Of a DNA stretch of 64,000 nt, positions 1 through 64,000 are shown piece by piece. The notes beneath the pieces are model-generated. The model worked only from the letters and a program-made list of their open reading frames with translations. It had not been told where the DNA came from and searched no databases. Within the stretch, counting starts at the first letter, position 1. Every line of letters starts with the position of its first letter. Source of the stretch: Cellulosimicrobium funkei (GTDB lineage Bacteria > Actinomycetota > Actinomycetes > Actinomycetales > Cellulomonadaceae); assembly GCF_001019615.1 (NCBI RefSeq), contig NZ_JNBQ01000004.1:1-64000 (forward strand), written 5' to 3'. The translations under genes and the position numbers were made by a program.

Positions 1-3000
1 GCCGTCGGGGTCGGTGTCGTTGGCCAGGGCCGCGACCGAGACCGTGCGCCCGGGACGGACCGTGATCTCGTCGTCCACCGCGACGGGGGCCTGGTTGGTC
101 TCGGCGGGCCGGGCGATGCCGACCTGGACCGTGCCGACGGCGGTGGCGCCGCGGGCGTCGAGCACGGAGTAGGTGAACGTGTCGTGCCCGGCGGCGTTCT
201 TGGACGCCGCGTACTCGATCTGGCCGTCCACGACGCGGGCGGTGCCCTGGGCGGCGGGGGTCGCGATGCCGGTGACCTGGACGGAGTCGCCGTCGGGGTC
301 GATCCCGTCGAGGGGGACCGCGATGCGCACGCTGGACCCGGACAGCACCCGGGCCTCGATCTCGCGCGGTTGCGGGGGTGCGTTGTCCTCGCCGTCACGG
401 ATGCGGATCGTGACCTGGGCGGAGTCCTCCTGCCCGTTGACGTCCCGCACCCGGTAGATCGCGTACGCGGTCCCGGCCTCGGGACCGGCCTTGAACCGCA
501 GCGTGTCCTCCGAGACGAACGCCTCCCCCAGCGCGGGGTCCACGTCCTGCTCGAGCTCGGGCTGCAAGAACAGCTCCAGCCCGTCGGGGTGGGTGTCGTT
601 CTTCAGCACCGGGACCGTCACCACGTCCCCGGCGTGCACCGTGACCTCGTCCGCCGCCGCCTGCGGCGGCTGCAACCGCGTCGGCGCCGGCACCGGGATG
701 ACCCGCACCTGACCCGTCGCGGTCTCGGTCCCGTTGGAGGCCGTGTACTCCACCGTCACCGGACCGTTCAGGCCTCGGATCTCGGTCACCCGGAGCATCT
801 GGTGCGCCAGGATCGCGACCGACACGCCGGCGTCGGCCGGGACGCGCACGGACTGGACGACGAGGACGCCGCCGGCGGGGTCGGTGTCGTTGGCCAGAAC
901 GTCGACCAGGGTCGACCCGCCCGCCGGCAGCAGCGCGGTGTCGGTCACCACGATCGGGGCGCCCTCGGCCTCCGACGGGGGCAGCACGTCCACCCGCACC
1001 AGACCCGTGGTCGCGTTCGGCCCGTCCGTCACCTGGTACGTCAGGTCGTAGGAGCGCGGCTCCATCGACACGAACGTGAACGTGCCCGCGTCATAGTTCG
1101 GCGTGATCTCCGCCGGCGCGGACTCCGACACCGACGCCAGACGCAGCTCGTCGTCGTTCGGGTCGGAGTCGTTGCGCAACGGCTCGACCGTCACCGGCTG
1201 ACCCGCCGGCACCACCACGTGGTCGTTCACCGCGACCGGCGGCTGCGGCCCGGGCACCACGTCGACCAGGAGCTTGCCCTCGAAGGACAGCTCGCCGTCG
1301 GAGACGAGCAGGGTCACGATCTTGCGGCCGGTGGAGCCGCCGCCGTCACGGAACTCGACCGTGCCGTCGGGGCGCGAGCGCACGTCGTCACCGGCCACGG
1401 TCGCGGCCGCGGAGGCGAGGTACAGGTCGTCGCCGTCGGGGTCCTGGAAGTACGGCAGCACCTTGATCGTGGCCCGACCGCCCTGCCCGACCCGCAGCAC
1501 CGGGTCACCCTTCTGCTCCGGCGCCGCGTTCTCCCCCCACGGCGACACCTTCACCGTGACGCCGGCCTCGGCCACGCCCCCGCGCCCGTCGGCCACCGAG
1601 TACCGGAACGTGCTCGTGCCCTCGGCGTCCTCGGGCACCACGGCCTGCAACGCCGCACCGCCCATGATCGCCTGCACCGTCGCGTTGGCCGGGGAGTCCC
1701 CCACCAACGACGCCGTCATCACGTCCCCGTCCGGGTCCACGTCGTTGCCCAGCACCGGCAGGATCGTCGTACGCCCCGGACGCACCCCGAACGAGTCGTC
1801 CTTGGGCTGCGGCGGCTTGTTCGGCTGGGACCGGTCCGCGATGAACTGGTCCACCTGCTCCGGGTTCGTCAGCTCCGCGTCGGACTCCTCGCCCTCGGCC
1901 TCCTCCGGCATCTGGACGTCCCAGTCGTCGACCTTCTGGTACTCGTCCGCCGCCATCCACAACGTCCCCGCCGACAGGTCGTTCAGCACGATCACGTGCC
2001 GGTTCACCCGGTACTCCAGGCGGGTCTGGGGGTCCAGACCCTCGAGGCGCTCGTCGACGTCCCGTCCCGTCCCGTCGCAGTCGCGGATCACCTGGCCGGT
2101 CGAGGCCCACGCCCCGTACGTGCAGGTGCCGAGCTGGACGGGCGCCGCCGGCACGCCCTGCGCGGCACGGCGCTGCGCGTCACCACCCTTCAGCGGCTGC
2201 GCGACGAGGGCGTCCGTCGTCGCGACCGCGACGACGTCGGAGGACTGCGACGGCTGCTGCAGGCGGGCGTCACCACCACCCTCGATCGCCACGCTCTCCC
2301 CGCCCGGCAGGATCAGGTGCGACGCGGACCGGTCGAGCACCACGGGCTTGTCGCCCACCGCGGTCACCTCGACCTCGGCACCCTTGCTCACCGGGAGCGC
2401 GGTGGACGACGCCTCGCCGTCCGCCGTGCCCTTGGACGTCGTCGCGACCGTCCACAACGTCCCCGTCGAGGGGATCGCCGCGAACACCGTGCCGTCCTGC
2501 GACACGGTCAGCGCGCCCTCGCCGCCGACCTCGACCACGGGGTCGAGCTTCTCCGCGTCGAACGACGTCGCCCCGTCGAACGGCAGCACCCAGAGCAGCC
2601 CCTCCTCGCCGTCGAGGATCGCCGTCGTCGCGCCCCCGGTCACCACCTGCGCGCCCGGAGGGAGACGGAGCTGCCCGTCCAGCTTCAGGTGCGCCACGCT
2701 CACCGGCGACGCGGTGCTCGTCCCGGCGTCGTCCAGCAGCACCCGCCCCGCGTCCTGCTGCACGTCGAACGACGCGCTGCCCGCGTTCAACGTCCCGTCC
2801 AGCGCCTGCGACTCGTAGTTGAACCGACCCAGCAACCCGGCCGACGTCTTCGTCACCCACACGCCCGAGTCGTTCAGGTCCACGTCCGCCGTGGCCTCGC
2901 CCTCGTAGAACAGCGCCATCCCCACCAGCGCCGTCGAGAACACCGACACGGTGCTCACCGACGCGACGGTACGACGATGCTCGCGGATGCTCGAGAGAAG

Positions 3001-3006
3001 GCCCAC
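1..3006 (-). CDS. Giant membrane-anchored Ig-like repeat protein, C-terminal part beyond window
   Basis: About 1,000 N-terminal residues are visible and the reading frame runs off the left edge. A short basic cytoplasmic start is followed by one hydrophobic segment (about residues 13-32), then a roughly 250-residue region, then at least seven repeats of about 90-100 residues. Each repeat has a 'NDxDPDGD'-type calcium-binding turn typical of bacterial cadherin/Ig-like repeats. Actinobacteria often carry such a protein of about 2,000 residues beside moxR and DUF58 genes; that neighbourhood would lie to the left, unseen. The GTG at 3006 is chosen because AGGGAG sits 5 bases upstream; a TTG one codon earlier is possible. 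Probable extracellular or wall-associated structural protein; its ligand is unknown. Confidence 0.8.
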   Translation of the reverse strand, partial: MGLLSSIREHRRTVASVSTVSVFSTALVGMALFYEGEATADVDLNDSGVWVTKTSAGLLGRFNYESQALDGTLNAGSASFDVQQDAGRVLLDDAGTSTASPVSVAHLKLDGQLRLPPGAQVVTGGATTAILDGEEGLLWVLPFDGATSFDAEKLDPVVEVGGEGALTVSQDGTVFAAIPSTGTLWTVATTSKGTADGEASSTALPVSKGAEVEVTAVGDKPVVLDRSASHLILPGGESVAIEGGGDARLQQPSQSSDVVAVATTDALVAQPLKGGDAQRRAAQGVPAAPVQLGTCTYGAWASTGQVIRDCDGTGRDVDERLEGLDPQTRLEYRVNRHVIVLNDLSAGTLWMAADEYQKVDDWDVQMPEEAEGEESDAELTNPEQVDQFIADRSQPNKPPQPKDDSFGVRPGRTTILPVLGNDVDPDGDVMTASLVGDSPANATVQAIMGGAALQAVVPEDAEGTSTFRYSVADGRGGVAEAGVTVKVSPWGENAAPEQKGDPVLRVGQGGRATIKVLPYFQDPDGDDLYLASAAATVAGDDVRSRPDGTVEFRDGGGSTGRKIVTLLVSDGELSFEGKLLVDVVPGPQPPVAVNDHVVVPAGQPVTVEPLRNDSDPNDDELRLASVSESAPAEITPNYDAGTFTFVSMEPRSYDLTYQVTDGPNATTGLVRVDVLPPSEAEGAPIVVTDTALLPAGGSTLVDVLANDTDPAGGVLVVQSVRVPADAGVSVAILAHQMLRVTEIRGLNGPVTVEYTASNGTETATGQVRVIPVPAPTRLQPPQAAADEVTVHAGDVVTVPVLKNDTHPDGLELFLQPELEQDVDPALGEAFVSEDTLRFKAGPEAGTAYAIYRVRDVNGQEDSAQVTIRIRDGEDNAPPQPREIEARVLSGSSVRIAVPLDGIDPDGDSVQVTGIATPAAQGTARVVDGQIEYAASKNAAGHDTFTYSVLDARGATAVGTVQVGIARPAETNQAPVAVDDEITVRPGRTVSVAALANDTDPDG

Positions 3007-3141
3007 CAATGCTCCCTAAGTTCCTGGTCGGGGCACACCGGACCGCGTCATCCTGTCGAGCCGGACGGCGAGAGAGGGGGAGACGCGCGTCTGTGCCCAC
3101 AGAACGCCCCGTCGAGGGTAACCGAGCGGACCCGGCTCTCG

Positions 3142-3163
3142 ACATGGGGAGGAGTCCCCACGT
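3142..3163. terminator. Possible terminator hairpin after the 82-aa gene
   Basis: Arms ACATGGGGA and TCCCCACGT (one mismatch) are separated by GGAG, 20 bases downstream of the minus-strand stop at 3183. The stem is short and has no T-run, so this is a weak call. The remainder of 3007-3182 holds nothing recognisable apart from the ribosome-binding site of the Ig-like gene. Confidence 0.35.
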
Positions 3164-3182
3164 GGGTGGAATCTCCGGATGA

Positions 3183-3431
3183 TCAGGGCAGAAGGGATGC
3201 TCGCGACATCGCGGCGCGGTCGAGGGTGAGCTCAGCAGCCGCATGGAGCCGGTCGGCCGGAGGTGCCGACGCCGTCCCGTGGGCGACGGCGGTCCGGTCG
3301 CGTCGCGCCTGCGCGTGGGCCGCGGCGCGACGCCGGCCCAGCTCGGTCAGCGCCGAGCCGACGACGACGAGCAGTCGGTCGGCGCCGCGCGGCTCCGCGG
3401 TGCGGGGGAGGGTGGGGGAGTACGCGCTCAT
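3183..3431 (-). CDS. Small hypothetical protein coupled to the ArsR-type regulator
   Basis: An 82-residue product whose ATG overlaps the stop of the upstream regulator gene (ATGA at 3428-3431), with GGAG just upstream. This indicates translational coupling. The sequence has one moderately hydrophobic stretch (residues 20-30) followed by Arg/Ala-rich helices and shows no domain I recognise. Codon use fits the neighbourhood, and there is no competing reading frame with better evidence. The function is unknown. Its position suggests co-expression with the repressor, perhaps as an accessory or membrane-associated partner; that is inference. Confidence 0.55.
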   Translation of the reverse strand: MSAYSPTLPRTAEPRGADRLLVVVGSALTELGRRRAAAHAQARRDRTAVAHGTASAPPADRLHAAAELTLDRAAMSRASLLP

Positions 3432-4045
3432 GAGGGGTTCTCCTTGCCGTCGATCGTGGGGAAGACGTTGAAGTGGATCTGCACGGGCCGCGCGCCGGGC
3501 GTCTGCTCCTGGCCCTCGAACCGGTGCAGCGTCGCGTCGAGCGCGTCCCAGGCGTCCGCGACCTCGACCATCTGCTCGGCGGTGAGCCACATGCTGGCGG
3601 TGGTGAGGCGCGCGCCGTCGAGCCACCGCGTCGGCAGCTCGGAGGAACGCTCCAGGAACGCCTGGATCTTGCGGGCGCGGGCGTTCTCGAACTCTCGGCT
3701 CACCATCGCGCCGGCGAGCGTGGCCGCGGTGTCCTCGGCCTCGTCGTCGGGCATGCTCACGGTGAACCCGCCCGGCGGCCGCTCCCACCACCGCTCCCGG
3801 GCCGTCCCGCGGTCGGCGACCTCGCGGACGAAGCCGTGCCGGGCGAGCTGGCGCAGGTGGTAGCTCGTCGAGCCGCTGGACTCGCCGACGAGGTCGGCGA
3901 GACGGCTCGCCGTCAGGGCGCCGTGGGTGGAGAGCAGGTCGAGGATCTGCACCCGGAGCGGGTGCGCGAGCGCCTTGAGCTGGGCCGGACCGAGCGCAGG
4001 GTGGCGCTCGGCGCTCGGGGGTGGGGTGTCGCCGTCGGTGCTCAT
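3428..4045 (-). CDS. ArsR-type winged-helix transcriptional regulator
   Basis: A 205-residue protein with an N-terminal winged helix-turn-helix (about residues 22-85: 'ALAHPLRVQILDLLS', 'SGSTSYHLRQLARHGFV') of the ArsR/HTH_20 class. A C-terminal helical extension follows, as in the longer regulators of this class. No metal-binding cysteines are present, so it probably senses something other than a thiophilic metal. It is divergent from the DUF2236 gene, and the intervening DNA holds an AT-rich interrupted dyad that probably serves as its operator. The start ATG lies 6 bases from a TAGTCT -10 box, which predicts a leaderless, autoregulated mRNA. Confidence 0.85.
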   Translation of the reverse strand: MSTDGDTPPPSAERHPALGPAQLKALAHPLRVQILDLLSTHGALTASRLADLVGESSGSTSYHLRQLARHGFVREVADRGTARERWWERPPGGFTVSMPDDEAEDTAATLAGAMVSREFENARARKIQAFLERSSELPTRWLDGARLTTASMWLTAEQMVEVADAWDALDATLHRFEGQEQTPGARPVQIHFNVFPTIDGKENPS

Positions 4046-4051
4046 GCCAGG

Positions 4052-4080
4052 AGACTAGCGATCCAAAGACATCTTTGCAA
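4052..4080 (-). promoter_or_regulatory. Promoter of the ArsR-type regulator, predicted leaderless
   Basis: Read on the minus strand: -35 TTGCAA (4080-4075), a 17-base spacer, -10 TAGTCT (4057-4052), then six bases to the ATG at 4045. The spacing places transcription start at or next to the initiation codon, and no ribosome-binding site is present. One arm of the dyad operator (4063-4070) falls inside the spacer. Confidence 0.6.
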
Positions 4081-4106
4081 GAGTTTCTTTGCAACAAAGT
4101 CTTTGG
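4063..4106. promoter_or_regulatory. Interrupted dyad operator between ArsR-type and DUF2236 genes
   Basis: Perfect 8-base arms CCAAAGAC (4063-4070) and GTCTTTGG (4099-4106) flank an inner symmetric pair of TTGCAA elements (4075-4080 and 4089-4094); CTTTGCAA occurs twice in direct orientation. The element is strikingly AT-rich for this genome. It overlaps the regulator's promoter and lies upstream of the divergent gene, as expected for an operator controlling both directions. Confidence 0.6.
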
Positions 4107-4123
4107 ACTGAGGTGCGCCGTCT

Positions 4124-5014
4124 GTGACGACCGCGCGAGGTGGGGGACGGGGTGCGAGCATCGACGCCATGACGCACGTCGTGGAGCGGGCACGTGGCGC
4201 GGCGGAGCGCGCGATCTTCCTCAAGGTCGCCGGTCCGGACGCGACCGCCACGAGGGCGCGCATCCACCAGACGCCGGGGCCGCGCTGGTTCGAGCGCGGG
4301 TCTCCGGTCCAACGGGTGCACGGGGACGCGTCGATGTTCGTCGGAGGGCTGCGGGCGTTGCTGCTCCAGAGCCTGCACCCGCTGGCGATGGCGGGCGTCG
4401 CCGCGCACTCGGGCTACCGGGGGGACCCGTGGGGTCGGCTCCAGCGCACGTCGACCTTCATCGCCGTCACGACCTTCGGCACGTCCGACGACGCGGAACG
4501 GGCGGTCGCGGCGGTCCGCGCGGTCCACGAGCGCGTCCGCGGCCGCGCGGCCGACGGGCGCCCGTACCGCGCGAGCGATCCGGAGCTGCTGCGCTGGGTC
4601 CACGTCGCCGAGACCCAGAGCTTTCTCGTCGCGCACCAGTCGTTCGGCCGGGACCCGCTCGACGCGCAGGGGTGCGACGAGTACGTCGCCCAGGCCGCCG
4701 TCGTCGGGCGCGCGCTGGGGGTCGTGGACGCGCCCCTGACCCGCCAGGAGCTGGACGCCGCGGTCGACGACTACCGGCCGGCGCTCTCGCTCACGCCGGC
4801 CGCGCTCGACGCCGCGCGGTTCCTGCTGACCGAGCCCCCGCTCCCGTGGCCCGTGCGTCCGGCGTACGCTGGGCTGGCCTTGGCGGCACGGGAGTCGCTG
4901 CCGTCGTGGGCTCGCGCCGGGATGCCGCGGGTGCGCGGCCTGCCGGTGCGGTGGGCGCGGCCCGCGGGAGCCGCGGTCACCCGCCTGATCCGGTGGGCGC
5001 TCCCCTCGCCGTGA
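4124..5014 (+). CDS. DUF2236 / MpaB-type oxygenase family protein
   Basis: A 296-residue protein matching the DUF2236 (oxygenase MpaB, latex-clearing-protein-like) family: the early 'GPRWFERGSPVQRVHGDASMF' region, the 'LLLQSLHPLAMAGVAAHSGYRGDPWGRLQRTSTF' core (split here by family convention) and the later 'VAETQSFLVAHQSFG' segment. Family members studied so far are often b-type heme proteins; the conserved His residues of the core are present, but heme binding here is inference. No signal peptide is seen. An ATG at 4169 (MTHVVERAR) is an alternative start. It is divergent from the ArsR-type regulator and probably repressed by it. The substrate is unknown. Confidence 0.8.
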   Translation: MTTARGGGRGASIDAMTHVVERARGAAERAIFLKVAGPDATATRARIHQTPGPRWFERGSPVQRVHGDASMFVGGLRALLLQSLHPLAMAGVAAHSGYRGDPWGRLQRTSTFIAVTTFGTSDDAERAVAAVRAVHERVRGRAADGRPYRASDPELLRWVHVAETQSFLVAHQSFGRDPLDAQGCDEYVAQAAVVGRALGVVDAPLTRQELDAAVDDYRPALSLTPAALDAARFLLTEPPLPWPVRPAYAGLALAARESLPSWARAGMPRVRGLPVRWARPAGAAVTRLIRWALPSP

Positions 5015-5047
5015 ACCCGCGTTCCCGCGCGGGCACTCGGGTGGTGG

Positions 5048-5587
5048 TCATGGAGTGTCGCGCCGCCTCCGGTACGCGTCGAGGTCGCCGTTGAGGCGAC
5101 CCAGCAGCTCGGCGAGCAGCGCGCGGTCGAGCCGGGACCAGTCGCCCAGCACGTCGGCGTAGAGCTCGGTCCGTGCGACGCGGTGCGTGGCGAGCTCGTC
5201 GAGGCCCTCCGCCGTCGGCTCGACGACGACCGCGCGGCCGTCGTGGGGGTCGCGGGCGCGGCGGACGTGCCCGGCCCGTTCGAGCGCGACGACTTGGCGG
5301 GTGACCGTCGACGCATCGAGGCCGAGCCGCTCCGCGAGCGCGTTGACGTGGAGCGGACCGTGCGTCCCGAGCGTGTGGAGCAGGAGGTAGCCGGAGCGGT
5401 CGAGCGTCCCGCCGCGGCGCGACGTGCCCGCCGCCCCGGAGGCGCGCGTGCGCTCGGCGCGGCGCAGGAGCTGCGCGACCTCCAGCTCGATCGCACCGAG
5501 CGTGTCGTGCGCGACCGCGTCGTCGCGCGCGTGCGCGCCGTCGGGCGTCGGTCGGGGCGCTCGATCGTTTCCCTCGGCAACCGTCAT
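5048..5587 (-). CDS. MarR family transcriptional regulator
   Basis: A 179-residue protein with the MarR winged helix in its centre ('SGYLLLHTLGTHGPLHVNALAERLGLDASTVTRQV', wing 'RRARDPHDGRAVVVEPT'). The N-terminal 40 residues are acidic and disordered. It is divergent from an MFS exporter gene, the usual arrangement for a MarR repressor of a drug or metabolite efflux pump that releases DNA on binding its ligand. The ATG at 5587 follows a TAGAAT hexamer by six bases, again suggesting a leaderless transcript. The ligand is unknown. Confidence 0.85.
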   Translation of the reverse strand: MTVAEGNDRAPRPTPDGAHARDDAVAHDTLGAIELEVAQLLRRAERTRASGAAGTSRRGGTLDRSGYLLLHTLGTHGPLHVNALAERLGLDASTVTRQVVALERAGHVRRARDPHDGRAVVVEPTAEGLDELATHRVARTELYADVLGDWSRLDRALLAELLGRLNGDLDAYRRRRDTP

Positions 5588-5591
5588 AGGT

Positions 5592-5627
5592 GTATTCTAC
5601 AGATACTTACCTGTCAGATACAGATAA
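5592..5627. promoter_or_regulatory. MarR operator region with CAGATA repeats
   Basis: An AT-rich island in the MarR/MFS divergent spacer. It holds CAGATAC at 5600-5606 and 5615-5621, CAGATAA at 5621-5627, and inverted pairs GTAT/ATAC (5592-5606) and CTGT/ACAG (5611-5623). A minus-strand TAGAAT -10 box overlaps it. This composition and symmetry fit a MarR operator controlling both genes. Confidence 0.5.
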
Positions 5628-5692
5628 ATGCTGCCGCCGAGCCCGCTCCGGCCCGTGCGGCCCTCTCCCGCCGACCAGGAAGTACGAACGCA

Positions 5693-6925
5693 GTGGCCTC
5701 CACGCGCAACGAACCGAACCGCACCGCCATCTACGCGACCGCCCTCACGGCGTTCTTCGCGATCGCCGGCATCGCCGTCGTCGACCCGATCCTGCCCGTC
5801 ATCGGCGAGGAGATCGGGGCCTCGACGTGGCAGATCGAGCTGCTCTTCACGGCGTACATCGCCGTCATGGCGCTCGGCATGATCCCCGCCGTCATGGCGA
5901 CCGGGCGGTTCGGCTACAAGAAGATCCTCGCGACCGGCGTGAGCCTTGTCGCCGTCGCGGCGGTGCTCGCGGCCCTGAGCACGAGCATCGGTCAGCTCGC
6001 CGCGCTGCGCGGGCTGTGGGGCCTCGGCAACGCGATGTTCTTCGCGACCGCGATGGTCCTGCTCGTCTCGCTCGCGAACGACCGCGAGTGGGTCGTCGAG
6101 CTCTTCGAGACGTGCGTCGGTCTCGGCTTCGCCGTCGGGCCCCTGCTCGGCGGTCTGCTGGGCGGCATCTCGTGGCGCGTCCCGTTCTTCGTCTGCGGCG
6201 TGTTCATGCTCGTCGCGCTGCTCGTGTCCGTGACCCGCCTCAAGGACCCGGCCGAGAAGCCGGCGCCCCTGCGGCTCGGCCAGGTGTTCCGCCTCTTCCG
6301 CAAGCCCGGATTCCTCGCGCTCGCCGCGGTGACGGCCGCGTACAACTTCTGCTTCTTCATCGTGCTCGGGTACACGCCCGTCTTCCTCGGGCTCGACGTC
6401 GTGCCGCTCGGCCTCGTCTTCACCGCCTGGGGCGTGGGGCTCGCGGTCGGGATCCTCGTCGTCGGGCACCGGCTCGCCCACCGCGTGGGCGCCGTCCAGA
6501 CGCTCGGCGTCGCGATCGTGGGCGTCCTGGTCGCGCTGGTCCTGCTGGCGCTCGACCTCGGGACGGCGTGGTCCGTCGTCGTGCTCGTGGGTGCCGGCGT
6601 CTTCATGGGCATCGCGAACGCGAACCTCACCGACCTGTCGCTCGCGCTCGGCGACCCGGACCGGCGCGTGACGACGGGCGCGTTCAACCTCGTGCGCTGG
6701 GGCTTCGCCGCTCCCGCGCCGGTCATCGCGGGCCTGCTGCACCCGGTCTCCGCGACGGCCCCGTTCTGGCTGGGGGCGGGGGTCCTCGTGCTCGGCGTCG
6801 TCGTCTTCGTGGCGTTCGGGCACCGCATGGCGGGCGAGCTCGGCGAGCGTGTGCTGTGGTCGCGCTGGAACCGCCGGGCGCGCGCCGTCGAGGGGACGCC
6901 CGAGGAGGCGCTCGGCGAGGTCTGA
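5693..6925 (+). CDS. MFS transporter
   Basis: A 410-residue protein with about 12 hydrophobic segments, starting 'TAIYATALTAFFAIAGIAVVDPILP' in TM1. The cytoplasmic loop 2-3 motif is present in the form 'ATGRFGYKKIL', and the TM5 region has 'GFAVGPLLGGLLGG', typical of drug:H+ antiporters. The GTG at 5693 is chosen because the longer open frame upstream overlaps the divergent MarR gene. Its position opposite a MarR repressor indicates inducible export of a small molecule, perhaps an antibiotic or dye, from the cytoplasm. The substrate cannot be read from sequence. Confidence 0.85.
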   Translation: MASTRNEPNRTAIYATALTAFFAIAGIAVVDPILPVIGEEIGASTWQIELLFTAYIAVMALGMIPAVMATGRFGYKKILATGVSLVAVAAVLAALSTSIGQLAALRGLWGLGNAMFFATAMVLLVSLANDREWVVELFETCVGLGFAVGPLLGGLLGGISWRVPFFVCGVFMLVALLVSVTRLKDPAEKPAPLRLGQVFRLFRKPGFLALAAVTAAYNFCFFIVLGYTPVFLGLDVVPLGLVFTAWGVGLAVGILVVGHRLAHRVGAVQTLGVAIVGVLVALVLLALDLGTAWSVVVLVGAGVFMGIANANLTDLSLALGDPDRRVTTGAFNLVRWGFAAPAPVIAGLLHPVSATAPFWLGAGVLVLGVVVFVAFGHRMAGELGERVLWSRWNRRARAVEGTPEEALGEV

Positions 6926-6945
6926 GCCACCGACGACGGCGACGC

Positions 6946-6974
6946 GGAGGTCCCGGGCCTGCGGCTCGGGCCTC
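6946..6974. terminator. Weak hairpin between convergent MFS and MarR genes
   Basis: GAGG-CCCG and CGGG-CCTC half-stems with a one-base bulge lie in the 49-base gap between two convergent stops. A bidirectional terminator is expected here, but the stem is imperfect. Confidence 0.3.
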
Positions 6975-7469
6975 TCAGCCCTCCGGGGCGGTCGGGGTGT
7001 CGGTCGGGGTGTCCGTGGTGGACGCCTCCGCGACCTGGGTGAGCGCCTCGATCCCGACCGTGAGCGCGCGCAGGTCCGCGACGTCGAGCCGGTCGAGCAG
7101 GTCCGTGAGGGGCTCGTCCTCCTGGGCCGCGATCCGGCGCACGGCCGCGGCGCCGCGCGGCGTCGCGGCGACCAGCCGCACGCGACCGTCCTGCGGGTCG
7201 GGGCGGCGCGCGGCCATCCCCGCCGCCTCCAGCCGGTCCACGATGCCGGAGAGCGTCGCGGGGGAGATCCCGAGCACCTCGGCCAGTCGGTGCGAGCTCG
7301 TCTCGCCGTCGAGCTGGAGGACCGCGAGCGCGCGCAGCTGGGGGACCGTGAGGGTCGTCCGGAGCAAGGGCTCGAGGCGCTGCGCCAGGAGCAGGTCGGC
7401 GAGGCGGCGCTGCGCGTCCTCGAGGCGCCGCGCGAGCGCCGCGCGCTCGTCGTCGGCGGGGTGGGTCAC
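6975..7469 (-). CDS. MarR family transcriptional regulator
   Basis: A 164-residue MarR protein: an N-terminal dimerisation helix, the winged HTH around residues 45-100 ('HRLAEVLGISPATLSGIVDRLEAAGM', wing 'RRPDPQDGRVRLVAATP') and C-terminal helices. It starts with GTG and is divergent from the RND pump gene, with a CGTTA/TAACG inverted repeat in the shared promoter region, so it is the likely local repressor of that pump. A TAGAGT hexamer 7 bases before the GTG suggests another leaderless mRNA. The Thr/Pro-rich tail (DTPTDTPTAPEG) is dispensable-looking. Confidence 0.85.
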   Translation of the reverse strand: MTHPADDERAALARRLEDAQRRLADLLLAQRLEPLLRTTLTVPQLRALAVLQLDGETSSHRLAEVLGISPATLSGIVDRLEAAGMAARRPDPQDGRVRLVAATPRGAAAVRRIAAQEDEPLTDLLDRLDVADLRALTVGIEALTQVAEASTTDTPTDTPTAPEG

Positions 7470-7512
7470 GGCGCAGACTCTATCGGGGGAGCGGGAACCA
7501 TCCCGAGATGCT

Positions 7513-7530
7513 TCGCGTTACGCTAACGAA
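7513..7530. promoter_or_regulatory. Putative MarR operator upstream of RND pump
   Basis: CGTTA-CGC-TAACG (7516-7528) is a perfect 5-base inverted repeat extended on both sides by TTCG/GAA. It sits between the divergent MarR and RND genes in otherwise GC-rich DNA. Confidence 0.45.
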
Positions 7531-7581
7531 ATCGCGACGCCGACGTCGTCTCCCACCCGACCTGGAACCCCTGGAGGCTCC

Positions 7582-10500
7582 GTGTCCCGTCTCGCCCGGC
7601 TGTCGCTGGCCAACCGCGCGCTCGTCGCGCTCGCCACGGTCGCGATCGCGATCTTCGGCGTCATCAGCATGGGGTCGCTCAAGCAGGAGCTCATCCCGAG
7701 CCTCCAGATCCCGACCGCCGCCGTCGTCGGCGTCTACCCGGGCTCGGCCCCGGCGATCGTCGAGCAGCAGGTGACCGTCCCCGTCGAGACGGCCGCGCGC
7801 GCCGTCAAGGGTGTCGAAGACGTCACGTCGACGTCGTCGACGGGCATGTCCGTGACGACCGTGCAGTTCGCGTACGGCACCGACATGGACGCCGCGGCCT
7901 CCCAGCTCCAGACCGCGATCACGCGGCTGCAGTCCCAGCTCCCCGAGGACGTCGAGCCGCAGGTCGTGACGGGCTCCGTCGACGACCTGCCCGTGATCCA
8001 GCTCGCCGTGTCCGGCGGCTCCGACGACGCGGCGCTCGCCGACACCGTCACGTCGAGCGTCGTCCCGGCGCTCGAGGACGTCGAGGGCGTGCGCAGCGTC
8101 GCGGTGAGCGGCATCGCCGACCAGCAGGTCACGATCGACCTCGACCCGGCCGCGCTCGCCGCCGCCGGGCTCAGCCCCGCGCAGGTCTCCACGATCCTCC
8201 AGGACAACGGCGTCGTGATCCCGGCGGGGACCGTGTCCGACGGCGACCGGACCCTCAGCGTGCAGGTCGGCACGGCCGTCACGACCGTCGACGACCTCGC
8301 CGCGCTGCCGCTCGTGTCCCCGACCGCCGCGCCCGGCACCGCGCCCGTGGCGCTCGGCGACGTCGCGACCGTGACCGCGGGCCCCGAGCCCGCGACGTCG
8401 TACTCGCGCCTCGACGGCGAGAACGCGCTCGCGGTGGCGATCACCAAGACGCCCGCGGGCAACACGGTCGAGGTGTCGCACGCCGTCCAGGACGCGGTCG
8501 ACGACCTCTCCGGCGTGCTCGAGGCGCAGGACGTGCGCGTCGAGGTCGTGTTCGACCAGGCGCCGTTCATCGAGGAGTCCATCGAGGGCCTCGCGACCGA
8601 GGGGCTCCTCGGCCTCCTCTTCGCGGTCGTCGTGATCCTGCTGTTCCTCGCGTCGCTGCGCTCGACGCTCGTCTCGGCCGTGTCCATCCCGCTGTCGCTG
8701 TTCGTGACGTTCATCGTCATGAACGCCACGGGCTACACGCTGAACATCCTCACGCTCGGTGCCATGACGGTCGCGATCGGACGCGTGGTCGACGACTCGA
8801 TCGTCGTCATCGAGAACATCAAGCGGCACCTGTCGTACGGCGAGGAGAAGGTGGGCGCCATCATCGGCGCCGTCAAGGAGGTCGCGGGCGCGATCACCGC
8901 GTCGACCGTCGCGACCGTCGCCGTCTTCCTGCCGATCGCCCTCGTGGGCGGCATGGTCGGCGAGCTCTTCCGGCCCTTCGCGCTCACCGTGGCGATCGCG
9001 ATGCTCGCGTCGCTTTTCGTCGCGCTGACGATCGTCCCGGTCCTCGCCTACTGGTTCATCAAGTCCCCGCCGGTCCCCGCCGACCCCGAGGCCGCGCGCC
9101 TCGCGGGCGAGCGCGCCCGCGCCGCGGCGGAGGCCAAGGAGCGCCGTGGGCTGTGGCAGCGCGGGTACGTCCCGACGCTGCGCGCGGCGCTGCGCCACCC
9201 GGCGATCACGCTCGGCGTGTCCGTCGCGATCCTTGCCGGGACGCTCGCGCTCGTGCCGCGCCTGGAGACCAACTTCCTCGGCGACACGGGCCAGGACACG
9301 CTCACCGTCACCGAGTCGTTCGCGCCCGGCACGTCGCTCGAGGCGCAGGACGCGGCGGCGCGCGACGTCGAGCAGGCCCTCCTCGACGTCGACGGCGTCG
9401 CGACCGTGCAGACGACCGTCGGCACGGCGGGCGGGCCGGAGGCCGCGTTCTTCGGCGGCGGCGGGTCCCCGACGGCGACGTTCGCCGTCACGCTCGACCC
9501 GGACGCCGACGCCGTCGCGGCCCAGGAGGACGTGCGCGACGCCGTCTCCGGGCTGGGCGGGGAGTCGAGCGAGGGCATCGAGGTCGCCGGCGCGGACGCC
9601 GCGTTCGGCAGCTCGACGGTCGACCTCGTCGTGCGCGCCCCCGACACCGACACCCTCGCGGCCGCGGCCGCGGACGTGCAGGAGCTCGCCGAGGACGCCG
9701 ACGGCGCGGCGCAGGTCACCAACAACCTCGCCTCGGCGCAGTCCACGGTCCAGGTGACCGTCGACCGCGACGCCGCGGCCGCCGTCGGGCTCACCGAGAC
9801 GCAGGTGGCCGGGACGGTCGCGGGGACGATGTCGCCCGCGCCGGTCGGCACCGTGAACCTCGGCGACGGCCCGGTCCAGGTCCGCGTCCTCGCGGGCGAG
9901 GCCCCGGCGACCGTCGCGGAGCTCGAGCAGGTCGTGCTGCCCACCGCGGCCGGTCCGGTCCCGCTCACGCAGGTCGCCGAGGTCGCCGAGGTCGAGGTCC
10001 CCACCTCGATCACGCGCGTCGACGGCGAGCGCAGCGCGACCATCTCCGTCACGCCCGCGGGCCAGGACCTCGGCGCGCTCACGACCGAGCTCACGACCGC
10101 GATCGACGGCCTCGAGCTCCAGGGCGGCGCGACGGTCGAGATCGGCGGCGTCGCGTCCGACCAGGCCGACGCGTTCGCCGACCTCGGGCTCGCGCTGCTC
10201 GTCGCGATCCTCATCGTCTACCTCGTCATGGTCGCGACGTTCCGCAGCCTCCTGCAGCCGTTCATCCTGCTCGCGTCGATCCCGTTCGCCGCGACCGGCG
10301 CGCTGCTCCTGCTGCTCGCCACCGCGACGCCGCTCGGCGTGCCGGCCCTCATCGGCCTGCTCATGCTCGTCGGGATCGTGGTGTCGAACGCGATCGTGCT
10401 CATCGACCTCATCAACCAGTACCGCGAGCGCGGCCGGTCGCTCGACGACGCCGTCATGGAAGGGTCGCGCAAGCGTCTGCGCCCCATCGTCATGACGGCC

Positions 10501-10761
10501 GCGGCGACGATCTTCGCGCTCACCCCGATGGCGATCGGCATCACCGGCGGAGGGGCGTTCATCTCCCAGCCGCTCGCGCTCGTCGTCATCGGCGGCCTGC
10601 TCAGCTCGACGCTGCTGACCCTGGTCGTCGTGCCGGTGCTGTACACGCTCGCCGAGCGCCGCGGCGAGAAGCGCGCGGCGAAGAGGGCCGCCAAGGAGGA
10701 GGCCGCGGCCCAGGCCGAGGCCGAGAAGGCTGCCGCCGAGGAGGCGACGGCGAGCGCCTGA
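7582..10761 (+). CDS. RND efflux transporter permease, HAE1/AcrB-like
   Basis: A 1,059-residue protein of normal length for an AcrB-type permease. It has TM1 at the extreme N-terminus followed by a large periplasmic-type domain ('TAAVVGVYPGSAPAIVEQQVTVPVE'), a first TM bundle with the proton-relay pair in 'GRVVDDSIVVIENIKRH', a cytoplasmic Ala/Glu-rich link, a second large external domain and a second TM bundle with 'GIVVSNAIVLIDLINQYRERG'. The Lys/Glu/Ala-rich C-terminus is cytoplasmic. The GTG at 7582 has GGAGG 5 bases upstream. No membrane-fusion or outer-membrane partner is encoded nearby, as usual for actinobacteria. Probable proton-driven exporter under the divergent MarR. Confidence 0.88.
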   Translation: MSRLARLSLANRALVALATVAIAIFGVISMGSLKQELIPSLQIPTAAVVGVYPGSAPAIVEQQVTVPVETAARAVKGVEDVTSTSSTGMSVTTVQFAYGTDMDAAASQLQTAITRLQSQLPEDVEPQVVTGSVDDLPVIQLAVSGGSDDAALADTVTSSVVPALEDVEGVRSVAVSGIADQQVTIDLDPAALAAAGLSPAQVSTILQDNGVVIPAGTVSDGDRTLSVQVGTAVTTVDDLAALPLVSPTAAPGTAPVALGDVATVTAGPEPATSYSRLDGENALAVAITKTPAGNTVEVSHAVQDAVDDLSGVLEAQDVRVEVVFDQAPFIEESIEGLATEGLLGLLFAVVVILLFLASLRSTLVSAVSIPLSLFVTFIVMNATGYTLNILTLGAMTVAIGRVVDDSIVVIENIKRHLSYGEEKVGAIIGAVKEVAGAITASTVATVAVFLPIALVGGMVGELFRPFALTVAIAMLASLFVALTIVPVLAYWFIKSPPVPADPEAARLAGERARAAAEAKERRGLWQRGYVPTLRAALRHPAITLGVSVAILAGTLALVPRLETNFLGDTGQDTLTVTESFAPGTSLEAQDAAARDVEQALLDVDGVATVQTTVGTAGGPEAAFFGGGGSPTATFAVTLDPDADAVAAQEDVRDAVSGLGGESSEGIEVAGADAAFGSSTVDLVVRAPDTDTLAAAAADVQELAEDADGAAQVTNNLASAQSTVQVTVDRDAAAAVGLTETQVAGTVAGTMSPAPVGTVNLGDGPVQVRVLAGEAPATVAELEQVVLPTAAGPVPLTQVAEVAEVEVPTSITRVDGERSATISVTPAGQDLGALTTELTTAIDGLELQGGATVEIGGVASDQADAFADLGLALLVAILIVYLVMVATFRSLLQPFILLASIPFAATGALLLLLATATPLGVPALIGLLMLVGIVVSNAIVLIDLINQYRERGRSLDDAVMEGSRKRLRPIVMTAAATIFALTPMAIGITGGGAFISQPLALVVIGGLLSSTLLTLVVVPVLYTLAERRGEKRAAKRAAKEEAAAQAEAEKAAAEEATASA

Positions 10762-10814
10762 GCCACCCGACCGGCCGGCCCGCCGGGAGCCGCCGACCAG
10801 GCGGTCCCGGCGGG

Positions 10815-10872
10815 CCGAGCAGGTGGTCCTGGCGCGTCACGACGTCCGGACGCGCCGGAACCACCTGCTCGG
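10815..10872. terminator. Bidirectional terminator hairpin
   Basis: Arms of 23 bases (10815-10837 and 10850-10872) pair with only two mismatches around a 12-base loop, between the convergent RND and response-regulator genes. There is no T-run, as is common in high-GC actinobacteria. Confidence 0.75.
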
Positions 10873-10885
10873 CGCCGGGAAGGGC

Positions 10886-11587
10886 TCAGGAGGGGCGGGC
10901 GACGCCCGTCTCGTAGGCGAGGACGACGGCCTGGACGCGGTCGCGGAGGCCGAGCTTGCCGAGGACGCGGCCGACGTGGGTCTTGACGGTCGCCTCGGAC
11001 AGGACGAAGCGTTCGGCGATCTCGGCGTTCGTCAGCCCTTCGCCGAGGGCCTCGAAGACCTCGAGCTCGCGTGCCGTGAGCTCGGCGAGCCGCGGGTCGT
11101 GCAGGCCGGTCTGGCTCGGGGCGGGGGCGACGGTGCCGTCCTGGGGGAGCTGCCCGGAGAACATCTCGAGCATGCGGCGTGTGATCCGCGGGGAGACGGC
11201 GGCGTCGCCGCTCGCGACGGCGCGGATCGCCCCGACGAGCTCGCCCGGCTTGGCGTCCTTGAGCAGGAACCCGCTCGCACCGGCGCGCAGCGCCGCGAAC
11301 GCGTACTCGTCGAGGTCGAACGTGGTGAGGATGATGACGCGCGACTCCGGCTGCGCGGCGACGATGCGCTCGGTCGCCTCGATGCCGTTGGTCCCGGGCA
11401 TGCGGACGTCCATGAGCACGACGTCGGGCCGCAGCGCGGCGGCCTGCGCGATCCCGGTCTCGCCGTCGCCGGCCTCGCCGACGACCTCGATGTCGTCCTC
11501 GGCGGCGAGGATCATGCGGAAGCCCATGCGCAGCAGGGCCTGGTCGTCGACGAGCAGCACCCGGGTCGGTGCGCCGCTGTCCGTCAT
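10886..11587 (-). CDS. NarL/LuxR-family response regulator
   Basis: A 233-residue two-component regulator. The receiver domain carries acidic residues D14-D15, phospho-acceptor D60 ('VVLMDVRMPG') and K at 'FLLKDA'. After a 40-residue linker, the LuxR-type HTH ('LTARELEVFEALGEGLTNAEIAERFVLSEATVKTHV', broken by convention) ends the protein. The ATG overlaps the kinase stop (ATGA, 11584-11587), so kinase and regulator are made together. It probably binds the promoter of its own operon and adjusts the linked ABC exporter; a GACGT/ACGTC palindrome there is a candidate site. Confidence 0.9.
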   Translation of the reverse strand: MTDSGAPTRVLLVDDQALLRMGFRMILAAEDDIEVVGEAGDGETGIAQAAALRPDVVLMDVRMPGTNGIEATERIVAAQPESRVIILTTFDLDEYAFAALRAGASGFLLKDAKPGELVGAIRAVASGDAAVSPRITRRMLEMFSGQLPQDGTVAPAPSQTGLHDPRLAELTARELEVFEALGEGLTNAEIAERFVLSEATVKTHVGRVLGKLGLRDRVQAVVLAYETGVARPS

Positions 11588-13077
11588 GAGCGTTCCCGTC
11601 CGTCGTCGCGTCCGCCGGTCTCCCGGCCGGGGTCGAGGTCGAGGCGCAGGCTCGCCCGCACCTCCCAGCCGGTGCCGCTCGGCCCCGCCGACACCGTACC
11701 GCCGTAGACGGCCGCCCTCTCGCGCATCCCGATGATGCCGCGGCCCGTCCCGACCGGGACGCCGGGCGGGTGCTGCTCCGCGACCGACGGCGGCAGGCCG
11801 CGCTCGTCGACGCTCGCTCCCTCGCCCGGGCGGCGCCCGGCCTGGTTGACGACCCGTAGCTCGAGCCAGTCCGCGCCGGGCTCGGCGCGGCGCGAGACCT
11901 CGACGAGGACCATGGGGGACAGGGGCGCGTAGCGCAGCACGTTCGTCAGGGACTCCTGGACGATGCGGTGCGCGGTCTGGCGCAGCGCCGGCCCGGGCGT
12001 CGGCTGCGGGCCCGAGCGCACGAGGCGCACGGGCAGGCCCGCGGTGCGGAAGCGCTCGACGATCTCCTCGAGCTCGGGCGTCTCGTGCGCGGGCGCGAGC
12101 GGCACGGTCTGCTCGCCGCCGGGCTCGCGCAGGACGCCGAGCACGCGGCGCATGTCGGCGAGCGCCGCGCGCCCGGTCGCGGTGAGCTCGTCGAGCGCGT
12201 GGCCCGCGAGCTCGGGGTTCTTGGCGCCCGACGCCTTGGCACCGTCCGCGAGGGCGACCATGACCGTGAGGGAGTGCGCGACGACGTCGTGCATCTCGCG
12301 CGCGATGCGCGTGCGCTCGGCGGCGGCGGCGAGCTGTGCCTGCTGGTCGCGGTCGCGCGCGATGGAGTTGGCCCGCTCGACGAGGTCGGACACGTGCTGC
12401 CGGCGGGCGCGCACGTTCGTGCCGATCGCGAGGGCGATCAGGCACAGGACGGTCGTGACGAGGATGCCGACGATGCGGTCGACGGTCGCGCGACCGGGCT
12501 CGACGCTCTGGCGCAGGACCTCGCCGTCCGCGGTGGTGATGACGTCGTACCAGAGGAGGGTCGCGGCGGACAGGGCCAGGACGACGATCGCGAGCACGGG
12601 CCAGGCGATCCGCGACGGGCGCGAGGCCGCGACGGCGTACACCGCGAACATGGCCGCGACCTCGAACCCGGCGGTGTCGCCGGTGACCGCGATCGCCAGG
12701 ACGCCGAGGGCGGTGAGCCCGAGCGCGACGGTGACGGGTCGCCGGCGGCGCCAGTACAGGAGCGCCCCGCCGAGGAGGAAGAACACGAGCGACCACGGCG
12801 AGGAGCCGTGGGGCTGCTCCGCGAAGAGCGAGTAGAGGACCCCCGGCACCACGAAGATCGCGACGATGACCCAGTCCATGACGACGGGGTGCCGGGCGAA
12901 GTACCGACGCACCGGGCCGAGGCGCCGGGCGTCGAGCTCGGTGAACGGCTCGGGCGCGGGCCGCATCGCCAGCGGCGCGGGCGCGCCCGGAGCGGCGGCT
13001 CCCGGGCGCGCCACGGCCGACGCCGGACGAGCGGGCTGCTCGTCCGGCGTCGGCGGGGTGGTGGGCCGGGAGGTCAC
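11584..13077 (-). CDS. Sensor histidine kinase, HisKA_3 type
   Basis: A 497-residue kinase. A disordered Pro/Ala-rich N-terminus of about 60 residues precedes a membrane domain of 5-6 helices (residues 66-222) with almost no extracellular sensor loops. The dimerisation box has phospho-acceptor H263 ('REMHDVVAHSL'), and the HATPase_c region contains 'QESLTNVLRYA' and 'GRGIIGMRERAAVYGG'. This architecture is that of intramembrane-sensing kinases paired with ABC exporters. The GTG at 13077 overlaps the permease stop by 4 bases; a longer open frame upstream overlaps the permease and is discarded. Signal unknown, perhaps transport activity or membrane-active peptides. Confidence 0.88.
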   Translation of the reverse strand: MTSRPTTPPTPDEQPARPASAVARPGAAAPGAPAPLAMRPAPEPFTELDARRLGPVRRYFARHPVVMDWVIVAIFVVPGVLYSLFAEQPHGSSPWSLVFFLLGGALLYWRRRRPVTVALGLTALGVLAIAVTGDTAGFEVAAMFAVYAVAASRPSRIAWPVLAIVVLALSAATLLWYDVITTADGEVLRQSVEPGRATVDRIVGILVTTVLCLIALAIGTNVRARRQHVSDLVERANSIARDRDQQAQLAAAAERTRIAREMHDVVAHSLTVMVALADGAKASGAKNPELAGHALDELTATGRAALADMRRVLGVLREPGGEQTVPLAPAHETPELEEIVERFRTAGLPVRLVRSGPQPTPGPALRQTAHRIVQESLTNVLRYAPLSPMVLVEVSRRAEPGADWLELRVVNQAGRRPGEGASVDERGLPPSVAEQHPPGVPVGTGRGIIGMRERAAVYGGTVSAGPSGTGWEVRASLRLDLDPGRETGGRDDGRERS

Positions 13078-13946
13078 GCGTCCCGGCGCTTGAGCACGAT
13101 CGCCGCGGCGGCGGTGAGCGCCGCGGTCCAGCCGGCGAGCACCGCGAAGCCGGGCCACGGGCCGATCGCGTCGGGGGACGACATCCCGCCGCCGAGCACG
13201 ACCTGCTCGCCTGCCGACGCGGGCAGCGAGTTCATGAGCGTCTGGACCCAGTCCGCCCCCGTGACACCCATGACGATGTTGAGGACCATCGACAGGACGA
13301 AGAACACGGCGACGAGGGTGAAGATCGCACCGGCGGAGCTGCGGAGCAGGACGCCGACCGCGACGGAGAACAGCGCGACGGCCGTGAGGTACAGCACCAC
13401 GCCGATCAGGGCGCGCTGGTCGTCGGCGGACGAGAAGTCGACCGTCATGCCCTTGCCCGAGAGGATCGGGTAGGTCACGAGGTAGGACAGCCCGACGGCG
13501 ACGACGGTCGAGACGGCCGTCACGACGCCGACGACGATCATCTTGGCCGCGAGCGCGGGCGTGCGGCGCGGGACGGCGGAGAGCGTGGAGCGGATCATGC
13601 CGGTCGAGTACTCACCGGTGACGGTGAGCGCGCCGAGCACCGCGACGGCGAGCTGCGCGAACGAGTAGCCGACCGTGATGACCATGACGCCGACGCCGTC
13701 GGACGCTCCCATCCCGGCCTCCTCGGCCGAGACGCCCGCCGAGTCCATCGAGGACACGACGGCCGCGAACATGAGGGAGAAGCCCACCATGACCGCGATG
13801 GTGATGCCGAGCGTCCACCACGTGGAGCGCAGCGAGCGGAACTTGATCCACTCCGAGCGGAGCACGTGGCCGAAGGTGAGGCGGTAGGGGGAGGTGCGGG
13901 ACGCCGTCGGGCTGGTGGCGCCCGGGGCGAGGGTCGTGGCGCTCAT
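13074..13946 (-). CDS. ABC transporter permease (ABC-2 type)
   Basis: A 290-residue protein with six hydrophobic segments. After a 30-residue Ser/Thr-rich start come the 'EWIKFRSLRSTWWTLGITIAVMVG' first helix and, mid-protein, 'TGEYSTGMIRSTLSAVPRR', the signature of ABC-2/NatB-like permeases. Its ATG overlaps the stop of the ATPase gene and its stop overlaps the kinase start, so all four genes are coupled. With the adjacent ATPase it should form a homodimeric exporter, as in bacteriocin- and antibiotic-resistance systems. The substrate is not evident. Confidence 0.87.
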   Translation of the reverse strand: MSATTLAPGATSPTASRTSPYRLTFGHVLRSEWIKFRSLRSTWWTLGITIAVMVGFSLMFAAVVSSMDSAGVSAEEAGMGASDGVGVMVITVGYSFAQLAVAVLGALTVTGEYSTGMIRSTLSAVPRRTPALAAKMIVVGVVTAVSTVVAVGLSYLVTYPILSGKGMTVDFSSADDQRALIGVVLYLTAVALFSVAVGVLLRSSAGAIFTLVAVFFVLSMVLNIVMGVTGADWVQTLMNSLPASAGEQVVLGGGMSSPDAIGPWPGFAVLAGWTAALTAAAAIVLKRRDA

Positions 13947-14932
13947 CGCTGCGCTCCTTCGAGGGAGTCGGTGGGGGCCGGCGCACCGGCGGGCGCACCC
14001 GCCGCGCCGTGGCCGATGTGGATCTGCGCGGACTCGGTCTGGTACTCGACGGAGTCGGCCGTGAGGGCCATGTAGGCGTCCTCGAGCGTCGACGTGACGG
14101 GCGTGAGCTCGTGCAGGACGAAGCCCTTCGCGGCGGCGAGCTCGCCGATCCCGGGCGCGTCCGCGCCGGTGACCACGAGCAGGCTCGGCTCGTCGCTCGT
14201 GACGGTCGCGCCGTCGCTCGTGAGGATCTCGGCGAGCTGCGTCGCGTGCGGCGTGCGGACGCGGACCGTGCGCTGCTGGGAGCCGTTGACGATGTCGCTC
14301 ACCGGGGCGTCCGCGATGATGCGGCCCTTGCCGATGACGATGATGTGGTCGGCGGTGAGGGCGACCTCGCTCATGAGGTGGCTCGAGAGGAAGACCGTGC
14401 GGCCCTCGGACGCGAGGTAGCGGGCGAGGTTGCGCACCCAGAGGACGCCCTCGGGGTCGAGGCCGTTGACCGGCTCGTCGAGGATGAGCGTCCTGGGGTC
14501 GCCCAGCAGCGCGGACGCGATGCCCAGGCGCTGGCCCATGCCGAGCGAGAAGCCGCCGACGCGCTTCTTCGCGACCGACTGGAGGCCGGTCATCTCGATG
14601 ACCTCGTCGACGCGCTTGGTCGGGATGCCGTGCGTCGTGGCCATCGCGAGGAGGTGGTTGTAGGCGGTGCGCCCGGTGTGGACGGCCTTCGCGTCGAGCA
14701 GCGCGCCCACCTCGGTGAGGGGGGAGCGGTGCTGCGCGTACGGGCGCCCGTTGACGGTGACGGTCCCCGCGGTCGGGCGGTCCAGACCCATGATCATGCG
14801 CATGGTCGTGGACTTGCCGGCGCCGTTGGGGCCGAGGAAGCCGGTGACGGTCCCGGGACGCACGGTGAACGAGATGCCGTCCACCGCGGTCTTGGGCCCG
14901 TACCGCTTGGTCAGGCCGCGTGCTTCGATCAT
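13943..14932 (-). CDS. ABC transporter ATP-binding protein
   Basis: A 329-residue ATPase: Walker A at residues 34-41 ('GPNGAGKST'), Q-loop, signature 'FSLGMGQRLGIASALL', Walker B 'TLILDEPVNGLDP', switch His in 'FLSSHLMSEV'. The C-terminal 100 residues form the extra domain seen in drug-exporting DRA/CcmA-type ATPases. It is the first gene of the operon. ATG 14932 starts the conserved 'MIEARGLTKRYG'; an in-frame upstream extension to 15109 reads through promoter-like DNA and is rejected. Confidence 0.9.
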   Translation of the reverse strand: MIEARGLTKRYGPKTAVDGISFTVRPGTVTGFLGPNGAGKSTTMRMIMGLDRPTAGTVTVNGRPYAQHRSPLTEVGALLDAKAVHTGRTAYNHLLAMATTHGIPTKRVDEVIEMTGLQSVAKKRVGGFSLGMGQRLGIASALLGDPRTLILDEPVNGLDPEGVLWVRNLARYLASEGRTVFLSSHLMSEVALTADHIIVIGKGRIIADAPVSDIVNGSQQRTVRVRTPHATQLAEILTSDGATVTSDEPSLLVVTGADAPGIGELAAAKGFVLHELTPVTSTLEDAYMALTADSVEYQTESAQIHIGHGAAGAPAGAPAPTDSLEGAQR

Positions 14933-15307
14933 GACTTCGCCCCTCCGAGGGTCGTTCGTCCGGGATGGTTCTGGTGCTCGCGGGCGGGGTCGCGCCGGTC
15001 TGGCCGGGGCCCTCTCCGCGAGGTACGTCTCGAGCCTAGGGACGTGCACGACGTCGGACAGCCCCCGTGCGACGTATCTTGCCCGGGGCATGGGCCGGGC
15101 GACGTACACCGCGCGGCGTACGTGGCGCGTCGTCGGGTGGTCCGCTGGTCGGGACTTCGGCCCCGAGAGGCGAAAAAGCCGCGGGAACAGTGGCCACGGC
15201 TCGCACGTTCCCTAGGATGAACACAGGCCAGCGACACCCGACTCGAGGCGAGACGCCGATGACGAGGCCCGCTGAGAGGTAGTGGACGCCGCGACCAGGA
15301 GGAGCTC
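14933..15307. promoter_or_regulatory. Divergent intergenic region between ABC operon and BI-1 gene
   Basis: 375 bases with no convincing gene. They contain a minus-strand -10 TAGGCT (15038-15033) for the ABC operon; the palindrome GACGT-GCACG-ACGTC (15041-15055) just upstream of it; three further GACGTA copies (15024-15029 inverted, 15071-15076, 15101-15106); and a GCCCGG/CCGGGC hairpin (15081-15100). A GGAGGAG ribosome-binding site precedes the BI-1-like gene. Confidence 0.5.
15041..15055. promoter_or_regulatory. Candidate response-regulator box
   Basis: GACGT and ACGTC arms with a 5-base spacer, immediately upstream of the -10 hexamer of the ABC/two-component operon, in the -35 spacer. NarL-type regulators commonly bind such short dyads; autoregulation is inferred. 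Confidence 0.4.
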
Positions 15308-16201
15308 ATGAGCAACCCCGTCTTCAACAACAGCGCGGTCTTCGGTGATCCGAAGAACCAGCGCGGTGGGGCGGCCACGCAGGCCGGCCCCGCCTACGGG
15401 AGCCCGCCGCCGCAGGGGCAGGGCCCCGCGTACGGGACCCCGCCCCAGCAGGGCGCGCAGTGGGGTGTCTACGGCGCCCAGACCGCCGACGCGGCGCAGC
15501 TCGACGCGATGTACAACGCACCGTCGGCGACGACCGCGGACACCAAGCGCCTGACCTACGACGACGTCATCATGAAGACGGGCGGCCTGCTCGCCCTGCT
15601 CGTGGTCGTCGGTGCGGGATCGTGGATGGTCGCGCCGCAGATGCCGGCCGTCTGGATCATCGGTGCGGTCGTCGGCCTCGTGCTCGGCCTGGTGAACTCG
15701 TTCAAGCGCAACCCGAGCCCGGCGCTCATCGTGCTGTACACCGTGGCGCAGGGTCTGTTCCTCGGCGGCATCAGCCGCGTCTACGAGACGGCGTGGAACG
15801 GTGTCGTGCCGTCGGCCGTCGTGGCCACGGTCGCGACGTTCGCCGCCGCGCTCTTCCTGTTCAAGTCCGGCCGCGTGCGCGTCACGCCGAAGTTCATGCG
15901 CTGGCTGCTCATCGCGATGGTCGGCTACCTGGTCTTCTCGCTGGTGAACGTCGTCCTCGTCATGACCGGCGTCCTGGGCGGCTGGGGCCTGTACAGCGGT
16001 TGGGGCATCATCGCCAGCCTCATCGGGGTCGGCCTGGCCGCCGCGTCGCTCATCGTCGACTTCGACTCGATCAAGCGCGGCGTCGAGGGCGGCGTGCCCG
16101 CCAAGTTCGCGTGGTCCGCGGCGTTCGGTCTGCTCGTCACGCTGATCTGGCTCTATCTCGAGTTCCTGCGCCTCTTCGCGATCCTGCAGAGCAGCGACTG
16201 A
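15308..16201 (+). CDS. Bax inhibitor-1/YccA family membrane protein
   Basis: A 297-residue protein. A 75-residue Gly/Pro/Gln-rich cytoplasmic leader precedes seven hydrophobic helices beginning 'DVIMKTGGLLALLVVVGAGSWMV'. The end has the hallmark acidic/hydrophobic 'SLIVDFDSIKRGVEGG' and 'WLYLEFLRLFAIL' regions of actinobacterial BI-1-like proteins (COG4760). Homologues act as pH-sensitive calcium leak channels or protease modulators; the role here is unknown. A small membrane-protein gene follows after 2 bases and is probably co-transcribed. Confidence 0.88.
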   Translation: MSNPVFNNSAVFGDPKNQRGGAATQAGPAYGSPPPQGQGPAYGTPPQQGAQWGVYGAQTADAAQLDAMYNAPSATTADTKRLTYDDVIMKTGGLLALLVVVGAGSWMVAPQMPAVWIIGAVVGLVLGLVNSFKRNPSPALIVLYTVAQGLFLGGISRVYETAWNGVVPSAVVATVATFAAALFLFKSGRVRVTPKFMRWLLIAMVGYLVFSLVNVVLVMTGVLGGWGLYSGWGIIASLIGVGLAAASLIVDFDSIKRGVEGGVPAKFAWSAAFGLLVTLIWLYLEFLRLFAILQSSD

Positions 16202-16203
16202 CG

Positions 16204-16722
16204 GTGGCGCGCAGCACCCGTGAACCGGCACCCGCGGCGGACCTTCCGCCGCGGGTGCCGGTCTTTCTCGCCGGTCTGGTCGTCGCCGCGGCGGCGATGC
16301 TCGGCGTCCAGGTCCTCTACATGGTCGTCTCGGGCGCGCCGCCCGCGTGGCTCGCGTTCGCGGCGCTCCTCATCCTGCTCAGCGTGCCGACCGCGGGCGC
16401 CGCGGTGGCCTGGCTCGGCACCCGGATCACGCGCGACGCGTCCGAGCGCCGGGCCGCGCTGGTCTTCGCCGCGCTCGGCCTCGTCGCGGGTGCGCTGTGG
16501 GGGTCGCTGCTCGCCGGCGGCCTCGCGCGGCAGCTCGCCGACGCCGGTGCGAGCGGCGGGGGAGCGCTGATCGCGGGCGCGGCCGCCGTCGTCGGTGTCA
16601 CCGCGGCGGTCGGTGCGGGGCTCGGTCGGCTCGCCGCGCGCGAGGCCTCCGACCGCCCGCTCCTCGTCGTCGTGCTCGGCGTCGTCGTGGTCCTCGTCGC
16701 GCTCCGGGGCCTCTTCGGCTGA
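16204..16722 (+). CDS. Hypothetical membrane protein
   Basis: A 172-residue protein with four hydrophobic helices (about residues 19-41, 46-70, 84-105 and 118-140, plus a final one ending 'VVVLVALRGLFG'). It has short Arg-rich loops and no charged residues in the helices. GTG 16204 lies two bases after the BI-1-like stop, implying an operon. I do not recognise a family; it resembles small actinobacterial integral membrane proteins without assigned function. Confidence 0.65.
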   Translation: MARSTREPAPAADLPPRVPVFLAGLVVAAAAMLGVQVLYMVVSGAPPAWLAFAALLILLSVPTAGAAVAWLGTRITRDASERRAALVFAALGLVAGALWGSLLAGGLARQLADAGASGGGALIAGAAAVVGVTAAVGAGLGRLAAREASDRPLLVVVLGVVVVLVALRGLFG

Positions 16723-16744
16723 CCGCCCCACCCCGCCAATCCCG

Positions 16745-16801
16745 TGAGTGCATGAAATAGTCGCGGCGGAGACCTCCGGCCGCGACTGTTTCATGCACTC
16801 A
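16745..16801. terminator. Strong bidirectional terminator hairpin
   Basis: Two 23-base arms (16745-16767 and 16779-16801) differ at a single position, a G-T wobble in RNA. Even the loop can pair GGAG with CTCC. It lies between the convergent membrane-protein and DUF5701 genes. The stem contains A- and T-rich steps (GAAAT/GTTTC), which on either strand can act as a weak U-tract. Confidence 0.8.
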
Positions 16802-16811
16802 GCGGGTGGGG

Positions 16812-17513
16812 TCAGGCCGGGAGGCGGCCCGTCGTCGAGGCGAAGCCGAGCCACGTGTGGCGGTTGCCCGCCCAGCACCAGCCGACCTTCGGGGCGCCGC
16901 GGCGCTCGCGACCGTCGCGGCCCGTGCCGTTCGAGATCCACAGCGCCGGGGTGCGGGCGTCGAGACGGCCGTCGGGCTTGCGCAGGCGCGACCCGATGGT
17001 CATGTAGCAGAGGTTGCGCGTGAGGACGTTCGGCGCCTGGAGCGCCCAGTGGATGCCCTCGTGCAGCAGCATCGGCGTCCGGTCCCGGGCGGTGAGCTCG
17101 GGCAGCGCCTCGTCCGGCGACCAGTTCGCCAGGTCGTCGCCACGGTCCGGGCCCGCGACGACGTAGAGCGGTCCGTCGGGCACCTCGACGCCCTCGATCG
17201 GCGCGAAGCGGTCGACGTCCGTCATGTCGACGACGACGAAGCCCTCCTTCTCGCCGTCGCGCGCCGGGAGCCGCAGCAGGGGAGCGAGGGCCGACGGCGG
17301 CGCGAGCCGGGGGTCGACGACGAGCAGCGACCCGGCGGGTGCTGTGGCCGCGAGCCCGGTCGCGGCGGCACGGAGCGCGTCGGGCGCCAGGCCGGCGAGC
17401 TCGTGGACGCCGAGCGCGACGAGGCGCTCGGCCTGGGCGGAGACGTCGGGCAGGTCGGGGACGGTCGTCGCGGGGCCGGTCGGGTGCGGGGCGGCGGTGG
17501 TCGTCTCGGGCAC
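16812..17513 (-). CDS. DUF5701 family protein
   Basis: A 233-residue soluble protein. Its mid-region ('EGFVVVDMTDVDRFAP', 'PLYVVAGPDRGDDLANWSPDEAL', 'MLLHEGIHWALQAPNVL' and 'CYMTIGSRLRK') matches the actinobacterial DUF5701 family as I know it. The C-terminal part is Trp/Gly-rich ('APKVGWCWAGNRHTWLGFAS'). No catalytic motif or cofactor site is evident. It is transcribed alone and divergent from cbs, sharing a 125-base spacer. Function unknown. Confidence 0.72.
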   Translation of the reverse strand: MPETTTAAPHPTGPATTVPDLPDVSAQAERLVALGVHELAGLAPDALRAAATGLAATAPAGSLLVVDPRLAPPSALAPLLRLPARDGEKEGFVVVDMTDVDRFAPIEGVEVPDGPLYVVAGPDRGDDLANWSPDEALPELTARDRTPMLLHEGIHWALQAPNVLTRNLCYMTIGSRLRKPDGRLDARTPALWISNGTGRDGRERRGAPKVGWCWAGNRHTWLGFASTTGRLPA

Positions 17514-17638
17514 GGGTCACCTCTCGGTCGGGGCGGTCGCGGGACTCAACGTTCTACACCGTACGGAAATTCCCGCCCTCGCCTCGCGGGGCCGCCGACG
17601 ACGCACGCGCACCCGCGCGGATCGGGGATGATCGGGGC

Positions 17639-19048
17639 ATGAGATACGCAGAGCACGTCTCGGAGCTCGTCGGCGGTACCCCGCTCGTCCGGCTGTCCCG
17701 TGTCACCGAAGGCCTCAGCGCGACGATCCTCGCCAAGGTCGAGTACGTGAACCCCGGCGGCTCGGTGAAGGACCGCATCGCGCTGAAGATGGTCGAGGCC
17801 GCGGAGGCGTCAGGAGAGCTGGCGCCGGGCGGCACGATCGTCGAGCCCACGTCCGGCAACACCGGCGTCGGCCTCGCGCTCGTCGCGCAGCGCAAGGGGT
17901 ACGACTGCGTGTTCGTCTGCCCGGACAAGGTGAGCCAGGACAAGCGCGACGTGCTGCGCGCGTACGGCGCGCGCGTCGTCGTGACGCCGACCGCCGTCGC
18001 GCCGGACCACCCGGACTCCTACTACTCGGTGTCGGACCGCCTCGTCCGCGAGATCCCCGGAGCGTGGAAGCCCAACCAGTACGCCAACCCGAACGGCCCG
18101 GCGTCGCACTACGAGTCCACCGGGCCGGAGGTCTGGGACGACACCGACGGGCGCGTGACGCACTTCGTCGCCGGCGTCGGGACGGGCGGCACGATCACCG
18201 GTACCGGCCGCTACCTCAAGGAGGTCTCGGCGGACCGCCCCGCGTCGGACGGCGGGCGCGTGCGCGTCGTCGGCGCCGACCCGGCGGGCTCGGTGTACTC
18301 CGGGGGCGACGGGCGCCCGTACCTCGTCGAGGGCGTGGGCGAGGACTTCTGGCCCGCCGCGTACGACCCCTCGGTCCCCGACGAGGTCATCGCCGTGTCG
18401 GACGCGGACTCGTTCGCGATGACGCGGCGCCTCGCGCGCGAGGAGGGCCTGCTCGTCGGCGGGTCGTGCGGCATGGCGGTCGAGGCGACGCTGCGGCTCG
18501 CGCGGCGGCTCGAGGAGGAGGACCCGGAGGCCGCGGCACGGGCCGTGATCGTGGTCCTGCTGCCCGACAGCGGGCGCGGCTACCTGTCGAAGATCTTCAA
18601 CGACGCCTGGATGCGGTCGTACGGGTTCCTGCCCGACGAGGAAGGCGTCACCGCGGGCGACGTGCTGCGCGCCAAGGACGGTCGCCTGCCCGACCTCGTG
18701 CACACGCACCCGAGCGAGACCGTGCGCGACGCGATCGAGATCCTGCGCGAGTACGGCGTCTCCCAGATGCCTGTCGTCGGCGCGGAGCCGCCGGTGAAGA
18801 GTGGCGAGGTGGCGGGGTCGGTGAGCGAGCGCGAGCTGCTCGACGCCGTGTTCTCCGGCCGCGCGTCCCTCGCCGACCGGGTGGACCAGCACATGGAGCC
18901 CCGCTTCCCGCTCATCGGCGCGGGCGAGGGCGTCGAGGCGGTGCGCGCCGCGCTGCACGACGCCGACGCGCTGCTCGTCGTCGAGGACGGCGACCCGGTC
19001 GGCGTCCTCACGCGGCACGACCTCCTGGGGTTCGTCGCCGCGCGGTGA
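17639..19048 (+). CDS. cbs: Cystathionine beta-synthase
   Basis: A 469-residue PLP enzyme. The Schiff-base lysine is K44 in 'NPGGSVKDRIA', the substrate loop is 'PTSGNTGVG' (70-78), and the PLP-phosphate loop is 'GVGTGGTITGTGRYL'. The last 120 residues form a tandem CBS (Bateman) domain ('TVRDAIEILREYGVSQMPVVG', 'LLVVEDGDPVGVLTRHDLLGF'). It should condense serine and homocysteine to cystathionine, the first step of reverse transsulfuration; metB at 34242 encodes the partner enzyme. An O-acetylserine sulfhydrylase role is less likely given the Bateman domains. The longer upstream frame is antisense to DUF5701. Confidence 0.9.
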   Translation: MRYAEHVSELVGGTPLVRLSRVTEGLSATILAKVEYVNPGGSVKDRIALKMVEAAEASGELAPGGTIVEPTSGNTGVGLALVAQRKGYDCVFVCPDKVSQDKRDVLRAYGARVVVTPTAVAPDHPDSYYSVSDRLVREIPGAWKPNQYANPNGPASHYESTGPEVWDDTDGRVTHFVAGVGTGGTITGTGRYLKEVSADRPASDGGRVRVVGADPAGSVYSGGDGRPYLVEGVGEDFWPAAYDPSVPDEVIAVSDADSFAMTRRLAREEGLLVGGSCGMAVEATLRLARRLEEEDPEAAARAVIVVLLPDSGRGYLSKIFNDAWMRSYGFLPDEEGVTAGDVLRAKDGRLPDLVHTHPSETVRDAIEILREYGVSQMPVVGAEPPVKSGEVAGSVSERELLDAVFSGRASLADRVDQHMEPRFPLIGAGEGVEAVRAALHDADALLVVEDGDPVGVLTRHDLLGFVAAR

Positions 19049-19090
19049 GCGGCGACCGCGGGACGGGCGTCGGTCGAGCGCCGGCGCCCG

Positions 19091-19603
19091 TCACCTGCGC
19101 TCGCCGCGGGCGACCGCGTGCCAGTAGGCGGCCACCTCGCTCGTCACCCTGACGACCCGGTCCCGACCAGGCGGCGCAGGCCAGAGCTGGAGGAGGTAGG
19201 AGTCGGGCGCGGACTCGCCGTCGACCGGGCAGTCCATGGCCCTGCCGGCGTCCATCTCGCTCGCCACGTAGCGGGCGCGGTGCCACCCGAGGTGCGGTGC
19301 CGACACGGGCTCCCCGTCGTCGAACGACGCGATCAGCAGGTGCGGGGTGGTGAGCTCGACCGACGCCTCGACCACGTCCTGCCAGGCGTCGTCGAACGGC
19401 GGCTCCACCGGGTGCCACTCCACGCGCAAGGGGACCGCGCCGGTGTGGAGCCCGGTCGTCATCGCGAGCGCGTCGGCAGGCCCGTGCTCGAGCAGGCCGT
19501 TCTCCCGGCCCTCCCTGCTGAGCTCGGGCCAGTCGCCGTCCTCCTCCCGGAGGTGGACGAACCCGTAGTGGACGTCGATGTCGCGCGCGAAGAGCTCGAT
19601 CAC
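19091..19603 (-). CDS. Hypothetical protein downstream of TetR
   Basis: A 170-residue acidic protein with no signal peptide or membrane segment. Conserved-looking features are 'DIDVHYGFVHLREEDGDW', 'ALAMTTGLHTGAVPLRVEWHP' and 'LQLWPAPPGRDRVVRVTSEVAAYWH'; the last resembles small immunity- or CdiI-like folds only superficially. The GTG at 19603 is the first start in frame after the TetR stop at 19635. It is the last gene of the hydrolase-TetR-hypothetical unit. I do not recognise the family. Confidence 0.6.
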   Translation of the reverse strand: MIELFARDIDVHYGFVHLREEDGDWPELSREGRENGLLEHGPADALAMTTGLHTGAVPLRVEWHPVEPPFDDAWQDVVEASVELTTPHLLIASFDDGEPVSAPHLGWHRARYVASEMDAGRAMDCPVDGESAPDSYLLQLWPAPPGRDRVVRVTSEVAAYWHAVARGERR

Positions 19604-19634
19604 CGGCGCATCGTCGCGGGTGGCGGCCGCGTGG

Positions 19635-20258
19635 TCAAGACGCTGGAGCGCCGCCCTCCAGCCGTTCGCCCCGCGGCGCGCCCAGCGCGGCCAGTCCTGC
19701 GAGGACGGCCGACGCGTGGGTCTCGAAGCTGCGGTCGAGGTCGTCAGGCAGCCGGTAGCCGCCACCGAGCTCGAGCGCGACGAATCCGTGCAGGCTCGCG
19801 CGCACGGACCGGATCGCGTCGATCGTGCGGTCCTCGGGGAGGTCGAAGCCGCGCAGCACCGCGGCGACGACCTGGACGCTGCGGCTCGCCGCCGCGGAGA
19901 GCGTGGCGTCGGCGGGGTCGTCGGGGTCGGGCGCCACCTGGACGGCCGCGTACCGCCCGGGGTGTGCGCGCGCGTAGCGCCGGGTCGCGTGCGCGAGGGC
20001 GGCGACGGCGTCGGGTCCGGCGAGCCCGACCGTCGCGTCGGTGAGGGCCCGCGTGTAGTCCTCGACCGACACGACCGCGACCTCGCGCCGCAGGGCCGCG
20101 AGCGACCCGACGTGCTTGTACAGGCTCGGCGTCGCGACGCCCGCCTGTGCGGCGACCTTCGCGAGCGTGAGGTCGGCGAAGCCGGTCGGCCCGCCCGCGT
20201 CGACGAGGTCGACGGCGATCCGCACGACGGCGGCGTGCGAGAGCCCCGCCCTAGCCAC
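19635..20258 (-). CDS. TetR family transcriptional regulator
   Basis: A 207-residue protein: TetR HTH at the N-terminus ('IAVDLVDAGGPTGFADLTLAKVAAQAGVATPSLYKHV', broken by convention) and a helical C-terminal domain of the TetR_C_33 type with 'RYARAHPGRYAAVQ' and 'IRSVRASLHGFVALE'. The start GTG (20258) overlaps the frame-corrected stop of the upstream hydrolase at 20251-20253. The likely operator is the 17-bp palindrome in front of the hydrolase, giving self-regulation of the operon. The ligand is presumably a hydrolase substrate or product. Confidence 0.85.
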   Translation of the reverse strand: MARAGLSHAAVVRIAVDLVDAGGPTGFADLTLAKVAAQAGVATPSLYKHVGSLAALRREVAVVSVEDYTRALTDATVGLAGPDAVAALAHATRRYARAHPGRYAAVQVAPDPDDPADATLSAAASRSVQVVAAVLRGFDLPEDRTIDAIRSVRASLHGFVALELGGGYRLPDDLDRSFETHASAVLAGLAALGAPRGERLEGGAPAS

Positions 20259-21139
20259 GGGTGCCCTCCGACCCCGCGCGGCGCGCGCGGGCCGGGCGCG
20301 CGGCGTCGTCCGGCAGGTCGGCGAGGAACGCGAGCGTCGCGGCCACGACCTCCTCCGGCGCCTGGAGCTGGGGGGTAGTGGCCCACCTCGGGCAGCACGA
20401 GGGTCGTCGCGCCGAGCGACTCCTGCGCCCACGCGGCCTCGGCCGCGGGGTCGGCGTAGTCGGGGTCGAGCGCGCCGAAGACCGCGAGCGCGGGCGCCTC
20501 GACGTGCGCGACGCGCGGCTCGACGACGCGGTGGTCGAGCTGGAGGGTGAGGTCCCGGAAGGAGCGCAGGCGCCCCGGCTCGGAGAGCTTGGCGCGGATC
20601 GCGGCCTGGTGCGCGGCGAGGCGCGCGGGTGTGCGGCCCTTGTTCAGCGAGCCGTAGAACGAGGACCAGAACGCGGCGCCCCAGGGCCGGGCGAGCGCGA
20701 GGCGGTACAGCACGCGCATCGCACGGAGCTTCGCGGGCGACGACGGCTCGCGGAGGAACCCGTCGAGGAGGACGAGCCCGCGCACGAGGTCGGGACGCTC
20801 GGCCGCGGCGATCACGGCGGCCGACGCCGCCATGGAGCTCCCGAGCAGGACGGCGGGGCCCGCGTCCAGGTGCTCGACGAGCGCGACGTAGTCGGACGCC
20901 GTCGCCTCGTCGCCGTGGGTCGAGAACGTGGTGTCGCTGTCGCCGTGGCCGCGCAGGTCCACGACGACCACGCGGTAGCCGGCGGCCACGAGGTGCGGGG
21001 CGACGTCGTCGTAGGTCGAGCGCAGGTCGCCCATGCCGGGCGAGGCGACGAGGAGGGGGCCGGTGCCCTCGTCGGTGTAGGCGAGGCGCCCCTCGGCCCG
21101 GGCGAGGTGGTGCACGGTGGACTGCTGTCTCGTGTTCAT
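20251..21139 (-). pseudogene. Alpha/beta hydrolase with single-base frameshift
   Basis: An alpha/beta-hydrolase of about 295 residues if one base is removed. The fold markers are clear: oxyanion region 'GPLLVASPGMGDLRSTY', 'DLRGHGDSD', nucleophile elbow 'LLGSSMAAS', acid 'VFGALDPDYAD' and catalytic His in 'LPEVGHYP'. Right after that His, a run of six G (plus strand 20370-20375) shifts the frame. With five G the protein continues 'QLQAPEEVVAATLAFLADL', a normal C-terminal helix, and stops at 20251, overlapping TetR. Uncorrected, the frame stays open through the TetR region and joins the next gene's frame. Either a sequencing/assembly error or a recent mutation that leaves the triad but alters the tail. 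Confidence 0.8.
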
Positions 21140-21146
21140 AGCCACG

Positions 21147-21175
21147 AGGCTAATGCCATTAGCCACAGCGCGCAA
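21147..21175 (-). promoter_or_regulatory. Promoter of hydrolase-TetR operon, predicted leaderless
   Basis: Minus strand: -35 TTGCGC (21175-21170), 17-base spacer, -10 TAGCCT (21152-21147), then seven bases to the ATG at 21139. There is no ribosome-binding site, so transcription probably starts at the initiation codon. Confidence 0.6.
21148..21164. promoter_or_regulatory. 17-bp palindromic TetR operator
   Basis: GGCTAATG-C-CATTAGCC is a perfect palindrome. It lies 9 bases upstream of the hydrolase ATG and overlaps its -10 box and spacer, so a bound TetR would block RNA polymerase directly. Confidence 0.75.
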
Positions 21176-21178
21176 GAG

Positions 21179-21264
21179 GTCGGGTGCAGGACGCCCCGGC
21201 CGGCCCGGAGCGACCCGCGTAGGGTAGGGAGACCCGCGTCCGCGCGGGCATTCCTGCACCCGAC
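21179..21264. repeat. 13-bp perfect inverted repeat flanking the FKBP promoter
   Basis: GTCGGGTGCAGGA (21179-21191) recurs as its exact reverse complement at 21252-21264. The 60 bases between hold TAGGGT/TAGGGA hexamers, candidate -10 boxes for the FKBP gene. The outer arm lies before the likely transcription start, so this is not an mRNA hairpin. Confidence 0.6.
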
Positions 21265-21277
21265 GAGAGGCAACCTC

Positions 21278-21688
21278 GTGACCGACCAGCCCACCCTTCC
21301 GACCGCATCCGGATCCTTCGGCGACAAGCCGACGCTCACCTTCCCGGAGACGGACGCGCCCAGCGGCCTCCAGGTCGTCGTGCTCAGCGAGGGCGACGGC
21401 CCGGCCGTCACGTCGGGGCGCAACATCGTCGTGCACTACCTCGGGCAGACGTGGGGCGGCCACGTGTTCGACAACTCCTACGACCGCGGCGACACCATCG
21501 CCTTCCCCATCGGCGTCGGCGCCGTGATCGGCGGCTGGGACAAGGGCCTCGTCGGCCAGAACGTCGGCTCGCGCGTGCTGCTCTCGATCCCGCCGGAGCA
21601 CGGCTACGGCCAGCGCGGCGTGCCGCAGGCCGGCATCGCGGGCACGGACACGCTCGTCTTCGTCGTGGACGTCGTCGACGTCCAGTGA
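21278..21688 (+). CDS. FKBP-type peptidyl-prolyl cis-trans isomerase
   Basis: A 136-residue cytoplasmic FKBP. Family residues are in place: 'VVHYLGQTWGGHVFDNSYDRG', 'FPIGVGAVIGGWDKGLVGQNVGS' (each quoted as two motifs), 'LLSIPPEHGYGQRG' and the terminal 'LVFVVDVVDV'. It catalyses proline isomerisation during folding. GTG 21278 has GAGAGG 7 bases upstream. It is a single gene between a divergent hydrolase operon and a terminator. Confidence 0.9.
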   Translation: MTDQPTLPTASGSFGDKPTLTFPETDAPSGLQVVVLSEGDGPAVTSGRNIVVHYLGQTWGGHVFDNSYDRGDTIAFPIGVGAVIGGWDKGLVGQNVGSRVLLSIPPEHGYGQRGVPQAGIAGTDTLVFVVDVVDVQ

Positions 21689-21696
21689 CGCTCCCC

Positions 21697-21750
21697 GCTG
21701 AGTGCTGGGTAGCCGTCGCCGCCGAGCCGTCCTGGCGACGAGCACTCAGC
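21697..21750. terminator. Bidirectional terminator hairpin
   Basis: Outer arms GCTGAGTGCT/AGCACTCAGC and inner arms GTCGCC/GGCGAC form a two-part stem between the convergent FKBP and methyltransferase genes. The TGAGTGC tip recalls the hairpin at 16745. Confidence 0.7.
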
Positions 21751-21752
21751 GC

Positions 21753-22988
21753 TCAGCGGCGCGTGGAGCGGGTGACGGTGAACCGCGGGCCGCGCGCGAC
21801 CTGGGTCGTCGGCCCGACCGCCCGCTCCAGCGCCGGCCGGTAGCGCAGGTGCGAGTTCCACACGCACCACAGCTCCCCGCCCGGGCGCAGCACCCGCCCC
21901 GCCGTCGCGAACATGCGGTGCGCCGCGTCGGTGCGCAGGGCCGCGCCGTCGTGGAACGGCGGGTTGAGCAGCACGACGTCGGCGCTCGCGTCGGCCAGCG
22001 TCGCGCCCGCGTCGTCGCGCACGGTGCGCACGCGGTCGCCCACCTCGTTCTCCCGCGCCGTGAGCGCCGCCGACCGCACCGCCGCGTCGGAGCGGTCCGT
22101 CGCGACGACCTTCGCCTCCGGCCAGCGCCGGGCCGCCCACGTGGCGAGCAGGCCCGTCCCGCAACCGAGGTCGACGACGTCGAGCGGGCCCGCGCCCGAC
22201 CCGCCGGGCGCCGGCCCGTCCGGGCCCGCGGCGCCGAGCTGCTCGAGCAGGAACCGCGTCCCGAGGTCCAGACCCGCCCCCGCGAAGGCCGCCCCGAACG
22301 CCGCGACCCGCAGCCCGACGTCGGGCAGGTCGGCCGTCACGGGGTAGGTGAACCCGCCGCGTGCGGGGCGCGGCGACGACGCGACGAGCACGCGCGACTT
22401 GCCGCGCGCGAGGCTCGCGCGCACGTCGGCGAACGACTCGCCGAGGACGTCGTTCATGGCACGCGTCATGTGCTTGACGCGCCCGCCTGCCAGCAGCACG
22501 ACGCCCGGGTCGGCCTCGCGCGCGACGTGCTCCGCGACGTCGCGCAGCGCCGCGAGGCTGCGGGGCAGGCGGAGCAGCACAGCACGCGTCCCGGCGAGCA
22601 GCCCCGTCCCCAGACCGTGGCGCGCGTACGCGCCGGCCAGCCCGAGCGCCGCCGCGTTCGCGTCGAGCGCGGCCTCCGCGGTGCACGCGTCCTGGTGGAC
22701 GCGCACCCTCGCAGCAGGACTGTCTCCCGATGCCGGCCCGTCCTCGGTCGACTCCGTGGCGGTGAGCAGCGCGCTGCCGAGCGTGAGAGCCCCGTACCGG
22801 TCGTCGACGACCGCCACGGCCTCCGGCCCGGTACCCGCGAGCCTCGGTGCCGCCTCGTCGAGCAGGAGGTCGAGCAGCAGCCGGTCGACGGGGTCCACGG
22901 CGACCGGGGCGTCCTCGCGGTCCGGGCCGGTGTGGTCGGTGCGCAGGCGCGCGAGCAGCGCGGCGAGGTCGGGCGGGGAGGTCGTCAC
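21753..22988 (-). CDS. Class I methyltransferase, RsmC/RlmG-like
   Basis: A 411-residue two-domain protein. The N-terminal half (to about residue 215) resembles the degenerate methyltransferase domain of RsmC/RlmG; the C-terminal half has the active MTS domain with SAM loop 'VVDLGCGTGLLATWAA' and catalytic 'NPPFHDG', typical of N2-guanine rRNA methyltransferases. It probably modifies a guanine of 16S or 23S rRNA in the cytoplasm. GTG start at 22988. Monocistronic and divergent from the DUF2252 gene. Confidence 0.82.
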   Translation of the reverse strand: MTTSPPDLAALLARLRTDHTGPDREDAPVAVDPVDRLLLDLLLDEAAPRLAGTGPEAVAVVDDRYGALTLGSALLTATESTEDGPASGDSPAARVRVHQDACTAEAALDANAAALGLAGAYARHGLGTGLLAGTRAVLLRLPRSLAALRDVAEHVAREADPGVVLLAGGRVKHMTRAMNDVLGESFADVRASLARGKSRVLVASSPRPARGGFTYPVTADLPDVGLRVAAFGAAFAGAGLDLGTRFLLEQLGAAGPDGPAPGGSGAGPLDVVDLGCGTGLLATWAARRWPEAKVVATDRSDAAVRSAALTARENEVGDRVRTVRDDAGATLADASADVVLLNPPFHDGAALRTDAAHRMFATAGRVLRPGGELWCVWNSHLRYRPALERAVGPTTQVARGPRFTVTRSTRR

Positions 22989-23128
22989 CGGTCCAGTCTC
23001 CCCGACGGCACGCCGCTCCCCGCCCGGTCACCCCGGCGACGTCGCTCCACCGAACCTCACCCGGCGTCGCCGTGCCGTGAGCCGCCGCGGGCGCTACTGT
23101 GCGGTTCCCGGACAGCGAGGAGGCACCC

Positions 23129-24523
23129 GTGGACGTCCCGCGAACCCTGGCCGAGTCCCGCGCGGCGGGGCGCGCCCTGCGCGACCGGGTGCCGCGCCGC
23201 ACCCAGGGGGCGCTGCTGCTCCCGGAGCGCGACCCGGTCGCCATCATCGAGGAGCAGAACCGCGACCGGCTCCAGGACCTCGTCCCGCTGCGGGTCGGCC
23301 GGATGCTCGAGTCGCCGTTCGCGTTCTACCGCGGCACGGCGGCCACGATGGCGCACGACCTGCGCGACGGTCCGCGCACCGGCGTGCACGTCGTGGCGTG
23401 CGGGGACGCCCACGTCTCCAACTTCGGCCTCTTCGCGTCGCCCGAGCGCCGGGTCCTGTTCGACCTCAACGACTTCGACGAGGCGTCCGACGCGCCGTGG
23501 GAGTGGGACGTCAAGCGCCTCGCCGCGAGCATGTACGTGGGGGGACGGGACAAGGGCATGTCGGAGGAGCAGTGCCGTGAGGCCGCGCGCAGCGCGGCGC
23601 GGGGCTACCGGGAGGCGCTCGGCGCCGCGTACGACCGCAGCGCGTTGGACCGGTACGCCTTCCAGGTCGACGCGGAGCTCATCGAGCCGCTCCTGCTCAA
23701 GGAGGGGCGGCTGGAGCTGAAGCGCACCCTGAAGAAGGCCCGCCGTCGCACGTCGGAGCAGGTGGTCCAGAAGATCACGGCGCTGTCCGCCGACGGGCGG
23801 ACCCGGATCGTCGACCAGCCGCCCGTCACGCAGCACGTGGACACGGCGAGCCTGGACGAGCTCACGACCCTGTTCGAGGCGTACCGCGAGCCGCTGCGCG
23901 CGGACGCGCGGCTGCTGCTGAGCCAGTTCACGGTCGTCGACTTCGTGCTGCGCGTGGTGGGTGTCGGCAGCGTGGGCACCCGCTGCTACATCGTGCTGCT
24001 CGAGGGGCCCGCGGGGGAACCGCTCGTGCTCCAGGTGAAGGAGGCGACGAGGTCCGTGCTGGCGACCTACGGCGGGATGGTCGACGCGCTCCCCTCGGGT
24101 CTGGTGCCGGTCGGGAGCGTGCCCGCCCAGGGACGACGAGTCGTCGCCGCCCAGCGGATCCTCCAGGCGCAGTCGGACCCGTTCCTCGGCTGGACCACGG
24201 TCGAGGCTCCGGACCGCACGGGGAGGCCCCGCGTCGACTTCTTCTGGCGGCAGTTCCGCGACATGAAGGGGTCGGTCGAGCTCGACCGGCTCTCCGCGGC
24301 GCAGTTCGTGCGGTACGGCGAGCTCTGCGGGCGCGTGCTCGCGCGCGCGCACAGCCAGTCGCCCGGCACCCGCGTGGCCCACGGGTACCTCGGCCGCTCC
24401 GATGCGTTCGACGACGCGATCGCGCGCTGGTCGTGCGCGTACGCGGACGTCGTCGAGCAGGACTTCGCCGCGCTCGAGGCGGCCGTCGCGAGCGGGCGGC
24501 TGCCCGCGGAGCGGGGCACCTGA
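23129..24523 (+). CDS. DUF2252 family protein
   Basis: A 464-residue protein of the DUF2252 family, distantly related to protein/aminoglycoside kinase folds. 'VACGDAHVSNFGLF' and 'VLFDLNDFDEASDAPWEWDVKRLAAS' are the diagnostic segments; the second resembles a metal-binding DxD region, and a lysine-containing 'VLQVKEATRSVL' follows. GAGGAGG 5 bases before GTG 23129 supports this start over one 30 bases earlier. It is followed after 30 bases by the SelT/W/H gene. No biochemical function is firmly assigned to the family; a phosphotransferase is plausible. Confidence 0.82.
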   Translation: MDVPRTLAESRAAGRALRDRVPRRTQGALLLPERDPVAIIEEQNRDRLQDLVPLRVGRMLESPFAFYRGTAATMAHDLRDGPRTGVHVVACGDAHVSNFGLFASPERRVLFDLNDFDEASDAPWEWDVKRLAASMYVGGRDKGMSEEQCREAARSAARGYREALGAAYDRSALDRYAFQVDAELIEPLLLKEGRLELKRTLKKARRRTSEQVVQKITALSADGRTRIVDQPPVTQHVDTASLDELTTLFEAYREPLRADARLLLSQFTVVDFVLRVVGVGSVGTRCYIVLLEGPAGEPLVLQVKEATRSVLATYGGMVDALPSGLVPVGSVPAQGRRVVAAQRILQAQSDPFLGWTTVEAPDRTGRPRVDFFWRQFRDMKGSVELDRLSAAQFVRYGELCGRVLARAHSQSPGTRVAHGYLGRSDAFDDAIARWSCAYADVVEQDFAALEAAVASGRLPAERGT

Positions 24524-24553
24524 GACGACGTGCCCGACCGTAGGCTGAGCGCC

Positions 24554-24943
24554 ATGACGGACGACGCCGGGCTGCCCGGCCCCGAGACCCCCGCGCCCTC
24601 CGACCCGCCGCGCGGGACGGCGCGCGTGGCGGTCGAGTACTGCACGCAGTGCCGGTGGCTCCTGCGAGGGGCGTGGGTCGCCCAGGAGCTGCTCCAGACG
24701 TTCCGCACGCGGCTCGGCGAGGTCGCCCTGGTGCCGGGGACGGACGGCGTCTTCCGCGTCACGCTCGACGCCGGCGACGGGCCCGTGCTCCTGTGGGACC
24801 GCAAGACCGACGGCGGGTTCCCCGAGATCCCGGACCTCAAGCGGCGCGTGCGCGACGCCGTCGCCCCGGACCTGGCGCTCGGGCACACCGACCGGGCCGC
24901 CGCCCGGTCAGGGGCCGGCGGCGAGGCGCCGCCCGAGGGCTGA
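24554..24943 (+). CDS. SelT/SelW/SelH (Rdx) family protein
   Basis: A 129-residue thioredoxin-like protein with redox motif C30-T-Q-C33 ('VEYCTQCRWLLRGAW') where animal homologues have Cys-x-x-selenocysteine. It also has the family end motif 'WDRKTDGGFPEIPDLKRRVRDA' (read as WDRK, GGFPE, LK..VRD) and 'LGHTD'. There is no TGA or SECIS element, so this is the plain cysteine version. It probably handles thiol/disulfide exchange in the cytoplasm, perhaps with mycothiol. ATG 24554 is preferred over an upstream ATG at 24530. Confidence 0.82.
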   Translation: MTDDAGLPGPETPAPSDPPRGTARVAVEYCTQCRWLLRGAWVAQELLQTFRTRLGEVALVPGTDGVFRVTLDAGDGPVLLWDRKTDGGFPEIPDLKRRVRDAVAPDLALGHTDRAAARSGAGGEAPPEG

Positions 24944-24946
24944 GAC

Positions 24947-25327
24947 TCAGCCCTTCTTGGCGCGCGCGGCGGCGAGCCGCTCCTCCTCGGCGCGGACCTT
25001 CTTCTGCACCTCGCGCTCGGTCGCGAGCCACGCGGGCGGGTCCTGGCGCAGCGCGTCGATCTCCTCCGTCGTGAGCGGCTCGGTGAGGCCGCCGCGGGTG
25101 AGGCCGGAGATCGAGACGCCCAGGCGACCCGCGACGACGGGGCGCGGGTGGGGGCCGTTGCGGCGCAGGTCCGCGAGCCACTCCGGCGGGTTCTTCTCGA
25201 GCTCCTCGAGCTGGGCCCGCGTGATCGTGCCCTCCTGGAACTCCGGCGGCGTGGCGGGCAGGTACACCCCGAGCTTCTTCGCCGCGGTGGCGGGCTTCAT
25301 GGTCTGCGCGGACTGCTTGGGGGTCAT
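24947..25327 (-). CDS. DUF5997 family protein
   Basis: A 126-residue protein. 'MKPATAAKKLGVYLPATPPEFQ', 'LEELEKNPPEWLADLRRNGPHPRPVVAGRLGVS' and 'LTTEEIDALRQDPPAWLATER' (given as separate motifs) match the actinobacterial DUF5997 family. It contains two similar 'NPPEWLA/DPPAWLA' helices, suggesting an internal duplication, and a Lys/Arg/Ala-rich coiled tail. Its start codon is only 54 bases from the divergent start of the LysR-like gene, a pairing I know from other actinobacteria. Function unknown; DNA or RNA binding is conceivable from the basic tail. Confidence 0.75.
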   Translation of the reverse strand: MTPKQSAQTMKPATAAKKLGVYLPATPPEFQEGTITRAQLEELEKNPPEWLADLRRNGPHPRPVVAGRLGVSISGLTRGGLTEPLTTEEIDALRQDPPAWLATEREVQKKVRAEEERLAAARAKKG

Positions 25328-25381
25328 GGGCTCCAGGGTAGTCGGCCGGTCGGCCTCCGGCGGCGCGCCTAGGCTGGTCGG

Positions 25382-26269
25382 GTGGACGACGACGCGGGCA
25401 CGGCCCCCGAGGTGACGAACGGCGCGACCCCCGACGACGGCGGGGTGCGGCGGTTCCGGCTCGCGTACGTGCCGGGCGCGACACCGGCGAAGTGGGTGCG
25501 CACGTGGCGCGAGCGCCTCGCCGACGTGCCGCTCGACCTCGTGGCCGTCGCGGCGGACGACGCCGAGCGTGCCCTGCGCGACGACGAGGCGGACGCCGCG
25601 ATCCTCCGCCTGCCGGTCGACCGCGACGTGCTCAGCGCGATCCGGCTCTACGAGGAGGCGCCGGTCGTGCTCGTCTCCCGCGACCACCTGCTCGCCGCGC
25701 TCGAGCCCGAGGAGCCGGTCGCGGGCGCGGACCTCGCCGACGACGTGCTGCTGCGGCCGCTCGACGACGTCGTGCCGTGGGCGGGCGAGCCCGGCGCCGC
25801 GGACGACGCCCCGGAGCCCCCGGGCCGGCCGGCCGTCGAGCGTCCGGCGACGACGGGCGACGCCGTCGTGCTCGTCGCGGCGAACGTCGGGGTGGCGGTC
25901 GTGCCGCAGTCGCTCGCGCGCCTGCACCACCGCAAGGACGTGACGTACCGGCGCCTCGACGACGCGCCGACCGCCCCGGTGGCGCTCGCGTGGGTGACCG
26001 ACCGCGACGACGAGCTGGTCGAGGAGATGGTCGGCATCGTGCGGGGCCGCACGGTCAACAGCTCGCGCGGCCGACGCGCCGGGTCCGTGCCCGAGGAGGC
26101 CGCGACGCCCCGCGCGCAGAGCGGGCGCGGCGGCGCCGGAGGACAGGGTGGACGCGGCGGGTCCGGGCGCGGGGGAGCAGCCGGTGGGCGCTCCGGCGGA
26201 GCGAAGCAGGGGCGTGGCGGGGTCCAGAAGGGCCGCGGCTCCCGCGGGCGCGGCGGGAAGCGGCGGTGA
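25382..26269 (+). CDS. LysR-type substrate-binding domain protein lacking HTH, with RG-rich tail
   Basis: A 295-residue protein. Residues 22-220 resemble the two-lobed LysR effector-binding domain ('FRLAYVPGATPAKWVRTW', 'DAAILRLPVDRD', 'VVLVAANVGVAVVPQSLARLHHRKDV'), but there is no N-terminal helix-turn-helix. The last 60 residues are a low-complexity Gly/Arg/Ser tail with RGG- and GRGG-like repeats ending in basic residues. Such tails bind RNA or nucleic acid non-specifically. It is divergent from DUF5997, and its stop overlaps the GNAT start. It may be a ligand-sensing partner of DUF5997; that is inference. Confidence 0.78.
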   Translation: MDDDAGTAPEVTNGATPDDGGVRRFRLAYVPGATPAKWVRTWRERLADVPLDLVAVAADDAERALRDDEADAAILRLPVDRDVLSAIRLYEEAPVVLVSRDHLLAALEPEEPVAGADLADDVLLRPLDDVVPWAGEPGAADDAPEPPGRPAVERPATTGDAVVLVAANVGVAVVPQSLARLHHRKDVTYRRLDDAPTAPVALAWVTDRDDELVEEMVGIVRGRTVNSSRGRRAGSVPEEAATPRAQSGRGGAGGQGGRGGSGRGGAAGGRSGGAKQGRGGVQKGRGSRGRGGKRR

Positions 26270-26871
26270 CGGCCCGGTCCGGGGCTCGCGCGACGACGGA
26301 CCGGCTGCCGTCGCGGCCCAGAGGTGACGGCTCGCTCGAGCTCTTGCTGCTCGACGCCGTGCCCGCCGACGAGCGCGACGTCCTCCTCGCGGCGGCGCTC
26401 GCGCTGCGGCTCGGCCCCGGCCAGGACGCGTTCGTCCCGCCCGCCACCGACGTGGTGGACGCGGCCCGGGCCGACCCCGACCGGCACCTCCTGGTCGCGC
26501 GCGGGGCGTCGGGCGACGTCGTCGCGCTCGGGGTGCTGCACCCGGGCGGCGCGCCCGCGGAGGTCGTGGCGTTGCTCGGCGGCGTCGGAGCGGACGACGT
26601 GGTGCTCTTCCGCGGCTTCCTCGTCGACGTCGCGTCGCAGGGTGCAGGGGTCGGCACGCGCGTGACGTCGCTGCTCCCGGGAGCGGTCGTGGAGCTGGCG
26701 CGCGTGCGCCGTCGGGCCGCCCCGTACGCCGCGCTGGTCCTCACGGTCAACGAGCGCAACGCCGCGGGACGCCGCGCCTACGCGCGCGCGGGCCTGACGG
26801 ACCGTGGCGCCTACCTCGGCGGGGGCGCCGGCCCGCAGCGCGTCCTGGCGAGGCCTCTCGATAGGTCTTGA
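26266..26871 (+). CDS. GNAT family N-acetyltransferase
   Basis: A 201-residue protein with a degenerate GNAT fold: an acetyl-CoA-loop-like 'DVASQGAGVGTRVTSLL' (the Q/RxxGxG/A form) and C-terminal 'LVLTVNERNAAGRRAYARAGLTDRGAYL', the beta6-beta7 region with the usual catalytic/structural Tyr. GTG 26266 overlaps the stop of the LysR-like gene (GTGA), so they are translated together. The acceptor substrate is unknown. Confidence 0.78.
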   Translation: MTARSGARATTDRLPSRPRGDGSLELLLLDAVPADERDVLLAAALALRLGPGQDAFVPPATDVVDAARADPDRHLLVARGASGDVVALGVLHPGGAPAEVVALLGGVGADDVVLFRGFLVDVASQGAGVGTRVTSLLPGAVVELARVRRRAAPYAALVLTVNERNAAGRRAYARAGLTDRGAYLGGGAGPQRVLARPLDRS

Positions 26872-26888
26872 CTTATATAAGCGATACG
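26868..26888 (+). promoter_or_regulatory. ArsR operator/promoter element
   Basis: TTGACT (26868-26873) overlaps the palindrome CTTATATAAG (26872-26881), the only such AT-rich dyad nearby, ending 14 bases before the ArsR start. It is the probable autoregulatory operator of the ArsR-SRPBCC pair; the exact -10 assignment is unclear. Confidence 0.55.
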
Positions 26889-26894
26889 TGAAAC

Positions 26895-27290
26895 ATGGTG
26901 GTCATGGAAGCGTTCGACGTCCTCGGCGACCCGGTGCGGCGGCGGATCCTCGAGCATCTCGCCCGGGGCGAGCGTCCGGCGGGGGAGCTCGCCGCGCTCG
27001 TGGGCGAGGAGTTCGGGATCAGCCAGCCGGCCGTGTCCCAGCACCTCAAGGTGCTGCGGACGAGCGGCTTCGCGACCGTGCGGCCCGAGGGGACCCGGCG
27101 CGTCTACGCGCTCGACCCCGCGGCGCTCGACGAGGTCGAGGACTGGGCGGCGGGCCTGCGCCGGTTCTGGGAGCAGCGGCTCGACGCGCTCGGCACCGAG
27201 CTCGCTCGCGGCGCCCGCGAGCGGCGCCGTGCCGCGGCCGCCGACGAGGGCGCCGGACGCCCGACCGACACCACCAGGAGGACAGCATGA
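26895..27290 (+). CDS. ArsR family transcriptional regulator
   Basis: A 131-residue winged-helix repressor of the ArsR subgroup that pairs with SRPBCC/AHSA1 genes ('DVLGDPVRRRILEHLARGERPAGEL', 'ISQPAVSQHLKVLRTSGFATVRPEGTRRVYALDP', as separate motifs). No metal-binding cysteines. A second ATG at 26904 is possible. The stop overlaps the ATG of the SRPBCC gene, a near-universal pairing in which the SRPBCC protein may bind the effector. Confidence 0.87.
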   Translation: MVVMEAFDVLGDPVRRRILEHLARGERPAGELAALVGEEFGISQPAVSQHLKVLRTSGFATVRPEGTRRVYALDPAALDEVEDWAAGLRRFWEQRLDALGTELARGARERRRAAAADEGAGRPTDTTRRTA

Positions 27291-27943
27291 AGGACTTCAT
27301 CGCCGAGCTCGAGGCCGCGCGGCGCTCCGTCGGGACGGGGGTGCTCCCCGCGGGCGAGGCCCGCGTGCTCACCATCGAGCGGACCTACCCTGCCGACGTC
27401 GAGGACGTGTGGGACGCCGTCACCGACCCCGAGCGCATCCCGCGCTGGTTCCTCCCGGTCACGGGCGAGTTCCGGGTCGGCGGCACGTACCAGGTCGAGG
27501 GGAACGCGGGCGGCGAGATCCGCGCGTGCGACGCGCCGACCCTCCTCCGGCTCACCTGGGTCATGGGCCCGCCGACGCCGGAGGACTCGTCGGTCGTCGA
27601 GCTCCGCCTCGCGCCCGCGCCCGACGGCGGCACGACCCTCACGCTCGAGCACACCGCCGTCGTGCCGCCGGAGATGTGGGACGTGTACGGCCCGGGCGCC
27701 GTCGGCGTCGGCTGGGACGGAGCGCTGCTGGGCCTCGGGCTGCACCTCGGCGGCGCCGGGCCGCTCGACCCCGAGGAGGTCCTCGCGAGCCCCGAGCTGC
27801 GCGCGTTCAACGTCGCGAGCAGCGAGGCGTGGGGAGCGGCGCTCGCGGAGGCGGACGGCTTGGGCGCGGACGACGTCGCCGCACGCGTCGCCGCCACGAC
27901 CGCGTTCTACGTCCCGGCCGACGACACCCCCGACGCGCGGTAG
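27287..27943 (+). CDS. SRPBCC / AHSA1-type domain protein
   Basis: A 218-residue protein with the START-like ligand-cavity fold ('RTYPADVEDVWDAVTDPERIPRWFLPVTG', 'GGTYQVEGNAGGEI' and 'TTLTLEHTAV' are the usual landmarks) plus a C-terminal helical extension ('SSEAWGAALAEADG'). GGAGG precedes ATG 27287, which overlaps the ArsR stop. It likely binds a small hydrophobic molecule in the cytoplasm and acts with the ArsR repressor. Confidence 0.85.
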   Translation: MKDFIAELEAARRSVGTGVLPAGEARVLTIERTYPADVEDVWDAVTDPERIPRWFLPVTGEFRVGGTYQVEGNAGGEIRACDAPTLLRLTWVMGPPTPEDSSVVELRLAPAPDGGTTLTLEHTAVVPPEMWDVYGPGAVGVGWDGALLGLGLHLGGAGPLDPEEVLASPELRAFNVASSEAWGAALAEADGLGADDVAARVAATTAFYVPADDTPDAR

Positions 27944-28028
27944 GTCCGGCCCCGGGGGGAGGCCCGGCGGCGGACATCCCCCGTGGGGCGGATGTTCACC
28001 TGCCGTTCACCCGCCTTACCCTCGTGCG

Positions 28029-28880
28029 ATGACTCCGCCCGATTCGTCCCGTCCCTCGACCCTGCTCGACCGCTCCGACGCGTCCCTCGGCACCTCGCCC
28101 GGCGCGATGCCCGGCGCGGCCCCGCGCCCGCTGCCGGAGGAGCCCGCGGGCGCGTCGTCCCAGGCCGCGGGCCAGGTGCTCGTCGCGGTGTCGTGGCTGG
28201 TCGGGGCGGCGCTCGTCGTGCTGGTCGCACGCCTGCTGCGCGGTCCGAGCGAGGCGCTCTACCTCGCGATCACGGCGCGGACCGCCGAGCTCCCGGGGTC
28301 CGGGCTCGTCGCGGAGGGCGGGGTGCTCGTGCTCCTCGGGTTGTGCGCGGTCGTCGCGTGGCGGTCGCGGCGCGCGGGCGCGTCTGCCGTCGCGACGACG
28401 TTGGTCGCCGGGGTGGGCGCCGTCGCGGCCTACGCGGCGAGCGAGGCCGTGAAGTCCCTGGTCCGCCAGCCGCGGGGGTGCTGGGAGCTCGTCGAGGTCG
28501 CGCACTGCCCCGCTGCCGGGGACTGGTCGTTCCCCAGCAACCACACCGCCATCGCCTTCGCCCTCGCGACGGCGGTCGTCCTGGCCGGGGCGCCCGCCGT
28601 GCGCGTCCCCGGGGCGGTGCCCGCCCGGCACGCCTACCGGTCGCCGCTGCGCGAGATCGCGGTGTGGGTCGTGCTGCCCGTGGCGCTCGCCGTCGCGGTC
28701 GCCACGGCGCGGGTCGCCGAGGGCGTGCACTTCCCGCACGACGTCGTCGCGGGCGCGGCGGTCGGCGTCGCCGTGGTCGTCGCGGCGGTGACGGTCCTCG
28801 CCGGACCGGCGACGGTCGCGGTCACCGCGGCGTGCCGCGTGGACGGCGTCCGCCGCGTCCTGCTGGCGCGGCCCGCCTGA
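28029..28880 (+). CDS. PAP2-family membrane phosphatase
   Basis: A 283-residue protein with an N-terminal disordered stretch and about six TM helices. It carries the three phosphatase signatures in slightly divergent form: 'KSLVRQPR' (C1), 'PSNHTA' (C2, PSGH in the consensus) and 'RVAEGVHFPHDVVAG' (C3, RX5HX3D). Such enzymes remove phosphate from undecaprenyl diphosphate (BcrC-like) or phosphatidate at the outer face of the membrane. Monocistronic. Confidence 0.86.
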   Translation: MTPPDSSRPSTLLDRSDASLGTSPGAMPGAAPRPLPEEPAGASSQAAGQVLVAVSWLVGAALVVLVARLLRGPSEALYLAITARTAELPGSGLVAEGGVLVLLGLCAVVAWRSRRAGASAVATTLVAGVGAVAAYAASEAVKSLVRQPRGCWELVEVAHCPAAGDWSFPSNHTAIAFALATAVVLAGAPAVRVPGAVPARHAYRSPLREIAVWVVLPVALAVAVATARVAEGVHFPHDVVAGAAVGVAVVVAAVTVLAGPATVAVTAACRVDGVRRVLLARPA

Positions 28881-28886
28881 CGGGCC

Positions 28887-29372
28887 TCAGCGACGGCGTC
28901 GGGCGCGGGCGATCCCCACGATCCCCAGGATCACCGCGGCGGCGAGCAGCACGGTGCCGAGCGCGGCCTGCAGCAGGTCGACCGACGGCCCGACGGCGAA
29001 CGTGCCGCCCGCCGCCGTGCCCTCCGACCGGCACGTGAGGGTGACCGTGCCCGCGTCGCTCGTGAACGAGGACTGCGCGCGCCAGTGCCGGGGGACGAGG
29101 AGGTCCTGCTGCGACATCGAGACGCGGAGCCCGACGTCCTCCCCGTCGGGTCCGGTGCCCTCGCACGGGACCTCGCTCCAGGCGGCGCCCGTGTCGGCGT
29201 AGACGGTGTGGTCGCCCGCGTCGAGCTCGACGCGGGCCGTCTCTCCGAACGGCGTCGCGGCCTGGACACGGAAGCCCGGGAGCACCCACAGCCACACCAC
29301 GCCCAGCAGGCACGCGACCGCGAGCACCAGGGGAACGAGGCCGGGGCGGGGGCCGGTTCTTCGTCCGGTCAT
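28887..29372 (-). CDS. Hypothetical two-TM secreted-domain protein
   Basis: A 161-residue protein with an N-terminal helix (about residues 12-33), an extracellular domain of about 95 residues containing two cysteines (in 'EVPCEGTG' and 'VTLTCRSEG') likely to form a disulfide, and a C-terminal helix (about 133-155) with an Arg-rich cytoplasmic end. I do not recognise the family. It lies downstream of and on the same strand as the CPBP-like gene, 36 bases away, and may be co-transcribed. Confidence 0.7.
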   Translation of the reverse strand: MTGRRTGPRPGLVPLVLAVACLLGVVWLWVLPGFRVQAATPFGETARVELDAGDHTVYADTGAAWSEVPCEGTGPDGEDVGLRVSMSQQDLLVPRHWRAQSSFTSDAGTVTLTCRSEGTAAGGTFAVGPSVDLLQAALGTVLLAAAVILGIVGIARARRRR

Positions 29373-29408
29373 GCGGGCACCGTACCGGCACGGCCCCCCG
29401 GGGGGTGG

Positions 29409-30260
29409 TCAGCGCGGCGCGGTGACGAAGACGTCGAACAGCTCCGGGTGGTGGGCGTGCACGAGCACGGCGAACACCACGACGTCGAACAGCAGGTGCA
29501 CCGCGACGACGTACGTGAGCGACTTGCTCCACGAGAAGATCCAGCCCTGGACCAGGGCGAACGGGACGGTGAGGAGCGGCCCCCACTCGCGGTACCCGAG
29601 CTCCCACAGGAACGACACGAACACCGCCGCCTGGAGCAGGTTCGCCGTCCACAGCCCGAAGTGCTCGCGGTACAGCGCGAACACGACGCACACGAAGAAC
29701 AGCTCGTCCCAGATGCCCACCGCGTTGACGCCCACGAACAGGCGCGCGATCTCCTGTCCGCCCGTGATCTCCGGCCAGTTGAGGTACGCGCCCGACCCGA
29801 TGAAGTAGAACGGCAGGATCAGGTACCCCGCGACGACGACCACGACGAGGTACACGACCTGTCCCCGGGTCCAGCGCCGCCCGGTGGCGACGGGGAACCG
29901 GATGACGTCCTCGCGGAAGACGAACCGCGAGAGGGCCCACGGCACGAGCACGGCGAGGGACAGCACGACGGCGAAGCGCACCATCCCGGCGTCCGACAGG
30001 TCCGCCTCGAGCGAGATCGTCGAGATGATCACCATGCCGGTCGCGACGAGCGCGAGGTCGCGCCCGAGGCGGCGGTCCACGGCGAGCCCCAGCGCCACGC
30101 CGAGCACGAGCGGCACGTACCCGAGCGGGCGCACGTGCACCGCGAACAGGAGCACCGCCGAGCCGGAGACGAGCACCGCGGCGAGCAGCCGCAGCGGCGA
30201 GCCGACCGCCCAGGGCGGTCGGGCGGCGTCGGGCAGGGGAGCGAGGGCCGGTGACGTCAC
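29409..30260 (-). CDS. CPBP-like intramembrane protease homologue, divergent motif
   Basis: A 283-residue membrane protein with about eight hydrophobic segments. The C-terminal 110 residues resemble the CPBP/Abi (type II CAAX protease) core, with 'GIWDELFFVCVVFALYREHFG' in place of the EExxxR motif and 'HLLFDVVVFAVL' for the last His motif. Only one Glu of the pair and no Arg at the usual place remain, so catalysis is doubtful. The GTG start (30260) nearly abuts the divergent acyltransferase start. Role unknown; bacteriocin self-immunity or a prenyl-protein role is known for relatives. Confidence 0.68.
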   Translation of the reverse strand: MTSPALAPLPDAARPPWAVGSPLRLLAAVLVSGSAVLLFAVHVRPLGYVPLVLGVALGLAVDRRLGRDLALVATGMVIISTISLEADLSDAGMVRFAVVLSLAVLVPWALSRFVFREDVIRFPVATGRRWTRGQVVYLVVVVVAGYLILPFYFIGSGAYLNWPEITGGQEIARLFVGVNAVGIWDELFFVCVVFALYREHFGLWTANLLQAAVFVSFLWELGYREWGPLLTVPFALVQGWIFSWSKSLTYVVAVHLLFDVVVFAVLVHAHHPELFDVFVTAPR

Positions 30261-30274
30261 CCGCCCACGGTGCC

Positions 30275-31540
30275 ATGATGCGAGGCGTGGAGCGAGGGCC
30301 TGAGCGGCAGCCGGACCGGCGCGGCGAGCTCGACGCGGTGCGCGCCCTCGTCGTCGTGGGGCTCGTGCTGTTCCACGCCGCGCTCGTGTTCGACGCGCGC
30401 GACGACTTCTACGTGAAGAACGCCGAGACGACCGAGCTGACGACGTTCGTCGTCGCGCCCGTCGTGGTGTGCGCGATGCCGCTGCTGTTCGCGATCGCAG
30501 GGATCGGCGCGTGGCACTCGCTCCGGTCGCGCGGACCCGGCGGGTTCGTCCGGGAGCGGCTGCTCCGCATCGGCGTCCCGCTGCTCGTCGCCCTCGTCCT
30601 GCTCCTACCCGTCCCGCAGTTCCTGCGCGCCCGCGCCGAGGGCACGTGGACCGGCTCGTACCTCGCGTTCTGGCTGCGGTTCTTCGACGTGCGGTTCCAG
30701 CCCGGGGACGTCCCGTTCGTCCTCGACGGCGAGCACTTCGAGACGGGGCACCTGTGGTTCCTCGTGCTGCTGCTCACCTGGGCGCTCGTGCTCGCCGCGC
30801 TCGTGCGCCTCGTGCCCGACGACGTCGCGCGCCGGGCGCGCGGGCGGCTCGCCCGGGCGGTGGGGGCGCGGGGCGCGGTGCTCGCGCCCGCGGTGGTCGT
30901 CGGCGTCGTGTGCGCGGCGCACGAGCTCGAGGAGGGCTTCGCCGCGTGGAGCCGCTGGGGGTACCTGCTGTTCTTCCTCGGCGGCTTCGTGCTGGCGTCC
31001 GACGCGCGGTTCCGGTCGGCGGTGCGCCGGGATGCGGCCCTCGCCGGGCTGGTCGGGCTGGGCGCGTTCGCGGTGGGCATGGTGCTGTTCCTCGGACCCG
31101 CCGGCGAGGTCGACGCGTTCACGGGTCGCGAGGCCGGTGCGGTCGTGTTCCGGTTCCTCTACGGCGTCGCGGGGTGGTGCTGGGTGGTCGGGCTGCTCGG
31201 GCTCCTGGACCGGTGGGGCGCGCGCCGGCGCACGGCGGCCGCCGCTCCTGCGGCCGAGGTGGCACTGGGCGCGACGAGCACCGCCCGGGGAGCCACCGTC
31301 GCGATCCGTCCGTGGCGGGGTCGGGCCTGGGCCTACCTCGGGGCGGCGGTGCTGCCGCTGTACGTGCTGCACCAGCCGGTCGTGGTCGCGGTCGCGTACC
31401 CGGTCGTGGGGTGGGAGCTTCCCGCCCCGGCGAAGTACGTGGTGATCGTCGTGGCCTCGCTCGGCGCGCTGCTCGCGGTCTACGACCTGCTGGTACGGCG
31501 CACGCGCGTCACCCGGGTGCTGCTCGGGATGCGGGCCTGA
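30275..31540 (+). CDS. Acyltransferase family membrane protein (acyltransferase_3)
   Basis: A 421-residue protein with about ten TM helices and the acyltransferase_3 landmarks: 'RGELDAVRALVVVGLVLFHAALVFD' with the catalytic-type His, 'RERLLRIGVPLLVALVLLLP', and 'GHLWFLVLLLTWALVL'. Members O-acylate cell-surface sugars or lipids. The start is uncertain: ATG 30275, ATG 30278 and GTG 30287 are close together, and a GTG at 30251 overlaps the divergent gene. Monocistronic. Confidence 0.82.
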   Translation: MMRGVERGPERQPDRRGELDAVRALVVVGLVLFHAALVFDARDDFYVKNAETTELTTFVVAPVVVCAMPLLFAIAGIGAWHSLRSRGPGGFVRERLLRIGVPLLVALVLLLPVPQFLRARAEGTWTGSYLAFWLRFFDVRFQPGDVPFVLDGEHFETGHLWFLVLLLTWALVLAALVRLVPDDVARRARGRLARAVGARGAVLAPAVVVGVVCAAHELEEGFAAWSRWGYLLFFLGGFVLASDARFRSAVRRDAALAGLVGLGAFAVGMVLFLGPAGEVDAFTGREAGAVVFRFLYGVAGWCWVVGLLGLLDRWGARRRTAAAAPAAEVALGATSTARGATVAIRPWRGRAWAYLGAAVLPLYVLHQPVVVAVAYPVVGWELPAPAKYVVIVVASLGALLAVYDLLVRRTRVTRVLLGMRA

Positions 31541-31545
31541 GCCCG

Positions 31546-32382
31546 TCAGAGCTCCTCGTACACCGCGGGGTCCTGGTCGTTCGTGCGTCCGTCCGGACGC
31601 CCGAGGCCCGTGAGGGCGTTCATCTCGTGGGTCGTGAGCTCGAACGAGAAGACGTCGAGGTTCTCGCGCTGGCGCTCGGGCGTCGACGCCTTGGGCAGCG
31701 GCACGACGCCGAGCTGCACGTGCCAGCGCAGGATCGCCTGGACGGGGGAGACGCCGTGCGCCGCGGCCACCGCCGTGACGGCGGGGTCGCGCAGGAGGTC
31801 GCTCGCGCGGCCGATCGGGCTCCACGCCTCGGTGAGGATCCCGCGCTCGGCGTCGGCGGCACGTTGCGCCGCCTGCGGGAAGTACGGGTGCAGCTCGACC
31901 TGGTTCACGACCGGGGTCACGCCCGTCGCGGCGATCACCGCGTCGAGGTGCTCGGGCAGGAAGTTCGAGACGCCCACGTGGCGGACCAGCCCGCGCTCGC
32001 GGCACTCGACGAGCGCCTCGTACGCCTCGACGTACCGCCCGACGCGCGGGTTCGGCCAGTGGATCAGGTACAGGTCGATGCGGTCGAGACCGGTGCGCAG
32101 GAGCGACTCCTCGACGGTGCGGACCGCGTCGTCGTGGGCCTGGTGGCGACCGGGGAGCTTGGACGTGACGATCACGTCGTCGCGAGGGACGTCCGCACGG
32201 CGGACGGCCGCACCCACGGCACCCTCGTTCTCGTAGCTGAACGCCGAGTCGATCAGCCGGTAGCCCGCGTCGATCGCGCGCGCGACCGTCTCCGCGCCCT
32301 CCTCGCCGTTGAGGCGGTAGGTGCCGAAGCCGATCGCGGGGATCGTCGTGCCGTCCTGGGCGCTGAGGGTGGGGATCGTCAT
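31546..32382 (-). CDS. Aldo/keto reductase
   Basis: A 278-residue (alpha/beta)8-barrel oxidoreductase with the catalytic tetrad Asp and Tyr ('LIDSAFSYENE'), Lys ('VTSKLPG') and His ('YLIHWPNP'). The NADPH site is marked by 'SPIGRASDLL' and 'PLPKASTPERQRENLDVF'. It reduces aldehydes or ketones, often 2,5-diketo-gluconate-like or methylglyoxal substrates. ATG 32382 is preferred; another in-frame ATG lies 9 bases upstream. Confidence 0.88.
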   Translation of the reverse strand: MTIPTLSAQDGTTIPAIGFGTYRLNGEEGAETVARAIDAGYRLIDSAFSYENEGAVGAAVRRADVPRDDVIVTSKLPGRHQAHDDAVRTVEESLLRTGLDRIDLYLIHWPNPRVGRYVEAYEALVECRERGLVRHVGVSNFLPEHLDAVIAATGVTPVVNQVELHPYFPQAAQRAADAERGILTEAWSPIGRASDLLRDPAVTAVAAAHGVSPVQAILRWHVQLGVVPLPKASTPERQRENLDVFSFELTTHEMNALTGLGRPDGRTNDQDPAVYEEL

Positions 32383-32462
32383 GGGCCCCATGGTGCGTCG
32401 GGCCCGGTGCGGCACGCACCCCGGCGGGACGGGGCGCCGGGGCCGTCGCGCGGGCGAGGGAC

Positions 32463-32504
32463 GAGGAGCGGCCCCCGATCCGCGGGGATCGGGGGCCGCT
32501 CCTC
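32463..32504. terminator. Terminator hairpin after msrA
   Basis: 18-base perfect arms (32463-32480 and 32487-32504) with a 6-base loop lie between the msrA stop and the downstream aldo/keto reductase start on the same strand. On the plus strand they are followed by TTCTCT. This separates the two transcription units. Confidence 0.75.
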
Positions 32505-32519
32505 TTCTCTCGGCAGGTG

Positions 32520-33194
32520 CTACGCGGCGCTCGGGAAGGGGACTCCCGTGGTCGCGTGGCAGCGGTAGCCGTTCGGGTTCTTGTCGAGGTACTGCTGGTG
32601 GTAGTCCTCGGCGTAGTAGAACGGGCCGGCCTCGGCCGCGGGGCGCATCTCGGTCGTCACGGGGTCGTAGCCCTTGGCCTCGAGCACCGCCGAGTAGCGC
32701 GCCGCGGTGTCGCGGACCGCCTGCTCCTGCTCCGGCGTCGTCCAGTAGACGGCGGACCGGTACTGGGTGCCGACGTCGTTGCCCTGGCGGTAGCCCTGCG
32801 TCGGGTCGTGGCGCTCCCAGAAGATCTTGAGCAGCTCCTCCTCGGAGACCTTCGTGGGGTCGTACGCGACGAGCGCCGTCTCGGTGTGGCCGGTGCGCGC
32901 GGTGCACGCCTCCTCGTAGGTGGGGTTCGGCGTCGTGCCGCCCATGTACCCGACGGCGGTGCTCACCACCCCGGGGACCTGCCAGAAGATCTCCTCGGCG
33001 CCCCAGAAGCAGCCCATCGCGAGGTAGAGCACGCGCGTGCCCTCGGGCCACGGACCGGTGATCGACGTGCCGAGCACGGTGTGGGGACGCGGGGTCTGCA
33101 GCACGGGCGACTGGCGCCCGGGCAGCGCGTCCTCGGGGGCGATCATCGTCGTCTTGCCGGACGAGCCGAAGATCGCGTCGAAGATCGAGTTCAT
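32520..33194 (-). CDS. msrA: Peptide-methionine (S)-S-oxide reductase MsrA
   Basis: A 224-residue MsrA. Catalytic Cys62 lies in '[13 protein letters not shown]', and the substrate-binding '[16 protein letters not shown]', '[12 protein letters not shown]' and '[11 protein letters not shown]' segments are present. A recycling Cys candidate is near the C-terminus ('[10 protein letters not shown]'). It repairs oxidised methionine in cytoplasmic proteins. The N-terminal 50 residues resemble the extended form found in actinobacteria. ATG 33194 has an AGGAGG just upstream. Confidence 0.93.
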
Positions 33195-33289
33195 CGCTTA
33201 CCTCCTGAAGTACCCGGACGACCGGGGCGCTGGCCCACGACGCATCGTCCTGGCACGGGGTAGAACGCCGCGGGGGCGGCGGGTGTTCC

Positions 33290-33305
33290 GGGCCGACGCC
33301 GGCCC
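33290..33305. terminator. Small hairpin downstream of SDR gene
   Basis: GGGCCG-ACGC-CGGCCC lies 35 bases past the minus-strand stop at 33340. It is a weak terminator candidate; the 145-base spacer otherwise shows only the msrA ribosome-binding site. Confidence 0.35.
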
Positions 33306-33339
33306 GCCGCGAGCCGGGCGGGCGCACGGCACGAGCCTC

Positions 33340-34134
33340 TCACGGGACGATCGAGTCGATGTAGCCGCCGTCGACGCGCACGGCCGCACCCGTCGTCGCC
33401 GACGCGAGCGGCGACGCGAGGTAGGCGACCAGGTGCGCGATCTCCTCCGGCTCGATGAGGCGCTGGAGCAGCGACTGCGGGCGGTGCTCGCGCATGAACA
33501 CGCGCTGCGCCTCGTCCCACGGCAGGTCGTCGCCGACGAGCTCGCGCGCGAACGCCTCGACCCCGCCCGTGTGCGTGGGGCCCGCGAGCACGCTGTTCAC
33601 CGTGACGCCCGTGCCCGCCGCCGCCTTGGCGAACCCGCGCGAGACGCCGAGCAGCGCCGTCTTGCTCACGCCGTAGTGGATCATCTCGGCCGGGATCACG
33701 ACCGCCGAGTCGCTCCCGACGAACTGCACCCGGCCCCAGCCGCGCTCGACCATCCCCGGCAGGTAGGCGCGCGTGAGCCGCACGCCCGCGAGGACGTTCA
33801 CCTCGAAGTAGCGGCGCCACGTGGCGTCGTCGATCGCGAGCGGGTCCTCGCTCGAGAAGATCCCGAGGTTGTTCACCAGGACGTCGACGTGTGGCACGGC
33901 GTCGAGCACCGCCGCCGTGCCCTCGTCGGTCGCGAGGTCGGCCGCCACACCGAGCACGTCGGCCCCGGGCACGTGCTCGCGGACGTCGTCGGCAGCCCGC
34001 TGCGACGTCTCCTCCGAGCGCCCGTTGACGACGACCGCCGCCCCGCACCCCGCGAGGGCGCGGGCGATCGCGAGGCCGATGCCCTGCGCCGAGCCGGTGA
34101 CGAGCGCCCTGCGCCCGCCGAGGTCGATCTCCAT
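33340..34134 (-). CDS. Short-chain dehydrogenase/reductase
   Basis: A 264-residue classical SDR: nucleotide loop 'VTGSAQGIGLAIA', 'NNLGIF' (the NNAG motif), catalytic Ser in 'QFVGSDSAV' and the 'YGVSK' Tyr-Lys pair, ending 'SATTGAAVRVDGGYIDSIV'. NAD(P)-dependent oxidoreductase; 3-oxoacyl reductase or sugar-alcohol dehydrogenase roles are possible. GGAGGGAG upstream of ATG 34134 supports this start over an in-frame ATG at 34173. Divergent from metB. Confidence 0.86.
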   Translation of the reverse strand: MEIDLGGRRALVTGSAQGIGLAIARALAGCGAAVVVNGRSEETSQRAADDVREHVPGADVLGVAADLATDEGTAAVLDAVPHVDVLVNNLGIFSSEDPLAIDDATWRRYFEVNVLAGVRLTRAYLPGMVERGWGRVQFVGSDSAVVIPAEMIHYGVSKTALLGVSRGFAKAAAGTGVTVNSVLAGPTHTGGVEAFARELVGDDLPWDEAQRVFMREHRPQSLLQRLIEPEEIAHLVAYLASPLASATTGAAVRVDGGYIDSIVP

Positions 34135-34241
34135 GCGTGCTCCCTCCGCGCCGGGCGACGCGCGCCGCCCCACCCACCGTCCCGCGCGACGACGCCCGTC
34201 GCCACCGCGGCCGAGCAGGCGGTGCGCCGTAGGCTGGCCAG

Positions 34242-35483
34242 GTGACCACCTCGAGCGAGCACCCCGACTGGACCACCACCGGCTTCTCCACGCGTGCGAT
34301 CCACGCGGGCCAGGACCCGGACGCGACGACCGGCGCCGTCGTGCCGCCGATCCACCAGGTCTCGACGTACAAGCAGGACGGCGTCGGAGGACTGCGCGGC
34401 GGCTACGAGTACTCGCGCTCCGCGAACCCCACGCGCACCGCGCTCGAGGAGGCGCTCGCGGCGGCGGAGTCCGGCGGCCTGCGCCCGACGGCGGACGGCT
34501 CGCCCGCCGCGCGCGGGTTCGCGTTCGCCTCCGGGCTCGCCGCCGAGGACACGCTGCTGCGCGCCGTCGTGCGTCCCGGGGACCACGTGATCGTGCCCGA
34601 CGACGCGTACGGCGGCACGTACCGGCTCATCGCCCGGGTGTTCGGGCCGTGGGGCGTGGAGCACACGCCCGTCGACCTCACGGACGTCGAGGCCGTCAGG
34701 GCCGCGGTGCGCCCCGAGACGCGTGTCGTGTGGGTCGAGACACCGACCAACCCGCTGCTCGGGGTCTCCGACATCGCGGCGCTCGCGGGCGTCGCGCACG
34801 ACGCCGGCGCGCTGCTCGTCGTCGACAACACCTTCGCGACCCCGTACCTCCAGCAGCCGCTCGCGCTGGGCGCGGACGTCGTCGTGCACTCGACGACCAA
34901 GTACGTCGGGGGGCACAGCGACGTCGTCGGAGGAGCGCTCGTCGTGGCGTCGGGCGCGCAGCTCCCGGGCGGGCTCGCGTCGCCCGCGGGCGGGACCGAC
35001 GTCGCCGGCGCGGTCGGGTTCCACCAGAACGCGTCGGGCGCCATCGCCGGGCCGTTCGACGCGTGGCTCACGCTGCGCGGTCTCAAGACCCTCGCGGTGC
35101 GCATGGACCGCCACCAGGCGAACGCCGCGGCCGTCGCCGACTTCCTCGCCGCCCACCCCGCGGTCACCGAGGTGATCTACCCCGGCCTCGCCTCGCACCC
35201 CGGGCACGAGCTCGCGGCGCGGCAGATGAGCGGGTTCGGCGGCATGGTGTCGTTCCGTGCGGGCAGCGAGGCGAAGGCGCTCGACGTGTGCGCCCGGACC
35301 CAGGTCTTCGCGCTCGCGGAGTCGCTCGGCGGAGTCGAGTCGCTCATCGAGCACCCGGGCCGCATGACGCACGGCTCCGTCGCCGGGACGGCGCTCGAGG
35401 TCCCCGACGACCTCGTCCGCCTCTCCGTGGGCATCGAGGACGTCGAGGACCTCGTCGCGGACCTCACGCAGGCGCTGGCCTAG
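34242..35483 (+). CDS. metB: Cystathionine gamma-synthase/lyase family PLP enzyme
   Basis: A 413-residue Cys/Met-metabolism PLP enzyme with Schiff-base lysine K220 in 'VVHSTTKYVGGHSDVVGG', the 'YEYSRSANPTR' substrate motif, 'VVDNTFATPYLQQPL', and 'SLGGVESLIEHPGRMTH' near the C-terminus. It makes cystathionine from an activated homoserine or, with CBS at 17639, cleaves it to cysteine; sequence alone does not separate synthase from lyase. Position upstream of greA and mca matches mycobacteria. GTG start; no SAM riboswitch-like structure is seen in the 107-base leader. Confidence 0.88.
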   Translation: MTTSSEHPDWTTTGFSTRAIHAGQDPDATTGAVVPPIHQVSTYKQDGVGGLRGGYEYSRSANPTRTALEEALAAAESGGLRPTADGSPAARGFAFASGLAAEDTLLRAVVRPGDHVIVPDDAYGGTYRLIARVFGPWGVEHTPVDLTDVEAVRAAVRPETRVVWVETPTNPLLGVSDIAALAGVAHDAGALLVVDNTFATPYLQQPLALGADVVVHSTTKYVGGHSDVVGGALVVASGAQLPGGLASPAGGTDVAGAVGFHQNASGAIAGPFDAWLTLRGLKTLAVRMDRHQANAAAVADFLAAHPAVTEVIYPGLASHPGHELAARQMSGFGGMVSFRAGSEAKALDVCARTQVFALAESLGGVESLIEHPGRMTHGSVAGTALEVPDDLVRLSVGIEDVEDLVADLTQALA

Positions 35484-35584
35484 CCCCGGGCGCTCGCCGC
35501 GCCGTGGGGAGATCCTGCGCACACCCGGGCGCGTCGCGGGCGCTCGTCGGCGCGCGGGGCGGGCCGCTCGCCTAGTGTTGCGCT

Positions 35585-36880
35585 GTGAGCGCGCAGGCCG
35601 ACCAGCACAGGACCCCCGACCCGCTTCCTCCCGGGCGACCCGGCGCGGCGGCGGTGCCCGACTCGGTGCGCTCGGCCGCCGCCTGGTCGTGGCGGCTCCT
35701 GCTCATCGGCCTGACGATCGCGGCGGGCCTGTGGCTCGTCACGCAGCTCAAGGTGATCGTCGTCCCCATCGCGGTGGCGCTCCTGCTCACCGTGCTGCTC
35801 ACGCCGGTCCAGCGCTTCTTCCGCCGTCATCTGCGCATGTCCCGCGGCCTCGCGTCCGGTGCGGCGCTCATCGCGCTCATCGTCGTCGTCGCGGGGCTCG
35901 TGGCGATCGCGGGGCAGCAGATCGTCAGCGGCTTCCAGGACCTGCGCGACCAGGCGGTCGAGGGCTTCGAGCAGTTCACGCAGTGGCTCGCCGACGGCCC
36001 GCTCGGCCTGGACTCGACGACGATCTCGCACTGGCTCGACCAGGCCGGGACCGCGGTCTCGGAGAACCAGGACTCGATCGTCTCCGGTGCGCTCGGCGCG
36101 GCCACGACGATCGGCCACGTGGTCGCGGGCGCCCTCATCGCGCTGTTCTGCACGTTCTTCTTCCTGCTCGACGGGCGCACGATCTGGTCCTGGGTGGTCG
36201 GGCTGCTTCCCCTGCGTGCCCGCGACAACGTCCACCAGGCGGGTCGCCGCGGCATCGTCACGCTCGCCGCGTACACGCGCACGCAGATCCTCGTGGCGGC
36301 GGTCGACGCCGTCGGCATCGGGATCGGTGCCGCGTTCTTCGTCCCGTCGCTCGCGCTGCCGCTGGGCATCCTCGTGTTCGTCGGGTCGTTCATCCCGATC
36401 GTCGGTGCCATCGTCACCGGGTCCATCGCGGTGCTCGTCGTGCTCGTCGCGCAGGGCTGGGTCCAGGCACTGGTCATGCTCGGCATCGTGCTGCTCGTCC
36501 AGCAGATCGAGGGCCACATCCTCCAGCCGTTCCTCATGGGCCACGCCGTGTCGCTGCACCCGGTCGCCGTGCTGCTCGTCGTCGCGGCGGGCAGCTTCGC
36601 CGCGGGCATCGTCGGCGCGCTGTTCGCCGTCCCGATCGCCGCGGTCCTCAACACCGTCGTCCTCTACCTGCACGGGCACGACAAGTTCCCCGAGCTCGGG
36701 ACGGACGACCGCGTCGTGGTGCGGGGGAGTCCGCAGCCCCCGGTCATCGCGCGCGCGGAGGCGGACCTCGAGGACGTGGGCGCGCGCCGTCGGTCCCGGG
36801 CGGGCGCCGGGGAGGACTCCGCCGTCGTCGACCCGCAGGACGCCGGCCCCGTGGAGGACGCGCCCGGGGAGACGCGGTGA
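35585..36880 (+). CDS. AI-2E family (TqsA-like) transporter
   Basis: A 431-residue membrane protein of the AI-2E/PerM family. It has eight hydrophobic helices with the characteristic 'LVTQLKVIVVPIAVALLLTVLLTP' start (broken by convention), a long amphipathic loop after TM3, and 'GSFIPIVGAIVTG' and 'EGHILQPFLMGHAVSLHPVAVLL' near the end. The 65-residue C-terminal tail is acidic and disordered. Family members export autoinducer-2 or sodium; the substrate here is unknown. The stop overlaps the ilvA start. Confidence 0.87.
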   Translation: MSAQADQHRTPDPLPPGRPGAAAVPDSVRSAAAWSWRLLLIGLTIAAGLWLVTQLKVIVVPIAVALLLTVLLTPVQRFFRRHLRMSRGLASGAALIALIVVVAGLVAIAGQQIVSGFQDLRDQAVEGFEQFTQWLADGPLGLDSTTISHWLDQAGTAVSENQDSIVSGALGAATTIGHVVAGALIALFCTFFFLLDGRTIWSWVVGLLPLRARDNVHQAGRRGIVTLAAYTRTQILVAAVDAVGIGIGAAFFVPSLALPLGILVFVGSFIPIVGAIVTGSIAVLVVLVAQGWVQALVMLGIVLLVQQIEGHILQPFLMGHAVSLHPVAVLLVVAAGSFAAGIVGALFAVPIAAVLNTVVLYLHGHDKFPELGTDDRVVVRGSPQPPVIARAEADLEDVGARRRSRAGAGEDSAVVDPQDAGPVEDAPGETR

Positions 36881-38142
36881 CGTCAGGACCGCTGTCGGTC
36901 ACGCTCGACGACGTCCGCGACGCCGCGCGCCTGCTCGACGGCGTCGCGTACCGCACCCCGGTCCAGACGACGCGCGCCATCAGCGAGGCCGCGGGCGTCC
37001 GGGTGCTGCTCAAGTGCGAGAACCTCCAGCGCGCGGGGTCGTTCAAGGTGCGCGGCGCGTACGTGCGCATGGCGCGCCTGAGCGACGACGAGAAGGCCCG
37101 CGGCGTCGTCGCGGCGAGCGCCGGCAACCACGCGCAGGGCGTCGCGTTCGCGGCCGGTCTGCTCGGCATCCGGGCCGTCGTGTACATGCCGGTCGACGCC
37201 GCGCTGCCCAAGGTCGCGGCGACGCGCCAGTACGGCGCCGAGGTCCGGCTCGTCGGCGCGGACGTGGACGAGACCCTCGCCGCCGCCCGCGCCGAGGCCG
37301 ACCGTACGGGCGCCGTGTTCATCCACCCGTTCGACCACCCCGACGTCGTCGCCGGTCAGGCGACGATCGCGCTGGAGATCCTCGAGCAGGTGCCGGACGT
37401 CCGGACCGTGATCGCGCCGCTCGGCGGCGGCGGGCTCGTCGCGGGACTCGCCGGGGCGTTCGCACAGACGGCGCCGCACGTACGCGTGATCGGCGTGCAG
37501 GCGGAGCGCGCCGCCGCCTACCCCGGCTCGCTCGCCGCGGGGGAGCCGACGACGGCGCGGCTCGCCGCGACGATGGCCGACGGCATCGCGGTCGGGACGC
37601 CCGGGCACGTGCCGTTCGGGATCCTGGCCCAGCACGGCGTCGAGGTCCGCACGGTGACCGAGGAGGAGATCTCCCGGTCGCTGCTCATGGTCGCCGAGCG
37701 CGCCAAGCTGCTCGTCGAGCCCGCGGGGGCCACCGGCGTCGCCGCGCTCCTGTCCGGGACGGCCGCGGTCGACGCGGGCGCGGCGGACCCGGTCGAGGGA
37801 CCGGTCGTCGTCGTCCTGTCCGGGGGGAACATCGACCCGCTCGTGCTGCTGCGGGTCGTGCGGCACGGCCTCGCGGCGGCCGGCCGGTACATCCAGCTCC
37901 AGGTGCTGCTCGACGACCGCCCCGGCGCCCTCGCGCGCATGCTCGAGGTCATCGCGACCAAGCGCGGCAACATCATGCACATCGACCACGACCGCACCGA
38001 CGTGGGCCTCGCGATCGGCGAGGCGTGGGTGCGCATGCAGGTGGAGACCAAGGGGCCGGAGCACTGCGACGAGCTCGTCGCGCACCTGCGCTCCGAGGGC
38101 TACCGCGTCGAGCGCAGCGACGGCGGGTCGCCCGGCCTCTGA
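36877..38142 (+). CDS. ilvA: Threonine ammonia-lyase
   Basis: A 421-residue PLP enzyme with K57 in 'RAGSFKVRGAYVRM', the 'SAGNHAQGVAFAA' loop, the 'PLGGGGLVAG' phosphate site and a single C-terminal ACT domain ('QLQVLLDDRPGALARMLEVIATKRGNI', from about residue 345). This short ACT form fits biosynthetic or catabolic deaminases that convert threonine to 2-oxobutanoate for isoleucine synthesis. GTG 36877 overlaps the transporter stop by 4 bases, so the two are translationally coupled. Confidence 0.9.
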   Translation: MTSGPLSVTLDDVRDAARLLDGVAYRTPVQTTRAISEAAGVRVLLKCENLQRAGSFKVRGAYVRMARLSDDEKARGVVAASAGNHAQGVAFAAGLLGIRAVVYMPVDAALPKVAATRQYGAEVRLVGADVDETLAAARAEADRTGAVFIHPFDHPDVVAGQATIALEILEQVPDVRTVIAPLGGGGLVAGLAGAFAQTAPHVRVIGVQAERAAAYPGSLAAGEPTTARLAATMADGIAVGTPGHVPFGILAQHGVEVRTVTEEEISRSLLMVAERAKLLVEPAGATGVAALLSGTAAVDAGAADPVEGPVVVVLSGGNIDPLVLLRVVRHGLAAAGRYIQLQVLLDDRPGALARMLEVIATKRGNIMHIDHDRTDVGLAIGEAWVRMQVETKGPEHCDELVAHLRSEGYRVERSDGGSPGL

Positions 38143-38145
38143 CGA

Positions 38146-38183
38146 CGACGGCCCGGCACCTCCGCAGAGGGGCCGGGCCGTCG
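38146..38183. terminator. Terminator hairpin between ilvA and greA
   Basis: CGACGGCCCGGC (38146-38157) pairs perfectly with GCCGGGCCGTCG (38172-38183) around a 14-base loop, directly after the ilvA stop and between convergent genes. Confidence 0.75.
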
Positions 38184-38203
38184 GAGCGTCCGCGGGTGGC
38201 GCG

Positions 38204-38686
38204 TCAGCCCTCGAAGGGCTTCGCGGCGACGATCTTCACGGCGATCTCGTTGCCGTTGGGCGCGGTGTAGCTCGTCTCGTCACCGACGGTCTTGCCGTCG
38301 ATCGCGGCACCGAGCGGCGACGTCGGCGAGTACACGTCGAGGTCGGTCGTGCCGGCGATCTCGCGCGAGCCGAGGAGGAACGTCATCTCGTCGCCCGCGA
38401 CGACCGCGGTGACGACCATGCCGGCCTCGACCATGCCGTCGTCCGGCGGGGTCCCGACCTGCACGTTGCGCAGCTTCTCGGTGAGCTCGCGGATGCGGGC
38501 CTCGTTCTTGGCCTGCTCCTCACGCGCGGCGTGGTAGCCGCCGTTCTCCTTGAGGTCGCCCTCGTCGCGCGCGGCGGCGATGCGCTCCGCGATCTCGGTA
38601 CGGCCCTCGCCGGACAGGTGGGCGAGCTCGGCCTGCAGCCTGTCGTACGCCTCCTGGGTCAGCCAGGTGACGGTGGTGTCGGTCAC
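38204..38686 (-). CDS. greA: Transcription elongation factor GreA
   Basis: A 160-residue protein: N-terminal antiparallel coiled coil with tip acidic residues ('ERIAAARDEGDLKENGGYHAAREEQAKNEARI', two helices) and a C-terminal FKBP-like domain ('SPLGAAIDGKTVGDETSYTAPNG'). It inserts through the RNA polymerase secondary channel and stimulates transcript cleavage in backtracked complexes. AAGGAG lies 7 bases before GTG 38686; longer upstream frames read through the leader. Together with DUF4307 and mca this matches the conserved actinobacterial neighbourhood. Confidence 0.93.
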   Translation of the reverse strand: MTDTTVTWLTQEAYDRLQAELAHLSGEGRTEIAERIAAARDEGDLKENGGYHAAREEQAKNEARIRELTEKLRNVQVGTPPDDGMVEAGMVVTAVVAGDEMTFLLGSREIAGTTDLDVYSPTSPLGAAIDGKTVGDETSYTAPNGNEIAVKIVAAKPFEG

Positions 38687-38993
38687 GGTTCGCTCCTTCC
38701 TTTCCATGGTCGACGGCCGGGTCGGTCGCACGGCCGTACGGGTACGGGCAGCCGGGGCGCGTGCGTTCGCGGTGCGCCTGCCTGCCCGGGTCGGTGACGC
38801 TGGCCGGGTGGCAGCGCGTAGGACTGGTCTCCCGCTGGTCGCCGGGGTGCCCGGAGGACGCGTGCCTGTCACCAGCACGCAGTCTCGGGCTCCACACGAT
38901 CGGGTGCGGGAATCCCTCAGGATAGCAAAGCACAGGGCTCCGACAGCGACGCCGCAGGTCAGTCTGCGCGCGGGGCCGACACCCCGGGGTCCG
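38687..38993. promoter_or_regulatory. greA upstream region
   Basis: 307 bases without a convincing gene. On the minus strand a TATCCT hexamer (38924-38919) in an AT-richer patch is the best -10 candidate for greA, implying a leader of over 200 bases. I see no clear riboswitch or attenuator in it. Confidence 0.4.
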
Positions 38994-39428
38994 TCACGGG
39001 GCGACGCGGCAGGACTGGACGATGCCCGTCGTGGCGAGCTCGGAGGTCGCCACGCTCACCGTGTACCGGGACTCCGTGACCTCGACCGGGCCGACCGTCA
39101 CGTCGACCGTCCCGACCTGGGCGAAGCTCTCGGCGAGGGCGTCGAGCGTGCACGTCGCCGTCGTCCCCGGGTCCATGTAGACCTCGAACGTCACGTCGAC
39201 GCGCTCCGGGCTCACGACGGTGTAGCCGAAGTCCTTGAACCGCACCGGCTCGTTCGCGTACCGCAGCCCGATGACGAGCGTGATCGCGAGCCCGACGATC
39301 GCGACGAGCACGATCCCGACGACGGCCAGGCGTCGGCGCCGCTCGGTCGGCTCGGGACCGTAGCGGCCCGCCGGCGGTCGCAGGGGGGCACCCGGGCTCG
39401 GTTGCGGGGCGGTGGTCTCGTTCGTCAT
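38994..39428 (-). CDS. DUF4307 family membrane protein
   Basis: A 144-residue protein with a Pro-rich cytoplasmic start ('PPAGRYGPEPTERRRR'), one TM helix (about residues 33-56) and an extracellular beta-rich domain ('FKDFGYTVVSPERVDVTFEVYMDPGTTATC', two motifs) with two cysteines. This is the DUF4307 family, found beside mca across actinobacteria (Rv1081c in M. tuberculosis). Function unknown; the position suggests a link to the mycothiol pathway or the envelope. Confidence 0.82.
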   Translation of the reverse strand: MTNETTAPQPSPGAPLRPPAGRYGPEPTERRRRLAVVGIVLVAIVGLAITLVIGLRYANEPVRFKDFGYTVVSPERVDVTFEVYMDPGTTATCTLDALAESFAQVGTVDVTVGPVEVTESRYTVSVATSELATTGIVQSCRVAP

Positions 39429-39623
39429 GGTGCGGTCCCGTGGTCGGTGCCGCCGCGTCCGGTCGCAGGCCCGGCGTCCTGCCGGTGGTCCCGGCGGTTC
39501 GTCAGGTGTGGGCGCGGTGGGGGATCATGTCCTCGACCCATCTTCGCAGAGCCCGGGCGCTCGTCGTGCACCCACGACAGGTCCGGCCGTGCGAGGAGAC
39601 GTACGACGTACCCGGGAGGACCA

Positions 39624-40565
39624 GTGGCCGAACCCGCGGCCGGATCGACCACCCACCGCGAGCAGCCGGAGACGCTCCGTCTGCTGGCCGTGCACGCCCA
39701 CCCCGACGACGAGTCGAGCAAGGGCGCCGCGACGGCCGCCCGCTACGCGGCCGAGGGCGTCGACGTGCTCGTCGCGACGTGCACGGGCGGTGAGCGCGGC
39801 GACATCCTCAACCCGAGCTTCGGCGAGGGGCCCGACGGCATCGAGGGCATGCGCGCCCTGCGCCGTGTCGAGATGGCGTCCGCGGCGCGCGCGCTCGGGG
39901 TCCGCCAGCAGTGGCTCGGGTTCGTCGACTCGGGGCTCCCGGAGGGCGACCCGCTGCCCCCGCTGCCGGAGGGCTCGTTCGGCCTGGTCCCGCTCGAGGA
40001 GGCGGCCGCGCCGCTCGTCGAGCTCGTGCGCGAGTTCCGGCCCCACGTCGTGACGACGTACGACCCGTCGGGTGGCTACCCCCACCCCGACCACGTCATG
40101 TGCCACCGCGTCGCGTTCGAGGCGTTCCACGCCGCGGGCGACCCCGACCGCTACCGCCGCGAGGGCGGCGCGGCCCCGTGGGCGCCGCTCAAGCTGTACT
40201 ACAACCACGACTTCTCGATGAACCGCATCCGCACGCTGCACGAGGCGATGCAGGGTGCCGGCCTGGAGTCGCCGTTCGGCGACTGGGTCGAGTCGCGGTC
40301 CGCGCGGGAGATCCCCGAGCGCGAGGTCACGACGCGTGTGCACGTCGCGCGCTACTACGCGCAGCGCGACGCGGCGCTCATCGCGCACGCCTCGCAGATC
40401 GACCCCGACGGCTTCTTCTTCGCGATCCCGCGCGACCTCGAGGTCGACGTGTGGCCGTTCGAGGAGTTCGAGCTCGCCGAGTCGCGCGTCCCCACGCAGC
40501 TGCCCGAGGACGACCTCTTCGCGGGCGTCCGCGAGCTCGTCGCGAGCGAGGGGGCGGCCTCGTGA
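39624..40565 (+). CDS. mca: Mycothiol S-conjugate amidase
   Basis: A 313-residue LmbE-fold zinc amidase. Zinc ligands are in 'AVHAHPDDESSKG' (H26, D29) and 'GGYPHPDHVMCHRVAF', with 'CTGGERGDILNP' between. The length and 'LKLYYNHDFSMNRIRTLHEAM' segment favour Mca over MshB. It cleaves mycothiol conjugates of toxins to release a mercapturic acid for export and GlcN-Ins for reuse. GTG 39624 follows GGGAGGACC. The next gene overlaps its stop. Confidence 0.9.
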   Translation: MAEPAAGSTTHREQPETLRLLAVHAHPDDESSKGAATAARYAAEGVDVLVATCTGGERGDILNPSFGEGPDGIEGMRALRRVEMASAARALGVRQQWLGFVDSGLPEGDPLPPLPEGSFGLVPLEEAAAPLVELVREFRPHVVTTYDPSGGYPHPDHVMCHRVAFEAFHAAGDPDRYRREGGAAPWAPLKLYYNHDFSMNRIRTLHEAMQGAGLESPFGDWVESRSAREIPEREVTTRVHVARYYAQRDAALIAHASQIDPDGFFFAIPRDLEVDVWPFEEFELAESRVPTQLPEDDLFAGVRELVASEGAAS

Positions 40566-40975
40566 CCACGACGACGTCCCTCGTGGACTCCCTGGCGGCG
40601 ACCGGTGCGGGCGGCCCGGGCTGGGCGGCCGACGTCGTGGCCGAGACCGCGACGCCGAGCCCCTCGGACGACCCCCTGCGCGAGGACCTCGACCCGAACG
40701 ACGTGTCGCCGGGCCTCGTCGGCTTCCTCGCGATCTTCGCGGTGGCCCTCGCGACCGTCGGCCTCTTCTTCGCGCTGTCCCGCCAGCTCCGGCGCATGCG
40801 GCACAACGCCGAGGTGCAGGGCATCGGCGCGGACGGACCGTTGGAGCCGGGCGACGGCGACGGTGGCGCGACCTCCGACGGAGAGTCCCCCAGCGGCGCG
40901 ACGGGCGACGACAGGGCACCCGACGGCGGCGCGCCCGGCGGGGCGCCCGGCGGCGGTCCCGCGCGGCAGGGCTGA
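40562..40975 (+). CDS. Small single-TM protein (Rv1083-like position)
   Basis: A 137-residue protein. After a 50-residue Ala/Ser/Asp-rich start comes one TM helix ('GLVGFLAIFAVALATVGLFFALS'), then a basic 'RQLRRMRHNAEVQG' cytoplasmic anchor and a disordered Gly/Asp/Pro tail. GTG 40562 overlaps the mca stop. The equivalent place in mycobacteria is held by Rv1083, also a small membrane protein. Function unknown. Confidence 0.7.
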   Translation: MTTTTSLVDSLAATGAGGPGWAADVVAETATPSPSDDPLREDLDPNDVSPGLVGFLAIFAVALATVGLFFALSRQLRRMRHNAEVQGIGADGPLEPGDGDGGATSDGESPSGATGDDRAPDGGAPGGAPGGGPARQG

Positions 40976-40977
40976 CC

Positions 40978-41784
40978 GTGGCCACCGGGGCGCGGGTCAC
41001 CATCGGCCAGCTCGAGGTGTCGGCCGACCACGCGGCCAACCTCGTCACGGTCGGCGCCGCGTTCCGGGAGGCGGCGCGCGTGCGCGCGGACCTGCTCGTG
41101 CTCCCCGAGTACGCGGCCGGATTCGACCCGCGAGGTACGGGCGTCGAGCACGCCGAGCCGCTCGACGGGCCGTTCGTGACGACCCTGTGCCGGCTCGCGC
41201 GCGAGCACGGGGTCGCCGCGATCGCGGGCACCCTCGTGCCCGGCAGCGCAGCCGGACGTGCGGTCAACGTCGTGGTCGCCGTCGACGCGTCCGGCGAGCT
41301 CGTGGGCACGTACCGCAAGGTCCACCTCTACGACGCGTTCGGGCACCGCGAGTCGGACCGGCTCGACGCCGGCGACCCGGCGGCGCCCCCGCTGGTCCTG
41401 CGCCTCGGTGACCTGTCCTTCGGCGTCATGACGTGCTACGACCTGCGGTTCCCCGAGAGTGCGCGGCGGCTCGTCGACGCCGGTGCGGACGTGCTGGTCG
41501 TGCCCGCGGCGTGGGCGGCGGGCGACCTCAAGGCGGACCAGTGGCGCACCCTCGCCCGGGCGCGGGCGATCGAGAACACCGCCGTCGTGCTCGCGGTCGG
41601 CCAGGCGGGCAAGGGCGTGACCGGCCGCTCGGTCCTCGTGGGCCCGGACGGCCAGGTGGGTCTCGAGCTCGGCGAGGGCGCCGAGCTGCGCAGCGCCGAC
41701 CTCGATCCCGCGGCCCTGGCGAGCGTGCGCGAGCGCAACCCGTCGCTCGCCAACCGCCGCTACGCCGTCGTCCCTCGGGACTGA
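40978..41784 (+). CDS. Carbon-nitrogen hydrolase (nitrilase superfamily)
   Basis: A 268-residue nitrilase-fold amidase with the Glu-Lys-Cys triad: Glu in 'LLVLPEYAAGF', Lys in 'YRKVHLYDAFGHRESD' and Cys in 'GVMTCYDLRFPESARRL'. The length and motifs fit cytoplasmic omega-amidase or Nit1/deaminated-glutathione amidase relatives. GTG 40978 is two bases after the preceding stop, so it is probably co-transcribed with mca. A role in repairing deaminated thiol cofactors would fit the context; that is inference. Confidence 0.86.
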   Translation: MATGARVTIGQLEVSADHAANLVTVGAAFREAARVRADLLVLPEYAAGFDPRGTGVEHAEPLDGPFVTTLCRLAREHGVAAIAGTLVPGSAAGRAVNVVVAVDASGELVGTYRKVHLYDAFGHRESDRLDAGDPAAPPLVLRLGDLSFGVMTCYDLRFPESARRLVDAGADVLVVPAAWAAGDLKADQWRTLARARAIENTAVVLAVGQAGKGVTGRSVLVGPDGQVGLELGEGAELRSADLDPAALASVRERNPSLANRRYAVVPRD

Positions 41785-41797
41785 GCCCGCGGCGCGC

Positions 41798-42541
41798 TCA
41801 GCGCGCCGCGACCGCCGCCAGCATGATCGCGACGTAGTGGCACGTGAAGCCGACGACGGTGAGCACGTGGAAGATCTCGTGGAAGCCGAACCAGCGGGGG
41901 CTGGGGTTCGGCTTCTTGATGCCGTAGACGACGGCGCCGAGCGTGTAGGCGAGGCCGCCCGCGGCGACGAGCCAGACGATCGCCGGCCCGTTCGTCGTGG
42001 TCCAGAACTGCGGCATGTAGCCGACGGCGACCCAGCCGAGCGCTACGTAGATGGGCACGTAGACCCAGCGCGGGGCGTCGAGCCACAGGATCCGGGCGAG
42101 GAGGCCGAGGACGGCTCCGCCCCACACGATCGCGAGGAGGATCGTCGCGGTCCGCTGGGGGAGCAGGAGCACCGCGAGGGGCGTGTAGGTGCCGGCGATG
42201 ATGAGGAAGATGTTGGAGTGGTCGGCGCGGCGGAGGACCCCGGCGACGCGCGGCGACCACGTGCCGCGGTGGTAGACCGCGCTCGTGCCGAAGAGCAGGC
42301 ACGCGCTGAGCCCGAAGATCGCGCACGACACCTTGCCCGCGACCGGCGGCGCGACGACGACGAGGACGATGCTCGCGACGAGGACGAAGGGGAACGTCCC
42401 GGCGTGGATCCACCCGCGCAGGCGGGGCTTGACCGCCTCGGCGACCTTCTCGACGGCGTCGCCCACGCTCTCGCGGACGCTCTCCAGGGCGCCCGCGTCG
42501 GGTGCGCTCGGGGTGCGGTCGCGGTCGGTCGGTCGGTCCAC
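41798..42541 (-). CDS. trhA: PAQR-family membrane homeostasis protein (hemolysin III type)
   Basis: A 247-residue protein with seven TM helices. Metal-site histidines and family motifs are present: 'SAVYHRGTWSP', 'RRADHSNIFLIIAGTYTP' and 'WFGFHEIFHVLTVVGFTCHYVAI'. The first 60 residues are cytoplasmic and acidic. It belongs to the TrhA/HlyIII family, whose members influence membrane energetics and fluidity. GAGGAG precedes GTG 42541. It is divergent from the prenyltransferase, as Rv1085c is from Rv1086. Confidence 0.86.
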   Translation of the reverse strand: MDRPTDRDRTPSAPDAGALESVRESVGDAVEKVAEAVKPRLRGWIHAGTFPFVLVASIVLVVVAPPVAGKVSCAIFGLSACLLFGTSAVYHRGTWSPRVAGVLRRADHSNIFLIIAGTYTPLAVLLLPQRTATILLAIVWGGAVLGLLARILWLDAPRWVYVPIYVALGWVAVGYMPQFWTTTNGPAIVWLVAAGGLAYTLGAVVYGIKKPNPSPRWFGFHEIFHVLTVVGFTCHYVAIMLAAVAAR

Positions 42542-42626
42542 GGCGTCTCCTCGGGGTCGGGCCGGATCGGGCGCGGTCAGGGTCGTGCTCGGTCTGACGG
42601 GGCCGGCGTGCGGTGCCGTCCCGGTC

Positions 42627-42660
42627 AACCTACGCCATCGTAGGTTACGGCAGCGTAGGT
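42627..42660. promoter_or_regulatory. Tandem palindromic operators between trhA and prenyltransferase
   Basis: AACCTACG-CCAT-CGTAGGTT (42627-42646) is a perfect 8-4-8 palindrome. It is followed at once by TTACG-GCAG-CGTAG (42645-42658) with the same TACG-N4-CGTA core. Two turns apart, they look like paired sites for a TetR-like dimer. No TetR gene is adjacent; the nearest regulator is the MarR at 43658. Confidence 0.65.
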
Positions 42661-42835
42661 AGATGACCGCGGACGGCGCCGCGGTGTGAAGATCCTGGGC
42701 AGGGGCGTGGGCGGCCGCCGCCGCCCTGCCGTCCGAGCGATGCGGAGCGGTAGCGTGTGCGGGTTCGGCCCGCTCGTCCCGAAAAGGACCAGCCCGCCGG
42801 GCGACACCCCGTCCTTCCACCGTCGAGGAACCGTC

Positions 42836-43597
42836 GTGCGCCTGCCCCGCCCTGTCTACGGACTCTACGAGCGTCGCCTCGCCGCGACCCTCTCGCACGA
42901 GAGCGTGCCGCGCCACGTGGGCGTCATCCTCGACGGCAACCGGCGCTGGGCGCGTTCGTTCGGTGAGTCGACGGCGACCGGCCACCGCCGCGGTGCGGAC
43001 AAGATCGCGGAGTTCCTCGGCTGGAGCGAGGACCAGGGCGTCGAGGTCGTCACGCTGTGGATGCTCTCGACCGACAACCTCTCGCGCTCGCAGGAGGAGC
43101 TCTCCGCGCTGCTCGACATCATCGAGGACGCGGTGCGCGACCTCGCCGACTCGGGCCGCTGGCGCCTGCGGGTCATGGGCCGGCTCGACCTGCTCCCCGA
43201 GCGCCTCACGGCCGCGCTGCGCGAGGCGCAGCAGCGCACGGCCTCCGTGGACGGGCTCCAGGTGAACGTGGCCATCGGGTACGGCGGCCGGCACGAGATC
43301 GCCGACGCGGTGCGGTCCTACCTCCGCGAGCAGGCGGCCGCCGGCGCGCGGCTCCAGGACCTCGCGGAGAACCTCGACGTCGAGCACATCGAGGAGCACC
43401 TGTACACCAAGGGCCAGCCGGACCCGGAGCTCGTCATCCGCACGTCGGGCGAGCAGCGCCTCGGCGGGTTCCTGCTCTGGCAGAGCGCGCACTCCGAGTT
43501 CTACTTCTGCGAGGCCTACTGGCCCGACTTCCGGCGCGTCGACTACCTGCGCGCGCTGCGCGCGTACTCCCAGCGCGAGCGCCGGCTCGGCCGCTGA
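42836..43597 (+). CDS. Isoprenyl (cis-prenyl) transferase
   Basis: A 253-residue UPP-synthase-fold enzyme with catalytic Asp33 in 'VGVILDGNRRWA', 'TLWMLSTDNLSRS', and the C-terminal 'RTSGEQRLGGFLLWQSAHSEFYF' phosphate/magnesium motif. By position beside trhA it corresponds to Rv1086 of M. tuberculosis, a short-chain Z-farnesyl diphosphate synthase feeding decaprenyl phosphate synthesis; product chain length cannot be read here. GTG 42836 is preferred (GAGGA 6 bases upstream) over an in-frame start at 42686 that would overlap the operator-proximal leader. Confidence 0.88.
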   Translation: MRLPRPVYGLYERRLAATLSHESVPRHVGVILDGNRRWARSFGESTATGHRRGADKIAEFLGWSEDQGVEVVTLWMLSTDNLSRSQEELSALLDIIEDAVRDLADSGRWRLRVMGRLDLLPERLTAALREAQQRTASVDGLQVNVAIGYGGRHEIADAVRSYLREQAAAGARLQDLAENLDVEHIEEHLYTKGQPDPELVIRTSGEQRLGGFLLWQSAHSEFYFCEAYWPDFRRVDYLRALRAYSQRERRLGR

Positions 43598-43620
43598 TCC
43601 CGTCGCTCAGCCGATAAGGT

Positions 43621-43636
43621 CGATGCGAACGCATCG
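43621..43636. promoter_or_regulatory. Palindromic operator upstream of MarR gene
   Basis: CGATGCG-AA-CGCATCG is a perfect palindrome 22 bases before the MarR start and just downstream of a GATAAG hexamer that could be the -10. Likely autoregulatory site. Confidence 0.5.
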
Positions 43637-43657
43637 ATCGAGCCGTCCGGGGGTGTC

Positions 43658-44188
43658 ATGGCCGAGCAGGGCTACCGCGACGACGGGCCCGTGACCGCAC
43701 CCGGCCACGCGAGCCCGCGCCTCGCGGTCGAGACGTGGGAGTCGCTCTTCCGGGCGCAGGTGACCATCATGCGCCGGCTCCAGTCGGACCCCGTCTGGGA
43801 CGGCCTGACCCTGCGCGAGTACGACGTGCTCTTCTCGCTCACCAAGGGCCCCGACGAGGGCATGCGCCTGCGCGACCTCAACGTCTACATCCTGCTCAGC
43901 CAGCCCTCGCTGAGCCGCATGGTGGACCGGCTGGCGACGCGCGGCCTCGTCGAGCGGACGTCCGCGCCCGACGACGCACGCGGCACGCTCGTCCGGCTCA
44001 CCCCGGCGGGTCGGGACCTCCAGCGAGCGACCGGCCGCGCGCACGCCCGGGCCATCGCGACCTACGTGGGCGGGGCGCTCGACGACGACGAGCTCGCGAC
44101 GCTCGGCGCGCTCCTCGAGCGGCTGCGCGCGGCGCAGTCCACGATCCCGGACGCGGTGGACCCCCGGGCGGACGGGCGGCGACCCTGA
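43658..44188 (+). CDS. MarR family transcriptional regulator
   Basis: A 176-residue MarR protein: helix 1 'RLAVETWESLFRAQVTIMRRL', HTH 'RDLNVYILLSQPSLSRMVDRLATRGLVERT', wing 'DDARGTLVRLTPAG' and a C-terminal dimerisation helix. ATG 43658 follows GGGGG. No obvious target gene adjoins it: the prenyltransferase lies upstream on the same strand and glycerate kinase downstream. It may therefore regulate itself, the kinase, or a remote gene. Confidence 0.85.
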   Translation: MAEQGYRDDGPVTAPGHASPRLAVETWESLFRAQVTIMRRLQSDPVWDGLTLREYDVLFSLTKGPDEGMRLRDLNVYILLSQPSLSRMVDRLATRGLVERTSAPDDARGTLVRLTPAGRDLQRATGRAHARAIATYVGGALDDDELATLGALLERLRAAQSTIPDAVDPRADGRRP

Positions 44189-44265
44189 CCGCTGTGGCGG
44201 GGAACACGTCCGGTCCGTCCGTTCCCGGGCGGACCAGGACGGGTCCGGCTGCCTAGGATGCGAGC

Positions 44266-45468
44266 GTGTCCTCAACGCCGAGCACCACCCCGACCGGTCC
44301 CGCCCAGCCGCGCCCCGACGGCCCGCTGCGCGTCGTCGTCGCGCCCGACTCGTTCAAGGGCAGCCTGAGCGCCGCGGACGTCGCGCACGCCGTCGCCGCC
44401 GGGATCCGCAGCGTCGTCCCCGACGCCGAGGTCGTCGAGCTCCCCATGGCCGACGGCGGCGAGGGGACGCTCGAGGCGCTCCTCGCGGTGTGGGGCGTGC
44501 CGGCGCGCGAGGTCGCGACGGTCGACGCGATCGGGCGCCCGCGCACCGCGCGGTACGGGGTCTCGGCCGACGGGCGCCTGGGCGTCGTAGAGCTCGCGGA
44601 GGCGAGCGGTCTGCCGCAGGTGAGCGACGTCGCGCTCCAGCCCCTGCACGCGCACACCCTCGGCACCGGCGCGGCGGCCGCGGCCGTGCTCGACGCGGGC
44701 GTGGAGGAGGTGATCGTGTGCCTCGGCGGGTCGGCCTCGACCGACGGCGGCTCGGGGATCCTCACCGGTCTCGGCGCGCGGCTCCTGGACGCCACCGGCG
44801 CGCAGGTGCCCGACGGCGGGGAGGGGCTCGCGCGCGTCGCGCGCCTGGACCTGTCCGGGCTGCACCCGCGCGCCCGCGACGTGCGCTGGCGCCTCGCGGT
44901 CGACGTGACCAACCCCCTGCACGGCGAGCGGGGCGCCGCCCACGTGTTCGGCCCGCAGAAGGGTGCCCAGGAGGCCGACGTGGCGTTCCTCGACGACGCG
45001 CTGCGCCGCTGGGCGGGCGTGCTCGCCGAGGAGGCCGGGTTCGACGTGTCCGAGCTCGCGGGCGCCGGGGCCGCGGGCGGCGTGCCCGCGGCGATGGTCG
45101 GCGTCCTCGGAGCCGAGCTGGAGCCCGGCGCACGCCTCGTCGCCGAGGCCGTCGGGCTGCCGGACGCGATCCGTCGCGCGGACCTGGTCGTCACGGGCGA
45201 GGGGTCGTTCGACTCGCAGTCGGTCAACGGGAAGGTCGCCGACGCGATGGGCGCGCTCGCCGCCGAGGCGCCGCACCGTCCGCCGGTCGTCGTGCTCGCG
45301 GGGCGCGTCCTGCTGCCGGCGCACCAGGCGCGCGACGCCGGCATCGCCGCCGCGTTCAGCATCGCTCCCGGCCCCATCGAGCTCGACGAGCTCCTCGACC
45401 GGACTGCTTCCCGGCTGACCGACCTCGCCGCGACGGTCACGAGCCTCCACGTCGCCTCGCGGCGCTGA
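44266..45468 (+). CDS. Glycerate kinase
   Basis: A 400-residue GlxK-type (glycerate 2-kinase, family 1) enzyme: 'VVVAPDSFKGSLSAADVAHA', 'PMADGGEGTLEALL', 'LGGSASTDGGSGILTGLGARLLD' (split) and 'VTGEGSFDSQSVNGKV'. It phosphorylates glycerate to 2-phosphoglycerate, linking glyoxylate or serine breakdown to glycolysis. A GTG start at 44266 follows TAGGAT. The last helices are normal, so it is full length. It is convergent with the ATPase gene; CGGGCTCGAGCCCG (45481-45494) in the gap may terminate it. Confidence 0.9.
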   Translation: MSSTPSTTPTGPAQPRPDGPLRVVVAPDSFKGSLSAADVAHAVAAGIRSVVPDAEVVELPMADGGEGTLEALLAVWGVPAREVATVDAIGRPRTARYGVSADGRLGVVELAEASGLPQVSDVALQPLHAHTLGTGAAAAAVLDAGVEEVIVCLGGSASTDGGSGILTGLGARLLDATGAQVPDGGEGLARVARLDLSGLHPRARDVRWRLAVDVTNPLHGERGAAHVFGPQKGAQEADVAFLDDALRRWAGVLAEEAGFDVSELAGAGAAGGVPAAMVGVLGAELEPGARLVAEAVGLPDAIRRADLVVTGEGSFDSQSVNGKVADAMGALAAEAPHRPPVVVLAGRVLLPAHQARDAGIAAAFSIAPGPIELDELLDRTASRLTDLAATVTSLHVASRR

Positions 45469-45480
45469 CCGCCCCCGAGG

Positions 45481-45494
45481 CGGGCTCGAGCCCG
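45481..45494. terminator. Palindrome between convergent glycerate kinase and ATPase genes
   Basis: A 14-base perfect palindrome with no loop, in a 45-base convergent gap. Weak as a terminator on its own. Confidence 0.3.
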
Positions 45495-45513
45495 GACGCC
45501 CGCGCCGCCGGTG

Positions 45514-46731
45514 TCACCGCCGGGGCCAGGTCCAGGGCGGCTGGTCGAGCAGGCCCTCACGCCCGGCGACGGTCGTCTCGCCGAACGGCGAGCGGACGAG
45601 CTCGACCTCGAGGAGGTCGTCGGGACCCGGCAGGTCGGCCGCTCCCGACGCCGTCGCGTCCCGCAGCGCTGCGACGAGCGGCGCCGCGTGGGTCACCACG
45701 ACGACCTGCGTCTCCCGGGCCGCGGCGTGCACGAGCGCGCCGAGCGCGGGCAGCAGGTCGGGGTGCAGGCTCGTCTCGGGCTCGTTGAGCACGAGGAGCG
45801 CGGGCGGGCGCGGCGAGAGCAGCGCGGCCACGAGGAACAGGTACCGCAGCGTGCCGTCGCTGAGCTCGGCGCCGGTGAGCGGTCGCAGCAGGCCGTGCTG
45901 GTGGAGGGCGAGCTCGAACCGTCCGTCGTCGGCCTGGACCGCGAGGCGGCTGCCGGGGAACGCGCGCGCGACGGCGTCGTCGAGCTCGTCGCCGCGGCCG
46001 AGGTCGCGCACGGTCTCGAGGGCGGCGGCGAGGTCCGCGCCGTCGTGCGCGAGGACGGGCGTGCGGGTGCCGACCTGCGGCGCGCGCGCCGGGGCGCCGG
46101 CGTCGGTGCGGAGCTGGTCGTAGAACCGCCACGAGCGCAGGGTCTCCCGCACCGCGACGACCTCCGGCGCGCCCACCGGGTCGACGAGCTCGGTGAGCAC
46201 GCTGTCGAACGACCGGAGCCGGGCGGGGGAGGAGACCCAGCGCCCGGCGTCGTCCCGCACGCGGACGGCGGGCCCGCGCCGCTCGACCTGGAGCGTCGCG
46301 GGTCGCGGGGCCGGTCCGGACCAGATCGTCTCGACCTTGATCTCGGGGTCGAGTCCGAACGCCGAGCCGGGGTGCTGCGGCAGCCCGAGGTCGACGGCGT
46401 AGCCGAGGTCGCCCGGGGCCGCGCCCGCGAACCCCAGCCGCAGCGCGACGGGCGCGGTCCGCCGGGTGCCCTGCACCGGTCCGCCGTCGCGCAGCGCGCG
46501 GCTGCCGCCCTGCTCCGGCCCGGCCCACAGGGTCGAGCGCAGCCCGCCCTCGCGTGCGACCGCCCCCACCGCGCCCCCGAGAGCGCACTCCGCGAGCAGG
46601 CGCAGCGCGCGGTACAGGCTCGACTTCCCGGTCCCGTTGGCCCCGGTCACGACCGTGAGCCGGTCGAGCGGCAGCACGAGGCTGCGCAGGGAGCGGTACC
46701 CCTCCACGGCGATCGTCGCGAGCATCGTCAC
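45514..46731 (-). CDS. AAA-family ATPase, RecF/OLD-like
   Basis: A 405-residue ABC-type ATPase of the AAA_21 group: Walker A 'TGANGTGKSS' (29-38), a long middle lid region, signature-like 'ELSDGTLRYLFLVAAL', Walker B 'ALLVLNEPETSLHPDLL' and switch 'VVVTHAAPLV'. There is no Toprim or other nuclease domain at the C-terminus, unlike OLD proteins. Many such ATPases belong to defence or repair modules, but no partner nuclease adjoins it here, so it may be a stand-alone housekeeping copy. GTG start, with an ATG two codons later. Confidence 0.82.
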   Translation of the reverse strand: MTMLATIAVEGYRSLRSLVLPLDRLTVVTGANGTGKSSLYRALRLLAECALGGAVGAVAREGGLRSTLWAGPEQGGSRALRDGGPVQGTRRTAPVALRLGFAGAAPGDLGYAVDLGLPQHPGSAFGLDPEIKVETIWSGPAPRPATLQVERRGPAVRVRDDAGRWVSSPARLRSFDSVLTELVDPVGAPEVVAVRETLRSWRFYDQLRTDAGAPARAPQVGTRTPVLAHDGADLAAALETVRDLGRGDELDDAVARAFPGSRLAVQADDGRFELALHQHGLLRPLTGAELSDGTLRYLFLVAALLSPRPPALLVLNEPETSLHPDLLPALGALVHAAARETQVVVVTHAAPLVAALRDATASGAADLPGPDDLLEVELVRSPFGETTVAGREGLLDQPPWTWPRR

Positions 46732-46813
46732 CTCCGCCGCGCACGCTACGCGTCGCCTCCCACGCGGGCGCGGCCGGTGCCGCGGACGCCCGCACCCGAG
46801 GTTGCGGACGTCC

Positions 46814-46879
46814 GTATCCAGGAATGCGGGAAAGCGTGTCCAGGAATGCCGGGAACCACGTCCGGAAATGCCGAGACCA
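46814..46879. repeat. Three 22-bp imperfect tandem repeats upstream of mntP
   Basis: Units begin at 46814, 46836 and 46858 and share GTCC(A/G)G(G/A)AATGC(C/G)G. Units 1 and 2 both carry CCAGGAATGC. The 22-base period is two helical turns. An inverted copy, CGCATTCCT, follows at 46902-46910. This looks like an array of regulator sites, or a leader structure, for the manganese exporter gene. Confidence 0.65.
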
Positions 46880-46935
46880 GCGTCACCACGACGCCCCTGG
46901 ACGCATTCCTTCGGCGCTTTCTAGGCTGCTTTCCC

Positions 46936-47595
46936 GTGGGAATTCTCGAGCTCGTGGTGGTCGCCGTCGCGCTCGCGGCGGACGCGTTCGCCGTGGCGCT
47001 CGCGCAGGGCACCCGGATGCGGCGCCCGACGTGGCGGGAGACCGCGCGCGTCGCGGTCCTCTTCGGCCTCTTCCAGGCCCTCATGCCGCTCGCGGGCTGG
47101 GCGCTGTCCACGTGGTTCGCCGACGCCGTCTCCGGCGTCGCGCCGTGGATCGCCTGCGGGATGCTCGCGTTCGTGGGCGCGCACATGGTCAAGGAGGGCC
47201 TCCAGGACGAGGCCGAGCACGCCGTCGAGCATGTGGAGGGACCGGCGGGGGACCAGGCCGCGGCCGCGGACGGCGGTGCGTCTGGCGCGCCGGCGGCCGT
47301 CGCGACGCTCGCGCCGCCCGCCACCCGGCGACCCCGGGTGGCCTACCGAGTGCTGCTCCCGCTGGCGATCGCGACCTCGATCGATGCCGCGGCGTCGGGC
47401 GTCACGTTCGCGGTGCTCGGCGTCCCGATCCTTCCCGCCGTCGCGCTCGTGGGCGTCGTGACGCTCGTGCTGTCCGGCCTCGGGGTGCGCCTCGGCGCGC
47501 GTGCGGGCGAGCGCCTGGGCCGCTGGGCGACGGTCGCGGGCGGCGCCGTTCTCGTGCTGCTCGGCCTGCGCATCCTGCTCGCGCACCTGCTCTGA
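46936..47595 (+). CDS. mntP: Manganese efflux pump MntP
   Basis: A 219-residue protein with six TM helices in two homologous halves. Each half has the conserved acidic motif: 'VALAADAFAVALAQG' in TM1 and 'IATSIDAAASGVTFA' in TM4. The central cytoplasmic loop is Ala/Glu/Pro-rich and longer than in E. coli. It exports excess Mn2+. GTG 46936 is supported by the TM1 position; no strong ribosome-binding site is visible. The tandem repeats upstream probably mediate its metal-dependent control. Confidence 0.87.
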   Translation: MGILELVVVAVALAADAFAVALAQGTRMRRPTWRETARVAVLFGLFQALMPLAGWALSTWFADAVSGVAPWIACGMLAFVGAHMVKEGLQDEAEHAVEHVEGPAGDQAAAADGGASGAPAAVATLAPPATRRPRVAYRVLLPLAIATSIDAAASGVTFAVLGVPILPAVALVGVVTLVLSGLGVRLGARAGERLGRWATVAGGAVLVLLGLRILLAHLL

Positions 47596-47609
47596 CCCGC
47601 CGACCGGCC

Positions 47610-47665
47610 GTGGGCGTGAGACGGGCCCGGTTCTCGACCGAGAACCGGGCCCGTCTCACGCCCAC
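47610..47665. terminator. Very strong bidirectional terminator
   Basis: Two perfectly complementary 26-base arms (47610-47635 and 47640-47665) with a 4-base loop lie between convergent mntP and ridA-like genes. It is the longest perfect stem in the window. Confidence 0.82.
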
Positions 47666-47679
47666 AGCGCGGGGCGGGA

Positions 47680-48087
47680 TCAGTCGGTGATGGCGAAGGC
47701 GTCGATCTCGACGAGCATCTCCTCGCGCGGCAGGCCCGTGAACACCGTGGTGCGGCTGGGGAGCACGCCGTTCGTGGTGTGCTGCGCGACGAACGCGCCG
47801 TACGCGTCGTTCATGATCGGGAAGTCCTCGCGCTTGGTGAGGTAGACGCGCAGCATGACGACGTCGTCGAACGTCGCGCCGGACGCCTCGACGATCGCCC
47901 GCACGTTCTCGAGCGTGCGCGTGGTCTGCGCGGCGACGTCACCCGGGTAGAGGTACTCGTTCGTCGCGGGGTCGACGGGGCCCTGGCCCGAGACCTGGAC
48001 GAACGGGCCCTTGCGCACGCCCTGGTGGAACGTGTGCGCGGGGGCCGGGGCGTCGGGGGTCGAGATCGCGGTCTTCTCGCTGGTCAT
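47680..48087 (-). CDS. RidA family protein
   Basis: A 135-residue YjgF/YER057c/UK114 protein with 'GPFVQVSGQGPVDPAT', the Arg-containing 'DVVMLRVYLTKREDF' and 'PSRTTVFTGLPREEMLVEIDAFA'. It forms trimers that hydrolyse reactive enamines/imines such as 2-aminoacrylate. It is the last gene of the GH20 operon, directly after a PLP enzyme able in principle to produce such enamines, which gives it a clear protective role there. Confidence 0.88.
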   Translation of the reverse strand: MTSEKTAISTPDAPAPAHTFHQGVRKGPFVQVSGQGPVDPATNEYLYPGDVAAQTTRTLENVRAIVEASGATFDDVVMLRVYLTKREDFPIMNDAYGAFVAQHTTNGVLPSRTTVFTGLPREEMLVEIDAFAITD

Positions 48088-48140
48088 GGTGTCCTCTCGG
48101 TTCTACGGGGTCGCGGGGTGGAGGTGGTCACGGGCGATGG

Positions 48141-49505
48141 TCAGAGATCGATGGTCGCGAGGTCCACGACCTCGTCGCCGCGCACGACGGCGGCGACGCG
48201 CCAGCGGTCGAACGTCGTGCAGGGGTGGGAGATGCCGAAGCCGACGACGTCGCCCGGGCGCACCTGGGCGGTCGCGGGACCGGTGACCTGGCCGGCACCC
48301 GCGTCGAGGGCGAGGTAGAGGTGCTGGTCGTTGAGCGCGGTGACGCGCGTCCCGGCGAGCTCGCGCGCGGGCAGCCAGCCGTCGTCGGACTGCGAGCGCA
48401 GCCAGAGCGCGACGGGCAGGTCGATGTCGAACGACACGTCGCGGCGCCCGATGCCGCAGATCGCGAGGCCCGGCTCCGGGACGGACAGCACCTGGCCCCA
48501 GACCGTCGCGGCGCCCCGGAGCGGCTCCGCGCCGGGGATGCGGCTCCACGGGTCGGTGCGCGAGTAGAAGCCGTGGTCGTGCGTGACGTACGCACCCGAG
48601 CGCACGACGACGCGGACCTCGGCCTCGACTCCGTCGCCGGCCGCGACGGGTCCGGGCAGCTCGGCCAGCACGACGTCGAGGAACGAGCTGCCGCCCGCGG
48701 ACAGCACGAGCGGCTCGTCGACGCCCGCGAGGCCCTCGCGGAGGAACGCGGCGCCGAGGTCGCGCAGGCCGTCGCACCACGCGGCGACGGCGGCGAGCTC
48801 GTCGTCGGTCGTGCCGCCCGCGACCGAGCCCTCGTACCCCGTGACGCCGAGCAGCCGCAGGCCGGACGCGCGGACCGCGCGCGCGAGGTCGAGCGCCGCG
48901 GCGGTGCTGCGCACGCCCGTGCGCCCGCCCGGGACGCCGAGCTCGACGAGCACGCCGAGGCGCGCCCGGACCGCGGCAGGCGCGTCGGCGAGACCGCGCG
49001 CGAGCAGGTCGACGCCGTGCGGCGAGTCCACGCACAGCCACACCTCGTCGGGGGCCCCGTCGACGACGCTCGACAGGTCGTCGCGCAGCCCCGCGATCTC
49101 CCGCGGGTCGAGCAGCTCGTTCGCGAGCAGCACGCGCGGCACGCCCCAGTCGCGCACCGTCCGGAGCTGCGCCGGTGTCGCGACGGTCGCGCCCCACGCG
49201 CCCGCGGCAGCCTGCCGCGCGTAGAGGGCGCGCGACATGGTGGTCTTCACGTGCGGCGCGTGCTCGACGCCGCGCTCCGCGCACACGCGCGCCACGACGC
49301 CGACGTTGTGGTCGAGCGTCGCGTCGTCGAGCGCGAGCAGCGGCCAGGAGAACGCGGCGTCCGTGAGGCGCGGCGAGCCCGCGAGCACGTCCGCGACGGT
49401 CGCCGAGGCGCCGAGCCGCAACCCCTTGGTCCGGGGCCCGACGACGTCGCCCGCCCAGGGTCGGTCGGGTGCGGGACGCGCGACGTCGTCCGTCGTGCCG
49501 GTCAT
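48141..49505 (-). CDS. D-amino-acid deaminase/D-threonine aldolase-like PLP enzyme
   Basis: A 454-residue fold-type III (alanine racemase N-terminal) enzyme with PLP lysine K87 in 'EHAPHVKTTMS', followed by the C-terminal D-serine dehydratase-like domain. That domain has the metal-ligand pattern 'SGAYVTHDHGFYSRT' (His) and 'FGISHPCTTFDRWR' (His and Cys). Relatives are D-threonine aldolases, D-serine dehydratases and amino-acid deaminases. The adjacent RidA favours a deaminase. ATG 49505; 46 bases from the upstream gene. Confidence 0.84.
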   Translation of the reverse strand: MTGTTDDVARPAPDRPWAGDVVGPRTKGLRLGASATVADVLAGSPRLTDAAFSWPLLALDDATLDHNVGVVARVCAERGVEHAPHVKTTMSRALYARQAAAGAWGATVATPAQLRTVRDWGVPRVLLANELLDPREIAGLRDDLSSVVDGAPDEVWLCVDSPHGVDLLARGLADAPAAVRARLGVLVELGVPGGRTGVRSTAAALDLARAVRASGLRLLGVTGYEGSVAGGTTDDELAAVAAWCDGLRDLGAAFLREGLAGVDEPLVLSAGGSSFLDVVLAELPGPVAAGDGVEAEVRVVVRSGAYVTHDHGFYSRTDPWSRIPGAEPLRGAATVWGQVLSVPEPGLAICGIGRRDVSFDIDLPVALWLRSQSDDGWLPARELAGTRVTALNDQHLYLALDAGAGQVTGPATAQVRPGDVVGFGISHPCTTFDRWRVAAVVRGDEVVDLATIDL

Positions 49506-49551
49506 GTGGTCCTCCTCGGGAGTGGGGCTCTCGTGCTGGACGGCTCGCGGC

Positions 49552-51222
49552 TCACGTCGCCGGCGCGCCCGGGCGCAGCGGTCGGCCCGGGAAGGCGTCG
49601 GTGAGCGAGCCGTCGCGCAGGACGGGCACGCCCGCCACGAGCACGTCGGCGACGCCGGACGCCGGGCGGCGCGGGTCCTCGTACGTCGCCTCGTCGCGCA
49701 CCCGGTCGGGGTCGACGAGCGCGAGGTCCGCGACCGCGCCCGGCGCGACCACGCCGCGCCCGGCGAGCGCGAACCGCGCGGCGGGTCGCGTCGACAGGTG
49801 CGTGACGGCGTCGTGCCACGTCCAGTCCCCGAGCGTACGCACGTGCTCGGCGAGGAAGCGCGCGAAGGCGCCCCACCCGCGCGGGTGCGGCCGGCCACCA
49901 CCTCCGACGGGCGCGTAGATCGCGTCGGACCCGCCGACGTGCGCGCGGTGGCGCAGCAGGGCGCGCACGGACTCGGGCGAGTTGGTCGGGGGCTGGGCGA
50001 ACACGCACGAGGCGCGCAGGCGCGTCGCGACGAGCAGGTGCACCGCGGCCTGGGCGGGCGTCAGGGTCAGGCGGGCGGCGACGTCGGGCAGGGTCATGCC
50101 CTCCGCCCAGGAGAGGTCGTCGGCGGGCTCGCCGGCCGGTGCGCCTGCCGATGCCCCGGTGGGGACCGCGGCCATCGTCACCCGGGGCCACAGGTCGGCC
50201 AGGGTGGGGAAGTGCTCGCGGTGCAGGCGGTCGAGGACGGCCGGGTCGGTCAGCGCGGCCACGGTCGCGTCGACGTCCGCGATGGGCAGCCAGGTCGGAA
50301 GGGACACCATCGACAGGATCGAGCAGCCGCGCAGGTACGGGTAGGAGTCGAACGTGACGTCCAGGCCCTGGGCGTGGGCGTCGTCGACGTAGCCCAGCAG
50401 CTCCGCGGCCGGGCCGTGGTAGTGCGAGACGTGCGTCGCGACGCCCGACGCGCGCGCGACGCGCACGAGCTCGGCGAACGCGGGGCCGGCCTTGTCCTCG
50501 TAGCCGCGCATGTGCGACACGTGGGGGACCCCGCGCGCCGCGAGGATGCTCGTGAGGGCGACGAGCTCGGCCTCGTCGGCGTACGTCGCCGGGACGTACT
50601 CCAGGCCGGTCGACATGCCGAGGGCGCCGTCGTCGAGCGCGGCGGTGAGCAGCGCGCGCATGCGGTCGGTCTCGGCGGGCGTCGCGGTGCGGGCCGCCGC
50701 GCCCAGGACCGCGTACCGGATCGTGCCGTGCGGGGCGAGGTAGCCGACGTTCACGCGCGTCGTGCGGTCGTAGGTCGCGAGCAGGTCTGCGACCGACCCG
50801 CCGCGGAACGTGGGGTGCTCGCCGTTGATCGCGGCGAAGTACCCGCTCGCCCAGGTCGCCGCGTCGTGCAGGCCCGACGCCGTCTCGTCGCCCGCGGTGC
50901 GCTGCTCACCCGGGGTGGGCGAGGGCGCGTAGGACACGCCGTCCTGCCCGACGACGACGCTCGTCACCCCCTGGCGCAGCATCGCGAGCTGCACGTCCTC
51001 GTCGAGCACCGCGGCCTCGCCGTGCACGTGCGCGTCCACGAACCCCGGCAGCAGCAGACGCCCGTCGGCCTCGACCAACGCCACGTCGTCGGGCAGCGCT
51101 CCGGTCCCTGCCGCGGGGTCGACGCTCTCGACCCGGCCCCCGCGGACCGTCACGTCCACGGGAGAGGAGGCACCGCCGTCGGGCCCGACGAGCCGGGCGC
51201 CACGGACCACGAGCGCGCTCAT
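49552..51222 (-). CDS. N-acyl-D-amino-acid deacylase-like amidohydrolase
   Basis: A 556-residue metallo-amidohydrolase. Metal motif 'LPGFVDAHVHGEA', carboxy-terminal family signature 'GGSDAIY...HPRGWGAFARFL' (GSDG..HPR.xGxFPR in D-aminoacylases) and 'SHMRGYED', 'THVSHYHG' for the His ligands. It should hydrolyse N-acyl groups from D-amino acids or amino sugars. ATG 51222 overlaps the hexosaminidase stop (ATGA). Its product would feed the downstream D-amino-acid enzyme. Confidence 0.84.
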   Translation of the reverse strand: MSALVVRGARLVGPDGGASSPVDVTVRGGRVESVDPAAGTGALPDDVALVEADGRLLLPGFVDAHVHGEAAVLDEDVQLAMLRQGVTSVVVGQDGVSYAPSPTPGEQRTAGDETASGLHDAATWASGYFAAINGEHPTFRGGSVADLLATYDRTTRVNVGYLAPHGTIRYAVLGAAARTATPAETDRMRALLTAALDDGALGMSTGLEYVPATYADEAELVALTSILAARGVPHVSHMRGYEDKAGPAFAELVRVARASGVATHVSHYHGPAAELLGYVDDAHAQGLDVTFDSYPYLRGCSILSMVSLPTWLPIADVDATVAALTDPAVLDRLHREHFPTLADLWPRVTMAAVPTGASAGAPAGEPADDLSWAEGMTLPDVAARLTLTPAQAAVHLLVATRLRASCVFAQPPTNSPESVRALLRHRAHVGGSDAIYAPVGGGGRPHPRGWGAFARFLAEHVRTLGDWTWHDAVTHLSTRPAARFALAGRGVVAPGAVADLALVDPDRVRDEATYEDPRRPASGVADVLVAGVPVLRDGSLTDAFPGRPLRPGAPAT

Positions 51223-52997
51223 GCGGGGCCGCCCTCGTCCTCGTCGCGCCCCTCGACCCAGCCGCCCACGCCGCGCAGGCCGCCCGCGGCGAGCTCGGCC
51301 GCGCGGTCCCGCGGCCAGCCTGCGACGCCGGGCCGGGTCTGCCAGGGGTGCGGGCCGTCGAGCGGCCGGTACTCGACCCCGTACGCGTCGAGGCGCGGCA
51401 GGTGGTGCGTCACCAGGCGCTCGCGGAACGCGCGCGACGCGGGCGAACCGGGGGAGCGGTCGGCCTCGGGCGACCACATGACCTCCGCGAACGCCGCGAG
51501 GCGCGGGAACGCGGCGTAGTCGACGCGGCGCGCGGAGTCGAGGTGCTCGGACCACAGCTCCGCCTGGCCGCCGAGGAGCGCGCCGGTGCGGCCCGCACCG
51601 GGCCCGCCCGTGCCCGTGCCCGGGTCGGTGTCCGTGCCCGTGAGCCCCGCCGGCAGCGGCTCGAACGCGTACACGTCGTCGACCGTGCTGAGGAACCCGA
51701 CGGGGACCGGCTCGTCCGGGGCGTCGCCGCCGCGGTGGTCGAGGTAGACGACCTGCTCCGGCGCCATGACGACGTCGTGCCCGGCGGCGAGCGCGTCCGC
51801 CCCGACGGCCCAGCCGCGCCACGACGTCACGACCACGTCGCGCGGGAGCGCGGGGCCGAACGCCTCGTCCCACACGACCGCGCGGCGCCCGCGCGACGCG
51901 ACGTGCTCCGCGAGCCGGGCGAGGAACCAGCCGTGCAGCCCGCCGACGTCGTCGAGCCCGAGCGCCTCCGCGCGCGCCACGATCGCCGGGTTCTCGCGCC
52001 ACAGCGTCGTCGGCACCTCGTCGCCGCCGATCGCCACGAACGGCGCGTCGAACACGTCGAGCACCTCGTCGAGCACGTGCCGGAAGAACGTCAGCGACTC
52101 CTCGGACGGGTCGAGCACCTCGGTGCTCACGCCCCACGTCGTACGCACCTCGTGCGGCTGCTTGCGCGTGCCGAGCTCGGGGTACGCCGCCACGGCGGCC
52201 TCGACGTGACCCGGCGCGTCGATCTCCGGCACGACCGTCACCCCGCGCTCGCGCGCGTACGCGACGATCTCGCGCAGGTCGTCCTGCGTGTAGAAGCCGC
52301 CGTGGGGGCGGCCGTCGAAGACTCCGGCGCGCCACGTGCCGACGCCCGACTCACGCCGCCACGCCCCGACCTCGGTGAGCCGGGGGTAGCGCGCGATCTC
52401 CATGCGCCAGCCTTGGTCGTCCGTGAGGTGGAGCTGCAGCACGTTGAGCCGGTGCGCCGCCGCGAGGTCGACGAAGCGCAGCACGTCGGCCGTGGGCAGG
52501 AAGTGGCGCGCGACGTCGAGCAGCACGCCGCGCCACGGGAACCGGGGGTGGTCCGTGATCGTGACGTGCGGGAGGACCAGCGTCGGGGTGGCGGAGGCGT
52601 CGGCCGGGGCGCGGCGGAACGCGGCCGGGCCGGCGAGCTGACGGAGCGTCTGCGCGGCGGCGTGCGCGCCGTCGAGGTCGCCGGCGTCCACGCGGGCGCC
52701 GGTGGCGTCCACCGTGAGGCGGTAGCCCGACGCCGGGAGGTCGCCGTCGAGCGCGAACGTCACCGTGGTGCGGGGTTCCGAGGCGCCGGCCGGCACGAGG
52801 TCGAGGCCGAAGGCGTCCTCGGTCACGCGGCGCCACCAGCGCGCGGCGGCACGCAGCGCCGGGTCGGCCACGACCCGCGCCCCGTCGACGACGGCGGTCG
52901 TGCCCCCGCCGGGCGTCAGCGCCGCAGGAGCAGGGACGATCCCGAACGGGTCCGTCGTGGACGCGGGATGGGGCGCGGGCACCTTTTGGAAGGACAC
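51219..52997 (-). CDS. Beta-N-acetylhexosaminidase, GH20
   Basis: A 592-residue GH20 enzyme: the N-terminal GH20b domain (to about residue 145), then the barrel with 'RGVLLDVARHFLP', 'LQLHLTDDQGWRMEI' and the catalytic Asp-Glu pair D326-E327 in 'VAIGGDEVPTTLW', later 'EQVVYLDHRGG' and 'GGQAELWSEH'. No signal peptide, so it is cytoplasmic and acts on imported GlcNAc-oligosaccharides or muropeptide sugars. A Gly/Thr-rich insert (about residues 450-465) is present. It is the first gene of the operon, divergent from the LacI repressor. Confidence 0.9.
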   Translation of the reverse strand: MSFQKVPAPHPASTTDPFGIVPAPAALTPGGGTTAVVDGARVVADPALRAAARWWRRVTEDAFGLDLVPAGASEPRTTVTFALDGDLPASGYRLTVDATGARVDAGDLDGAHAAAQTLRQLAGPAAFRRAPADASATPTLVLPHVTITDHPRFPWRGVLLDVARHFLPTADVLRFVDLAAAHRLNVLQLHLTDDQGWRMEIARYPRLTEVGAWRRESGVGTWRAGVFDGRPHGGFYTQDDLREIVAYARERGVTVVPEIDAPGHVEAAVAAYPELGTRKQPHEVRTTWGVSTEVLDPSEESLTFFRHVLDEVLDVFDAPFVAIGGDEVPTTLWRENPAIVARAEALGLDDVGGLHGWFLARLAEHVASRGRRAVVWDEAFGPALPRDVVVTSWRGWAVGADALAAGHDVVMAPEQVVYLDHRGGDAPDEPVPVGFLSTVDDVYAFEPLPAGLTGTDTDPGTGTGGPGAGRTGALLGGQAELWSEHLDSARRVDYAAFPRLAAFAEVMWSPEADRSPGSPASRAFRERLVTHHLPRLDAYGVEYRPLDGPHPWQTRPGVAGWPRDRAAELAAGGLRGVGGWVEGRDEDEGGPA

Positions 52998-53091
52998 CGA
53001 ACGAGCCTAGCCGCTACCGCCGCCGACTCCCCACCCCCACCCGAGCCGGGCTATCCCCTCCCCGCCTCGAACCCGCTCCGGCCCGCGCCGA

Positions 53092-53142
53092 GAACGACAT
53101 GGCGGTCGGTATGAGCGCCAGAACGACCCTCATGTCGTGTTC
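53092..53142. other. Hairpin-forming inverted repeat in divergent spacer
   Basis: GAACGACATG (53092-53101) and CATGTCGTGTTC (53131-53142) pair with a small bulge, and inner GTCG/CGAC extend the stem. It lies between two divergent starts, where a terminator is not expected. The rest of 52998-53253 contains the LacI promoter sites. Confidence 0.5.
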
Positions 53143-53185
53143 GGCAGAACCGTGCCGCGGGCGCGGACATGCGCGATCCTCCTTG

Positions 53186-53231
53186 ACGCAAGCATGCGTT
53201 CGGGCGCCTCGGAATCACGCAAGCGGCTTGC
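53186..53231. promoter_or_regulatory. Two LacI-type operator palindromes
   Basis: ACGCA-AGCA-TGCGT (53186-53199) and GCAAGC-G-GCTTGC (53219-53231) both contain CGCAAG. The second sits between -35 and -10 of the lacI-type gene, implying autorepression. The same hexamer (as CTTGCG) recurs at 54512-54517 in front of the alpha-glucosidase. Confidence 0.6.
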
Positions 53232-53240
53232 AGCGCGGCG

Positions 53241-53246
53241 TATAGT
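53241..53246 (+). promoter_or_regulatory. -10 box of LacI-family gene, predicted leaderless
   Basis: TATAGT is followed by seven bases and the ATG at 53254, with no ribosome-binding site between. A transcript beginning at the start codon is expected. Confidence 0.6.
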
Positions 53247-53253
53247 CGGCGGC

Positions 53254-54285
53254 ATGTCGAGACGTCTGGCGGAGGTCGCCACCAAGGTCGGTGTCAGCGA
53301 GGCCACGGTGAGCCGCGTGCTCAACGGGAAGCCGGGGGTGTCGCAGGCGACGCGCGACGCGGTGCTCACCGCGCTCGACGTGCTCGGCTACGAGCGGCCC
53401 ACCAAGCTGCGCGGCGAGCGCGGTCGCCTCGTCGGGCTCGTGCTCCCCGAGCTCGTCAACCCGATCTTCCCGGCGTTCGCCGAGGTCATCGGCGGCGCGC
53501 TCGCGCAGCAGGGCTTCACCCCGGTGCTGTGCACACGGACCGCCGGAGGCGTCACGGAGGCCGAGTACATCGACCTCCTCCTGGGTCAGCACGTGTCCGG
53601 CGTGATCTTCGCGGGCGGCTTCTACGCCGAGCGCCTGGCCGACCACGCGCACTTCCGCCGCCTCGAGAAGCTCGGGCTGCCGGTCGTGCTCATGAACGCC
53701 TCGATCGAGGACCTCGACTTCCCGCGCGTCTCGTGCGACGACCTCGTCGCGATGAACCAGGCGCTCGGCCACGTGCTCTCGCTCGGCCACGAGAAGGTCG
53801 GCCTGCTGCTCGGGCCGGCGGACCACGTGCCGTCCGAGCGCAAGCTCGCCGCGGCGCAGGCGTTCGCCGAGCGGCAGGGGCACGTGCTCGACCCGTCGCT
53901 CGTCGTGCACAGCCAGTACTCGCTCGAGAGCGGGCAGGCCGCCGCGAACCGGCTGCTCGAGGCCGGCGCGACGGCGATCGTGTGCGCGAGCGACCCGCTC
54001 GCCCTGGGCGCCGTCCGCGCGGTGCGGCGCGCGGGTCTCGACGTCCCGACGGACGTCTCCGTCGTCGGCTACGACGACTCGAACCTCATGAACTCCACCG
54101 ACCCGGCGCTGACCACGGTCCGCCAGCCCATCGAGCCCATGGGCCGGGCCGCGGTCGACCTGCTCGCGAGCATGATCGCGGGCGCCGACGTCTCGCGCGA
54201 CGAGCTCCTGTTCGAGCCCGAGCTCGTCGTGCGCGGCTCGACCGCGGCGGCGCACACCGCCGGGCGCGAGGCCACCGCCTCCTAG
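53254..54285 (+). CDS. LacI family transcriptional regulator
   Basis: A 343-residue repressor: N-terminal HTH and hinge ('RLAEVATKVGVSEATVSRVLNGKPGVS', 'VLTALDVLGYERP'), then the periplasmic-binding-protein-like core ('LVGLVLPELVNPIFPAF', 'VVGYDDSNLMNSTDPALTTVRQP'). It resembles actinobacterial MalR-type regulators. ATG 53254 is chosen because the HTH starts there; upstream in-frame codons overlap the promoter. It is placed to control both the divergent GH20 operon and the downstream alpha-glucosidase/importer operon. Confidence 0.9.
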   Translation: MSRRLAEVATKVGVSEATVSRVLNGKPGVSQATRDAVLTALDVLGYERPTKLRGERGRLVGLVLPELVNPIFPAFAEVIGGALAQQGFTPVLCTRTAGGVTEAEYIDLLLGQHVSGVIFAGGFYAERLADHAHFRRLEKLGLPVVLMNASIEDLDFPRVSCDDLVAMNQALGHVLSLGHEKVGLLLGPADHVPSERKLAAAQAFAERQGHVLDPSLVVHSQYSLESGQAAANRLLEAGATAIVCASDPLALGAVRAVRRAGLDVPTDVSVVGYDDSNLMNSTDPALTTVRQPIEPMGRAAVDLLASMIAGADVSRDELLFEPELVVRGSTAAAHTAGREATAS

Positions 54286-54303
54286 CCCGCACTCCGCTCC
54301 TCC

Positions 54304-54346
54304 AGGGCCCCGGCCCGGCCGCTCGCGCGCGCCGGACCGGGGCCCT
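54304..54346. terminator. Terminator hairpin after LacI gene
   Basis: 16-base arms (54304-54319 and 54331-54346) with one mismatch and an 11-base loop, 20 bases after the stop. Confidence 0.7.
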
Positions 54347-54681
54347 CGTCGTCGTGCCCTCCCGCGGTCGCCGAACCCGGGGTCGTCGGCACGGCGGGGG
54401 TCGAGCCCGCCGACATCCCCGGGCTCGGCGCGGTCGGGGTCCGTCGGGCGCAAGGTGGCGTAGGTCTCCCGACGTCGAGAGATAGCGTTTCGATAACGGC
54501 GCTGTCAGGTTCTTGCGCGCATCCTGTCGTCTAGTTACAGTCTTCCACGACGGCGCGGTCGGCACCCGGTGCACGACGGCCGTCCCGGGCGCCCCACCCG
54601 GTCGGAACGAACGCAGTGCGCAGCAGCAGGCGAGACACGGCCCCGGCACGTGCAGCCCACGAACTCACGGAAGAGGACGCG
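54347..54681. promoter_or_regulatory. Leader region of the alpha-glucosidase/importer operon
   Basis: About 335 bases without a convincing gene. It holds CGTT-TCGAT-AACG (54486-54498), a LacI-type palindrome in an AT-richer patch, then CTTGCGCGCA (54512-54521), sharing a half-site with the LacI promoter, then a Gly/Arg-coding stretch leading to GAGGA before GTG 54682. Confidence 0.5.
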
Positions 54682-56442
54682 GTGAGCAACGATCACCCCC
54701 GAGTCGCCGACGGCGAACCCACCCCCGACGCGACCCTCGCGCAGGCGGTGCGGGAGCCGGCGGCGGCGTCGCCCGACTGGTGGCGCAGCGCCGTGATCTA
54801 CCAGGTGTACGTGCGCAGCTTCGCGGACGGCAACGGCGACGGCACGGGCGACCTCGCGGGCGTGCGCCAGCACCTCACCTATCTCCGCGACCTCGGGGTC
54901 GACGCGATCTGGTTCACCCCCTGGTACGTGTCCCCGCTCGCGGACGGCGGCTACGACGTCGCGGACTACCGCGCGATCGACCCGCAGTTCGGCACGCTGG
55001 CCGAGGCGGAGCGCCTCATCGCGGAGGCCCGCGAGCTCGGGATCCGCACGATCATCGACGTCGTCCCCAACCACGTCTCGTCCGAGCACGAGTGGTTCAA
55101 GGCGGCCCTCGCGGCCGGCCCCGGGTCGCCCGAGCGCGAGCGCTTCTGGTTCCACCCGGGCAAGGGCGACGACGGCTCCGAGATCCCGACGCGCTGGGTC
55201 TCCGAGTTCCAGGGCAGCACGTGGACGCGCACGACGAACCCCGACGGCACGCCCGGCGAGTGGTACCTGCACGTGTTCGCGCCCGAGCAGCCGGACCTCA
55301 ACTGGAACCACCCCGACGTGCGTCGGGAGCACGAGGACATCCTGCGGTTCTGGTTCGACCGCGGCGCCGCGGGCATCCGCATCGACTCGGCGGCCCAGCT
55401 CGTCAAGGACCCGGCGCTGCCCGAGGTCCCGGCCCACCCCGGCCCGGGCGAGCACCCGCACGTCGACCGCGACGAGCTCCACGACATCTACCGCGGCTGG
55501 CGCGCCGTCGCGGACTCCTACGAGGAGCCCCGCGTGCTCGTGGGCGAGGTGTGGCTCGCGGACCGTGCCCGGTTCGCCCAGTACCTGCGCCCGGACGAGA
55601 TGCACACGGCGTTCAACTTCGACTTCATGGCGCGCCCGTGGGACGCGAAGGCGCTGCGCGAGTCGGTCCAGACGACGCTCGACGCGCACGCCCCGGTCGC
55701 GGCGCCCGCGACGTGGGTGCTCTCGAACCACGACGTGACGCGTCCCGTGACGCGGTACGGGCGCGAGGACAGCTCGTTCGCGTTCGCGACCAAGCGCTTC
55801 GGCACGCCGACGGACCTGGAGACGGGCCGCCGTCGGGCCCGCGCCGCGGCGCTGCTCTCGGCGGCGCTGCCGGGGTCGCTCTACCTCTACCAGGGCGACG
55901 AGCTCGGCCTGCCCGAGGTCGAGGACCTGCCGCTCGACGCGATCCAGGACCCCATGCACTTCCGCTCCGAGGGCGTCGACCCCGGTCGCGACGGCTGCCG
56001 CGTCCCCCTCCCGTGGACGCGCGGCGGCACGAGCAACGGGTTCGGGCCCGACGGCGGCGCGCAGCCCTGGCTGCCCCAGCCCGCGGGCTGGGGCGAGGTG
56101 TCCGTCGAGGCGCAGGCCGACGACGAGACGTCGATGCTCGCGCTCTACCGCCGCGTGCTCGCGACGCGGCGCGCGGAGCCCGCGCTGCACGGCGAGGCGT
56201 TCCGCTGGCTCGACTCCCTCGATGGGGTCGCGCTCGGAGACGACGTGCTCGCGTTCGTCCGCGAGGACACCCGCGGCGACGACGACCGCGCGGTCACGTG
56301 CGTCGTCAACCTCGGGACCGAGGACGTGCCGCTGCCCGCGGACGCGGAGGTCCTCCTCCACAGCGGCACCCCGCACGGGGCGGACGCGTCGGAGCCACCG
56401 ACGCGCCTCGCCCCCGACACCGCGGTCTGGCTGCGCGCCTGA
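54682..56442 (+). CDS. Alpha-glucosidase, GH13 family
   Basis: A 586-residue GH13 enzyme of the oligo-1,6-glucosidase/alpha-glucosidase group. Conserved regions: 'DVVPNHVS' (I), 'GIRIDSAAQL' with nucleophile D235 (II), 'VLVGEVWLA' with acid/base E289 (III) and 'VLSNHDVTR' with D351 (IV), followed by the C-terminal beta-sandwich. It cleaves imported maltooligosaccharides or similar glucosides in the cytoplasm; no signal peptide. GTG 54682 (GAGGA upstream) is preferred to an in-frame ATG at 54616. Confidence 0.88.
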   Translation: MSNDHPRVADGEPTPDATLAQAVREPAAASPDWWRSAVIYQVYVRSFADGNGDGTGDLAGVRQHLTYLRDLGVDAIWFTPWYVSPLADGGYDVADYRAIDPQFGTLAEAERLIAEARELGIRTIIDVVPNHVSSEHEWFKAALAAGPGSPERERFWFHPGKGDDGSEIPTRWVSEFQGSTWTRTTNPDGTPGEWYLHVFAPEQPDLNWNHPDVRREHEDILRFWFDRGAAGIRIDSAAQLVKDPALPEVPAHPGPGEHPHVDRDELHDIYRGWRAVADSYEEPRVLVGEVWLADRARFAQYLRPDEMHTAFNFDFMARPWDAKALRESVQTTLDAHAPVAAPATWVLSNHDVTRPVTRYGREDSSFAFATKRFGTPTDLETGRRRARAAALLSAALPGSLYLYQGDELGLPEVEDLPLDAIQDPMHFRSEGVDPGRDGCRVPLPWTRGGTSNGFGPDGGAQPWLPQPAGWGEVSVEAQADDETSMLALYRRVLATRRAEPALHGEAFRWLDSLDGVALGDDVLAFVREDTRGDDDRAVTCVVNLGTEDVPLPADAEVLLHSGTPHGADASEPPTRLAPDTAVWLRA

Positions 56443-56508
56443 CGGCGCGCACGAGCCGTCAGGCCTGACCGCCACAGACCCCGGGCCGCGAGCCGGTCGG
56501 CCCGGACA

Positions 56509-56538
56509 CCCAGCACCCACCCAGCACACACCCAGCAC
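56509..56538. repeat. 11-bp direct repeat, three copies, before binding-protein gene
   Basis: CCCAGCAC recurs at 56509, 56520 and 56531, exactly 11 bases apart, within a C/A-rich strand that stays unpaired. It ends 21 bases before the start of the binding-protein gene. Confidence 0.6.
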
Positions 56539-56559
56539 CACCGGAACACAGGAGTGACG

Positions 56560-57960
56560 ATGAAGTCCACACGTCAGGCGATCGCCTTCACCCTCGCGGG
56601 GGCGCTCGCGATCAGCACGCTCGCCGCGTGCTCGAGCGGCGGCTCGGGCAGCGACGACGAGAGCAGCGGCTCGGACGGCGACGGGAAGGTCACCCTCAAG
56701 GTGGTCTCCCTCCTCCCGGGCTCCGAGCAGGAGGCGATCGACGCCTTCAACGCCCAGGTCGAGGAGTTCGAGACCGCGAACCCCGACATCGACATCGTGC
56801 CGGAGGAGTACGAGTGGAAGGCGACGACGTTCGCCCCCCAGCTCGCCGGCGGCACGCTGCCCGACGTCTTCGAGATCCCGTTCACCGACGCGAAGACGCT
56901 CGTCGAGAACGGCCAGCTCGCGGACCTCGACGAGCAGTTCCGCACCCTGCCCTACGCCGACAAGTTCAACCCGGCCATCATCGAGGCCGGGACGGGCGCC
57001 GACGGCCACGTCTACGCGATCCCCGCGAAGAACGTGTACGGCGTGGGCCTGCACTACAACCGTGCGCTGTTCGAGTCCGCCGGGCTCGACCCCGACCAGC
57101 CGCCGACCACGTGGGACGAGGTCCGCGAGGACGCGAAGAAGATCGCGGACGCGAACCCCGGCGTGGCGGGCTACATGCAGATGTCGCAGAACAACACGGG
57201 CGGCTGGCAGCTCACGGTCAACACGTTCGCGCGCGGCGGCCGCACGCAGGAGGTCGCGGACGACGGCACGGCCACCTCGACGCTGACCAACGACGGCACC
57301 AAGGAAGCGCTCGAGTGGCTCAAGGCCATGCGCTGGGAGGACAACTCCCTCGGGAGCAACTTCCTCCTCGACTGGGGCACGATGAACCAGGCGTTCGCCG
57401 CCGGCCAGGTCGCGATGTACACGTCGGGCTCCGACGTCTTCACGTCGCTCGTCCAGACGAACGCGATCGACCCCTCCACCTACGGTCTCGCGGCGCTCCC
57501 GCTCGAGGGCGACGACGCGGGCGTCCTCACCGGCGGCACGCTCGCCGCGATGCCGGCGAACGTGGACGAGTCGAAGAAGGAGGCCGCGATCAAGTGGATC
57601 GACTTCTTCTACCTCGGGAAGCTCGTCGACGAGAAGCGCGCCGTCGCCGACGCCGAGACGCTCGTCGCGAACGACCAGCCCGTGGGCACCCCGGTCCTGC
57701 CGATGTTCTCCCAGGAGCAGTACGAGCAGAACCAGGAGTGGATCAAGGACTACATCAACGTCCCGCTCGACCAGATGACGAGCTACACGGACACGATGTT
57801 CGACCTGCCGCTCGTCGGTGAGCCGTCGCAGAAGACGCAGGAGATCTACGCCCTGCTCGACCCGGTCGTCCAGGCCGTCCTGACGGACGAGAACGCCGAC
57901 GTGGACGCGCTGCTGGAGCAGGCGAACACCGAGGCGCAGGCCCTGCTCGACCAGGGCTGA
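56560..57960 (+). CDS. Sugar ABC transporter substrate-binding lipoprotein
   Basis: A 466-residue extracellular solute-binding protein (family 1). The signal peptide ends in lipobox 'LAAC' with lipidated C24, followed by a Gly/Ser/Asp linker and the two-lobed binding fold ('TLKVVSLLPGSEQEAIDAF', 'LADLDEQFRTLPYADKFNP', 'FAAGQVAMYTSGSDVF', 'IKWIDFFYLGKLVD'). AGGAG precedes ATG 56560; a GTG two codons earlier overlaps that site. It captures an oligosaccharide, probably an alpha-glucoside given the neighbouring enzyme, for the two permeases downstream. Confidence 0.9.
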   Translation: MKSTRQAIAFTLAGALAISTLAACSSGGSGSDDESSGSDGDGKVTLKVVSLLPGSEQEAIDAFNAQVEEFETANPDIDIVPEEYEWKATTFAPQLAGGTLPDVFEIPFTDAKTLVENGQLADLDEQFRTLPYADKFNPAIIEAGTGADGHVYAIPAKNVYGVGLHYNRALFESAGLDPDQPPTTWDEVREDAKKIADANPGVAGYMQMSQNNTGGWQLTVNTFARGGRTQEVADDGTATSTLTNDGTKEALEWLKAMRWEDNSLGSNFLLDWGTMNQAFAAGQVAMYTSGSDVFTSLVQTNAIDPSTYGLAALPLEGDDAGVLTGGTLAAMPANVDESKKEAAIKWIDFFYLGKLVDEKRAVADAETLVANDQPVGTPVLPMFSQEQYEQNQEWIKDYINVPLDQMTSYTDTMFDLPLVGEPSQKTQEIYALLDPVVQAVLTDENADVDALLEQANTEAQALLDQG

Positions 57961-57968
57961 CGCCCCGC

Positions 57969-57999
57969 GGTCGCGCGGCCCGCACCGGGCCGCGCGACC
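57969..57999 (+). terminator. Stem-loop 1 of three between binding-protein and permease genes
   Basis: 13-base perfect arms (57969-57981, 57987-57999), 5-base loop, 8 bases after the binding-protein stop. No T-run follows, so a partial terminator or 3' stabiliser is likelier than a full stop. Confidence 0.7.
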
Positions 58000-58007
58000 C
58001 GCAGACC

Positions 58008-58044
58008 CGGGTCGGCCGGCAGCGCCCCCTCGCCGGCCGACCCG
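58008..58044 (+). terminator. Stem-loop 2 of three
   Basis: 13-base perfect arms (58008-58020, 58032-58044) around an 11-base loop, starting 8 bases after stem-loop 1. Confidence 0.7.
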
Positions 58045-58053
58045 TACCCCGCC

Positions 58054-58093
58054 GGTGCCCGACGGCGCGACGCACCTCGCGTCGTCGGGCACC
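58054..58093 (+). terminator. Stem-loop 3 of three
   Basis: 16-base arms (58054-58069, 58078-58093) with one G-U wobble and an 8-base loop, ending 28 bases before the first permease start. Confidence 0.7.
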
Positions 58094-58121
58094 TCCCCAC
58101 CGCACCGAAGGACGTTCGCCC

Positions 58122-59087
58122 GTGACCGCCACCACCGCCCCGCCGCGACGGGGACCCGCCTCCCACGCGCGGGCCGACCGCGACGGCCGACGCCGCAGCC
58201 CCGTGACGTGGTTCCGTGGCGGCGGCCTGAGCAACCTCGTCTTCCTGCTGCCGCTCATCCTGATCTTCGGCGTCTTCTCGTGGTTCCCCATCGTGCGCGC
58301 GGTGATCATGAGCTTCCAGGAGACGAACCTCGTGAGCGACCCGACGTTCGTCGGGCTCGACAACTTCCGCCAGGTGCTGAACGACCCGCTCCTGTGGAAG
58401 GCCGTGAAGAACACGCTGTACTTCGCGTTCCTCGCCCTGCTGTTCGGGTACCCGATCCCGCTGGTCGCGGCCGTGCTGATGCGCGAGGTCCGCCGGGCAC
58501 GCGGGCTGTACTCCGCGCTCGCCTACCTCCCGGTCGTCGTGCCGCCGGTCGTCGCCGTGCTGCTGTGGAAGTTCTTCTACAACGGCAGCCCGACCGGTGT
58601 GTTCAACACGATCCTCGGCTGGGTCGGCCTCGGCCCGTACCCGTGGCTCCAGGACGCCTCGACGGCGATGCCCTCGCTCGTGCTCGCCGCCACGTGGGCC
58701 GGCGCGGGCGGGACGATCATCATCTACCTCGCCGCCCTGACGAGCGTGCCGCCCGAGCTCTACGACGCCTCCGAGGTGGACGGCGCGGGGCTGTGGCGCA
58801 AGATCTGGCACGTGACGCTCCCGGCGCTGCGCGGCGTCCTGTTCATCACGCTGATCCTCCAGGTGATCGGCACGGCGCAGGTCTTCCTCGAGCCCTACCT
58901 GTTCACGGGCGGCGGGCCGAACAACGCGACGCTGACGATCCTGCTGCTCATCTACCGCTACGCCTTCCAGAACAGCCTCGGCGGCGACTACGGGGCGGCG
59001 ACCGCGCTGTCGATCATGCTCGCGGCCGTCCTCGCCGTCTTCTCGATCCTCTACTTCCGGCTCACCCGGTCCTGGAGCACGTCATGA
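58122..59087 (+). CDS. Sugar ABC transporter permease 1 (MalF-like)
   Basis: A 321-residue CUT1 permease with six TM helices after a basic 25-residue start. The EAA loop that docks the ATPase is 'YDASEVDGAGLWRKIWHVTLP'. It also has 'FVGLDNFRQVLNDPLLWKA' and the C-terminal 'TGGGPNNATLTILLLIY' typical of MalF/UgpA types. GTG 58122. The stop overlaps the second permease start. The ATP-binding subunit is missing and is probably a shared MsiK-type ATPase encoded elsewhere. Confidence 0.9.
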   Translation: MTATTAPPRRGPASHARADRDGRRRSPVTWFRGGGLSNLVFLLPLILIFGVFSWFPIVRAVIMSFQETNLVSDPTFVGLDNFRQVLNDPLLWKAVKNTLYFAFLALLFGYPIPLVAAVLMREVRRARGLYSALAYLPVVVPPVVAVLLWKFFYNGSPTGVFNTILGWVGLGPYPWLQDASTAMPSLVLAATWAGAGGTIIIYLAALTSVPPELYDASEVDGAGLWRKIWHVTLPALRGVLFITLILQVIGTAQVFLEPYLFTGGGPNNATLTILLLIYRYAFQNSLGGDYGAATALSIMLAAVLAVFSILYFRLTRSWSTS

Positions 59088-60145
59088 CTCTCTCGCCCAC
59101 CGACAACCCGAGCGAGATCGGCGTCGTCTCGCAGGACTCCGCGGCCGCGACGGACGCCGTCGACGACCCGGACGGCACGTCCCGCCGCGCCGCCGCGGCG
59201 AGCCGCTCCCGGCGCGAGTCCGACCGCCGCAGGGTGCGCGCTCGCCGTCGCAAGGCGCTCGACGGCGTCGAGGACCGCGGCGCGCTCTCCGAGGCCGACT
59301 GGCGCCGCCCGTCGATCCGGTGGGGGATGGGCACCACGCACGTCCTGCTGCTCGTGATCCTCGTCGTCGCGGGGCTCGGCCCGATGCTGCTGCTCGCGAA
59401 GTACGCGGTCACGCCGACGCAGGACATCCTGCGCACGCCGATGGCGATCTTCCCGAACGGCATCGCGTGGGACAACCTCGACAAGGCGTGGAACGACGTC
59501 CAGGTCAGCCGGTACTTCCTCAACACGATCTGGCTCGCGGTCGGGTCGTGGGCGTCCCAGATCCTCGTCGCGACGACGGGCGGCTACGCGCTGTCCGTCC
59601 TGCGGCCCCGGTACGGGAAGGTCGTGCAGGCGCTCGTCCTGTCGACCATGTTCGTCCCGGCGATCGTCCTGCTCGTCCCGCTGTACCTGACGATCCTCGA
59701 CCCGCCGCTGCTGGGCCGGTCGCTCATCAACAGCTTCTGGGCCGTGTGGCTGCCGGCGGGCGCGAGCGCGTTCAACGTGCTGCTCGTCCAGCGGTTCTTC
59801 GACAGCCTCCCGCGCGAGGTGTTCGAGGCCGCGCGCATGGACGGCGCCGGGCCGTACCGGCTGTTCTGGTCGGTCGTCCTGCCGATGTCCAAGCCGATCA
59901 TCGGCGTCGTCTCGGTGTTCGCGGTCATCGCGGCCTGGAAGGACTTCCTCTGGCCGCTGCTCGTCCTCAAGGACCCCGCGATCCAGCCGCTGTCCGTGCG
60001 CCTGCCGTCGATCGAGGCGTCGACCGACCTCGGCGTGTTCCTCGCGGCGCTCGCGATCTCCACGCTCATCCCGGTCGCGCTGTTCCTGGTGTTCCAGCGC
60101 ATGTTCCTCCAGGGCGCCGGCCTCGGAGGAGCGGTCAAGGGCTGA
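59084..60145 (+). CDS. Sugar ABC transporter permease 2 (MalG-like)
   Basis: A 353-residue CUT1 permease. An unusual 75-residue N-terminal extension, acidic then very Arg-rich ('RRRVRARRRKALDG'), precedes six TM helices. The EAA loop is 'FEAARMDGAGPYRLFWSVVLPMSKP', as in MalG. ATG 59084 overlaps the permease 1 stop (ATGA). With permease 1 and the lipoprotein it forms the importer; the extension may interact with membrane lipids or the ATPase. Confidence 0.9.
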   Translation: MTLSPTDNPSEIGVVSQDSAAATDAVDDPDGTSRRAAAASRSRRESDRRRVRARRRKALDGVEDRGALSEADWRRPSIRWGMGTTHVLLLVILVVAGLGPMLLLAKYAVTPTQDILRTPMAIFPNGIAWDNLDKAWNDVQVSRYFLNTIWLAVGSWASQILVATTGGYALSVLRPRYGKVVQALVLSTMFVPAIVLLVPLYLTILDPPLLGRSLINSFWAVWLPAGASAFNVLLVQRFFDSLPREVFEAARMDGAGPYRLFWSVVLPMSKPIIGVVSVFAVIAAWKDFLWPLLVLKDPAIQPLSVRLPSIEASTDLGVFLAALAISTLIPVALFLVFQRMFLQGAGLGGAVKG

Positions 60146-60165
60146 CCCCCGGTACGTCGCCGAAC

Positions 60166-60210
60166 ACGACTTTGGTGTCGTTATCCCGCGGATAACGACA
60201 CCAAAGTCGT
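60166..60210. terminator. Bidirectional terminator after importer operon
   Basis: 20-base perfect arms (60166-60185 and 60191-60210) with a 5-base loop, between the convergent permease and phosphatase genes. Confidence 0.8.
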
Positions 60211-60234
60211 TCTCGACCGCGCGCGCGGTCGTGC

Positions 60235-61527
60235 TCAGCCGCGGCCGCGGGGCTGCATCGCGCGCAGGACGGCGTCGTGGACGTCGGTGTTGCGCTGCGC
60301 GCCGGCGAGCCGCTCGGCGCCCGGCCCCTGCGCGGTGATCGGCGTGGCCTCGCCGGTGTGGCCGCCCGTGGTCCAGTCGACCGTGAACTGGAGGTCCGAC
60401 CCCGCGAGGTCGAACGGGCCGTCCTCGGTCGTGGCGCCCTCGCCGCTCTCGTCCTCGGGGTCGACGTTCTCGATCGCCAGCCCGCCCGTGGCGTGGTCGC
60501 CCACGACGAGCACGAGCGTGCCCCGGTTCTTCTTCGCGAAGTCGAGCGCGAGCGCGACGGTCTCGTCGAGCGCCTGGCCGGCCTGGATCGTGCGCGTCGC
60601 GTTGCTGCGGTGCGCGAACTCGTCGACCGCCTCCTCCTCGACGAGCAGGAAGAACCCGTCGCGGTCGCGCGACAGCACGTCGAGCGCCTTGGCCGTCATG
60701 TCGACGAGCGGCACCTCCGGCTCGTACAGGTCGCCCTCGCCCTCGTTGCGCTGCTCGAACATCTCCTCGTTGGCGAACAGGCCGAGCAGCTTGCGACCGC
60801 GCGCGTCCGCGAGCCCCTCGGCGTCGCTCACGTACGTGTAGCCGAGGTCCTGTGCGCGCTCGACGAGGTTCCCCTCGGTCCCCTTGCTCTGCTCGGTCGG
60901 GTCCTTCGCAGGGTTGTCCTCCCACGCGCCCGGGTCTCCCGCCGGGTACCACCAGTCCTCGCCGCCGCCGAGGACGACGTCGGGCCGCGAGCTCTCCAGG
61001 AACTGGCGCGCGATCTCGCTCTGGTCGCCGCGGTCGGGCACGTGCGCCCCGAACGCCGCGGGGGTCGCGTCCGTGACCTGCGCCGTCGTGACGAGCCCGG
61101 TGGCCTTGCCCGCGCCCCGGGCCGCCTCGAGGAGGGTCGGGACCGGGTTGCCGTCGACGTCCACGCCGACCGCCCCGTTGTAGGTCCGCACCCCGGACGC
61201 GAACGCGGTCGCGCCCGCGGCGGAGTCGGTAACCGCCTCCTCGGGGTCTGCCGAGTCCGTGGTGGTCCAGCCGGCGTGCTCGAGCGAGTCCATCGCGAGC
61301 TGCCCGTCCTTGCCGACCGTCGCGAGCCGGATGAGCTCGCGGTGCGACAGGCCGAGCCCGTCGCCCTGGATGAAGATGACGTTGCGGGCGCGGTCGTTCC
61401 CGTTCCCGTGGCCCTGACCCTGGCCGCCGCCGCGCTCGCTCCCGCCGAACGGCAGGAGCATCACGAGCGCCGCGGCCGCCGCGACCCCCGTGGTCCCTGC
61501 CCGGAGCTGTCCTCGTCGTGACTGCAT
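60235..61527 (-). CDS. Alkaline phosphatase
   Basis: A 430-residue PhoA-fold enzyme: signal/anchor helix (about residues 9-27), metal D56 in 'FIQGDGLGL', nucleophile S102 in 'VTDSAAGATAFASG', Glu ligand region 'LLVEEEAVDEFAHRSNA', 'VVGDHATGGL' and 'TTGGHTGEATPI'. There is no Cys for the E. coli disulfides. It removes phosphate from monoesters outside the cell. The ATG at 61527 follows GGGGAGG; a CACCGGC/GCCGGTG hairpin (61542-61561) sits in the leader. I see no convincing PHO box. Confidence 0.88.
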   Translation of the reverse strand: MQSRRGQLRAGTTGVAAAAALVMLLPFGGSERGGGQGQGHGNGNDRARNVIFIQGDGLGLSHRELIRLATVGKDGQLAMDSLEHAGWTTTDSADPEEAVTDSAAGATAFASGVRTYNGAVGVDVDGNPVPTLLEAARGAGKATGLVTTAQVTDATPAAFGAHVPDRGDQSEIARQFLESSRPDVVLGGGEDWWYPAGDPGAWEDNPAKDPTEQSKGTEGNLVERAQDLGYTYVSDAEGLADARGRKLLGLFANEEMFEQRNEGEGDLYEPEVPLVDMTAKALDVLSRDRDGFFLLVEEEAVDEFAHRSNATRTIQAGQALDETVALALDFAKKNRGTLVLVVGDHATGGLAIENVDPEDESGEGATTEDGPFDLAGSDLQFTVDWTTGGHTGEATPITAQGPGAERLAGAQRNTDVHDAVLRAMQPRGRG

Positions 61528-61691
61528 GAGCCTCCCCTTCCCACCGGCGTCGCTGCCGGTGCCGGCACGGCCGCGGAGGGGACGGTGTCGCCGTCGCGCG
61601 CGGGCCGCGCCCGGCGGCGTCGGTGCCGCCGGATCGTCCCCACGCTAGGCAGGGCCCGGGCACTGGCAAGCGGAGCGGGGGCGCGGCGCGC

Positions 61692-62735
61692 TCACCAGCG
61701 GTTGTGGACCTCCTCGGCCCAGCCGACGAGGCCGTCGAACCGCACGGGCCCGATCGCAGCGGCGCCCGACCGGCCGTCGTCGGGCGGGGCGAACGTGCCC
61801 GACCAGGTCCCGAAGCACTGGTCGGTCGACGACGACACGATGCCGAGGTGCGTGCGCGTCACCTTGGTGTGGAAGGGCTCGAACGTCGCGTCGAGACCGC
61901 CGCCGGTGACGCGCCACGGCCGGTCCGGGTCCGCGAGGTCGTAGTCCCACACGATCTCGTCGGGCAGGTGGTGGATCCGGCCGTCCACATGGACGGCGTT
62001 CTCGGTCGAGCCCGTGCCGACGGTCCAGCGTCCGCCCACCTGGATCCCGACGACTCGCCCGTGGCTCGCGCCCGAGCCCGCGCCCCAGTTCCAGCGCACG
62101 TCGTACGGCCAGCGGCCGCGCCCGTGGTCGAGCACGGCCCACGACGACCCGGCGGGCACCTCGACCGTCCGGCCGTCGACCCACAGCGTGCCGTGCGCCG
62201 GGCGCGCGACGTCCTTGACCGTGTACTGGAAGCGGGTGTCGCTCCACGGCACGACGACCGCGAGCCGCTCGTGCCCGGGCGGCAGCTCGGCGACCATGTC
62301 GAACGAGACGTCGCGGGTCCGCGCGCGCAGGCGCGTCCCGCCGTCGACCTCGTCGAGGTCGATCGCGAGGTTCGTCGCCCGGGCGCGCGCGGGTCCGTCC
62401 CCGAGCGACCCGGGCAGCTCGACGCCGCGCGCCGGCACGACGGTCGCGGCCTCGCCCCACGTGCGGCCCGTCTCCCGGTCCAGGACCCACACCTCGTGCA
62501 CCGCGGCGTAGTCGAGCGAGGACACGGTGAGGGCGAGGACGTGCGTCGGGGTGACGACGCCCCAGTACTCCCAGCGCTTGTTCCGGCCACGGTGACGGCT
62601 CCAGCGGCCGCGGCCGTCCCGTGCCACGCCGGACGTGTCGACGAGCGGTTGCCGCGCCCAGCCGACCGACCGGCGGTCGAGGCTCCCGTCGGGCAGGGTG
62701 AGCGCGACGCGCTCGGTGATCTCCGGGAGCGGCAC
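61692..62735 (-). CDS. DUF2804 family protein
   Basis: A 347-residue beta-rich protein of the DUF2804 family: 'RRSVGWARQPLVDTSG', 'GRNKRWEYWGVVTPTHVLALTVSSLDYAA', 'FQYTVKDVARPAHGTLWVDG', 'GRGRWPYDVRWNWGAGSG' (given as separate motifs) and 'LGIVSSSTDQCFGTWSG'. The fold resembles lipocalin-like or carotenoid 1,2-hydratase-like barrels. No signal peptide. GTG start at 62735, divergent from the ferrochelatase gene. The function is not established. Confidence 0.8.
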   Translation of the reverse strand: MPLPEITERVALTLPDGSLDRRSVGWARQPLVDTSGVARDGRGRWSRHRGRNKRWEYWGVVTPTHVLALTVSSLDYAAVHEVWVLDRETGRTWGEAATVVPARGVELPGSLGDGPARARATNLAIDLDEVDGGTRLRARTRDVSFDMVAELPPGHERLAVVVPWSDTRFQYTVKDVARPAHGTLWVDGRTVEVPAGSSWAVLDHGRGRWPYDVRWNWGAGSGASHGRVVGIQVGGRWTVGTGSTENAVHVDGRIHHLPDEIVWDYDLADPDRPWRVTGGGLDATFEPFHTKVTRTHLGIVSSSTDQCFGTWSGTFAPPDDGRSGAAAIGPVRFDGLVGWAEEVHNRW

Positions 62736-62855
62736 TGCTCCACCTCCACGTGGTCCGGCTCGGGCGGCTCTGCGGGGCGGGCGACGGCGCCCGGTGCCCG
62801 GCCCGAGGAGCGAGCGAGCCCGAGTCTAGGGGCCGCGGGAAGCCGCCCGGACGAG

Positions 62856-62881
62856 GTGACACTCTGTCCCGTCAATGTCAC
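62856..62881. promoter_or_regulatory. Inverted repeat in the DUF2804/ferrochelatase spacer
   Basis: GTGACA (62856-62861) and TGTCAC (62876-62881) are perfect 6-base arms separated by 14 bases, in an AT-richer patch 47 bases upstream of the ferrochelatase start. Possible regulator site; the regulator is unknown. Confidence 0.35.
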
Positions 62882-62939
62882 GTCCTCCCGGTCGGCTTCC
62901 CGGCGGGCGGGGCCCGGAGCAGGTGCCATGATCGGGAGC

Positions 62940-64000
62940 ATGCCCCCGTTCTCCCCCCAGGACGTCGCTGCCGACACGGGCCGGGCCGCTGAGCCCGTCG
63001 CCGCCCCCGCGAGCGCCGTCGACCCCGGTCCCACCCCTGACCTGCGCCCCTACGACGCGCTCCTGCTGTACTCGTTCGGCGGGCCCAACAAGCCCGAGGA
63101 CGTCGTGCCGTTCCTGCGCAACGTCACCGCGGGCAAGGGCATCCCCGACGCGCGCCTCGAGGAGGTCGGCGAGCACTACTACGGCTTCGGCGGCAAGAGC
63201 CCCATCAACGAGCAGAACCTCGCGCTCAAGGCCGCGCTCGAGGCCGAGCTCGCGCGCCGCGGCGTCGAGCTGCCCGTCGTGTGGGGCAACCGCAACTGGG
63301 AGCCGTACACGACCGACGCGATCGACGAGCTCGAGGCGCTGGGCGCGAAGAACGCCGTCGCGCTCGTGACGTCCGCGTACTCGTCGTACTCGGGCTGCCG
63401 CCAGTACCGCGAGGACCTCGCGGTCGTCCTCGACGGGCGCGGCCAGCTCGGTCCCGACGGCTCGACGGGCGTGCAGTTCGACAAGGTGCGCTCCTACTTC
63501 AACCACCCGGGCTTCGCGCAGGCGAACGTCGACGCGGTGCTCGACGGCTACGCGGCGCTCGCGGACAAGGGCGGCGACGGCGCGGCTGCGCGGCTCGTGT
63601 TCGTCACGCACTCCATCCCGGACACGATGGAGGCGGCGTCGCGCGTCTCGCACGCGACGTACTCGGAGCAGCACCTCGACCTCGCGCGCGTGATCGTCGC
63701 CGAGGTGTCGGCGCGCCTGGGTCACGACGTCGCGTGGGACCTCGCGTACTGCTCGCGCTCCGGCCCGCCGAGCCAGCCGTGGCTCGAGCCCGACGTCAAC
63801 GACCACCTGGAGGCCCTCGCGCAGGACGGCGTCCGCGACGTCGTGCTCTCGCCGATCGGCTTCGTGTCGGACCACATGGAGGTCGCGTACGACCTGGACA
63901 CCGAGGCGATGGAGACCGCGACGGGGCTCGGGATGACCGCGGTCCGCGCGGGCACCGTGAGCACGCGCGAGCCGTTCGTGCGCGGCCTCGTGGACCTGCT
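62940..64000 (+). CDS. hemH: Ferrochelatase (coproporphyrin type), C-terminus beyond window
   Basis: About 353 residues are visible and the frame is open at the right edge. After a 40-residue Ala/Pro-rich extension come 'DALLLYSFGGPNKPEDVVPFLRNV', 'HYYGFGGKSPINEQN', catalytic His in 'FVTHSIPDTMEAA' and the catalytic Glu region 'SPIGFVSDHMEVAYDLD' (motifs separated). It inserts iron into coproporphyrin III in the Gram-positive heme pathway (CpfC role). ATG 62940 is used; an in-frame ATG at 62928 is equally possible. The cysteines of a possible iron-sulfur cluster would lie outside the window. Confidence 0.9.
   Translation, partial: MPPFSPQDVAADTGRAAEPVAAPASAVDPGPTPDLRPYDALLLYSFGGPNKPEDVVPFLRNVTAGKGIPDARLEEVGEHYYGFGGKSPINEQNLALKAALEAELARRGVELPVVWGNRNWEPYTTDAIDELEALGAKNAVALVTSAYSSYSGCRQYREDLAVVLDGRGQLGPDGSTGVQFDKVRSYFNHPGFAQANVDAVLDGYAALADKGGDGAAARLVFVTHSIPDTMEAASRVSHATYSEQHLDLARVIVAEVSARLGHDVAWDLAYCSRSGPPSQPWLEPDVNDHLEALAQDGVRDVVLSPIGFVSDHMEVAYDLDTEAMETATGLGMTAVRAGTVSTREPFVRGLVDL

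Follow-up and report, generated by a model that had tools for sequence, protein, structure and literature searches.

Why should three stem-loops stand in a row between the solute-binding protein (SBP) gene and the first permease gene of a single sugar importer, and what might they do there? The question is raised by the window, a stretch of 64,000 nucleotides from the soil bacterium Cellulosimicrobium funkei. The genes and elements concerned are the following.

54616-56442, + strand: GH13 alpha-glucosidase/amylase-family gene, presumed first gene of the operon (Pfam Alpha-amylase, E 9.3e-100)
56560-57960, + strand: sugar ABC importer solute-binding lipoprotein, SBP (Pfam SBP_bac_8/SBP_bac_1; lipobox-like ...LAAC in the sequence)
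57969-57999, + strand: stem-loop 1 (SL1), 13-14 bp, loop GCACC/CAC, variable among species
58008-58044, + strand: stem-loop 2 (SL2), 13 bp plus a small bulged top
58054-58093, + strand: stem-loop 3 (SL3), 16 Watson-Crick pairs plus one G-U, hexaloop CGCACC
58108-58112, + strand: Shine-Dalgarno-like AAGGA of the permease 1 gene (from sequence)
58122-59087, + strand: permease 1 (BPD_transp_1), GTG start (Pfam PF00528, E 1.8e-19)
59084-60145, + strand: permease 2, overlapping ATGA start (from sequence; PF00528 at 59594-60106)

Genes are ordered GH13 glucosidase, SBP, permease, permease, with a LacI-type regulator gene upstream, and the gap from the SBP stop codon (ending at 57960) to the GTG of permease 1 (58122) measures 161 nt. 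The first-pass annotation had described stems of 13, 13 and 16 bp that nearly fill this gap inside an importer operon. Both points were borne out. The neighbours carry Pfam SBP and PF00528 domains, and the segment 57930-58130 folds with a minimum free energy (MFE) of -131 kcal/mol compared with -100 +/- 4.3 in dinucleotide shuffles (z = -7.2), none of 200 shuffles being as good. SL1, SL2 and SL3 are independent folds, and neither the MFE nor the centroid structure shows an antiterminator that would compete with them. Per-base folding at the GH13-SBP and permease-permease junctions is half as strong as in the SBP-permease gap. No Rfam family matches within 57961-58121, even at E <= 1.

To place these figures against a background, 860 kb of the same genome were surveyed for hairpins of 11 or more Watson-Crick pairs. 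The survey yielded 609 hairpins, 27 doublets and only 3 clusters of at least three, one of which is the present locus. Simulated sequence of 400 kb with the same dinucleotide make-up contained no hairpin clusters, not even of two. The three stem-loops are real and far beyond chance.

Long hairpins occur elsewhere in the window as well. The longest perfect one (47610-47665) has a 26-bp stem and a 4-nt loop, and further long ones lie at 13016-13054, 16224-16262 and 32463-32504. Between the convergent permease 2 and phosphatase genes, the 21-bp stem ACGACTTTGGTGTCGTTATCC, closed by a 3-nt loop (60166-60210), resembles a bidirectional terminator; its GC content is far below that of the SBP hairpins.

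Conservation of the stems was followed in 15 Cellulosimicrobium species, the window's own included, all of which possess the orthologous SBP-permease pair. SL2 and SL3 are present in every one of them. When their structure is laid on the alignment, 99.4% of cells are paired, and ten pairs have changed on both sides (7 of the 15 pairs of SL2 and 3 pairs of SL3). None of 500 shuffles reaches this covariation, and structures slid along the alignment show no pairs changed on both sides, or nearly none. Since ten pairs are compensatory, it is pairing rather than sequence that is maintained. SL1 behaves differently: nine species have it, L003 only weakly, and the other six have lost it or retain a degraded form (L005, L010, L011, L012, L013, L014). 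Conservation thus holds for two of the three stems, and the SL2-SL3 pair, of which the triple is an upper extreme, is to be regarded as the conserved unit. One entry filed under Sphaerisporangium cinnabarinum ATCC 31213 (L351, QAPD01000027.1) carries the locus and clusters with Cellulosimicrobium, to which its protein identity is 97%; the genome is probably mislabelled.

These data bear on the view that the array is a REP/BIME-like repeat at the DNA level, or that it arose by chance in GC-rich DNA. High GC content is in its favour, as is a single further occurrence of SL3-like stem arms in the genome: a hairpin at C1:424131-424179 of G000 (L373, about 632-680) shares the outer 14-15 bp arms of the SL3 stem (GGTGCCCGACGGCGC / GCGCCGTCGGGCACC) and has a different loop. 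Against it, covariation preserves pairing and not sequence, simulated sequence lacks hairpin clusters, and BLAST of the host genome recovered no further full copy of SL2-SL3, only the pair itself and partial palindrome matches. We therefore regard this view as highly improbable. SL2-SL3 was also considered as a mobile module and rejected, since a BLAST search of 297 genomes from the order brought up nothing beyond short palindromes of similar appearance. Stem arms resembling those of SL3 were matched in further genera of this order.

Beyond Cellulosimicrobium, this gap in most cases contains a single hairpin (L017-L022, L024, L359, L360, L367, L368, L370), and in other cases little or no hairpin or gap sequence (L023, L361-L364). 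The latter orthologues indicate that operons of this type can do without the element. In Actinotalea (L367), the single hairpin aligns with SL2; GCGCCCCCT is kept at its loop and the stem has changed.

The triple array had been proposed to be a special graded or attenuating device. This found no support: six of 15 species lack SL1 or have it in degraded form, related genera have one hairpin or none, and no U-tract follows any of the stems, the 3' flanks of SL1, SL2 and SL3 being CGCAGACC, TACCCCGC and TCCCCACC, respectively. An attenuator or graded switch, in which the number of hairpins or alternative pairings would set a regulated SBP:permease ratio, could account for three tandem stems and for their differing number among species. 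Nevertheless, the stems fold separately with no antiterminator to compete with them, SL1 comes and goes among close species and is dispensable over short evolutionary time, and the permease Shine-Dalgarno sequence lies outside the stems. Such a switch is accordingly very unlikely. The last point makes it unlikely, too, that SL3 hinders translation by occluding the permease start, though local pairing is mixed (predicted pairing probability of 0.86 for the Gs of this Shine-Dalgarno sequence and 0.04-0.13 for its As). CGAAGGA, the Shine-Dalgarno region of permease 1, is invariant across the 15 species.

Is the arrangement peculiar to this operon? Inspection of the 3' flanks of all 27 SBP_bac_1 genes of the host genome revealed that most are followed by one or two strong hairpins. 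One script, which counted hairpins of 10 or more pairs starting at most 60 nt from the stop codon, was then applied throughout. In five congeners, 80 of 107 SBP genes are followed by such a hairpin; in two other genera, 25 of 40 are. The same script detected them at 4 of 30 permease-gene ends and 247 of 3000 random positions (8%), so that SBP genes differ from both controls (Fisher 1e-9 and 7e-59, respectively), which match intra-operon gaps imperfectly, as permease ends often adjoin the next gene. Hairpins are a clade-wide rule tied to SBP genes. Doublets were found behind 12 of the 107 genes, and the present locus is the only triplet. Two further SBP doublets, traced through the genus, keep their fold in most orthologues despite differing sequences. 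Because hairpins stand behind most SBP genes, the triple array represents the high end of an arrangement ordinary for the clade. Stem-loops of this kind downstream of SBP genes have been put to the test in Clostridia and are predicted for E. coli; here they are near-general and backed by covariation in a high-GC actinobacterial genus in which they lack U-tracts.

Long hairpins with arms of the GAGGTAGAACC/GAGGTAGAGCC type were seen at two unrelated places, at 218000-218070 of G000 C2 (in L148) and after the SBP stop codon in L117. They may represent a palindromic repeat dispersed within the genus.

As to function, the gap probably serves the SBP cistron as a hairpin element at its 3' end, raising SBP over permease mRNA by partial termination or stabilisation. 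Most transcripts would stop at one of SL1-SL3 or be trimmed back to it, either through U-less (I-shaped) or Rho-assisted partial termination, or through processing within the C-rich linker that follows. 3' exonucleases would then be halted by the stable GC stem and SBP mRNA would accumulate above permease mRNA, the fraction read through feeding the permeases; tandem hairpins may serve as redundant or additive stops. That stem-loops downstream of SBP genes can raise SBP over translocator transcript, as the first-pass annotation had assumed, is published (PMC9045158), and judged by this precedent, partial termination or stabilisation with an SBP>permease ratio is the most likely outcome. A literature search found no transcriptome study on Cellulosimicrobium.

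A plain tandem transcription terminator, either U-less or Rho-dependent with later trimming of the hairpins, would require no role in RNA stability. The long GC stems and the C-rich linkers that lie between and 3' of them would suit it, and structured 3' ends lacking U are common in a high-GC actinomycete (PMC8269248). On the other hand, a scan for canonical promoters and terminators called no terminator-like site in the gap. Nor did it call a promoter-like site there, which supports the first-pass reading. As the permeases have no promoter-like site of their own, full termination would starve them. We consider a plain terminator a real possibility, short of probable, and retain the stoichiometry-setting 3' element as the preferred reading.

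The stems had been called unrelated in sequence. This is true of the stems themselves and not of all loops. In the window, SL2 has one extra C near its loop; in other congeners it has a clean 15-bp form with the hexaloop CGCCCC, so that SL2 in this form and SL3 (CGCACC) both bear a CGCNCC hexaloop. Across the 15 species none of the 12 columns of these two loops varies, compared with 21 of 64 stem columns (Fisher 0.02-0.03, calculated post hoc). The CGCCCC hexaloop also occurs behind three other SBP genes of the host genome (L094, L101, L113). The four SBPs are only 25-33% identical to one another over their alignable part, and their hairpin stems are dissimilar. When the motif taken from the window was tested on the remaining 12 hexaloop hairpins in SBP gaps of this genome, these three matches corresponded to p of about 3e-5 by composition. 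In the five congeners, CGCCCC is the loop of 10 of 49 SBP-gap hexaloop hairpins and every other loop appears at most twice, although orthologues among them are not independent. Orthologues of L101 keep the CGCCCC loop on a changed stem, and the motif is also contained in the GCGCCCCCT loop of the Actinotalea hairpin. CGCCCC as a loop favoured genome-wide was rejected: only two of 706 perfect hexaloop hairpins of 7 or more bp in 860 kb have it, close to the expected 1.8, and both are located behind SBP genes.

These observations raise the idea that the loops are functional, a trans-acting factor (an RNA-binding protein or G-rich small RNA) reading CGCCCC, perhaps also CGCACC, and coordinating stability or read-through behind several SBP genes. 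Invariance of both loops over varying stems, recurrence of CGCCCC behind four divergent SBP families, its lead among congener loops, its restriction to SBP genes in the background and its persistence where stems have altered all speak for such reading. However, the motif was picked after having been seen at the window's locus, loop invariance taken alone reaches p of about 0.02-0.03, CGCCCC is near to what C-rich sense-strand composition favours, and it is absent from the 14 hexaloop hairpins of two other genera. We therefore offer functional loops as a tentative, rather unlikely suggestion. It is likewise doubtful that CGCCCC (perhaps CGCACC) is a recognition signal common to several unlinked Cellulosimicrobium SBP operons, through which a putative RNA-binding protein or small RNA would set SBP over permease for several importers at once. 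An effect of the C-rich sense strand is a possible and more sober alternative to a recognition site. The shared loop might be the only part likely to surprise a specialist; if it were read by a factor, 3' UTR hairpin loops would form the basis of a regulon.

Comparison with known systems places the preferred reading, a 3' element setting SBP over permease, among described types. In E. coli, REP stem-loops between malE and malF are held to stabilise the upstream mRNA. They resemble the present hairpins in standing 3' of a binding-protein cistron, but belong to a dispersed repeat family, whereas SL2-SL3 lacks the many genomic copies typical of REPs and BIMEs.

In operons subject to selective RNA processing and stabilisation (SRPS), for example cip-cel, transcripts differ in level owing to hairpins at the 3' ends of their cistrons (PMC4423207, PMC8219983). 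A hairpin kept by selection at the 3' end of a cistron is found here too, as compensatory changes in SL2 and SL3 indicate. An SRPS operon would also have an endonucleolytic processing site between its cistrons; the Cellulosimicrobium element is known from sequence.

Among 535 mapped 3' ends with strong structure in Streptomyces clavuligerus, 353 have no U tract; these were interpreted as I-shaped terminators or as Rho ends after trimming (PMC8269248). They share with the present stems GC richness, lack of a U tract and a high-GC actinomycete host, but are mapped transcript ends in general, not specifically SBP-permease junctions (PMC8269248).

The closest counterpart comes from Ruminiclostridium cellulolyticum, where single SBP-downstream stem-loops placed between two reporters ended 20.7-96.1% of transcripts prematurely (PMC9045158). 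Hairpins behind SBP genes were there described as partial internal terminators or 3'-end stabilisers raising SBP over translocator, and the authors (2022) tie them to SBP excess and 3'-end protection; their Type IV hairpins have hardly any U-rich regions (PMC9045158). As in that system, the stems of Cellulosimicrobium have long GC arms, lie directly 3' of the SBP gene and before the translocator genes of an importer operon, and recur behind many SBP genes of the genome. In contrast, the clostridial elements are single stem-loops with no further structures, whose tails mostly contain some U, and their termination was measured; those of Cellulosimicrobium, recognised at the sequence level, comprise two to three tandem stems with conserved loops, two stems being kept in 15 species. 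Since the gap contains no U-tract, the best-tested mechanism, intrinsic termination with a U-rich tail, misses one part here. We infer that the array belongs to an already described kind of stoichiometry element, as a tandem variant without U-tracts, and Cellulosimicrobium offers a clean place for asking how U-less hairpins set operon stoichiometry.
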